Shown here in pieces: positions 1-35,939 of a DNA stretch of 35,939 nucleotides (position 1 is the stretch's first letter; every line of letters begins with the position of its first letter). The position numbers and the translations under genes are program-made. Source of the DNA: an uncultured Clostridia bacterium. Its GTDB lineage: Bacteria; Bacillota; Clostridia; UBA1381. The notes beneath the pieces are model-generated. The model searched no databases and was not told where the DNA came from. It saw only the letters and a list, made by a program, of their open reading frames with translations. Location: NCBI GenBank assembly GCA_947628515.1, contig CANRAG010000015.1, forward strand, positions 1-35,939, read 5' to 3'.

Positions 1-777
1 CGAAACGCCGAGCGCTTCTATTTCTTCAAACGGCGCGTTCTCCTTTTCCAGTCTCGCGTATTCCTTTGTGAGATTGTTCTTAAGCGCCCGCACCGGCGCA
101 CCTGTGGAACGCCCCGTTACAACAGCGTCCCTGTCCTTGGCCTTTAGTATCGCCTGTTTATAATTATCATGCGCGATACATTCCTCGGACGCGAGAAAAC
201 GCGTGCCCACCTGAATACCGTCGGCGCCGAGCGCGAATGCAGCGACCGCGCCGCGCACGTCCGCTATACCTCCGGCGCATACTACCGGTATCGAAACCGC
301 GTCGGCAATCTGCGGCGTAAGACACATTGTCGTAATCTCGCCTATATGACCGCCCGCCTCCGTGCCTTCGGCTATAACGGCGTCCGCGCCTATTTTCTCC
401 ATTCGCTTCGCCATTGCCACCGACGCTATAACCGGAAGCACCTTTATTCCGGCTGCCTTAAGCGGCTGCATATACTTACCCGGATTGCCCGCGCCCGTTG
501 CCACCACTGCCGGCTTCTCCTCTATAACCACTTGCATAACCTCGTCCACAAACGGAGTCATGAGCATTACGTTAACGCCGAACGGCTTGTCCGTAAGTGT
601 TCTGCACTTCTTAATCTGCTCGCGCACAACCTCGGCAGGCGCGCCGCCCGCGGCGATAAGTCCGAGGCCGCCGCCGTTTGATACGGCCGCCGCAAGCTCC
701 GCCGTCGCAACCCACGCCATACCGCCTTGGATTACGGGGTATTCTGTTCCGAGTAATTCACATAATCTGTTTTTCAT
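1..777 (-). CDS. fabK: Enoyl-ACP reductase II (FabK), 3'-truncated by window edge
   Basis: This gene has no stop inside the window, so only its first 259 codons are present; the family is usually a little over 300 residues. It is an FMN-dependent enoyl-ACP reductase of the nitronate monooxygenase-like TIM-barrel family, catalysing the last step of each fatty acid elongation cycle. Seen directly: an N-terminal YPVIQGGMAWV segment, the GGGLGLI glycine-rich turn, the EGTEAGGHIG motif near residue 140 and the GADGIQVGTRFLAS phosphate-binding region near residue 185. The ATG at 777 follows AGGAGG at a 9-base spacing. It lies 18 bases after fabH in the fapR-plsX-fabH operon, which supports enoyl-ACP reductase over plain nitronate monooxygenase. 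The C-terminal end is unseen. Confidence 0.92.
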   Translation of the reverse strand, partial: MKNRLCELLGTEYPVIQGGMAWVATAELAAAVSNGGGLGLIAAGGAPAEVVREQIKKCRTLTDKPFGVNVMLMTPFVDEVMQVVIEEKPAVVATGAGNPGKYMQPLKAAGIKVLPVIASVAMAKRMEKIGADAVIAEGTEAGGHIGEITTMCLTPQIADAVSIPVVCAGGIADVRGAVAAFALGADGIQVGTRFLASEECIAHDNYKQAILKAKDRDAVVTGRSTGAPVRALKNNLTKEYARLEKENAPFEEIEALGVS

Positions 778-795
778 ATCCTTATGCCTCCTCGC

Positions 796-1776
796 TTAAA
801 ATTCCAATAACGCCGCGCCCCACGTAAGGCCGCCGCCAAATCCGACTAAGATGATCCTGTCGCCGCGCTCTATAATCCCCTGCTGCACCGCCTCGCAAAG
901 CGCGACCGGTATACACGAAGCCGATGTGTTTCCGAACTTTTCAAGATGAAGGAATACTTTTTCCTTCTCAACTCCCATTCTCTTAATCGCGCTGTCTACT
1001 ATTCTGTAGTTTGCCTGGTGAGGAATTACAAGCTTTATGTCGTCATAGGTAAGCCCCGCCTTTTCCAGGACTCTGTTTGACGAGTCGGCCATAGCCTTAA
1101 CCGCAAATTTCATGACCGACTGTCCCGCCATCCATATGGTGTCCTTTCTTCCGCTCACGCGCTTTTCAATCTCGTCTTCATCGTTGCGGAACGCAAGGCT
1201 TGTAATGAATTTTGCCCCTGTGCCGTCCGCGCCGATTTCCGAAGCGAGTATGCCCGCAGCGTTATCCGCCGCCGAAATCACCGCCGCGCCCGCAGCGTCG
1301 CCGAAAAGAACGCAGGTTGCTCTGTCCTTATAGTCGGTAGCCTTTGTAAGACAGTCCGCGCAGATAATCAATATATGCTTATAGCAGCCGTTCTCAATGA
1401 ACTGGTTGGCTGTAACAAGACCTGTTATAAAGCTCGAGCACGCGGCGTTATAGTCAAAAGCGGCCGCGTTTACGGCGCCGATATTACCCTGAACCACACA
1501 CGCGCATGCCGGTGTGAAATAATCCGGAGTAACCGTTGCAAGCATGATAAGGTCTATATCCTCCGGAGTAAGCCCCGCGTCGGCAATAGCATTCCTTGCC
1601 GCAACCGTCGCCATATCCGTTGTGTACTCGTCCGGCGCCGAAGCATGGCGCTCCTTTATGCCCGTGCGTCTTACAATCCATTCGTCATTTGTATCAACTA
1701 TGCTTTCCATATAGGCATTGTCATAAACCTTTTCGGGTATGTACATTCCCATACCGGAAATTATCGCTTTTGGCAT
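796..1776 (-). CDS. fabH: Beta-ketoacyl-ACP synthase III (FabH)
   Basis: Condenses an acyl-CoA primer with malonyl-ACP to start fatty acid synthesis in the cytosol. At 326 residues it has the usual length. The Cys-His-Asn triad is visible: Cys in YNAACSSF (about residue 112), His in IPHQANYRIVDS (about 252) and Asn in KFGNTSASC (about 282). The C-terminal GFGGGLTWGA is also typical. The ATG follows GGAGGAAGAATAAA, a Shine-Dalgarno site that lies inside the end of plsX, and starts one base after the plsX stop, so translational coupling is likely. Thiolase-superfamily relatives are excluded by the triad and by the position beside plsX. FapR presumably controls the operon. Confidence 0.97.
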   Translation of the reverse strand: MPKAIISGMGMYIPEKVYDNAYMESIVDTNDEWIVRRTGIKERHASAPDEYTTDMATVAARNAIADAGLTPEDIDLIMLATVTPDYFTPACACVVQGNIGAVNAAAFDYNAACSSFITGLVTANQFIENGCYKHILIICADCLTKATDYKDRATCVLFGDAAGAAVISAADNAAGILASEIGADGTGAKFITSLAFRNDEDEIEKRVSGRKDTIWMAGQSVMKFAVKAMADSSNRVLEKAGLTYDDIKLVIPHQANYRIVDSAIKRMGVEKEKVFLHLEKFGNTSASCIPVALCEAVQQGIIERGDRIILVGFGGGLTWGAALLEF

Positions 1777-1777
1777 T

Positions 1778-2779
1778 TTATTCTTCCTCCATTTTGCTTA
1801 TGCTTCCTTCTATTCCGTCAATAACATTTGTCGCGACAAACTCCTTCGCCTGACGTATCGCGTTAAACACCGCGAGAGCATCGGACGAACCGTGACCTTT
1901 AATGACGGGCTTTTTGCAGCCCAAAAGCGGCGCGCCGCCGTATTCACGGTAATCAAGGACCTTTTTAAGCTCCTTTAATCCGCCCATTACAAACATGGCG
2001 CCAAGCTTGGTCTTAATATTCTTTCGGAACATATTATTAACCATACCGCCTATGACATGCCCCGCGCCCTCTATGGTTTTTAAAATCACATTGCCCACAA
2101 ATCCGTCGCACACAATCACGTCGGTTGTGCCTTCCATGACGTCGCGCCCCTCGATATTGCCGTAGAAGTCGAACGGAGCCTTTTGCATGAGCGCGTAGGT
2201 TTTCTTCGTTAGCTCGTCGCCCTTGCCCTCCTCTTCGCCGTTTGACATCAGCCCGACCTTCGGCTTATCCGTCTTTAGCACATTCTTCATGTACACATTG
2301 CCCATAACTCCGAACTGCACCATGTTTTCCGGCTTGCAGTTCGTGTTCGCGCCCGCGTCTATGAGTATCTTAGGACCGGTGCGAGTGGGCAGTATTGTGC
2401 CGAGCGCGGGACGCAGTACGCCTTTTATCCTTCCGACAATAAGCAGTCCCGCCGCCAACAGAGCGCCCGTGTTGCCCATTGAAAGCATTGCGTCGCCCTC
2501 GCCGCCCTTAAGCATATTCGCCGCAACGACAACCGACGCGCCTTTTTTATGCCTCACGGCCTTGGCAGGCTCCTCGTTATTTGATATATATTCCGGAGCG
2601 TGTACCACGGAGATCTTATCCTTAGGATACTCTCCGTGCTTTGCAAGCTCTTTGTTTACAACACTCTCGTCGCCTATTAATACAATCTTAACGTCAAGCT
2701 CGTTTACCGCCCTCAGCGACGCTTCAACCGGCGCCTGCGGCGCGTGGTCGCCGCCCATTGCATCAACTAAAATTATCAT
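1778..2779 (-). CDS. plsX: Phosphate acyltransferase PlsX
   Basis: Makes acyl-phosphate from acyl-ACP and inorganic phosphate, the acyl donor for PlsY in phospholipid synthesis; a peripheral membrane protein. The 333 residues match the family length. The start IILVDAMGGDHAPQ is the family hallmark, followed by the GNTGALLAAG, GANTNCKPENMVQF and CDGFVGNVILKT segments. The ATG overlaps the fapR stop by four bases (ATGA). The pairing fapR-plsX-fabH matches the Bacillus-type lipid regulon, so this gene links fatty acid and glycerolipid synthesis under one regulator. Nothing is missing or unusual. Confidence 0.97.
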   Translation of the reverse strand: MIILVDAMGGDHAPQAPVEASLRAVNELDVKIVLIGDESVVNKELAKHGEYPKDKISVVHAPEYISNNEEPAKAVRHKKGASVVVAANMLKGGEGDAMLSMGNTGALLAAGLLIVGRIKGVLRPALGTILPTRTGPKILIDAGANTNCKPENMVQFGVMGNVYMKNVLKTDKPKVGLMSNGEEEGKGDELTKKTYALMQKAPFDFYGNIEGRDVMEGTTDVIVCDGFVGNVILKTIEGAGHVIGGMVNNMFRKNIKTKLGAMFVMGGLKELKKVLDYREYGGAPLLGCKKPVIKGHGSSDALAVFNAIRQAKEFVATNVIDGIEGSISKMEEE

Positions 2780-3318
2780 AGCTTACCCTCTATCACTTCA
2801 AGGCTGAATTTGCCTCTGAATACTTCCTTCATTTCCACGGTTATAAAAACATGGACTATAAACTCGCCGTCATGGTTCCTTATAACCCTTGATTTCGCAA
2901 CGAGCTTCTCGCCCGCGCGCACTACGGAAACATATTTAACATTCGCCACCTTCACCAGCGCCGCGTCAGCGTTTATCACGCTTAGCGCAAGATTTTCGGC
3001 AAAAGCGTATATGCACTGGCTCTTTACCATATCCGTATTATGAAAGGACATGGTCGAATCCGTTTCAAGAATTGAAATGCCGTTTTCATACAGAGTTAAA
3101 TCGAGCAGTTCCTCTTTTTTCTCGCTGCCGTGCAGCTCGCCCTCCGCCGCGGATTTCACCCTCTCGCGGTACTCCGAGATGCCCATCTCGGCGCGGTCGT
3201 TGCGTATTGTTGACACGCTCACTCCACATTCCGCGGCAAGCTCCTCATCCTTAAGGAACGGATTTTCATTAAGCAGCGACATAAGAAATAAATGTCTTTC
3301 CTGCTTTGACATTCCCAT
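2776..3318 (-). CDS. fapR: Fatty acid and phospholipid biosynthesis repressor FapR
   Basis: Global lipid-synthesis repressor that leaves DNA when it binds malonyl-CoA. The protein has 180 residues with the chosen start. The N-terminus is a DeoR-like helix-turn-helix (CGVSVSTIRNDRAEMGI, about residues 29-45). The rest is a hotdog effector domain, with FHNTDMVKSQCIYAFAENLA corresponding to the malonyl-CoA pocket helix. I chose the ATG at 3318 because TACGGAGGTGG lies just upstream; an in-frame extension to 3396 has no ribosome site and would run across the probable operator. A promoter and an operator-like site sit directly upstream, so autoregulation is expected. It heads plsX-fabH-fabK. Confidence 0.93.
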   Translation of the reverse strand: MGMSKQERHLFLMSLLNENPFLKDEELAAECGVSVSTIRNDRAEMGISEYRERVKSAAEGELHGSEKKEELLDLTLYENGISILETDSTMSFHNTDMVKSQCIYAFAENLALSVINADAALVKVANVKYVSVVRAGEKLVAKSRVIRNHDGEFIVHVFITVEMKEVFRGKFSLEVIEGKL

Positions 3319-3353
3319 TGAAAATCCACCTCCGTATAAATTGATAATTCGTA

Positions 3354-3370
3354 TTAGTAGCTGGTCACAA
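3354..3370. promoter_or_regulatory. Probable FapR operator
   Basis: The 17-base plus-strand site TTAGTAGCTGGTCACAA matches 13 of 17 positions of the Bacillus FapR consensus as I recall it (TTAGTACCTRRTACTAA). One half-site is nearly perfect and the other is degraded. It lies about 8-24 bases past the expected transcription start of fapR and before its Shine-Dalgarno site. Binding there would fit a repressor that blocks its own operon. The consensus is from memory and binding is inferred. Confidence 0.65.
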
Positions 3371-3384
3371 ATCAGTATACAATC

Positions 3385-3413
3385 ATTATAAACCATGCGG
3401 ATATATATTGCAA
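3385..3413 (-). promoter_or_regulatory. Sigma-A-type promoter of fapR-plsX-fabH-fabK
   Basis: On the minus strand TTGCAA (3413-3408) and TATAAT (3390-3385) are separated by exactly 17 bases. The predicted start point near 3378 gives a leader of about 60 bases containing the FapR-like operator. The -10 element is perfect and the -35 matches 4 of 6. Confidence 0.75.
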
Positions 3414-3440
3414 GTTATAATTATCTTTTTTATTAAATAT

Positions 3441-3485
3441 CGTTAAATCACACAAAAGTGTATTAATATTTTGGTTAATTTAACG
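3441..3485. repeat. Spaced inverted repeat in azlD-fapR spacer
   Basis: CGTTAAAT (3441-3448) and ATTTAACG (3478-3485) are perfect inverted copies 29 bases apart. A small ACAC-AAAA-GTGT hairpin lies between them. The spacer is much more AT-rich than the neighbouring genes. It could be a regulator site or a chance product of AT richness; no function is assigned. Confidence 0.35.
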
Positions 3486-3494
3486 GTAATATCC

Positions 3495-3537
3495 ACAATA
3501 TAGTGTGCATAGTTATTCTGACTGCACATTATATTGT
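3495..3537. repeat. Long inverted repeat (15-base arms) after azlD
   Basis: The arms ACAATATAGTGTGCA (3495-3509) and TGCACATTATATTGT (3523-3537) pair over 15 positions with one mismatch, around a 13-base loop. Weaker pairing of AATAT with ATATT continues outside. No T-run follows on either strand, so it is not a standard intrinsic terminator. It may be a large operator, a transcript-stabilising hairpin at the end of azlCD, or a small palindromic element. Confidence 0.6.
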
Positions 3538-3541
3538 AATA

Positions 3542-3581
3542 TTTTCGTAAGATTTGACGTTTTATGCCGAATTTACGAAAA
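3542..3581. repeat. Inverted repeat spanning the azlD stop codon
   Basis: TTTTCGTAA (3542-3550) and TTACGAAAA (3573-3581) are perfect 9-base inverted copies separated by 22 bases. The second arm contains the azlD stop. Together with the next palindrome it might mark the 3' end of the azlCD transcript, but GC content is low and there is no poly-T tract. Confidence 0.35.
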
Positions 3582-3905
3582 CACGGTCTGAACCAATACC
3601 ATATAAAGAACCGTTCCGGCGCCGATTGATATAAGGGTGTTACGCCGCCATAGATATGTGCCCGCCACCACCGACGCCGCGATAAGCTCCGGCGCGGCAT
3701 GCGGCGGCGTGAATACGCTCACGGATTTAAAGCAATACACTGCCAGCATACCCATTACCGCGCCCGGAAGAACCGAGCCTAAGTATTTAACGGACTTTGG
3801 CAGCTTTTCATCGGAACGGAATATCACAAACGGCATAAAACGTATAGCTGCGGTTATCGCCGACATAACCGCTATGAGCAGCAGACTGTGTGATGTATTA
3901 ATCAT
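3573..3905 (-). CDS. azlD: AzlD-family branched-chain amino acid transport protein
   Basis: Small membrane partner of AzlC, together forming a branched-chain amino acid exporter in the cytoplasmic membrane. The protein has 110 residues, the usual length, with three or four hydrophobic segments: about residues 6-24, 39-61, 70-84 and 90-108. The family motif ITAAIRFMPFVIF is visible near residue 17, and LPKSVKYLGSVLPGAVMGML follows. It overlaps azlC by four bases (ATGA), indicating a coupled two-gene unit. No T-run terminator follows, only palindromic AT-rich sequence. The specific substrate is inferred from the family. Confidence 0.9.
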   Translation of the reverse strand: MINTSHSLLLIAVMSAITAAIRFMPFVIFRSDEKLPKSVKYLGSVLPGAVMGMLAVYCFKSVSVFTPPHAAPELIAASVVAGTYLWRRNTLISIGAGTVLYMVLVQTVFS

Positions 3906-4612
3906 TTTTCATCCTCCCTTCCCCCGCAAAGCGCCGGGCGCAGCAGCATTAGCGCCGCCGCAATCCCCGCCATAGACGGGATAAGGAAATTATCCGCGCC
4001 GAATATCATAAGACAGATAAACGAGATTATAACTCCGATAATCGCGGGAATACGGCTGTCCTTTTTCAAAAGATTATCCGTGAGTATCACCACGAACAGC
4101 GCCGTCATTGAAAATTCGACTCCCGTGGTATTGACGCTTACCGCCTGTCCGAAAAGGCCTCCCGCAACGCTGCCCGCAATCCAATAGCACTGGTCGAGCA
4201 ATGTAATCCACAGCCAGTACATCTTTTTATTTATCCCCTCCGGCACATCATAGCCGCACACAAGACCGTAAGTTTCATCTGTAAGCCCGAAAATAAGATA
4301 CGGCTTGGCTTTACCCGTATCCCTGTACTTAATAAGCATGGATATTCCGTAAAACAAATGCCGCGCCTGTATCATAACGGTCATTATCGCGGCGGAAATA
4401 AGCGACGCGCCGCCTGACAGCAGGTCAACCGCTACATACTGCATGCTCCCGCCGAATATAGTAAGCGACATTAGCGCCGCCCATAAAAACCCATAGCCCT
4501 TGCTCTCAAGAAGCAGCCCGAACCCGAACCCGAGCACGGTATATCCCGCCATGACCGGCACGGTGCGCAAAAGCGCCGCGCGGAACGTCTTTTTATGTTC
4601 TGAACTATTCAT
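3902..4612 (-). CDS. azlC: AzlC-family branched-chain amino acid permease
   Basis: Larger subunit of the AzlCD branched-chain amino acid exporter. With the start chosen it has 236 residues, typical for the family, and mostly hydrophobic helices. Family signatures are the AALLRTVPVMAGYTVLGFGFG start and the GGSMQYVAVDLL, MIQARHLFYGISM and GLTDETYGLV stretches. The ATG at 4612 follows AGGAG at 8 bases. The longer in-frame start at 4669 falls in the -35 element of this gene's promoter and is rejected. azlD follows with a four-base overlap. The pair is separate from both flanking operons, with a terminator on its upstream side. Confidence 0.93.
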   Translation of the reverse strand: MNSSEHKKTFRAALLRTVPVMAGYTVLGFGFGLLLESKGYGFLWAALMSLTIFGGSMQYVAVDLLSGGASLISAAIMTVMIQARHLFYGISMLIKYRDTGKAKPYLIFGLTDETYGLVCGYDVPEGINKKMYWLWITLLDQCYWIAGSVAGGLFGQAVSVNTTGVEFSMTALFVVILTDNLLKKDSRIPAIIGVIISFICLMIFGADNFLIPSMAGIAAALMLLRPALCGGREDEK

Positions 4613-4640
4613 CCGTATTTCTCCTGTGACAGTTTTTTGT

Positions 4641-4669
4641 ATTATACTACAGAATAAAAGAAATATCAA
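4641..4669 (-). promoter_or_regulatory. Sigma-A-type promoter of azlCD
   Basis: TTGATA (4669-4664) and TATAAT (4646-4641) on the minus strand are separated by 17 bases. The expected start point near 4634 gives a leader of about 22 bases with an AGGAG ribosome site. The promoter lies just after the ispH-rpsA terminator, making azlCD an independent unit. Confidence 0.8.
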
Positions 4670-4688
4670 GTATGGATATGCATAAAAA

Positions 4689-4707
4689 AAGCGGCGTCAT
4701 GCCGCTT
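4689..4707 (-). terminator. Intrinsic terminator after ispH-rpsA
   Basis: The minus strand reads AAGCGGC, a 5-base loop, GCCGCTT and then a run of T (complement of the A tract 4684-4690). The stem is perfect over seven pairs. It lies about 20 bases after the ispH-rpsA stop and closes the long uvrC-to-rpsA unit. The complementary T-run on the other strand makes it formally bidirectional. Confidence 0.9.
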
Positions 4708-4727
4708 TTTTATATATCCTTTAAAGC

Positions 4728-6914
4728 TTACTCAGCATCCTCTGCCTGAACTTCCTCCGCGGGTGTTTCCTCTGTGGGAGCTTCCGCCTCTGTCGGTGCC
4801 TCCTCTGCGGGAGCTTCTTCAGCCGGAGCTTCCTCTATGGCCGGCGCCTCCTCTGCGGGAGCTTCTTCGGTCGGAGCTTCCTCCTCTGCCGGTGTCTCCT
4901 CTGCGGGAGCTTCCTCTGCCGGAGCGTCAACCTTTACTTCGGGATCTGTTGAATAAACAAGCATGGACTCCGGCTGAACGTCGTCATCCTCCTCCTGCTC
5001 CTCGGCAGGCTCTTTGGCGGGCTTTTCCTTCTCGATAAGCGCTCTTATCGAAAGGCTTATCTTCTTCTCGTCCCATTTGGCGTCGGTAACCTTTACCTCT
5101 ACCTCCTGACCGATCGAGAGAACATCCTCCGGCTTGCCTATTCTTCTATCGGCAATCTGCGAAATGTGAATAAGTCCGTCAACCGACGGGATGATCTCGG
5201 CAAACGCGCCAAACGGCATCATTCTTACAATCTTAACTGTTATAACGTCGCCGACATTAATCTTATTCTGCGCGATTACCCACGGGTTGTCCTCAAACTT
5301 CTTAAAGCCCAATGAAATCTTCTTGGTTTCAGGATTTATATCCTTTATATAAACATCCATTGTATCGCCTACAGCGCATACCTCCGACGGATGCTTGATC
5401 TTGTTCCATGAAAGCTCGCTTATGTGAACAAGTCCGTCAACGCCGCCGATGTCGACAAAAGCACCGAATGATGTAAGTGACTTAACCGTACCCGTGTAGT
5501 GCTTGCCTACCTCGGCAGCGGCCCAGAATGCATCCTCCCTGGCCTTGCGCTCCGCTTCGAGAATTACACGTGCTGAACCTACTACTCTCTTTCTTCTCTC
5601 ATCAAGCTCGATAAGCTTGAACTTCAAAGTTGTGCCTACAAGACTCTGAAGGTCTGACACATACCTCTCTGAAGCCTGACGCGCCGGAATAAATACCTGC
5701 GAGCCGTCCGTCAAAGCAATAACGCCGCCCTTAACAGCCTTTACTACCTTGCCCTCCATAATCTCACCAGATTCGTAAGCCGCTTTGATTTTGTTCCAGC
5801 TCTCCATAGCTACCAATTTCTTTCTTGATAAAACTACCTTTCCTTCAGCATCATTTACGCCTACAACGTAAACTTTGATGGTGTCGCCTTCCTTTACAAC
5901 ATCAGACGGCTCAAGTGACGGGTCATCCGTTATCTGATCTGCGGCAAGCTGACCGTTGTATTTAAATCCGCCCAGATCCAAGATTACTTCATTCTTGCGG
6001 ATTTCCACAACCTGTCCATCCACAATGTCCCCGTTGTTAAGAGTTTTCTGTTCGTAGTTTTCGAACAGCTCTGCAAAACTCTCCTCATTTTTTAAATTCT
6101 CACTCATAGCCTTTACTACCTCCTGGATAATACGCGCGGGCGTTGAGGCTCCCGCCGTAATTCCTATTTTATTATATTGTTTTTGCGGAAGCTCTTCCGC
6201 GGTTTGGACATGATAGGTCTCCGGACATACCCGCCGGCAAATCTCAAACAGCTTTTTTGTATTCGAACTGTTGCTTCCGCCGACAACGATCATACACTCG
6301 GATTCTGCCGCCAGCTCCGCAGCCTCGGACTGCCTATTCTTTGTCGCACTACATATTGTATCAAATTCCAGGGTACTTTTGCAAGTGTTTTTTAAAATTT
6401 GTACGATTTGCACAAAATTATTTTTTTTGATTGTTGTTTGTGCCACAACGCAGAGCGGTTTTTTTCCAAAATCTGTATTTATTTCCGTCGCGTCACTGTT
6501 TATTATAACAGCTTCGTTATCGCACCAACCGTTTATGCCCGTTACCTCCGGATGCTTTTCGTCGCCGACAATTACAATTTGGTATCCTTCGCCGTGGTAT
6601 TTCCGGACAATTTTATGGATTTTTTCAACAAACGGACATGTTAAATCCGTATACGGTCTTTGCCCGATTTTATCATACACATCCTTACCCACGCCGTGGG
6701 CGCGGATGACGATTTCACAATCATCCGGAATATCCTCCACGCGCTCGTATGAATACACCCCGCGCGCTTTTAAATCGTCAATTACCTGCTGATTATGAAT
6801 TATATCTCCGAGCGTCGCTATCTTTCGTCCTTCCTTTAACGCGTTATACACGCCGTCCACCGCTCGCTTGACCCCGAAGCAAAAGCCCGCCGTTTTCGCA
6901 ACCTTAACAGGCAT
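4728..6914 (-). CDS. ispH-rpsA: IspH-ribosomal protein S1 fusion
   Basis: One 728-residue protein. Residues 1-about 275 are 4-hydroxy-3-methylbut-2-enyl diphosphate reductase, the last enzyme of the MEP isoprenoid pathway; its Fe-S cysteines are Cys12 (GFCFGVKRAV), Cys93 (LTCPF) and Cys188 (TICSATKNRQ). Four S1 RNA-binding domains follow at about 294-365, 382-455, 468-538 and 553-624; the third and fourth carry FGAF and DGLxHIS signatures. The final 100 residues are acidic Ala-Pro-Glu repeats. This fusion is known in Clostridia, so it is not an assembly error. The ATG lies 18 bases after the kinase stop. Roles in translation and isoprenoid supply are both expected; whether S1 acts on the ribosome here is inference. 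Confidence 0.95.
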   Translation of the reverse strand: MPVKVAKTAGFCFGVKRAVDGVYNALKEGRKIATLGDIIHNQQVIDDLKARGVYSYERVEDIPDDCEIVIRAHGVGKDVYDKIGQRPYTDLTCPFVEKIHKIVRKYHGEGYQIVIVGDEKHPEVTGINGWCDNEAVIINSDATEINTDFGKKPLCVVAQTTIKKNNFVQIVQILKNTCKSTLEFDTICSATKNRQSEAAELAAESECMIVVGGSNSSNTKKLFEICRRVCPETYHVQTAEELPQKQYNKIGITAGASTPARIIQEVVKAMSENLKNEESFAELFENYEQKTLNNGDIVDGQVVEIRKNEVILDLGGFKYNGQLAADQITDDPSLEPSDVVKEGDTIKVYVVGVNDAEGKVVLSRKKLVAMESWNKIKAAYESGEIMEGKVVKAVKGGVIALTDGSQVFIPARQASERYVSDLQSLVGTTLKFKLIELDERRKRVVGSARVILEAERKAREDAFWAAAEVGKHYTGTVKSLTSFGAFVDIGGVDGLVHISELSWNKIKHPSEVCAVGDTMDVYIKDINPETKKISLGFKKFEDNPWVIAQNKINVGDVITVKIVRMMPFGAFAEIIPSVDGLIHISQIADRRIGKPEDVLSIGQEVEVKVTDAKWDEKKISLSIRALIEKEKPAKEPAEEQEEDDDVQPESMLVYSTDPEVKVDAPAEEAPAEETPAEEEAPTEEAPAEEAPAIEEAPAEEAPAEEAPTEAEAPTEETPAEEVQAEDAE
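4731..4928 (-). repeat. Degenerate tandem repeat encoding EAPAEE tail
   Basis: The last 66 codons of ispH-rpsA repeat units such as EEAPAEE, EETPAEE and EEAPTEE. The DNA repeats are imperfect GAGGAAGCTCC-like blocks of about 15-30 bases. Copy number could vary between strains by slippage. The encoded tail is disordered and strongly acidic. Confidence 0.8.
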
Positions 6915-6932
6915 GCCGCCGCCTCCTTATTA

Positions 6933-9050
6933 TCATTCTACGCTGTGCACCGCTTCCGCCCAATCCGGCAGTCCGGTGAGACTGTTACAATATTCGAACA
7001 TATCCGTTATATCCACATCTTCCATAAGCGCAAAGCCGGATACATCTATACTGCTCAGAGCCTTGCAATCCGCGAACATATTGCTCATGTCCTTAACCTT
7101 TGACGTGTCAAAGCCGGACACGTCAATCGTCTTAAGCAAATCGCAAAAGCAGAACATGAACGACATCCTCTCCGCATTTGACGTGTTAAAGCCCGAAACA
7201 TCTATACTCTCAAGTGAACGGCAGAAAGAGAACATACCGCTCATATCCTTCGCGCTCGATGTGTCAAAGCCGGTCACATCAATACTTTTGAGCTTTTCAC
7301 AGCTTGAAAACATACTGCCGAAATTCGTAACCTTCGATGTGTTAAATCCGCTGACATCCAGTTCCTCAAGAGAGCTGCAATAATCGAACATATCCATCAT
7401 GCTATCCGCATTGGATGTGTCAAATCCCGTTACATCAATACTTTTGAGCGATTCACAGAATGCGAACATACTGTTGAAATCAGTGCATTTTGATGTGTTA
7501 AACCCGGTCATATCGGCCTGCGTAAGCGATGAGCAGTTATACATCATTCTCGAAAGGCTTTCAGCTTCGTCAACCCTGAAACAGCCGTTAAAGTTTATTT
7601 CCAGAACATTCTCGTAATTATAAAATAAATCCTCAGCGGCGTCCTTGCCGTTTATGCCTCCGTTTGCGCCTATATAAAGATTATATTTTCCCCCGCTTTT
7701 CTCCGCGGGCTCAACCCACGCCATGACCGATCCGTTTTTTGCGCCCGACACATCCCATGCGGTTTCATTTTTATTTTTGAGCGTATCGGTAAACGTAACG
7801 GAGACAATATCATTTCTTGTATAAGAATTGTTGGTAAGCACGTATTCATCCGTACTCACATCTGAAGAACCGCACATTACGTTGTTTACCCATGATGTGT
7901 CGGTTACGCGCGAACCGGATGAGGAACCGCCTATGCCTCTGTATATAAACATCCCCGTAACCATGCCTATAATACAAACGGCGAGCACGCTCGCCGCTAT
8001 AATAAGCGGACGCTTATTTTTGTTCTGCGGTCTTTCGGGGTTTTTGTAAGGCATCGGGCCATTTTGCAATCCCTGTGACGGCTGCACCGCCCCGCCGGTA
8101 AGCCCTGCTATGAACTCGTCCATGTTTCGAGTACGCTTTTCGGGCGCGGGAGCCAGCGCGCGCGCCATCGCCGATTTCTGCGCCGGCGTCAACGGCTTTT
8201 TCATTTTAACGTCAAGACTTGCCTTGTCGTTCATTATCCTGTCTATAGCCTCAGGCAGACATGCGCCCGTTATGCAATAATACATCGTCGCGGCAAATGA
8301 GTACACATCCGACCACGGGCCGGTAGAACCGTTACCCGAATACTGCTCAAACGGGCTGAAACTCTTTTTAACAACCAACTGCGACGCGTCGCCGGCCGAA
8401 ATATCCTTTGCCGCGCCCAAATCGAGCAAGCGGACGCTTCCGTCGGTGCGTATCATAATATTATCCGGACTTATATCGCGGTGCACTATCCCCATGCGGT
8501 GCAAACGCGCAAGTCCCTTCATGAGCGGCAAAAGCATACCCACGACCTCGTCAAAGCTCATGATACCGTTTCTTTTTATATAGGATTTAAGCGTTTCGCC
8601 CTCCACATAGTCCATTACTATATATGAGGTTCCGTTCTCTTCAAAGGCGTCAATAACCCTTACCACCTCCGGAATATCCGAAACCCGCGCCATCTTTCTC
8701 GCTTCGTTTATAAAGCTTGTCCTTCCTCTTTTGAGCGAGTCGAACATCTCTCCGGTCACATCCCAGCTTATGCTGTTACCGACAGAATTGTTACGGCTGC
8801 CCATGCTTCGGGGAAAATATTCCTTTATCGCGACACGCGAATTGAGCACAAGGTCATAGCCTATGTAGGTTATACCAAATCCTCCCTGGCCGATTACGCA
8901 GCCGACAAGATATCTGCCATGGAGTATCGTATTTGGCTTCATCGCAAACGGAATTGCGGCTTCCGACCCGTTTTTATGTCCGCAATTCGGGCAGTAGCCC
9001 CCGCTGCTTTTAAGCTCTGTCATACATTTCATACAACGATTTACTTCCAT
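6933..9050 (-). CDS. Zinc-ribbon Ser/Thr kinase with membrane span and BspA-type (DUF285) repeats
   Basis: This 705-residue protein has four parts. A zinc ribbon comes first (Cys6, Cys9, Cys20, Cys23). A eukaryote-like kinase domain spans about 46-315, with glycine loop GQGGFG, Lys76 in VAIKEYFP, HRDISPDN at 190-197 and DLG at 210-212. One transmembrane helix lies at about 348-371. The outer part ends in seven 26-residue repeats beginning at residues 513, 539, 565, 591, 617, 643 and 669, each built around a DVSGFNTS core, like BspA/DUF285 surface proteins. Catalytic Lys, Asp and Asn are kept, so activity is plausible. The ATG at 9050 follows GGGAGG. It sits between plsC and ispH-rpsA, only 18-25 bases from each. 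Ligand and targets are unknown. Confidence 0.88.
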   Translation of the reverse strand: MEVNRCMKCMTELKSSGGYCPNCGHKNGSEAAIPFAMKPNTILHGRYLVGCVIGQGGFGITYIGYDLVLNSRVAIKEYFPRSMGSRNNSVGNSISWDVTGEMFDSLKRGRTSFINEARKMARVSDIPEVVRVIDAFEENGTSYIVMDYVEGETLKSYIKRNGIMSFDEVVGMLLPLMKGLARLHRMGIVHRDISPDNIMIRTDGSVRLLDLGAAKDISAGDASQLVVKKSFSPFEQYSGNGSTGPWSDVYSFAATMYYCITGACLPEAIDRIMNDKASLDVKMKKPLTPAQKSAMARALAPAPEKRTRNMDEFIAGLTGGAVQPSQGLQNGPMPYKNPERPQNKNKRPLIIAASVLAVCIIGMVTGMFIYRGIGGSSSGSRVTDTSWVNNVMCGSSDVSTDEYVLTNNSYTRNDIVSVTFTDTLKNKNETAWDVSGAKNGSVMAWVEPAEKSGGKYNLYIGANGGINGKDAAEDLFYNYENVLEINFNGCFRVDEAESLSRMMYNCSSLTQADMTGFNTSKCTDFNSMFAFCESLKSIDVTGFDTSNADSMMDMFDYCSSLEELDVSGFNTSKVTNFGSMFSSCEKLKSIDVTGFDTSSAKDMSGMFSFCRSLESIDVSGFNTSNAERMSFMFCFCDLLKTIDVSGFDTSKVKDMSNMFADCKALSSIDVSGFALMEDVDITDMFEYCNSLTGLPDWAEAVHSVE
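6969..7514 (-). repeat. Seven in-phase 78-base coding repeats (DUF285 type)
   Basis: The 3' part of the kinase gene encodes seven copies of a 26-residue unit with no change in spacing. The consensus is roughly DVSGFNTS, then a variable six, then MF, then CxSLxSI. The DNA copies are diverged, so the array looks old rather than newly expanded. Confidence 0.85.
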
Positions 9051-9075
9051 ACGCTTTTCCTCCCGTATATTATAT

Positions 9076-9648
9076 TTATAAATTATATATCCTTTCCAAT
9101 ACCCCGTCCGCAAGCTCCTGCGTCTGCGCGGAATCGAGCTTTTTACCCTTGTACTGCGTAAAATCCATCGGCTCGCCGTATTTAACCGTTATTTTATGCA
9201 TCCATCTGTATTTGCCGTCTATATGCACCGGCACAACCGGCACTCCGCATTTTGCGGCAATAAGCGCCACGCCCGGCTTTGCGTCAGGCTTTTGCCCTGC
9301 CTTTACGCGTCTGCCCTCAGGGAATATCAGCATGACGCCGCCGGACCGGAATATTTTCAAAGCCGTTTTAAACGCCGCAATATCGCCGCGCCCCCTGTGT
9401 ATGGGGAACGCGCCGAGCTTCGTTATAAGACCGCCGAAAAGCTTGTTCTTAAACAACTCGCTCTTAGCCATGAAATTAAGCTGCCTCGGACATGTTATGC
9501 CCGCCATTACCGGATCGAGATTGCTGCTGTGGTTAAAAGCCACTATAACCGCACCGTCCTTTGGCACATTCTCTTTTCCCTCCACGCGTATTCTGAATAC
9601 CGGCAGTAAAAGAATTCTTACCAGCACCACGCAAAATGAGTAAAACAT
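9076..9648 (-). CDS. plsC: 1-acyl-sn-glycerol-3-phosphate acyltransferase (PlsC)
   Basis: Adds the second acyl chain to make phosphatidic acid at the membrane. The 190 residues are short but normal for Bacillota PlsC. Acyltransferase motifs are visible: the catalytic NHSSNLDP (HX4D) near residue 39, GAFPIHRGRGD near 82, FPEGRRVKAG near 109 and VPVVPVHI near 134. An N-terminal hydrophobic segment (about 3-19) may anchor it. The ATG at 9648 overlaps the preceding stop as TGATG and follows GGAGGTG at 8 bases; a TTG one codon earlier is less likely. It sits between the CMP kinase fusion and the repeat-bearing kinase. Confidence 0.94.
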   Translation of the reverse strand: MFYSFCVVLVRILLLPVFRIRVEGKENVPKDGAVIVAFNHSSNLDPVMAGITCPRQLNFMAKSELFKNKLFGGLITKLGAFPIHRGRGDIAAFKTALKIFRSGGVMLIFPEGRRVKAGQKPDAKPGVALIAAKCGVPVVPVHIDGKYRWMHKITVKYGEPMDFTQYKGKKLDSAQTQELADGVLERIYNL

Positions 9649-10688
9649 CAACCGTTCACCTCCGCTTTGCGTATCATGTCTATGACCGTCTCCGCCGACT
9701 GCTCAAAGTCCATGTCGCTTGTGTCCACCAAAACCGCGTCCTCCGCCTGCCGGAGCGGCGACACGGCTCTGTGCATGTCGTTGTAATCCCTTGTTATTAC
9801 ATCCTCTTTTATTTCGTTAAAATCACATTCCACGCCGTTTTCGAGATATTCGCGGTACCGGCGCACAGCTCGGTTTTCAACCGACGCCGTAAGATATATT
9901 TTAAGCTCCGCGTCGGGCAGAACCGTTGTGCCTATATCCCTGCCGTCCATTATCACGCCGCCCTTTTTCGCCATGCCGCGCTGCATGTTTACGAGCCGCT
10001 CTCTCACCTCCGGTATGGCAGCCACTGCCGACGCCGCCATAGACGCGTCGTTTTCGCGGATACGCTCCGTGACGTCCGCGCCGTTAAGGTACATACGCTG
10101 AACTCCGTTTTCATAGCTTATATCAATATGGATATTATCGAGCTCCGAAACGAGCCTGCCCCGCTCATTGACAGGGTCTATACCGTTTTCTATACCGTAA
10201 ACTCCGACCGTGCGATACATCGCTCCGGTGTCTATATAAATATACCCGAGCCTTGCCGCCGCGCGCTTGGCAACGGAGCTTTTTCCCGCGCCCGCCGGGC
10301 CGTCAATCGCTACGGAAATCTTCCCGCGCCGGCCTATATCGGGTCGCAGCACCGAAGCGCCGCGCAAATACGCGTGCACAAGCTCCGAATTGCCCTTATC
10401 GGTGTTTATGTATACCATAACCCTTATGCACATCGGAAGCGCGTTGTCAATATCGGGCGCTGCCATATCCAGAAGCGGAATGTCCGAAATGCTCATGCGC
10501 CTTACAGCCGCCGCCGGAAACGCGGCGGTCAGGTCGGGCGTTACCGTAAATATAATGCCCGCAATATCGTCCACGGCTATATTATTATCGTTTATAATCT
10601 GCAAAAACATCTCCTGAGTCGATGCAAATATTTCCTCTTTTGTATTCGCCGCCGCTGTTGTGGCGCCGCGTATCGCTCTTATTGCCAT
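9648..10688 (-). CDS. aroH-cmk: Chorismate mutase (AroH type)-cytidylate kinase fusion
   Basis: A single 346-residue frame. Residues 1-about 118 match monofunctional AroH chorismate mutase (chorismate to prephenate): RAIRGATTA start, TPDLTAAFPAAAVR, CIRVMVYINTD and YLRGASVLRPD. Residues about 122-346 form a full CMP kinase: P-loop DGPAGAGKSS at 129-138, DTGAMYRT, GRDIGTTVLPDA, and the ITRDYNDMHRAVSPL signature. The join is about four residues long and no stop or start interrupts it. Arg7, Arg63, Arg89, Tyr107 and Arg115 correspond to active-site positions of B. subtilis AroH, but the position of its Glu78 appears to be Ala77 here. CMP kinase activity is very likely; mutase activity is uncertain. 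The ATG follows AAAGGA. Confidence 0.92.
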   Translation of the reverse strand: MAIRAIRGATTAAANTKEEIFASTQEMFLQIINDNNIAVDDIAGIIFTVTPDLTAAFPAAAVRRMSISDIPLLDMAAPDIDNALPMCIRVMVYINTDKGNSELVHAYLRGASVLRPDIGRRGKISVAIDGPAGAGKSSVAKRAAARLGYIYIDTGAMYRTVGVYGIENGIDPVNERGRLVSELDNIHIDISYENGVQRMYLNGADVTERIRENDASMAASAVAAIPEVRERLVNMQRGMAKKGGVIMDGRDIGTTVLPDAELKIYLTASVENRAVRRYREYLENGVECDFNEIKEDVITRDYNDMHRAVSPLRQAEDAVLVDTSDMDFEQSAETVIDMIRKAEVNG

Positions 10689-10703
10689 TTTATATTTCCT
10701 TTC

Positions 10704-11114
10704 TTATACTGCCCTGTGTCCCAGACCTATAACTATATCGTTGAGATTTAAAAGTCCGAGGGCGAAGAACAGACATACCGAGATATGCGAGCCGCTGCGC
10801 GCAATCCCGATTTTACCGCCCAGGTTCAGGCCGAAGCACTTGCTTGAAATCTGCTCGATCGCCTCGTGCGCCGCGCCCGCCACAGCGCCCTCCTCGGCAT
10901 GCGTATCGCCTATAACGCCCTCGCGCTTGGCCGCGACAACGGCGCGTTCGAGCATCTTCTGTACTCCGTTTCTGAACTCGCTCCCGAAATCCACGGCCGC
11001 CGCCTTTATTCCCATGTCCAAAAGCTCGGCCTTGACTTCATTTTCCTCCTCGCGCGTTTCGCTCATTGCCATGCGCACCGCCGCCTTACAAACTCTTTTG
11101 CTTCCTACTTCCAT
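10704..11114 (-). CDS. HutP-family protein
   Basis: The 136-residue product resembles clostridial HutP-family proteins. B. subtilis HutP is a hexameric RNA-binding antiterminator of the histidine utilisation operon, activated by histidine and metal. Recognisable stretches are GSKRVCKAAVRMAMSE, GIKAAAVDFGSEF, GVIGDTHAEEGAVAGAAHEA, GLNLGGKIGIA and the terminal GLGHRAV. There are no hut genes in the window, so the target RNA may differ and the hut role should not be assumed. The ATG at 11114 follows AAAGGAG at 9 bases; a longer frame upstream lacks a site. It lies 14-15 bases from both neighbours, the flavoprotein gene and aroH-cmk. Confidence 0.8.
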   Translation of the reverse strand: MEVGSKRVCKAAVRMAMSETREEENEVKAELLDMGIKAAAVDFGSEFRNGVQKMLERAVVAAKREGVIGDTHAEEGAVAGAAHEAIEQISSKCFGLNLGGKIGIARSGSHISVCLFFALGLLNLNDIVIGLGHRAV

Positions 11115-11128
11115 ACTTCCGTACTCCT

Positions 11129-12349
11129 TTACATTCCCGCGCTCATGCCCGCGAGATAGCCTGTTGACCACGCGCATTGCAGATTAAACCCGCCCGTGTA
11201 GCCGTCCACATCAATTATCTCACCCGCAAAATACAGTCCCTTCGTCTTTTTTGACTCCATTGTAGACGGGTCTATTTCACTCACCTTAACTCCGCCGGAG
11301 GTCACAATCGCCTCCGCAATCGGGCGAAACCCCGTTATGTGCAGAGTAAGCCCCTTTATTGCCTCGCCCAGCCTTCGGCGCTCCTGCTTTGTGATTTCAT
11401 TAACGCTCTTATGCGGTTCTATCATGGCAATATCAATCACCACCGGTATCAGCGCCTTCGGCAAAAGCGCGTCCAAGGCGTTTATGATATGCTTATTTTT
11501 CTGTTTCTCAAAGTCGCGCAGAATACGCGCGTCAAGCTGCTGCGCGTCCAGGGCCGGTTTTAAATCTATTATTATCTCACAGCCGCCCTTTAAATTCTTT
11601 ATATGCGCCGAAAGCGACAGTATAAGCGGGCCGGATACCCCGAAATGGGTAAATAACATTTCCCCAAATCCGGAATGAATACGTTTCCCGTCTTTGGCAT
11701 ATGCGGTCACTTCGACATTTTTAAGAGACAGTCCCATGAGGCTTTCGCACCATTTTTCCCGCGCCGTTAGCGGCACCAATGACGGAACGGGCTTTATTAT
11801 GGTATGCCCCGCCGCCCTTGCGAGTCTGTATCCCGAACCGTCAGAACCGGTCTGCGGATACGATGCGCCGCCGGTGCATAGTATAACCCTTTCGCCCGTT
11901 ACAGTGCCGGAGGTCGTGTTTACGCCCGTTATCCTGCCGTTCTCCGTAAGGAGCGATTTAACCTCCGCCTTAATAAGCTTCACATTATTCTGTAACGCGT
12001 ATTTTCGCATTGCCCGAACCACATCGCGCGCGTCGTCGCTTTCGGGAAAAACCCGTCCGCCGCGCTCGACCTTTGTCTTGACGCCGTAGCTTTCCATAAG
12101 CTCCGTTATATCGTCATTGGTAAAGGTGTAGAGCGCCGAATAAAGGAACCTTCCGTTTACCGGATACATCTCTATCATATCTTCTATATCACAGGCATTG
12201 GTTATGTTGCACCGTCCCTTGCCCGTAATTCTCAGCTTGCGCCCCACCGCGTCGTTTTTCTCTATAAGCACGACCTTGTCGGCTGTTTTTGCGGCTGTTC
12301 CGGCGGCCATAAGCCCCGCCGCGCCCGCGCCGCATACTATAACGGTCAT
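11129..12349 (-). CDS. HI0933/BaiN-family flavoprotein, NAD(P)/FAD-dependent oxidoreductase
   Basis: A 406-residue flavoprotein of the HI0933 family, to which the bile-acid enzyme BaiN belongs. It opens with the dinucleotide-binding motif VIVCGAGAAGLMAAG, followed by the family signature GKGRCNITNAC near residue 47. CTGGASYPQTGSDGSGYRLA lies near residue 160, and the C-terminal GEIIDVDGYTGGFNLQCAWSTG is the second FAD motif. ATG at 12349 overlaps the preceding stop as ATGA and follows GGGGTG. The substrate cannot be told from sequence, and a bile-acid role should not be assumed. Neighbours give no pathway hint. Confidence 0.88.
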   Translation of the reverse strand: MTVIVCGAGAAGLMAAGTAAKTADKVVLIEKNDAVGRKLRITGKGRCNITNACDIEDMIEMYPVNGRFLYSALYTFTNDDITELMESYGVKTKVERGGRVFPESDDARDVVRAMRKYALQNNVKLIKAEVKSLLTENGRITGVNTTSGTVTGERVILCTGGASYPQTGSDGSGYRLARAAGHTIIKPVPSLVPLTAREKWCESLMGLSLKNVEVTAYAKDGKRIHSGFGEMLFTHFGVSGPLILSLSAHIKNLKGGCEIIIDLKPALDAQQLDARILRDFEKQKNKHIINALDALLPKALIPVVIDIAMIEPHKSVNEITKQERRRLGEAIKGLTLHITGFRPIAEAIVTSGGVKVSEIDPSTMESKKTKGLYFAGEIIDVDGYTGGFNLQCAWSTGYLAGMSAGM

Positions 12350-13902
12350 TTTACACCCCAATTCTCGGTCATTCTCACATACCCCTCAACGGAGGGGCTC
12401 ACGTCGGTCTTTATCTTCGCGCTCGTTACAATGCTGTTTTTTATAAAGCACACCGGCGAAAACGGCATGTCCTCGTATACTCTGCCGTAAAGCTCCTTCG
12501 CAACCGCCTTCATGTCCGCGTCAAGCGAAACCGTACCCATCTGAGCGAGCAGCGTGTCCGTATCCGGATCGGCGTATCCGAAATAGTTGCCCGACGACGC
12601 CGCAAGCGGCGTCAAATCGTTATTTGGAAGAAGCTCCGTCTCGCCCACGAATAAATCATAATCCTTAATGTTTATTCTGTAATTCAATTCCGAAGCCGTG
12701 CATTTGATAACATTTGCCCTCATTCCTATTGTGTTCATCTTATTCGCAAGCTCTGCGGCAAGCTTAACCCGCTCCTCGCTCTCGCTGTTTACAAGTATGC
12801 GCACCGAAAAATAGGTAAGCCCCGCGGGCGCCGCTTTATAATACGTGCCGTTGCCGTCGGTTTTCCAACCCGCGTTTTCCAGCAGCGAAACCGCGCCGTT
12901 TTCGTCGGCGCGCAGCTTCTTTCTGTCGTCAAATCCGAGCCACGACGCCGGATTTAGCGCGTATTCGCTCGCGACAGCGCGCGAATAATAGATACGCGTA
13001 ACCACATCGTCCCTGTCTATGAGCATTGACACGGCCTTTCGCGCCGCGTTATCGGCAAACACGGGGCTTGTCATGTTATATCCTATAAACACCATGTCGT
13101 TTGATATAAAATCCCTCACCTTCGCGTTGCCTCTGGGCATATAATTTGACATGTCAAGCATCTCTGATGTGGCAATATCCGTTACGCTCGCATTAAAAAG
13201 CGAAACGTACTTGTCATTATCGGGAATGGCGCGTATATTTATCCTGTCGAGCTTTGCCCGCGTATCGTGATGGTCCGAAAACGCCGTAAGATTTGCTCCG
13301 TCATAGTAAAACGGTCCCGTCCCCACCGGTGAAAAGCTCCCGTTCATGGAGCCGTTTTTTACAATGGGGAATATAAACAGCGCTGCGCTGTTGGGCACGG
13401 CGCGGTTAAACTTCACTTCAAGTGTTGTGTCGTCCACCGCCCGCGCGGACGCTATGGGCGCTGCCAAATCGTCATAGGGCGTGCCGCCCGTCTTTATTCT
13501 GTTTATTGTATATACCACATCGGCAGCCGTGAACGCTGTGCCGTCATGCCATTTAACGTTTTGCTTAAGATTTATCGTAACGCCCGTTCCGTCCGCGCTG
13601 TATACATACGACTGCGCCAAAACCCCCGTCGTTTTTAAATCGCCGTCAAGCCCGAAAAGCGGCTCGAATATAAATCCGCATATATCCCTGACCGTGGGCG
13701 ACTTGGTCGTAAACGGATTATACTCGTCAAAATCCGTAAGCCCCACCGTAATGTCATTTGTTATATCGCTCTCCGCTCCGGCCTCGCCGTCCTGCGCTCC
13801 GTCATCCTCCGAAACGAAACCGTGCAGATAATCGGCAAACGAGCAGGAGCACAGGCAAAATGCCAGCATACATGCTGTTATTACGCTTATAAGCTTTCTC
13901 AT
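12346..13902 (-). CDS. Family 5 ABC transporter substrate-binding lipoprotein (orphan)
   Basis: A 518-residue extracytoplasmic solute-binding protein of the peptide/nickel (SBP_bac_5) family. The first 19 residues form a lipoprotein signal with probable lipobox LCSC and modified Cys20. An acidic Gly/Asp linker follows (about 30-48). The family signature LKQNVKWHDGTAFTAADVV lies near residue 115, and a VGTGPFYY segment follows near 193. No permease or ATPase genes are near, so it must work with transporter parts encoded elsewhere or act as a sensor. It overlaps pgeF by four bases and the flavoprotein gene by four. Ligand is unknown; oligopeptide is the default guess. Confidence 0.9.
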   Translation of the reverse strand: MRKLISVITACMLAFCLCSCSFADYLHGFVSEDDGAQDGEAGAESDITNDITVGLTDFDEYNPFTTKSPTVRDICGFIFEPLFGLDGDLKTTGVLAQSYVYSADGTGVTINLKQNVKWHDGTAFTAADVVYTINRIKTGGTPYDDLAAPIASARAVDDTTLEVKFNRAVPNSAALFIFPIVKNGSMNGSFSPVGTGPFYYDGANLTAFSDHHDTRAKLDRINIRAIPDNDKYVSLFNASVTDIATSEMLDMSNYMPRGNAKVRDFISNDMVFIGYNMTSPVFADNAARKAVSMLIDRDDVVTRIYYSRAVASEYALNPASWLGFDDRKKLRADENGAVSLLENAGWKTDGNGTYYKAAPAGLTYFSVRILVNSESEERVKLAAELANKMNTIGMRANVIKCTASELNYRINIKDYDLFVGETELLPNNDLTPLAASSGNYFGYADPDTDTLLAQMGTVSLDADMKAVAKELYGRVYEDMPFSPVCFIKNSIVTSAKIKTDVSPSVEGYVRMTENWGVK

Positions 13903-14720
13903 CCTTCGTTTACTCCCTGCTGTTTTAATGCTATTATCGCGCCGAAATTCCCGCGCCTGCCCTGTGTTTTTCTATGGCTGAAAAGCAAATCACTGCTGCA
14001 ATATGTGCAAATGCCGCAGTTATCTATATTTTCCTCCGGCACTCCCGCTCCGATAAGCTGCTTTACTATCGCGAGCTGCATATTCACATGATACCTTTCA
14101 CCGAACTTAACGGCGGTATCATCGCCGAAATTATCTATAAAAATCCCCGCCACGTCATCCCCGACCTCAAAATGGTCGAGCTGAATTGACGGCCCCACCG
14201 CGCACAGTATATCCTCCGGCCTTGAACCGTAGTCGGATACGAGCCTGCCCACGGTTTTTGCGGCTATGCGTTTTACCGTGCCCTTCCAACCCGAATGTGA
14301 GGTCGCTATAACGCCGAGCCGCTTATCCAAAAACATCGTCGGCACACAATCGGCGTACAGGGTGACAAGGCCTATGCCTCTTTTATCTGTTATAAGTCCG
14401 TCCGCGCTGTCAAATTTATTATCGAACATAATGCCGTTCCCGGCGTCGGCCTCCGTCACGGTGCGGATTATATCGTCGTGTGTCTGGCGCGACAGCACAA
14501 GCCTTTTATAATCAACGCCTATCGCGTCCGATATGCGTCTGAAATTCTCGATTACGTTCTCCTTCTCGTCGTCGCAGTTAAATCTGAAATTCATGCTGCT
14601 GTAGCAACCGCCGCTCACGCCGCCCCTTCGCGTTGAAATACAGTGGCTTACAAGTCCCGTCGCCTCAAAGGACGGCACGACATAATACGCCGTATCTCCC
14701 CTATATCTTAATTCAAACAC
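13899..14720 (-). CDS. pgeF: Peptidoglycan editing factor/laccase-domain protein (PgeF, YfiH family)
   Basis: A 273-residue YfiH/LACC1-family protein. Relatives include purine nucleoside phosphorylase/adenosine deaminase-like enzymes, and in E. coli PgeF is linked to removal of mis-incorporated serine from peptidoglycan. Zinc-site motifs are visible: SRQTHDD near residue 78, YADCVPT near 121, ATSHSGWKG near 138 and the C-terminal CGICTYCSSDLLFSHRKT. The frame starts with GTG at 14720, overlapping the uvrC end by eight bases, with AGGAGCGG upstream. No signal peptide is seen. The older name polyphenol oxidase is misleading. Confidence 0.93.
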   Translation of the reverse strand: MFELRYRGDTAYYVVPSFEATGLVSHCISTRRGGVSGGCYSSMNFRFNCDDEKENVIENFRRISDAIGVDYKRLVLSRQTHDDIIRTVTEADAGNGIMFDNKFDSADGLITDKRGIGLVTLYADCVPTMFLDKRLGVIATSHSGWKGTVKRIAAKTVGRLVSDYGSRPEDILCAVGPSIQLDHFEVGDDVAGIFIDNFGDDTAVKFGERYHVNMQLAIVKQLIGAGVPEENIDNCGICTYCSSDLLFSHRKTQGRRGNFGAIIALKQQGVNEG

Positions 14721-16584
14721 TGTTATTACCGCTCCTGAAATAGTTATATACCGCTTCGGCAGACTTCATATCCATCGACTCGGTATCCGCGAGGTCAACG
14801 ACCTCCGCCTCTTTTATTTTATCAATATTTCCGTACTTAGTCAATAGGGCAATCCGTCTTTTTTCACCAATTCCGGGAATTTTATCGAGTTCCGACTCAA
14901 TATTATCGTGTAATTTGCGAAAATATGAAATAGCGGCGTCATGGACCTCGTCCTGGATATGCGTTATGAGCTTAAAAACCGGACTTTGCGGGCTTATCTC
15001 AACCTCTCCGCCGCGCCCTACAAGTCCGCGAGTTCTGTGCCTGTCGTTTTTTACCATGCCGAACAGCGGAGTGTCGTTATCGAGCATTTCCATAAGCTCG
15101 GATATCGCATTTAAATGCCCCGTGCCGCCGTCGAGCAGAATAACATCCGGATACGGCAGAAATTTCGCGTCGCGCATATTCAGCTCGCCCGATTTTATCC
15201 GCTCCTCCTCCTCAAGACCGTGGCGGAAACGGCGGTATATTACCTCCCGCATCGACGCGTAATCATCCGCGCCCTCAACGGTCTGTATCTTAAACCTCCT
15301 GTACTTGCGCTTTGCCGGACGGCCGTATTCGAAAACCGCCATTGCCGCGACATTATCCGCGCCCTGTATGTTTGAAATATCATATGCCTCTATGCGGTTC
15401 GGAATTTTATCGAGCGACAAAAGCTCCGCCATAGCTTCCAAAACGCCGCTCTTTTCCTTTTCCTTTAAGATTTTTAGCTTGTGGTTTGACAGCGCCTTTT
15501 CCGCGTTCATGCGTACCATGGACACCATTTTCACCTTTTCGCCGCGCTTAGGCGAGGTAAGCGTTACCTTTCTGCCCTTAAGCCCGCGCAGCCACTCGCC
15601 GATTGCCTCGACATCTTCCAGCCCCGTCTCGGTTATAATTTCATCCGGTATAAAATCGCAGGACGAATAGAACTGCTTCACGAAATCGGTTATTATCTCC
15701 GCCTTATCCGACCCGCGCGCGTTTTCTATACGGTAATGCTCCCTACCCAGCACCGTGCCGCCGCGCACGAAAAACACCTCGACATACGCAATCTCGCCTT
15801 CGTACGCCGCCGCTATCACGTCCGTATCGGTATGCTTCTGTGTGTTTACAATCTTCTGTCTGTCCATTACCTCGCGTATGGAGCGTATCTTATCCCGACA
15901 CGCCGCCGCCTTTTCATACTGCATCGCCGCCGCGGCGTCATTCATCTCACGGGTGAGATCCTCAATGAGCTTATCGTGCTTACCGTCGAGAAAACGGCAT
16001 ATTTCAAAGAATACCCGCCGGTATTCCTCCTTTGTGAGCCTTCCGGTACAGGGCGCCACACATTTGTCTATATGGTAGTTAAGGCACGGCCGCCCCTTGC
16101 GTATATCCTTTGGAAATCTCCTTGAACAGGTGGGCGGCTTAAACAGCTTCTGTATGATTTCAAGCATGTTTTTTACCGTCCCTTTTCCCATGTACGGCCC
16201 GTAATATTTAGCGCCGTCGCCAACCATCCTGTGAACCATAAAAACACGCGGGTACGGCTCGTTAATCGTGACCTTTATATACGGATACTGCTTATCATCT
16301 TTAAGAAGTATGTTATATTTCGGTTTATACTTTTTTATCAGATTGTTTTCGAGCGCGAGCGCCTCGCGCTCGGAGTCCGTTATTATATATTCAAAATACG
16401 CTACCTGCGCCACCATAGCGAGCACCTTTGGCGTGTGGTTGGAATTTTTCCTGAAATACTGGGTAACGCGGTTTTTTAATATCTTCGCCTTGCCCACATA
16501 TATTACCTCGCCGTCCTTATTATGCATAAGATACACGCCGGGCTGCAATGGGAGATTTTTTATTTCCTCTTCAAAATCAAACAT
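14713..16584 (-). CDS. uvrC: Excinuclease ABC subunit C (UvrC)
   Basis: Dual-incision nuclease of nucleotide excision repair. The 623 residues are full length. The N-terminal GIY-YIG domain contains PGVYLMHNKDGEVIYVGKA at about 15-33. A Cys-containing stretch lies at CLNYHIDKCVAPC, the UVR domain at about 200-235 (AAAAMQYEKAAACRDKI), and an RNase H-like endonuclease domain carries YDISNIQGADNVAAM and DVILLDGGTGHLNA. Helix-hairpin-helix pairs end the protein (IPGIGEKRRIALLTKYG). The ATG at 16584 has only a weak ribosome site (GGTGAT) and begins about 28 bases after a terminator hairpin, with no clear promoter or LexA box. It leads the uvrC-to-rpsA gene run. Confidence 0.97.
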   Translation of the reverse strand: MFDFEEEIKNLPLQPGVYLMHNKDGEVIYVGKAKILKNRVTQYFRKNSNHTPKVLAMVAQVAYFEYIITDSEREALALENNLIKKYKPKYNILLKDDKQYPYIKVTINEPYPRVFMVHRMVGDGAKYYGPYMGKGTVKNMLEIIQKLFKPPTCSRRFPKDIRKGRPCLNYHIDKCVAPCTGRLTKEEYRRVFFEICRFLDGKHDKLIEDLTREMNDAAAAMQYEKAAACRDKIRSIREVMDRQKIVNTQKHTDTDVIAAAYEGEIAYVEVFFVRGGTVLGREHYRIENARGSDKAEIITDFVKQFYSSCDFIPDEIITETGLEDVEAIGEWLRGLKGRKVTLTSPKRGEKVKMVSMVRMNAEKALSNHKLKILKEKEKSGVLEAMAELLSLDKIPNRIEAYDISNIQGADNVAAMAVFEYGRPAKRKYRRFKIQTVEGADDYASMREVIYRRFRHGLEEEERIKSGELNMRDAKFLPYPDVILLDGGTGHLNAISELMEMLDNDTPLFGMVKNDRHRTRGLVGRGGEVEISPQSPVFKLITHIQDEVHDAAISYFRKLHDNIESELDKIPGIGEKRRIALLTKYGNIDKIKEAEVVDLADTESMDMKSAEAVYNYFRSGNNSV

Positions 16585-16611
16585 TATATATCACCGTCTA
16601 ATAAATGCAAA

Positions 16612-16641
16612 AATAACTCTGCAAGCATATGCAGAGTTATT
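16612..16641 (-). terminator. Probable intrinsic terminator after HPr gene
   Basis: The arms AATAACTCTGCA and TGCAGAGTTATT pair perfectly over 12 bases around a 6-base loop. The minus-strand transcript continues into TTTGCATTTATT. It lies 36 bases after the HPr stop. A smaller TGGAG/CTCCA hairpin (16645-16661) precedes it in transcription. Stem GC content is modest, so some read-through into uvrC is likely. The 93-base spacer holds nothing else I can identify. Confidence 0.75.
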
Positions 16642-16677
16642 CTATGGAGTTGTCGTCTCCACAATTCCTTAATTAAA

Positions 16678-16941
16678 TTATTCTGAGAAGTTGGATTCTA
16701 TAATACCCACAAGAGTCTTTACAGCCTCATCTTCGTCCACACCGTCAGCTATGATGTTAATGTCCGTACCCTTTACAATACCAAGTGACAATACGCCGAG
16801 CAAGCTCTTCGCGTTGACGCGCCTTTCGTCTTTCTCAACCCAGATGCTTGATTTGAAAGAGTTAGCTCTCTGAATGAAAAAAGTTGCCGGTCTTGCATGA
16901 AGCCCCACTGAATTGTTGACTGTTACTGCACCTGAAACCAT
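16678..16941 (-). CDS. HPr-family phosphocarrier protein
   Basis: An 87-residue HPr-like protein. It has the phosphorylatable histidine in VGLHARPAT (His15) and the regulatory serine in NAKSLLGVLS (about Ser46), so it can in principle work both in sugar PTS phosphotransfer and as an HPr-kinase target for CcpA-type catabolite control. Crh-type proteins lack the histidine, which argues against that name. It is not beside ptsI. It has its own promoter upstream and a terminator downstream, and so is a single-gene unit between recA and uvrC. The ATG follows AGGGGG. Confidence 0.93.
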   Translation of the reverse strand: MVSGAVTVNNSVGLHARPATFFIQRANSFKSSIWVEKDERRVNAKSLLGVLSLGIVKGTDINIIADGVDEDEAVKTLVGIIESNFSE

Positions 16942-16980
16942 TAAAAAAGCCCCCTAAGCTATAAAATATTTACTGATAAT

Positions 16981-17009
16981 AGAATACCCTAAATTTCTAA
17001 AAACGTCAA
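16981..17009 (-). promoter_or_regulatory. Promoter of the HPr gene
   Basis: TTGACG (17009-17004) and TATTCT (16986-16981) are separated by 17 bases on the minus strand. The expected start near 16974 gives a short leader with an AGGGGG ribosome site. The promoter lies just after the recA stop, and no terminator separates it from recA. Confidence 0.65.
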
Positions 17010-17019
17010 TATCTTTTTA

Positions 17020-18138
17020 TTATTTCAATTCATTTTCATCCGTTTCTACAAAATTATTTATGAAATCTTCACCATTTTCGTCAATTTCAACTACCTTGTG
17101 TTCCTTGTCCGGATTGAGTATTTCACGTATCTTTTTATCCGTTTCTTCCATGAATTCGGGGTTGTCCTCAAGGTACTTTTTGGCGTTGTCTCTGCCCTGT
17201 CCTATCTTCTGTCCCTCATAGCTGTACCATGCGCCGCTCTTCTTTATAATACCCAGTTCCACAGCCATATCGAGTATGTTTCCCGACTTTGAAATGCCCT
17301 TGCCGTACATAATGTCAAACTCCGCCTCTTTAAACGGCGGCGCCACCTTATTCTTTACAACCTTTACCCTTGTGTGGTTACCCACGATCTCCGAACCGCT
17401 CTTAAGCTGCTCCTGGCGGCGCACCTCAAGCCGCACCGACGAGAAGAATTTAAGGGCGCGTCCGCCGGTTGTGGTTTCGGGATTGCCGTACATAACGCCT
17501 ACCTTCTCGCGTATCTGGTTGATAAAGATTACTGCGGTGCCCGACTTCGCGATTATTGCCGTGAGCTTGCGGAGCGCCTGCGACATAAGCCGCGCGAGCA
17601 GTCCCACATGTGTGTCGCCCATTTCTCCCTCGATTTCCGCCTTAGGAACAAGCGCGGCGACGGAGTCTATTACAATGACGTCAAGCGCGCCGGAGCGCAC
17701 AAGAGCCTCGCATATATCGAGCGCCTGTTCGCCCGTGTCCGGCTGCGCCACAATAAGATTATCTATATCCACACCGAGGTTTGCCGCGTATACCGGGTCG
17801 AGCGCGTGCTCCGCGTCTATAAACGCGGCCTCCCCGCCCATCTTCTGTGCCTCAGCCACAACATGGAGCGCAACCGTTGTTTTACCCGATGATTCGGGGC
17901 CGTATATCTCTATAATCCTTCCGCGCGGAATACCGCCTATACCGAGCGCCATATCGAGCGTAAGCGAGCCGGTCGGTATCGCGTCCACGCTCGTGACATG
18001 CGTGTCTCCGAGCTTCATAATAGAGCCGGAGCCGTATTCCTTTTCTATAACCTTAAAAACAGCGTCGAGCGCCTTCTTCTTCTCCGCGCTGTCAACCCGC
18101 TCCACAGGCGGCTTTGAATTTTTATCCGATTTTGCCAT
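17020..18138 (-). CDS. recA: Recombinase A (RecA)
   Basis: ATP-dependent strand-exchange protein and LexA co-protease. With the chosen start it has 372 residues. Walker [10 protein letters not shown] is near residue 77, and the [22 protein letters not shown] segment and loop 2 region [22 protein letters not shown] are both intact. The C-terminal tail is acidic. I start at the ATG at 18138, giving MAKSDKNSK; the longer frame's ATG at 18162 lies inside the LexA box and has no ribosome site. GGAAAGGA precedes the chosen start. It follows a CinA-domain gene, a common arrangement in Bacillota. Confidence 0.98.
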
Positions 18139-18155
18139 AACTGTATTTTCCTTTC

Positions 18156-18169
18156 CGAACATTTGTTTG
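18156..18169. promoter_or_regulatory. LexA (SOS) box of recA
   Basis: The plus strand reads CGAACATTTGTTTG, matching 13 of 14 positions of the Gram-positive LexA consensus CGAACRNRYGTTYG. It lies between the recA -10 element and its start codon, just past the expected transcription start. Repression by LexA and induction by DNA damage are expected. Confidence 0.88.
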
Positions 18170-18180
18170 GTTGTGTTTAT

Positions 18181-18209
18181 ATTATACTCTAACGAGCCCT
18201 GCTTGTCAA
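18181..18209 (-). promoter_or_regulatory. Consensus sigma-A promoter of recA
   Basis: TTGACA (18209-18204) and TATAAT (18186-18181) are both perfect and separated by 17 bases. Upstream of the -35, the AT tract at 18214-18229 resembles an UP element. The expected start lies near 18174, directly before the LexA box. Confidence 0.92.
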
Positions 18210-18238
18210 TAGCTTTTAAAAAATTTTTTCAGGAACTT

Positions 18239-18718
18239 TTATACCTCCTCAAGCAGCTTTAAAAATATGAATCGGCACGTTTCCTCGCGTATCTGGTCGC
18301 GGCGTCCGTTTATAAGAAGGTGGTACACGCGGATGCTGCCGCGTATGTTGATCCCCACGTACACCGTTCCGACCGGCTTCTTGGTCTTGCCGCCGGTGGG
18401 CCCGGCGAGCCCGGTTATGCCGACGCCTATATCCGCGCCCGTTCTGCGGCATATCCCCTCCGCCATCTGGTACGCGACGTCATGCGATACCGCGCCAAAT
18501 CTCTTAAGCGTTGCCGCCTTTACGCCCAGCTCGCGCATCTTTGCCGAGTTCGCGTATGTCACTATCGTCTCGTCAAACACGCCCGACGCGCCCGACACAT
18601 CCGTAATAAGCGCGGAAAACAAGCCGCCCGTGCAGCTTTCCGCCGATGATATTTTAAGATTTTTCGATTCGAGCAGCCGCACAAGCTCCTCGTTTATTCC
18701 GTTCATTTCAGCACGCAT
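18239..18718 (-). CDS. pncC: Stand-alone CinA C-terminal domain, nicotinamide-nucleotide amidohydrolase type
   Basis: A 159-residue protein covering only the CinA C-terminal domain. That domain deamidates nicotinamide mononucleotide in NAD recycling. Motifs: SSAESCTGGLFSALITDVSG at about 23-42, VTYANSAKMRELGV near 56, GAVSHDVA near 72 and VGITGLAGPTGG near 100. The N-terminal molybdopterin-binding-like domain found in full CinA is absent, and no coding trace of it lies upstream. The ATG at 18718 follows AAGGAG at 8 bases. It is the last gene of the yicC-led run and stands before recA; no terminator separates them. Confidence 0.92.
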   Translation of the reverse strand: MRAEMNGINEELVRLLESKNLKISSAESCTGGLFSALITDVSGASGVFDETIVTYANSAKMRELGVKAATLKRFGAVSHDVAYQMAEGICRRTGADIGVGITGLAGPTGGKTKKPVGTVYVGINIRGSIRVYHLLINGRRDQIREETCRFIFLKLLEEV

Positions 18719-18746
18719 TTAAACTACTCCTTCCCGCGCCGTTTTG

Positions 18747-19925
18747 TCAATCCGGATACACCTCTATTAATTCCACGCCCGCCAACGCTTCGGCCTCAAG
18801 CGCTTCCGTGTCAAGAGCGGATTCTATGCGCTCGACCTCCGAACGCTTCGGATTGAGCTTTGGATGCTTTGGCGTAAACACCGTGCAGCAATCCTCATAC
18901 GGCAAGATTGACGTGTCGTATGTGCCTATCTTCTCCGCGCGCTGTATGACCTCTATTTTATCCATACCTATAAGCGGCTGAAGAACCGGCATATCTATTA
19001 CCGCGTTTGTAACGTCGAGCGCCGCGAGCGTCTGGCTCGCGACCTGTCCCACGCTCTCGCCCGTAACAAGCGCCTTTGAGCCGTGCGCAAGCGCAATCTT
19101 TTCGGATATGCGCATCATGAACCTGCGCATGATAAGCGTCATGTACTCCTCCGGACACTTGTCGCGTATATTTAACTGTATTTCCGTAAACGGCACTATA
19201 TACAGCTTCATTTTTGATGTGTATCTCGCGATAATCTTCGCAAGCTCTATAACCTTTTCCTTTGCCCTGTCGGAGGTGTACGGGAACGAAAAGAAATTTA
19301 CGGCGTCAATGGTTACGCCGCGCTTGGCAATCATATGCCCCGCTACCGGACTGTCTATGCCGCCCGACAGAAGAAGAGTCGCCTTTGAGCCGGAGCCTAT
19401 GGGCATGCCGCCCTGGCCGGGCACTCGCTTCTCCCTTATATAGACATACGCTCCCGCCTCGCGTATCTCGCACATTACCGTTATTTCCGGATTATGCACA
19501 TCGCATACAATATCCGAAAACGCGTCGTCAAGCTCGCCGCCGAGCTCTATCGCAAGCTGCGTGGAATTTAGCGGGAACGACTTGTCCGCCCGCTTTGCCT
19601 CCACCTTAAACCGCGCGGGCCTGCTGAGATCTTCTTTAAGATATTCCTTCGCGGTACGGACTATTTCGGAAAATTCCTTTTCGCACAATGCCGCCTTTGT
19701 AATCGACGTTATGCCGAATATCATCGACATGCGCTCAACGACAATATCCGCTTTATCCGCGTCAAATTCGTCAACATACACCGCCGCCTGACATATCCAG
19801 ACACGGCAGGGCGTGATGTTTTTTAAAGAGCTTTTGATATTATCTGTTAACATTTTTTCAAACCTCGGACGGTTTCCGCCCTTTAGTATTATCTCGCCGT
19901 ACTTGGCGATTATGGTTTCACGCAT
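18747..19925 (-). CDS. thiI: tRNA 4-thiouridine synthase ThiI
   Basis: Adenylates U8 of tRNA and transfers sulfur to it; in some bacteria it also serves thiazole synthesis. The 392 residues contain an N-terminal ferredoxin-like/THUMP region (about 1-165) and a PP-loop ATP pyrophosphatase domain with LLLSGGIDSPVAG near residue 185. The C-terminal rhodanese domain of E. coli ThiI is absent, as usual in Bacillota. The preceding gene is a cysteine desulfurase, the expected sulfur donor, 21 bases away. The ATG follows GGAGG. No other thiazole gene is nearby except thiN. Confidence 0.96.
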   Translation of the reverse strand: MRETIIAKYGEIILKGGNRPRFEKMLTDNIKSSLKNITPCRVWICQAAVYVDEFDADKADIVVERMSMIFGITSITKAALCEKEFSEIVRTAKEYLKEDLSRPARFKVEAKRADKSFPLNSTQLAIELGGELDDAFSDIVCDVHNPEITVMCEIREAGAYVYIREKRVPGQGGMPIGSGSKATLLLSGGIDSPVAGHMIAKRGVTIDAVNFFSFPYTSDRAKEKVIELAKIIARYTSKMKLYIVPFTEIQLNIRDKCPEEYMTLIMRRFMMRISEKIALAHGSKALVTGESVGQVASQTLAALDVTNAVIDMPVLQPLIGMDKIEVIQRAEKIGTYDTSILPYEDCCTVFTPKHPKLNPKRSEVERIESALDTEALEAEALAGVELIEVYPD

Positions 19926-19946
19926 ATTATTATCCTCCGTTCCCCG

Positions 19947-21074
19947 TTACATATACCTCTTAATAGTTTCCGCCTCATCGGCTATTTTTTCCGCCGCGAA
20001 TATTATCTCCTCGTCGGTCGTTGACGCGGCAAAGCTTATTCTTACGGCTCCGCCCACGGCAGCGCCGTCAAGCCCCATCGCCGTCAGGACATGACTCGGC
20101 TGCGGCTTATGGCTCGAACACGCCGAGCCTGTCGATACATATATTCCGTGCCGCTCTATGGCGTGCAAAAGTATTTCCGCCTTTATGCCTAAGAACGAAA
20201 CATTTAAAACGCTTCCGGAATTATGCTCGTCCGAGCCGTTAAACCGTATAAAATCCAGTCTTTCGCTCAGCCTTCGCTTCATAAGCCCGCGCTTTCTCCT
20301 AAACTCCTCCGTATCGCAGCCGCACTCTGCCGCAGCCGCCGCAAACGCGAGTATTCCGCCGACATTCTCCGTGCCGGGGCGTATTTCACTCTGCTGCTCT
20401 CCGCCGTACAGCACCGGAGTTATGCGCGGGTTTTTCATATACAGCGCTCCGCAGCCCTTAAAGCCGTGTATCTTATGCGCGCTGATTGTCAGCATGTCCG
20501 CGCCCAGTCTGTTGATATTAACGGGCATTTTGCCGAAGGACTGAACGCAGTCCGTATGAAATATGGCCTTGGGACATTTCTCATGCACCGCCGCCGCAAT
20601 CTCCTCTATCGGCTGAACCACTCCGGTTTCGTTATTTGTATGCATTACGCTTACAAAAATTGTGTCGGGAGTAAGGCTCGCGGCAAGCTTTTCAGTGTCC
20701 ACGCGTCCGTTACCGTCCACATCGGCAAATACCGTGTCAAAGCCCTCTTCACCAAGTCTATGCACCGCCTCTATCACCGATGGGTGCTCTATTTCAGAGG
20801 TTATAACGCGCCTGCCCTGCTTTGCGAGTCTATGCGCTGTGCCGAATACCGCAAGATTATTCGCCTCCGTTCCGCCGGAGGTGAAATATATATTTTTTCT
20901 GTCCCCTCCAAGCATTTTCGCAAGTGTGTCCCTCGCCGCCGTGATAAGCTTTTCCGCGCGCAGTCCCATACCGTGCAGCGACGACGGGTTTCCGAACTCC
21001 TCCGCGGCCGAGCACATCGCGTCTATCGCGGCGCGGCACGGCTTTGTTGTCGCCGCGTTGTCAAGATATATCAT
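19947..21074 (-). CDS. Cysteine desulfurase (NifS/IscS-like), probable ThiI partner
   Basis: PLP enzyme that removes sulfur from cysteine. The 375 residues include the YLDNAATT start, the HTDCVQSFGK segment, the PLP lysine in SAHKIHGFKG (about residue 201) and the catalytic cysteine loop STGSACSSHKPQPS (about residue 320). The position directly before thiI matches NifZ/IscS-like proteins dedicated to tRNA thiolation, so I favour that over general Fe-S assembly; no iscU-like scaffold is near. Start ATG at 21074 follows GAAGGGG. The gene lies 12 bases after thiN and 21 before thiI. Confidence 0.94.
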   Translation of the reverse strand: MIYLDNAATTKPCRAAIDAMCSAAEEFGNPSSLHGMGLRAEKLITAARDTLAKMLGGDRKNIYFTSGGTEANNLAVFGTAHRLAKQGRRVITSEIEHPSVIEAVHRLGEEGFDTVFADVDGNGRVDTEKLAASLTPDTIFVSVMHTNNETGVVQPIEEIAAAVHEKCPKAIFHTDCVQSFGKMPVNINRLGADMLTISAHKIHGFKGCGALYMKNPRITPVLYGGEQQSEIRPGTENVGGILAFAAAAAECGCDTEEFRRKRGLMKRRLSERLDFIRFNGSDEHNSGSVLNVSFLGIKAEILLHAIERHGIYVSTGSACSSHKPQPSHVLTAMGLDGAAVGGAVRISFAASTTDEEIIFAAEKIADEAETIKRYM

Positions 21075-21086
21075 TACTGTCCCCTT

Positions 21087-21692
21087 CTATTCACCGTTAT
21101 TAATTATAACAACACCTGTTCCGCTCCTCACCGTTATTTCACAGGCGTCCGATACTATGATATTGCTGTTACCCCGACTTGTCCCGAAATATAACGTTTC
21201 ATCCTCCAGCGGCCATTCAAGCCCGCTTGATGTTATGCCGCAAAGGTCGCCGCATACGGGTATTATAGACAATGTGCGCCCGCGTTTTTTGCAAAGCTTC
21301 AGCCTGTCTTTTAATATGTGAATTTCATTCCTATCGTCTATAAGATACGCGCCCGCAAACCGTGACATGAGAAAAATATCCGTCAGCGTGTGGTCAAGCC
21401 TGTCTCCGGTCATTCCCAGGAGCATTATCTCACTATAGCCATGCTCCGCCGCGTATGTCACAGCAAGCTCGCCGTCGGTAAAATCCTTCCGTGTCGGATA
21501 CGCGTATGCTTTAACCGACGTATCACGCTCGGACGAGTCAAAATCGCCTATAACGACGTCCGGCGCTATACCCATTTTTTTCGCATGCTTAACGCCGCCG
21601 TCGGCGCATATTATAAAATCGCCGCTCTTAAGCTGCGATTTTATGTATTCATAATCGTTTATGGTTCCGTTCCCGATTACAACCGCGCGCAT
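21087..21692 (-). CDS. thiN: Thiamine diphosphokinase
   Basis: Converts thiamine to thiamine diphosphate with ATP. The 201 residues show the family motifs ICADGGVKHAKKMGIAPDVVIGDFDS (reported here as two parts: CADGG near 30 and PDVVIGDFDS near 44), YPTRKDFTDGELA near 66 and LLGMTGDRLDHTLTDI near 93. The C-terminal half is the substrate-binding beta domain. The ATG overlaps the rpe end by 16 bases. The order rsgA-rpe-thiN is the same as in Bacillus, which strengthens the call. No thiamine riboswitch lies upstream, as expected inside an operon. Confidence 0.95.
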   Translation of the reverse strand: MRAVVIGNGTINDYEYIKSQLKSGDFIICADGGVKHAKKMGIAPDVVIGDFDSSERDTSVKAYAYPTRKDFTDGELAVTYAAEHGYSEIMLLGMTGDRLDHTLTDIFLMSRFAGAYLIDDRNEIHILKDRLKLCKKRGRTLSIIPVCGDLCGITSSGLEWPLEDETLYFGTSRGNSNIIVSDACEITVRSGTGVVIINNGE

Positions 21693-22327
21693 ACGGCATC
21701 AAGCTCCTTCATATTCTCTCTAACATTCCCGTTAAACACAGCGCTTCCCGCGACTATTACATTCGCGCCCGCAGCTATGGGCTCGGCTATGTTTGCCGCC
21801 GTCACTCCGCCGTCGATCTGAATGAGGAAATCCTTGCCGGCGGCTGCTCTTAACGCCGTTATTTTTTCATCAACCGCCTTTATATATTCCTGCCCGCCGT
21901 AGCCCGGCTCAACTGTCATACACAGCGCCATGTCCAAGCGATCCAGATACGGCATTACCGCGTCAATAGGCGTTTTTGGCTTTATCGCCAGCCCCGCGCG
22001 CTTGCCTCGGCTTTTTATCATGTTAATACATTCGTCTGTATTATCCGTCGCCTCGGCATGGAATGTGACAATATCCGCGCCCGCGTCAATAAACTTTTCT
22101 ATATACCTCTCCGGCTCGGTTATCATAAGATGCACGTCAAAGACGATATTTGTCCTCTTTCTAAGCGACTCGATTATGGGAAACCCGAAGCTTATGTTCG
22201 GCACAAACACGCCGTCCATAACGTCGATATGCAGCCAGCGCGCTCCCGCTCGCTCCGCGTCTCCGACCTGATTGCCGAGCTTTACAAAATCCGCCGCCAA
22301 AATGGACGGTGAGAGAATTATTTCCAT
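21677..22327 (-). CDS. rpe: Ribulose-phosphate 3-epimerase
   Basis: Interconverts ribulose 5-phosphate and xylulose 5-phosphate in the pentose phosphate pathway. The 216-residue TIM barrel begins with LSPSILAADFVKL and shows WLHIDVMDGVFVPN near residue 31, FDVHLMITEP near 63, VTVEPGYGGQ near 137 and QIDGGVT near 172. The metal-binding His and Asp pairs are present. The start overlaps the rsgA end by ten bases and the 3' end overlaps thiN by 16, pointing to coupled translation. Nothing unusual. Confidence 0.97.
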   Translation of the reverse strand: MEIILSPSILAADFVKLGNQVGDAERAGARWLHIDVMDGVFVPNISFGFPIIESLRKRTNIVFDVHLMITEPERYIEKFIDAGADIVTFHAEATDNTDECINMIKSRGKRAGLAIKPKTPIDAVMPYLDRLDMALCMTVEPGYGGQEYIKAVDEKITALRAAAGKDFLIQIDGGVTAANIAEPIAAGANVIVAGSAVFNGNVRENMKELDAVCARL

Positions 22328-23178
22328 GATTTCCTGCTCCTTTGAATTTCATACAGCTCCTTATAAGACGCATATCTTGAAGGAGCGATTTTTCCGGCTT
22401 CCACCGCGCGTTTTACGGCGCAGTCCGGCTCGCCTATATGGGCGCAGCCCCTGAACCGGCAGCCGCCCGAAAGGGCGCGCATCTCCGGGAAATACCACGC
22501 CATATCCTCCGGCGCCACCGTTTCCGGGTCTATTGACGAAAATCCGGGCGTGTCCAGAACATATCCGCCGCCCCGCGCCCGCAGCAGCTCGACATGCCTT
22601 GTGGTATGTCTGCCGCGGCTTATCTTATCCGAAACGGAGCCGGTTTCAAGCTTGTTTCCGGTAATCAGCGTAAGCAGGCTTGACTTGCCCACGCCGCTTA
22701 CGCCCGCAAACGCGGCAACCCTGCCGGCCACGGCGCTAAAAAGCTCCTCCGTTCCGTCGCCGTTTGCCGCGCTTACGCAAACAGCCTTGTATCCCGCGTT
22801 TTTATATATCCCGACCAGTTCCGCGCAGTCGGCAAGGTCGGATTTATTTATGCACACCATCGGTTCAATACCGTTTATTTCAGCGTTTACAAGCATACGG
22901 TCAATCACCGCCGTGCTCGGAGCGGGGTTTTTCGCCGCCGCCACCACGACCATCATGTCTATATTCGCCACAGCGGGACGAATGAGGCAGGAACGGCGCG
23001 GGTATATCTCAATAATCGCGCCCTTTCCGTTTTTAACCTCTATCTCCACCTCGTCGCCTATCATCGGAACGATATGCTCTTTGCGAAATTTCCCGCGCGC
23101 TTTACATTCGACGGATTTGCTCTCATCGGTAATGACATAGTAAAATCCGCCTATGCCCTTATAAATTATACCCTTCAT
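22318..23178 (-). CDS. rsgA: Ribosome small-subunit-dependent GTPase A
   Basis: Late 30S assembly GTPase. The 286 residues have an N-terminal OB fold (about 1-65) and a circularly permuted GTPase domain, with NKSDLAD (G4) before GVSGVGKSSLL (G1) and then DTPGFSS (G3). The C-terminal zinc domain has CRFRGCAHIGEPDC. Its ATG follows the prkC stop directly. In B. subtilis, PrkC phosphorylates several GTPases including this family, so the adjacency to stp-prkC may be functional as well as conserved. That regulatory link is not shown by the sequence. Confidence 0.97.
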   Translation of the reverse strand: MKGIIYKGIGGFYYVITDESKSVECKARGKFRKEHIVPMIGDEVEIEVKNGKGAIIEIYPRRSCLIRPAVANIDMMVVVAAAKNPAPSTAVIDRMLVNAEINGIEPMVCINKSDLADCAELVGIYKNAGYKAVCVSAANGDGTEELFSAVAGRVAAFAGVSGVGKSSLLTLITGNKLETGSVSDKISRGRHTTRHVELLRARGGGYVLDTPGFSSIDPETVAPEDMAWYFPEMRALSGGCRFRGCAHIGEPDCAVKRAVEAGKIAPSRYASYKELYEIQRSRKSWK

Positions 23179-25230
23179 TTAAAATGTTACCGTCTTATCG
23201 CTTATTTTAGCGCCGTCAATATACGCCTGTATGCTAACGCTGCCGCTGTCGGGTATCTCGACAGTAACCTGCCCTTCCGATTTCGAATGGGTAGCGTTGT
23301 GCACCGTAACGCCGTTTGCCACAATCTGCACGTTTACCGTATCGTTTTTCACATCGGACGGTATTCTTACCGTGTACATATGCGACTGCGCGGCGGGAGG
23401 ATTATCCCTATTGCTCTCCGGCTGCGTCTGTGTCTGTGTCTGCGGCTGCGGCTTCTCCGTTTCGGTTCCCGCCGTTTCCACCGCCGGTGGCGCGGCGGCG
23501 GCTCCGTTTGAAATCACAAGCGATACCTTCGTGCCGGACTTAACCGTTGTGTTCGCGGCAGGGCTCTGGTTTATTACCGTGCCTTCCGGCTGCGTAGAGT
23601 TTCTGTTCGATACCGAGCCGAGGATAAGCCCCGCCTGATTTATGGCGCTCTCCGCCTCCGCGAGCGAGTACCCGCTAACTCCCGGCACAACCACCGTTCC
23701 CTGTTCCTCGGTTCCGGAATCGGGGCCGACGCTGTAATGAATTGTAACCGTGTCGCCCGCGTTAAGATGCGTTCCTGCCTCCGGAGTCTGTCGCACGGTG
23801 TACCCTGTTTCAACCGTGTCGCTGTACTCCGTAACAAGCCTGTATGTCAGCCCGCATGTCTCGATTTGTGCAATCGCGTCCTCAACTCTCTGATTTATCA
23901 CGGACGGAACCTCAATATTTCCGCCCGAAGAACCTAAGGATATAACCAGGGTAATGGGCTCGCTGCGCTTCGCCTCGACGCCCGGAGCGGGCATCTGCGA
24001 AACCACGCAATCCTCCGGCACATCGTCCGATATTGAATACTCCAGTTCATCGCTTATCTTATACCCGTAGCTGTCCGCCTTATCCCGCGCTTCTTCAAGA
24101 GTAAGGTTCAGCAAATCCGGCACGGTCTTTGAAAACGGCTTAAACATTATTATTATAATTCCCGCCGCAATCAATAACAGCGCCGCGACCGTTGAAAACG
24201 CGAGAAGCACGGCGTTTCGCTCGGCGTGTTTGCGCTTTGCGCGGCCTCTGTCCTTCTGCTTAACTCGAGTGTTCCTGCCTATCCCCGTAACTTCCTCGCG
24301 GCTTACGGTTCGTTTTTCCTCAACGCGTTCAGCCGGTATGTCGCTTCTTTCACCGTCGCTAACCCCGCGTTCGCTCTCCTTTGACGGCAGCGGCTCATCC
24401 GCAAGCACCGCCCTCAAATCCTCAAGCAGCTCGCGCGTGTTCTGATAACGTTTACTCTGCTCGCGGTCCATTGCCTTCATCGTCACGTACGCCAAATCCT
24501 GAGGCACATCGAGATTTACGCATTTTACATTTACCGGCTCCTCCTCTATATGCATGAGCGCAATAGATACCGGCGAGTCGCCGTCAAACGGAACGCGCCC
24601 CGCGAGCATTTCATAAAGCACAATACCCAATGAGTATATATCCGAGCGCACATCGGTATATCCGCCGCGGGCCTGCTCCGGTGAAATGTAGTGTACGCTT
24701 CCCATCGCGGTTCCGCCCGCTATGGACTTATCCGCCTCCATTGCCTTTGCGATACCGAAATCCGTAACCTTGAGCACGCCTCCCGGCGCCATGATTATAT
24801 TCTGCGGCTTTATGTCGCGGTGTATTATTCCGCGCTCATGCGCCGCCTGTATGCCCTGTCCTATCTGAATGGCATAATCGCACGCCTCCTGCCATGGCAT
24901 ACGCTGATGCTGCTTTATGTATTCCTTTAGCGTAATACCGTCAACCAGCTCCATTACCATGTAGTTGAGACCGTCAAACTCGCATACGTCATATACCGAA
25001 ACGACATTCGGATGCACAAGGCTCGCGGACGACCGCGCTTCCCGTATGAAGTTTGAAACCACCGTGCTGTCGCTTTCGTAGCTGTCGCGAAGTATCTTTA
25101 TCGCGACGTCGCGGTCGAGCACCTTGTCGTGCGCCTTATACACGACCGCCATGCCGCCCTTACCGATTTTATCTAAAAGCTCGTAGCGTTCGCTAAGCGT
25201 CGAACCGACGAGATTATCAGCGTTAATCAT
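23179..25230 (-). CDS. prkC: PASTA-domain Ser/Thr protein kinase (PrkC/Stk1)
   Basis: Membrane kinase that senses muropeptides or lipid II. Of 683 residues, about 16-275 are the kinase domain, with GKGGMAVVY, Lys45 in VAIK, HRDIKPQN at 137-144, DFG at 157-159 and SPEQARG in the activation segment. A basic, Ser/Thr-bearing juxtamembrane region follows, then a transmembrane helix at about 340-362 and three PASTA domains at about 368-433, 439-502 and 513-575. A Gln/Thr/Pro linker leads to an extra 67-residue beta-rich C-terminal domain. The cognate phosphatase gene ends three bases before the start. Its likely role is control of wall growth, division or germination. Confidence 0.96.
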   Translation of the reverse strand: MINADNLVGSTLSERYELLDKIGKGGMAVVYKAHDKVLDRDVAIKILRDSYESDSTVVSNFIREARSSASLVHPNVVSVYDVCEFDGLNYMVMELVDGITLKEYIKQHQRMPWQEACDYAIQIGQGIQAAHERGIIHRDIKPQNIIMAPGGVLKVTDFGIAKAMEADKSIAGGTAMGSVHYISPEQARGGYTDVRSDIYSLGIVLYEMLAGRVPFDGDSPVSIALMHIEEEPVNVKCVNLDVPQDLAYVTMKAMDREQSKRYQNTRELLEDLRAVLADEPLPSKESERGVSDGERSDIPAERVEEKRTVSREEVTGIGRNTRVKQKDRGRAKRKHAERNAVLLAFSTVAALLLIAAGIIIIMFKPFSKTVPDLLNLTLEEARDKADSYGYKISDELEYSISDDVPEDCVVSQMPAPGVEAKRSEPITLVISLGSSGGNIEVPSVINQRVEDAIAQIETCGLTYRLVTEYSDTVETGYTVRQTPEAGTHLNAGDTVTIHYSVGPDSGTEEQGTVVVPGVSGYSLAEAESAINQAGLILGSVSNRNSTQPEGTVINQSPAANTTVKSGTKVSLVISNGAAAAPPAVETAGTETEKPQPQTQTQTQPESNRDNPPAAQSHMYTVRIPSDVKNDTVNVQIVANGVTVHNATHSKSEGQVTVEIPDSGSVSIQAYIDGAKISDKTVTF

Positions 25231-25233
25231 AAA

Positions 25234-25959
25234 CTATTCTACCCCTTCCATAACAACAGCGGTAATATTATCCGCGCCGCCGCGCATAAGCGCGAGCTCC
25301 GTAAGCTTTTTGACCGCATGTTCCGCGTCATTGCCGCAAACAACAGCTTGCAGCTCACTGTCCTCGATCTCTCCGAATAACCCGTCGGAACACAGCAGCA
25401 GCTTCTCTCCGTTATATTCTCTTACGCCGACGTCTACCTTTACTGTCGGCTCAACGCCCATTGCGCGCGTTATTCTGTTTCGGTGCGGATGGTGTTTTGC
25501 CTCCTCCGGCGTTATCATTCCCAGCTTAACAAGCTCCTGGACATACGAATGGTCGCGCGTAATCTGTACAATTTCCTGCCCGCACATATACGCGCGGGAG
25601 TCGCCCACATGCGCGTATATTACGTATCCATCCCGCACCATACACATTGTAGTGGTCGTGCCCATGCCCATAACTCTTACATTCTCGCATGAATACCGGA
25701 AAATCCTCTCGTTCGCGCAGACAAAAGCCCGCCTTAGAACCTCCTGTGTCTGAAACCTGTCAAACTCCGGCTCCATGTTCGTTTGCACGTATTCCTCTAT
25801 ACACGAAACCGCCATGGCGCTCGCTACCTCGCCCGCGCTGTGGCCGCCCATACCGTCGGCGACAACCGCATAGGAATACGCTGTGCTGTCGTACACACCA
25901 AAGCTGTCCTCATTGATTTTTCGTACCTTTCCGACATCTGTTAGCGCTTTGATATTCAA
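25234..25959 (-). CDS. stp: PP2C-type protein phosphatase (Stp/PrpC), TTG start
   Basis: Metal-dependent Ser/Thr phosphatase that reverses PrkC phosphorylation. The 241 residues contain the PP2C motifs TDVGKVRKINEDS at the start, VADGMGGHSAGEVAS near 34, AHVGDSRAYM near 116, TRDHSY near 134, LLCSDGLFGEI near 190 and GGADNIT near 226. The metal-binding aspartates are present. The frame starts with TTG at 25959, after AAAGGGGTG; no in-frame ATG gives the conserved N-terminus. A 69-base gap from rlmN is the widest inside this gene run, but no clear promoter is seen in it. Confidence 0.95.
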   Translation of the reverse strand: MNIKALTDVGKVRKINEDSFGVYDSTAYSYAVVADGMGGHSAGEVASAMAVSCIEEYVQTNMEPEFDRFQTQEVLRRAFVCANERIFRYSCENVRVMGMGTTTTMCMVRDGYVIYAHVGDSRAYMCGQEIVQITRDHSYVQELVKLGMITPEEAKHHPHRNRITRAMGVEPTVKVDVGVREYNGEKLLLCSDGLFGEIEDSELQAVVCGNDAEHAVKKLTELALMRGGADNITAVVMEGVE

Positions 25960-26028
25960 TACAACACACCCCTTTCTTTACGTATTTATCTCCTGTTTGT
26001 ATATTTCCCCACCGATTGAACCGGTAGC

Positions 26029-27063
26029 TTATATCTCCCTTATTCCTGCGGCCTTCTTCCTCAGCTGTCCGCACGAGGCGGAAATATCCGCGCCCAGCTC
26101 GCGCCGTATCGTGGCGTTAACGCCATGGCCGCAAAGCCGCCGCAAAAAAGCGTTTATTTCATCGCGCGAGCCCTTGCGATAGCTTCGCTCCTCGACCCTG
26201 TTTACCGGTATGAGATTTACATGCGCGCCGAGCGGCTTTATGAGCGCCGCAAGCTCGTCGGCGTTATCCGGACTGTCGTTTACCCCGTGTATCAGCGAAT
26301 ACTCAAAGCTTAGCCTACGTCCGGTTTTGTCCGCGTAATATCTGCATGCCGCAATAAGCTCGTCAATTTTATATATACGGTTCACGGGCATAATACTGTT
26401 TCGTATCCCGTCATTTGGCGCGTGCAGCGAGATCGTAAGCGTTATGGGAAGCCCCTCGTCCGCAAGCTTATAAATCCCCGGCACAACGCCGCAGGTCGAA
26501 AGCGTTATATGCCTGTAGCCTATATTTTTTCCCTTCTCATGGTTTATGTTGTGAAGAAAAGTAATCACATTATCATAATTATCGAGCGGTTCGCCTATAC
26601 CCATGAGCACAATATTTGAAATCCTTTCGCCCATATCCTTTTCGGCAAATATCACCTGATTTAAAATCTCGCCCGCGGTAAGCGAACGGTACAGACCGCC
26701 TATTGTTGACGCGCAGAACCGACATCCCATGCGGCAGCCTATCTGCGAGGATATGCAGATTGTAAGTCCGTGGTGATAGCGCATCACGACGCTTTCGATG
26801 CAGTTGCCGTCGGGCAGGCGAAACAGATACTTCACCGTGCCGTCAATCGCCGATACGAGTTTGCGCTCAATCTCAAGCGTGGAAACATATGTATCGCGCG
26901 AAAGCTTACCGCGCAAAGCTTTTGAAATATCGGTCATCTCGTCGTATGAAGTGACTCCCAGATGCAGCCACTTAAAAATCTGCGCCGCGCGGAATTTCTT
27001 CTCGCCCATAGCCGCCAGATACTCCTCAAGCTCGCCGTACTCAAAATCCTTTAAATCTATCAT
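26029..27063 (-). CDS. rlmN: Dual-specificity 23S rRNA/tRNA A2503/A37 methyltransferase RlmN
   Basis: Radical SAM enzyme making 2-methyladenosine in 23S rRNA and some tRNAs. With the chosen start it has 344 residues. The Fe-S motif CRMGCRFC (CxxxCxxC) lies near residue 100, GMGEPLDNYDNV-type sequence (IGEPLDNYDNV) near 155, and the methyl-accepting cysteine in ISASCGQL near the C-terminus. The ATG at 27063 follows GGCGGAGGG; the in-frame extension to 27108 overlaps rsmB and lacks a site. Cfr-type resistance proteins are related, but context and sequence favour RlmN. Confidence 0.95.
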   Translation of the reverse strand: MIDLKDFEYGELEEYLAAMGEKKFRAAQIFKWLHLGVTSYDEMTDISKALRGKLSRDTYVSTLEIERKLVSAIDGTVKYLFRLPDGNCIESVVMRYHHGLTICISSQIGCRMGCRFCASTIGGLYRSLTAGEILNQVIFAEKDMGERISNIVLMGIGEPLDNYDNVITFLHNINHEKGKNIGYRHITLSTCGVVPGIYKLADEGLPITLTISLHAPNDGIRNSIMPVNRIYKIDELIAACRYYADKTGRRLSFEYSLIHGVNDSPDNADELAALIKPLGAHVNLIPVNRVEERSYRKGSRDEINAFLRRLCGHGVNATIRRELGADISASCGQLRKKAAGIREI

Positions 27064-27086
27064 ATGCCCTCCGCCGCGCGGCGCGT

Positions 27087-28358
27087 TTACGCCCTCACCA
27101 GTCTGCACACATAGAACCCGTCCGAATTATCGGTATCGGGCAAATATGTCTTTTCAAAATCCTTCTTAAAACCGCCGTTTTCGTTTAGGAACTTATCCAC
27201 CACCCCGCCGTTTTCGGCGGGGTTTATCGTGCATGTGGAATATACCAGCACACCGTTATCCTTCAAATACTTTGCTCCGTTTTTAAGTATGGCAAGCTGC
27301 AAATCGGGCAGCCGCGATATATCGTTACGGCCAAGCTTTATATCCGGTTTCCTCCGGATAACGCCTATGCCCGAGCACGGCACATCGCAGAGTACCCTGT
27401 CGGCAATACCCGTAAAAGCGTCGTTTTGTATTGTTCCGTCGCTTATTCTCGTCTCTATCGAGCTAAGCCCCAGCCGCTTCGCGGCGTCGGCTATAAGCTT
27501 TATCTTATGCTCGTGCACATCGCAGGCTATGACCCGCCCGCTATCGCGCATAAGCTCCGCTATATGCGTTGATTTACCTCCGGGCGCGGCGCACATGTCT
27601 ATTACCGTCTCGCCTTCCCTCGCGCCGAGCGCGAGAGCGGCATGATACGCGGCTCTGTCCTGCACGCTGAACCACCCGTTATTATACATCTCGTTTTTTC
27701 CTACGTCAAAGCCCTCGCTGTATACCAGCGCGCCCTCGCACGGCCAAGCCTCTATCCCCTGTGCAAAAAGCCTGCCGCAAAGCGTTTGGGCGTCGCATTT
27801 TAAGATATTTGCTCTAAGCGTAAGCGGCGCCGGCTCGTTTAAAGCCGCCATAACGCGCTCCGCGCGTTCGCTGCCGAGGCTGTCACACAGCAGCCGCACT
27901 GTATCCGCGCTGTACGAATATTTAACGGCGAGCCGCTCCGTTTCATCCTCCGGATACCCGATAACGCAGCCGTCACGGCAAAAAGACCTTAAAACGGCGT
28001 TTACAAATCTGTCGCTGCCGTTTCTGCCGTAGCGTTTTGCAAGCTTAACGCTCTCGTTCACCGCCGCGCTGTCCGGTATTTTATCCGTATAGATGAGCTG
28101 GTACAGACCCAGCTCCAGTATTATCCTTATATAATCGGCAAGCTTTTTCGGTTTGATTTTTGAATAACGTTTTATTACATACAAAAGCGTATAATGCCGC
28201 GATATTACGCCGTAAACCAAGTTCGTGACAAGCGCTTTGTCCGCCGCGGTCATGTCCTTCGCGCCGCTAAGATATTTTTTCAGCGCAAGGTTTGAGTACG
28301 CCCCGTTTTTAAAAACATCATACAGCACAAGCAGCGCCGCCTCGCGCGCCGCTGTCAA
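27087..28358 (-). CDS. rsmB: 16S rRNA m5C967 methyltransferase RsmB, TTG start
   Basis: Methylates cytosine 967 of 16S rRNA. The 423 residues comprise an N-terminal NusB-like helical domain (about 1-135) and a SAM-dependent domain with MCAAPGGKSTHIAEL near 248, DVHEHK near 270 and the two catalytic cysteine motifs CDVPCSGIG near 317 and YSTCTINPAEN near 370. The frame begins with TTG at 28358, overlapping the zinc peptidase stop by four bases; AAAGGAG lies six bases upstream. This matches the sun/fmu position after fmt in Bacillus. Confidence 0.95.
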   Translation of the reverse strand: MTAAREAALLVLYDVFKNGAYSNLALKKYLSGAKDMTAADKALVTNLVYGVISRHYTLLYVIKRYSKIKPKKLADYIRIILELGLYQLIYTDKIPDSAAVNESVKLAKRYGRNGSDRFVNAVLRSFCRDGCVIGYPEDETERLAVKYSYSADTVRLLCDSLGSERAERVMAALNEPAPLTLRANILKCDAQTLCGRLFAQGIEAWPCEGALVYSEGFDVGKNEMYNNGWFSVQDRAAYHAALALGAREGETVIDMCAAPGGKSTHIAELMRDSGRVIACDVHEHKIKLIADAAKRLGLSSIETRISDGTIQNDAFTGIADRVLCDVPCSGIGVIRRKPDIKLGRNDISRLPDLQLAILKNGAKYLKDNGVLVYSTCTINPAENGGVVDKFLNENGGFKKDFEKTYLPDTDNSDGFYVCRLVRA

Positions 28359-29071
28359 TCCCGTCTCCTTTGGCTGCTGCCCATAACTATCATAAGAAGT
28401 CTCAATACCTGCAAAGCGGTTGACGCCGCCGCCGCGAAGTACGTCATAGCCGCGGCTCTTAACACCTTCCTTGTGCCCTTCAGTTCATCCTCGTCGAGTA
28501 TCGCCATTTCCTCCAACGTCCTCAATGCCCTCGCGCTCGCGTTTGTCTCCGTGGGGAGCGTCACGAGCTGAAACGCGAATACGGCGCAGTACAGAACAAC
28601 GCCGAACAGCGCAAACCTCGTCGCGCCCAGTATAATACCGATAAGGATAATCGGTATTGACGTGTAGTTACAAATATTGACGAGCGGAACCATGCCGTTT
28701 CTAAGCTTTATCGGCACATACCCCACCTGATGCTGCACCGCGTGTCCACATTCGTGCGCCGCTACTCCCAAAGCGGCTATGGATGTGGAATTATATGTCG
28801 CCTCCGAAAGTCTTATAACATTCTCCTTCGGGCTGAAATGATCCGTAAGTCTGCCGCTTACAAGCTCCACGCGTATGTCGCGCAGTCCGTTCGCGTCAAG
28901 TATCCTTCTCGCGCACTGCGCGCCGGTTATGCCGCGCCGTGAGCCCACCTTGTCGTATTTATTAAATGTTCCCTTTATATTTGCCGACGCTATAAGAGTT
29001 ATAATAAGGCCTATTATAACAAGCATATATGTCGGATCCATATACATTCCGTAATATCCCAAACCGTACAT
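28355..29071 (-). CDS. Membrane zinc metallopeptidase (YugP family)
   Basis: A 238-residue member of the neutral zinc metallopeptidase family typified by YugP. An N-terminal membrane helix covers about 12-28, the zinc motif AAHECGHAVQH (HExxH) lies near residue 101, and further hydrophobic segments occur at about 130-165. The catalytic glutamate is in HECGH. Substrate is unknown; this family is often found between fmt and rsmB in Clostridia, where its role is unclear. The ATG follows AAGGAGG at a good distance. Overlap with rsmB suggests coupled expression. Confidence 0.92.
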   Translation of the reverse strand: MYGLGYYGMYMDPTYMLVIIGLIITLIASANIKGTFNKYDKVGSRRGITGAQCARRILDANGLRDIRVELVSGRLTDHFSPKENVIRLSEATYNSTSIAALGVAAHECGHAVQHQVGYVPIKLRNGMVPLVNICNYTSIPIILIGIILGATRFALFGVVLYCAVFAFQLVTLPTETNASARALRTLEEMAILDEDELKGTRKVLRAAAMTYFAAAASTALQVLRLLMIVMGSSQRRRD

Positions 29072-29083
29072 AGATATTCCTCC

Positions 29084-30019
29084 TTATCCGCCGAGCTGCA
29101 CGCCTGTTTCCACCTCGTGTCCTCTCGCGTAGTCCTCGGCATTCATCCGTTTTGAACCGGCGAACTGTACCGTTTTCAGATACAGTGCGCCGCTGCCGCA
29201 GGCGACAAGAATTCCCTTCCTCTTTACAACGCCCAGTATCTCGCCGGGTTTTCCGGAAGCGTCGGTCTTTTCGGCCTCGTATATCTTAACACCCGCGCCC
29301 TTGTAGGTAGTCTGTGCCGCCGGCGCGGGATTCATTCCGCAAATCAGCTTTGAAATTTCAACCGATGACCTCGTCCAGTCGATCCTCGCCGTATCGCGGT
29401 CAATCATGGCAGCGTAAGTATGCGCGGCGTCGTTCTGCTTTTTATATATTGCGCTGCCGTCTATTATCGTTTCTATAGCGCCGCACAAAAGCTCGCCGCC
29501 GATTACCGCGAGCCTGTCAAACAGCTCGCCCGCCGTCTCGTACTCGCCGATTTCCGTTTCCGCCATCGACACGATATCGCCCGTGTCAAGGCCGTTGTCC
29601 ATGCGCATAATGCTCACGCCCGTCTTTTTTTCACCGTTCATAATCGCGCGTTGTATCGGCGCGGCGCCCCGATATTTCGGCAGAAGCGAAGCGTGGACGT
29701 TAATGCAGCCGTATTTAGGATAATCTATTATATACTCCGGCAAAATCTTACCGTATGCCGCTACCACAATCATATCCGGATCAAGCCGCTTAAGCTCCGT
29801 CAAAAACGCGCCGTCCTTTAACGTTTGCGGCTCGAACACGTCTATGCCCAAATCCGCCGCCGCCGTCTTTACCTCCGTCGGCACGATTTTATGCCCTCTG
29901 CCCTTTGGTTTATCCGGCTGCGAAACGGCGCCTATAATCTCATGCTCCGTTTTTGCCAGTCTTTTTAACACGCGCGCGGCAAAGTCGGGCGTGCCCATGA
30001 ATAATATTTTAATCGACAT
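29084..30019 (-). CDS. fmt: Methionyl-tRNA formyltransferase
   Basis: Formylates initiator Met-tRNA with 10-formyl-tetrahydrofolate. The 311 residues are full length. Visible are the ILFMGTPDFAARVL start, QPDKPKGRGHK near 38, INVHASLLPKYRGAAPIQRAI near 107 (a catalytic N-H-D set with the Asp in MDNGLDTGDI), and a C-terminal OB-like domain. The ATG at 30019 overlaps the def end by 11 bases. The def-fmt pair handles addition and later removal of the formyl group. Confidence 0.97.
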   Translation of the reverse strand: MSIKILFMGTPDFAARVLKRLAKTEHEIIGAVSQPDKPKGRGHKIVPTEVKTAAADLGIDVFEPQTLKDGAFLTELKRLDPDMIVVAAYGKILPEYIIDYPKYGCINVHASLLPKYRGAAPIQRAIMNGEKKTGVSIMRMDNGLDTGDIVSMAETEIGEYETAGELFDRLAVIGGELLCGAIETIIDGSAIYKKQNDAAHTYAAMIDRDTARIDWTRSSVEISKLICGMNPAPAAQTTYKGAGVKIYEAEKTDASGKPGEILGVVKRKGILVACGSGALYLKTVQFAGSKRMNAEDYARGHEVETGVQLGG

Positions 30020-30458
30020 ACTTAGTTACCTTCTCCGTGAACACATGGCCTTCAAGATGATCGCACTCATGGCATATGGCGCGGGCCAAAAGCTCCTCGC
30101 CCTCGATTTCAAACCATCTTCCGTTTCTGTCCTGCGCCCTCGCCTTTACCTTGTACGGGCGCTCGACCTCTCCGTAAAGCCCCGGAAAGCTCAAACAGCC
30201 CTCGCTGCCGTTCTGTGTGCCCGACGTTTCCAAAATCTCCGGGTTTATGAGCTCAATTCTTCCATCGCCCGTATCTATGACGACAGCGCGTTTTATAATG
30301 CCCACCTGCGGCGCGGCAAGCCCCACGCCTTCCGCCTTTGTCATAGTATCGTACATATCGTCAAGCAGCATTGCAAGCTTATCGTCAAACCTTGTCACCG
30401 TCTTGCACTTCTTCCGCAAAATTGCGTCGTCGCCGGTGCGAAGCTCCCGTATTGCCAT
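30009..30458 (-). CDS. def: Peptide deformylase
   Basis: Removes the formyl group from nascent proteins. The 149-residue protein is the short type. All three motifs are present: GVGLAAPQVG near residue 44, EGCLSFPG near 87 and HECDHLEG near 130; the cysteine of motif 2 and both histidines of motif 3 are metal ligands. Motif 3 has Cys where Ile or Leu is usual, a mild change that should not affect the metal site. ATG follows TAGGAGG. fmt follows with an 11-base overlap. Confidence 0.97.
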   Translation of the reverse strand: MAIRELRTGDDAILRKKCKTVTRFDDKLAMLLDDMYDTMTKAEGVGLAAPQVGIIKRAVVIDTGDGRIELINPEILETSGTQNGSEGCLSFPGLYGEVERPYKVKARAQDRNGRWFEIEGEELLARAICHECDHLEGHVFTEKVTKYVD

Positions 30459-30469
30459 GTTATAGCCTC

Positions 30470-32902
30470 CTAATAAATAGTAATCGGATTTTTATCTATC
30501 GAAACGACCGTATCCGAAAAGCTCTTATTCTCTCCCACCGCCGACGCGGCGCGGACAAGACGGTCGTTTAACAAATCCGCGTTTTCGCATTTTATTATTA
30601 TCTGCCAGCGGAACCGGTTCTTTATCCTCGATATTCCCGAAGGAATGGGGCCCAAAACGGCCACCCGCTGCGTTATCTCGTTTATATCGCCGAACGTCTC
30701 CCTGTATAGGAAGGCCGCGCGGCGCGTTGTCTCGTTATCGCTGTCGGAAAACATTATGCATATCATTTCCGAGTACGGCGGATACCACATTGCTCGGCGT
30801 TCCGCCATCATCCGGCGGCAGAACCCGTCATAATCATGAGTTTTAACAAGTCTTACGGCATAGTTGCCCGGATCATACGTCTGTATAATCGCTCTGCCCG
30901 GCTTATCGCCGCGTCCGGCGCGTCCCGAAACCTGTTCGAGCGTGTCAAATGTTCGCTCGCCGCTTCTGAAATCGTTTATATGCAGCATTGTGTCCGCGCT
31001 CATAACGCCGACAAGCGTCACATTTTCAAAATCCAGCCCCTTCGCGACCATCTGTGTGCCTATTAATATATCTATCTTCTCCCGCGCGAACCTGTCAAGT
31101 ATCTCCTTATGCGAATTTTTCCTTACCGTGACATCCGCGTCAAGCCGTATTGTGGAAGCGGACGGGAACAGGCGTGAAACCTCCTCCTCCACCCGCTGCG
31201 TTCCGCCTCCGAAATAGCGTATATACTTACTTCCGCACGCGGGACATTTGGTATAATTCGGCTCCTTATGGCCGCAGTAATGACATTTTAAGCTGTTGTC
31301 ATAGCTGTGGTAGGTAAGCGTTATATTGCAGTTCGGGCACATCGGCACAAAGCCGCATCTTCGGCACGAAACGAATGTGGAAAATCCTCTCCTGTTCATA
31401 AACAGGATGGACTGCCCGCCGTTTTTAAGATTATCCGAAATCGCGTCCGCAAGCTTTTTTGAGAACATGCTCTTATTGCCCGCCTCCAGCTCCGCGCGCA
31501 TATCCACTATATCTATTTCCGGCATACGGTTGCGGTTATATCTCGCTCTCATGCGTAAAAGCTTATATCTCCCGTCCATAGCCGCCTTCATGCTCTCCGC
31601 CGACGGCGTTGCCGAGGCCAGCAGCGTTACCGCCCCATCAACCTCCGCGCGTTTTTCCGCCGCCTCACGGGCATGGTAGCGAGGACTCATTTCGGATTTA
31701 TAGGTGTCCGAATGTTCCTCGTCTATTATTATAATTCCTATATTTAAAAGCGGCGCGAACACCGCGCTTCTCGCTCCTATTACTATATCCGCGTCGCCGT
31801 TCATTATTCTTGACCACTGGTCATATCTCTCGCCCAATGACAGTCCGCTGTGCAGTATCGCAATCCTCGACCCGAACCGTGATACAAACCTTGACACCAT
31901 CTGCGGCGTAAGAGAAATTTCGGGCACAAGCATGAGCGCCGTTCGCCCCTCGCTTACGGCGTATGCGATAGCCCGCATAAAAACCTCGGTCTTTCCGCTT
32001 CCCGTAACGCCGTGCAGCAGCATTGTCTCGCCCGTTCTGCCCCGTATGCCGCGGCATACCGCGTCAATGGCCGCCGCCTGTTCGGGCGTCGGTTCGGGGG
32101 CTTGTGAAAGCGCGGCGTTTACCTCGTATACCGGCCGTTCCAATATAATATCAAAATACTCCGCCAGCCCTTTTTTTACAAGCGCCGAAAGCGCGCTGTA
32201 GTTGCCTATTGAAAACCGCACAATATCCGCCGTGGAAAGGTATTCATTGGACAAAAGTATGGAAAGCATACGCTTTTGTATTTCGGACCTCGACGTTTCC
32301 ATGAACTCATTTACCGTGTCCCTGTCCGCCGAAAGCCTTACCGCGCGTATGCGCCGCTTCTTGATTTCCCGAACATGCCGAAACTCGCGTTTTAACACGC
32401 CCTTTTTTTCAAGCCGCGCCACGGACGGGCGTATACCGCCGTCAAAATACGACTCAAGCGATAATAAATCCATACCGCCGCCGTTATCCGACAGAAGCTG
32501 CATAATGCGTTCCGCATTGCTCCCCCTGCGCGGCTCAAACCCGCTGTCGGCAATCGTCACCCATTCCATTGTTTTTACGGCCGTGCCGGTCGGTATCATG
32601 GTATGAATAATCTCCCTGTAGGTGGCAAGACAGCGCGTATGCATAAATTCGATAAGCGGCACCATGTTTTCACGAAATGCCGCTTCATCTGTCGCTATGC
32701 GAATGATTTCCTTTATTCTTTTTGCGCCGGTCGTATCCTTAACGCGAAGCACAAACCCCTCGCGCTCTGTATTTCCCGCCGAAAACGGAACGATAACGCG
32801 CGAGCCGGTCGCTACTCTCCCGTATAACGCGTCGGGAATTCTGTAATCGAACACCCTGTCCACCGCGCGCGACGGGTGGTTTATTATGACCTCGGCATAC
32901 AT
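30470..32902 (-). CDS. priA: Primosomal helicase PriA
   Basis: Restarts stalled replication forks by binding branched DNA and loading the replicative helicase. The 810 residues include an N-terminal 3' DNA-binding and winged-helix part (about 1-260), Walker A GVTGSGKTEV near 297, IIDEEHSDTYKSE near 388, and a zinc region with paired Cys motifs (CRRCGF, CPNC, CHYCG, CPACG) near 506-548. Helicase motifs continue with GTQMVAKGLDFENVTLVGV and QVSGRAGRG. The start shares a base with the rpoZ stop (TGATG). The coaBC gene that often lies between rpoZ and priA is absent. Confidence 0.97.
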   Translation of the reverse strand: MYAEVIINHPSRAVDRVFDYRIPDALYGRVATGSRVIVPFSAGNTEREGFVLRVKDTTGAKRIKEIIRIATDEAAFRENMVPLIEFMHTRCLATYREIIHTMIPTGTAVKTMEWVTIADSGFEPRRGSNAERIMQLLSDNGGGMDLLSLESYFDGGIRPSVARLEKKGVLKREFRHVREIKKRRIRAVRLSADRDTVNEFMETSRSEIQKRMLSILLSNEYLSTADIVRFSIGNYSALSALVKKGLAEYFDIILERPVYEVNAALSQAPEPTPEQAAAIDAVCRGIRGRTGETMLLHGVTGSGKTEVFMRAIAYAVSEGRTALMLVPEISLTPQMVSRFVSRFGSRIAILHSGLSLGERYDQWSRIMNGDADIVIGARSAVFAPLLNIGIIIIDEEHSDTYKSEMSPRYHAREAAEKRAEVDGAVTLLASATPSAESMKAAMDGRYKLLRMRARYNRNRMPEIDIVDMRAELEAGNKSMFSKKLADAISDNLKNGGQSILFMNRRGFSTFVSCRRCGFVPMCPNCNITLTYHSYDNSLKCHYCGHKEPNYTKCPACGSKYIRYFGGGTQRVEEEVSRLFPSASTIRLDADVTVRKNSHKEILDRFAREKIDILIGTQMVAKGLDFENVTLVGVMSADTMLHINDFRSGERTFDTLEQVSGRAGRGDKPGRAIIQTYDPGNYAVRLVKTHDYDGFCRRMMAERRAMWYPPYSEMICIMFSDSDNETTRRAAFLYRETFGDINEITQRVAVLGPIPSGISRIKNRFRWQIIIKCENADLLNDRLVRAASAVGENKSFSDTVVSIDKNPITIY

Positions 32903-33360
32903 CAGAATTCGCTGTTATCATCTCCGGCGGCTTCGTTGGCCTTTAAAGCCGCGGCAAGAGCCATATCTATAGCGCTTACCCCGTCCGTATCGACGTCGTC
33001 CTCCGTCTCCGCTGCCACCGCCGCGGTTTCTTCCGGCTCCGCCGGTTCCGCCGTTTCCGCCGTTTCATCCTTCGGCTCGCGTTCAAGCTGAGAAATGGCG
33101 TTCATCTTCTCCAGCTCATACTCGCGCGCCTTCTCGATTGCCTCCGAGCGCACATAGCCTACCACGCCTTTCGCAATCTCCTTTACGGCCTGCGAAACCG
33201 GCTTGTCAAGCGTCGCGTCGTACGGCTTCTCACCGTTTTCCGCATTGCTTGCAAGACGCTCCTTGCCTATCATTCTCGCCCTTTTTGCAGCCATGGCCAC
33301 AAGAGTGTATCTGCTGTCAACATACTTGTCAAGCTCTGTTATTCCCGGTTCTATCATCAT
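32902..33360 (-). CDS. rpoZ: RNA polymerase omega subunit with acidic C-terminal extension
   Basis: Assists RNA polymerase assembly. Residues 1-about 72 are the omega core: ITELDKYVDSRYTLVAMAAKRARMIG and KPVSQAVKEIAKG (cited as separate short motifs SRYTLVAMAAKRAR and KPVSQAVKEI). The remaining 80 residues are a helical then acidic Ala/Glu/Pro tail ending in a short hydrophobic stretch (IDMALAAALKANEA). Omega is usually about 70-100 residues, so 152 is long. The ATG at 33360 follows TTAGGAGGA at about 10 bases; a frame opening at 33384 would place that site inside the coding region. gmk ends 20 bases before it. Confidence 0.92.
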   Translation of the reverse strand: MMIEPGITELDKYVDSRYTLVAMAAKRARMIGKERLASNAENGEKPYDATLDKPVSQAVKEIAKGVVGYVRSEAIEKAREYELEKMNAISQLEREPKDETAETAEPAEPEETAAVAAETEDDVDTDGVSAIDMALAAALKANEAAGDDNSEF

Positions 33361-33380
33361 AATAAATATTCCTCCTAAAC

Positions 33381-33974
33381 TCAAACGGTTTCATTGATAA
33401 GTTCTTCTATCTTTCGTCTTTCATCGCGCTTGGTATTAAAGAACTCTATAATATCCGAAACGCATTTATCGAGATCGTCATTGACTATCTGTGTATTATA
33501 TTTTTCCGCCTGCAAAAGCTCCCAGCGCGCGGCGGCAAGGCGTTTTTTTATTTCCTCTCCGCCCTCGCGTCCCCTTGTTACAAGACGGTTTTTAAGCTCC
33601 GCCATGGTGGGCGGTATAAGAAATACCAGCACCGCCTCCGGAAGAAGCTTCTTTACTTGCAGCGCTCCCTGCGGCTCGATTTCAAGCAGCACATCCCTGC
33701 CGTCGTTTAAAAGTGTCTCGACAGCCTTTTTCGGCGTGCCGTATCGGTTTCCGCTGTACTCGGCGTATTCGAGCATCTCGCCGTTTGCAATCATGCGGTC
33801 AAACTCATCCTTTGAGACATAATAATATGTCTCGCCCTCCACTTCACCCTCGCGGCGCTCGCGAGTGGTGGCGGAGACCGAAAGCGATACGCTATCACGC
33901 TTTAATAGTTCTTTGCAAACCGTACCCTTGCCCGTTCCCGACGGGCCGGACAGCACGAAAAGTATTCCCTTCAT
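33381..33974 (-). CDS. gmk: Guanylate kinase
   Basis: Phosphorylates GMP to GDP. The 197 residues begin with the P-loop LSGPSGTGKGTV at about 8-19. The GMP-binding region SVSATTRERREGEVEGETYYYV is present (key residues Ser, Arg, Arg, Glu and Tyr), and then LLEIEPQGALQV near residue 96 and LKNRLVTRGREG near 127. The usual DVD or DID in the third motif reads EIEPQG, with Glu replacing the first Asp. ATG lies three bases after the remA stop; AAGGAG is inside the remA end. The order remA-gmk-rpoZ is standard for Bacillota. Confidence 0.96.
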   Translation of the reverse strand: MKGILFVLSGPSGTGKGTVCKELLKRDSVSLSVSATTRERREGEVEGETYYYVSKDEFDRMIANGEMLEYAEYSGNRYGTPKKAVETLLNDGRDVLLEIEPQGALQVKKLLPEAVLVFLIPPTMAELKNRLVTRGREGGEEIKKRLAAARWELLQAEKYNTQIVNDDLDKCVSDIIEFFNTKRDERRKIEELINETV

Positions 33975-33977
33975 AAA

Positions 33978-34250
33978 TCAGGCGTCTCCTTCCTCGTCAT
34001 CCTCGCCCGGCTCATATTCGCCGTCAAGCCTTACCGCCAGCTTTTCGGGCATAATCGCCGAAAGCACCACATGCCCCGAATCCATAACCACAACCGAGCG
34101 CGTGCGGCGGCCGTAGGTGGCGTTAACCAGTCTGCGCGCGTCCTCCGCCTCGCGTATAAGCCGCTTTATCGGCGCGCTGTCCGGACTTACGACGGATATT
34201 ACCCGACCTGCGGAAACCATGTTTCCAAATCCGATATTTACCAGTCTCAT
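33978..34250 (-). CDS. remA: RemA/DUF370 extracellular matrix regulator family
   Basis: A 90-residue DUF370 protein. B. subtilis RemA is a DNA-binding activator of biofilm matrix and osmoprotection genes that forms a ring oligomer. Recognisable are [28 protein letters not shown] (as the short motifs NIGFGN and [10 protein letters not shown]) and [21 protein letters not shown]. An arginine-rich stretch (YGRRTRS) fits DNA binding. The last dozen residues are acidic. It lies 15 bases after yicC and three before gmk, the conserved position. Targets in this organism are unknown. Confidence 0.93.
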
Positions 34251-34265
34251 ATGCTTCTCCGTAAA

Positions 34266-35144
34266 TTATTCTATATTCTGAATTTGTTCTCTTAGCTTTT
34301 CAATCTCACCCTTTAATGTCACCACAATTTTCGCGGTGTCAAGGTCGGACGCTTTTGAGCCAATCGTGTTGACCTCGCGGTTTATTTCCTGAACGAGGAA
34401 GTCCAGCCGTCTGCCCGCGGGCTCGCCGCTGTCCATTATTGCGTCAAACTCGTCATAGTGGCTCGCAAGCCGCACGATCTCTTCGTTTACCGCAATCTTA
34501 TCCGCAAATATCGCAACTTCCGTAAGTATACGCGCGTCGTCAACCTCTTTGTCCTCCAAAAGCTCGCGTATCTTTGTATAGAGCTTATCCTTGTATTCTT
34601 CGACAATTTGCGGCGAACGCTCGTCAATTTTAACGGCAAGCGAGCGCATATACTCAACTCTCGCCCTCAAATCCTCCTCTATTCTGCCGCCTTCGCGCTC
34701 GCGCATGGAAGTGAACGCTTCTATGGCGTCGTCCGCAACCGCGGCGACCGCCTGCCACAGCTCCTCTTCGTCGTCGCGCTTCGGCTCCGAACGGAAAATA
34801 TCCGAAAACGACGCTATGACCGAGGTCGAAATATCGTCGGCAAGTCCGAATTTTTCGCTTATTTCCTTAAGCGCGTCTATATAATTCTTTGCAAGCTCCT
34901 CGTTTACGGTAACGACCTTATCCGCTTCGCCGCATGCCTCGATAATCACATTTACATCTATCTTGCCCCTTGCGACGGCCTTGCTTATTTTGAGCCGTAT
35001 ACGTTCTTCAAGGAAACCGTACTGGCGCGGAACTCTTATGTTGTAGTCCGTAAATCGATGATTTACGGATTTCAGCTCCACAGTTATCTTCTTTGTGCCG
35101 ATTATGGCCTCGCTCCTGCCATATCCGGTCATACTCTTTAACAT
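34266..35144 (-). CDS. yicC: YicC/YloC-family endoribonuclease
   Basis: A 292-residue YicC-like protein. The family has been reported to act as an endoribonuclease that trims small RNAs and mRNAs. The start MLKSMTGYGRSEA is diagnostic, with ELKSVNHRFTDYNIRVPRQ near residue 24 and the C-terminal GRRLDFLVQEINREVNTIGSKA (cited as LDFLVQEINREVNT). ATG at 35144 has only a weak site (AAAGGA about 14 bases away, or AGGG nearer). It is the first gene of the 18-gene run and has a clear promoter upstream. Confidence 0.95.
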   Translation of the reverse strand: MLKSMTGYGRSEAIIGTKKITVELKSVNHRFTDYNIRVPRQYGFLEERIRLKISKAVARGKIDVNVIIEACGEADKVVTVNEELAKNYIDALKEISEKFGLADDISTSVIASFSDIFRSEPKRDDEEELWQAVAAVADDAIEAFTSMREREGGRIEEDLRARVEYMRSLAVKIDERSPQIVEEYKDKLYTKIRELLEDKEVDDARILTEVAIFADKIAVNEEIVRLASHYDEFDAIMDSGEPAGRRLDFLVQEINREVNTIGSKASDLDTAKIVVTLKGEIEKLREQIQNIE

Positions 35145-35195
35145 AGCCCTATAAATCCTTTCTTCATGAAAATGTAAAGAAACGCATTATTTTTG

Positions 35196-35224
35196 ATTAT
35201 ATCATAATCCGCTGTAAAATTCAA
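35196..35224 (-). promoter_or_regulatory. Promoter of the yicC-led operon
   Basis: TTGAAT (35224-35219) and TATAAT (35201-35196) are separated by 17 bases on the minus strand. A TG two bases before the -10 gives an extended -10. The expected start near 35189 leaves a 45-base leader. It is the only convincing promoter I find before recA, about 17 kb downstream. Confidence 0.8.
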
Positions 35225-35250
35225 CTGTTTTTTCATAATTTCACAAAAAG

Positions 35251-35271
35251 AATGGCGGCAGCGCCGCCATT
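35251..35271 (-). terminator. Intrinsic terminator after the nucleotidyltransferase gene
   Basis: The minus strand reads AATGGCGGC, GCT, GCCGCCATT and then CTTTTTG. The stem is perfect over nine pairs and GC-rich. It lies about 50 bases after the stop and separates this gene from the yicC operon. Confidence 0.9.
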
Positions 35272-35321
35272 TTAAATCTCGTTGTCCCAAACCCGCCGCG
35301 TAAAGCCGTATGATTTGGCGC

Positions 35322-35939
35322 TCAGCGCAAATCGCTGTACAAATCGGCGTTGTACACGCCGTTTGCGATAAGCTTTTTAAACGACTCTGCCACAAGCGGC
35401 TTATCCTCCTTGTAGGTTACGCCAAACCACGTGTCCGCGGTTTTAAGAACCTTTACCGAAACCCGCCCCGCCGCGAGCAGTTTTCCTATATATATCGGTA
35501 TGAGATACTCCGCCTTTTCGGGATTTTCGGGAACATCTTCCTCAAAGAACTTAACAAAGCCCTCCTCGAGCGTGTCCAAAAACTCCGGCGTAAGCCCCCA
35601 CATATTCATCGAAACAAACGACTCCGCGTCAACCGGCTTGCCGCCCGCCTCCGCGCCGTCTGCGGTCTTTATAATATCGGGAGTTTCCGCAATATCTGTA
35701 AGATTACCGTCTTTGTCAACCTTGCAAATGCCGCGCGTAACGCCTCCGTTTTCGCTTAATGTATTCTTCAGTATAAAGCCCGCCATACAAAAATCATCGG
35801 GCTTTTCGGGCGTGCAGCTTATGAGATAGTCATGAAGCTTAAAAAACGCCTCCCGTCCGTAATAATCGTCGGCGTTTATAACCGCGAACGGCTCGTTTAT
35901 AACAGACTTGGCCGCCAGCACAGCCTGTCCCGTCCCCCA
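35322..35939 (-). CDS. Sugar nucleotidyltransferase-like protein, 5'-truncated by window edge
   Basis: Only the last 205 codons are in the window; the frame stays open to the edge and begins with WGTGQAVLAAKSVI, so the GTG at 35921 is internal and not a start. PFAVINADDYYGREAF contains the metal-binding Asp pair of NDP-sugar pyrophosphorylase-like folds. This is a GT-A fold enzyme that would transfer a nucleotide to a sugar phosphate or similar; members of this group are common beside carbohydrate or cell-surface genes. The missing N-terminus would hold the nucleotide loop. Substrate is unknown. A strong terminator follows the stop. Confidence 0.85.
   Translation of the reverse strand, partial: WGTGQAVLAAKSVINEPFAVINADDYYGREAFFKLHDYLISCTPEKPDDFCMAGFILKNTLSENGGVTRGICKVDKDGNLTDIAETPDIIKTADGAEAGGKPVDAESFVSMNMWGLTPEFLDTLEEGFVKFFEEDVPENPEKAEYLIPIYIGKLLAAGRVSVKVLKTADTWFGVTYKEDKPLVAESFKKLIANGVYNADLYSDLR

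Follow-up and report, generated by a model that had tools for sequence, protein, structure and literature searches.

This locus raises the question of whether two enzymes that serve different pathways, a chorismate mutase of the AroH class and a cytidylate kinase (Cmk), are genuinely encoded as one protein and, if so, how often and by what route their genes were joined and whether both halves still work. The window, i.e., the whole stretch of DNA analysed, is a contig of 35,939 nucleotides from an uncultured member of the Clostridia. We consider it very likely that its aroH-cmk frame is a genuine bifunctional enzyme gene that was made by in-frame joining of the operon neighbours aroH and cmk. 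The data below establish the domain architecture, its recurrence, the lack of an internal start, and the conservation of catalytic residues.

The fused gene and its junction

The fusion gene and its parts are as follows.

9648..10688, minus strand: aroH-cmk fusion gene, 346 amino acids (open frame; Pfam and NCBIfam; nine further genomes of the genus)
10335..10682, minus strand: AroH-class chorismate mutase domain, residues 3-118 (CM_1, TIGR01796, model compared with 1com)
10320..10334, minus strand: linker GRRGK, residues 119-123 (junction codons)
9669..10319, minus strand: cytidylate kinase domain, residues 124-340 (Cytidylate_kin, TIGR00017, invariant columns, model compared with 2cmk)

An initial annotation had proposed that a single frame holds a complete AroH domain and a complete kinase, and Pfam confirmed this on the minus strand. 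CM_1 (PF07736) covers residues 3-118 (E 4e-41; profile positions 1-116 of 116), and Cytidylate_kin (PF02224) covers residues 126-340 (E 3.3e-69; profile positions 1-210 of 211); both domains are complete in the 346-residue frame. Both halves also score above the curated cut-offs, the AroH half with 140.5 bits versus 27 in Pfam and 126 versus 82 for TIGR01796, and the kinase half with 233.3 bits versus 26 in Pfam and 227.1 versus 135.55 for TIGR00017. A plus-strand frame at the same coordinates was rejected, as Pfam gave no family for it. At the junction, the protein reads LRPDI-GRRGK-ISVAIDGPAGAGKSS, with a linker of ∼5 residues encoded within the codons CTG CGA CCC GAT ATA GGC CGG CGC GGG AAG ATT TCC GTA GCG ATT GAC. 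Among the junction codons after LRPD, there is no stop, no ATG, GTG, or TTG, and no Shine-Dalgarno-like motif. Because none of the three start codons is present, separate initiation of the kinase at a usual start codon is impossible.

The genome is a draft of 224 contigs, and a stop between two genes might thus have been deleted by an assembly or sequencing error. The same open junction, however, is shared by nine further genomes from the genus, the proteins of which are 67-78% identical to the window protein, and in the isolate genome of Niameybacter massiliensis (NZ_LN875035.1), in which the fusion was confirmed using Pfam. Because the nine congeneric genomes encode this junction in different DNA, an error in the contig is excluded as its cause, and we regard the chance of such an artefact as negligible. 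Altogether, 10 of the 16 genomes of the genus carry the fusion, four have separate adjacent genes (G002, G006, G007, and G014), and two were unreadable. Constraining the fused genes of the genus to one clade gave a likelihood above that of the free tree (p-AU 0.59); the single clade is thus not rejected, and these 10 genomes represent a lineage in which the fusion has become fixed, a question raised by the initial annotation. The aroH-cmk fusion is therefore real, fixed, and, as described below, recurrent.

Catalytic residues of the two halves

The AroH half differs from the AroH of Bacillus subtilis (BsCM; 1com) at BsCM positions 75 and 78, among others, which lie within the following codons.

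10458..10469, minus strand: codons Asp74 (BsCM 75) to Ala77 (BsCM 78) (alignment to 1com and column check of 123 sequences)

In B. subtilis AroH, Glu78 forms a hydrogen bond with the substrate's C4 hydroxyl and lies beside Cys75 (PMC10782440). The window protein has Ala at the position of the catalytic Glu78 and Asp at that of Cys75, while Arg7, Arg63, Arg90, Tyr108, and Arg116 (BsCM numbering) are all present. Its membership of the AroH class rests on the defining features of the family, fold and profile; it departs from the class in this catalytic detail. Position 78 lacks an acid (Ala, Gln, Ser, or His) in 38 of the 123 AroH sequences, and all 38 have Asp75; another 82 have an acid at 78 without Asp75, and only three have Asp75 together with Glu78. 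The combination of Asp75 with loss of the acid at 78 occurs in family f1 and in f123/f153. The tree implies some two gains of Asp75 and some three changes of the acid at 78, each of the latter in a background that has Asp75. With so few events, the Fisher p of 1e-28 for this association is a count over sequences rather than over events. Based on this pattern, the catalytic carboxylate has apparently moved from position 78 to position 75; because the catalytic Glu78 is replaced by Ala, the mutase activity of the window protein depends on Asp75 taking over. In work by Kast and co-workers, laboratory selection reportedly yielded a rescue of the loss of Glu78 by Asp75, and the moved carboxylate would be a natural counterpart to classic laboratory work on the AroH mechanism. 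We also considered that Asp75 and Ala78 arrived together with the fusion but rejected this idea, as both are present in unfused relatives and the traits are uncoupled on the tree.

The Ala at position 78 could also be taken to mean that the AroH half has lost its function and now serves merely as an oligomerisation part for the kinase. We find this highly improbable: the five other active-site residues are kept, all sequences lacking the acid at 78 carry Asp75, and unfused relatives share the same change. Moreover, the AroH half is the sole chorismate mutase found in the genome (99.6% complete), which has this one CM_1 match and none to CM_2; a prephenate dehydratase is encoded elsewhere in a separate frame of 271 amino acids. 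Finally, dN/dS in the fused genes of the genus is low in both halves (∼0.12-0.14, a rough value because dS is near saturation), indicating purifying selection on both domains.

The kinase half contains the P-loop GPAGAGKSS, the CMP-binding motif DTGAMYR, and the motifs GRDI and RD..D..R, and all invariant columns of alignment A2 are present in the window protein. This alignment, in which the AroH half comes from three sequences, was used for an AlphaFold model of the monomer; an earlier alignment (A1), in which lone AroH rows were misplaced, was dropped. The model has a pLDDT of 89.9; its pTM of 0.72 and the low confidence at about residues 111-120 make the domain arrangement tentative. Its kinase half best matches 2cmk (Z 24.9, rmsd 3.5, 221 aligned residues), and its AroH half matches the AroH enzymes of Thermus thermophilus and B. 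subtilis (Z 19.7-19.8, rmsd 1.2-1.4, 113-116 aligned; for 1com, Z 19.7, rmsd 1.4, 116 aligned). The fusion protein most likely retains both activities, in which case the AroH half would supply prephenate for Phe and Tyr, and the Cmk half would phosphorylate CMP and dCMP.

Gene neighbourhood and origin of the fusions

The fusion gene is part of a minus-strand cluster in the order HI0933-family flavoprotein gene, hutP, aroH-cmk, plsC, protein-kinase/DUF285 gene, and ispH-rpsA.

11129..12361, minus strand: HI0933-family flavoprotein, upstream neighbour (PF03486, E 6.5e-87)
10704..11177, minus strand: HutP, upstream neighbour (PF09021, E 1.4e-47)
9076..9651, minus strand: plsC-type acyltransferase, next gene (PF01553, E 3e-29)
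6933-9113, minus-strand cluster: protein kinase with C-terminal DUF285 repeats, between plsC and ispH-rpsA
4728..6914, minus strand: ispH-rpsA (S1) fusion, downstream in the same cluster (NF000907, 745.6 bits versus a cut-off of 624)

One ATG in the plsC frame overlaps the stop of the kinase (TGATG). The positions of the HI0933, plsC, and ispH-rpsA genes are kept at several other loci, both fused and unfused, and the HI0933 gene is also in place at loci L143, L152, and L161; the Niameybacter locus has another upstream neighbour and lacks plsC. HutP, which in Bacillus is a histidine-responsive RNA-binding antiterminator, is encoded just upstream of aroH-cmk in the window, and the same holds in G006 (L161), where ispH-rpsA directly follows plsC. 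In other bacteria, a gene string aroF(aroA)>cmk>rpsA has been described (PMC1173090), and the link of an aromatic gene with cmk and rpsA is therefore old.

To follow the gene pair beyond the genus, 391 genomes were drawn from across the class, 86 of which have AroH. A fused frame is present in 18 of these 86 (∼1/5), with the kinase confirmed by translation in all 18, and these fusions are spread over nine families (f1, f15, f34, f44, f52, f63, f70, f77, and f80). One further fusion was found outside the class (G709, family f123). Restriction of the fusion to the window genus was consequently rejected. Three f1 genera with long frames (G016, G018, and G034) were rejected as fused, as stops separate their genes. 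At every class locus that was read, cmk immediately follows aroH or is fused to it, bearing out the earlier suggestion that the two are separate neighbours in related genomes, while in other classes cmk was nearby at only two of the 20 AroH loci fetched. Because aroH and cmk are nearly always side by side in Clostridia, aroH-cmk is a genuine but rather ordinary fusion of neighbouring genes.

AroH has other partners as well. Outside the class, AroH is fused to a class I/II aminotransferase at L163 (G676:C14, AroH match 3286-3633), a partner that is possibly pathway-related. At L165 (G718:C62, AroH match 3031-3375), a type II dehydroquinase is fused N-terminal to an AroH that carries both Asp75 and Glu78.

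In unfused relatives, aroH and cmk are separated by anything from an overlap to about 200 nt, the short spacers containing little besides a stop and an ATG with its ribosome-binding site. In G002, from the same genus, TAG is directly followed by ATG in frame, placing this locus, as judged from its sequence, one step short of fusion. In the fused genes, the spacer stretch is gone, and the kinase ATG is kept at the junction only in G272; the distance from LRPD in AroH to DGP in the kinase P-loop is 14-18 codons except in G258 (26) and G096 (45). The initial annotation had suggested the loss of a stop between neighbours. The region between the genes was indeed lost; however, because the kinase ATG is also absent from all fused genes but one, fusion involved more than loss of the stop. 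We suggest that the fusions started from the arrangement usual in Clostridia, with aroH directly upstream of cmk and a short spacer in which the aroH stop and a ribosome-binding site precede the cmk ATG, and that an in-frame deletion of this spacer in a tight operon brought the final motif of AroH (LRPD-L/I) up against the kinase's first beta strand. Such a deletion would be tolerated since both ends that it joins, the C-terminus of AroH and the N-terminus of the kinase, are free. This would have happened in about ten separate lineages, once in the ancestor of most of the window genus. At some unfused loci (L206, L207, L208, and L221), a hairpin-like sequence lies between aroH and cmk; it is possibly a terminator or attenuator that fusion would remove.

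The nearly identical junction everywhere could instead suggest a single fusion early in Clostridia that was afterwards split in most lineages. In the tree of both domains (101 rows; 22 of 98 inner branches weak), the fewest state changes number 14. Using a 50-row subset for all AU clade tests other than that of the genus, a single clade was rejected for all fused rows (p-AU 8e-58), for the fused genes outside the genus (p-AU 1e-5), and for the two f1 fusions (p-AU 0.006), and weakly rejected for f44, f52, and f63 together (p-AU 0.015). These tests alone do not exclude fission, and parsimony carries most of the weight: a single ancient fusion would require about 30 fissions, each of which had to recreate a stop as well as an ATG with its ribosome-binding site, and unfused relatives have diverse spacers that range from an overlap up to nearly 200 nt and in some cases contain hairpins. 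We therefore consider a single early fusion very unlikely. Counting gains only, the free tree has 15 all-fused clades, a number that falls to 12 when the genus is counted as a single event. We estimate that independent fusions number roughly 9-12, a count that hinges on a two-gene tree with weak inner branches, and that nearly all of them used one junction; this scenario fits the data better than a single fusion followed by ∼30 fissions.

Oligomeric state and comparison with known fusions

AroH-class mutases form homotrimers with their active sites between subunits, the AroH of B. subtilis being a trimer, and by analogy, the fusion protein is likely trimeric. The initial annotation asked whether the AroH trimer makes the kinase trimeric as well, which is plausible; because AroH enzymes are trimeric, the kinase would probably be held outside the AroH trimer by the short tether. 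Because the mutase and kinase reactions share no metabolite, channelling is not expected, and any benefit of the fusion likely lies in fixed co-expression and stoichiometry. We also considered that the recurrent junction was selected, with the AroH trimer making the kinase an obligate trimer and the binding of chorismate or prephenate altering CMP kinase activity, or the reverse, so that the kinase is coupled to aromatic flux; we think this improbable. The locus offers a natural repeat experiment in which neighbours from unrelated pathways were fused about ten times, each time nearly at one residue; sister species with separate genes allow direct comparison. It is therefore testable whether such a fusion needs a metabolic reason or just gene order and structural tolerance.

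Whether the fusion is already widely catalogued was checked in part. NCBIfam has three models for Cmk fusions, with AroA, PanC, and Der as partners and none with AroH, and our literature search found no paper on an AroH-Cmk fusion; automatic listings of domain architectures may contain it. Against PRK11860, PRK13477, and PRK09518, the window protein scores 195, 239, and 179 bits (cut-offs 943, 524, and 953), matching with the kinase part only. AroH thus joins AroA, PanC, and Der, the known fusion partners of this kinase, as a new one. The PanC-Cmk (NF010004) and Cmk-Der (NF007071) proteins are alike in joining the kinase to a protein of another pathway but differ in the partner, and the kinase part alone matches. 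AroA-Cmk (NF008816, PRK11860) is similar in having an aromatic-pathway enzyme N-terminal to the kinase, in agreement with the aroF(aroA)>cmk>rpsA string (PMC1173090); its partner, however, is EPSP synthase and not chorismate mutase. The monofunctional AroH enzymes of B. subtilis (1com) and Clostridium thermocellum (1xho) share the fold and most active-site residues with the window protein but lack a kinase, which in the window protein takes the place of the C-terminal tail; in addition, Cys75 and Glu78 of the B. subtilis enzyme correspond to Asp and Ala. The bifunctional AroQ mutases (PheA, TyrA, and the exported CM-CDT; PMC10520331) are also chorismate mutases within bifunctional proteins; in contrast to the window protein, they have the AroQ fold, and their partners catalyse the step that follows in the same pathway. 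In the exported CM-CDT, fusion brings no catalytic benefit compared with the separated domains (PMC10520331).
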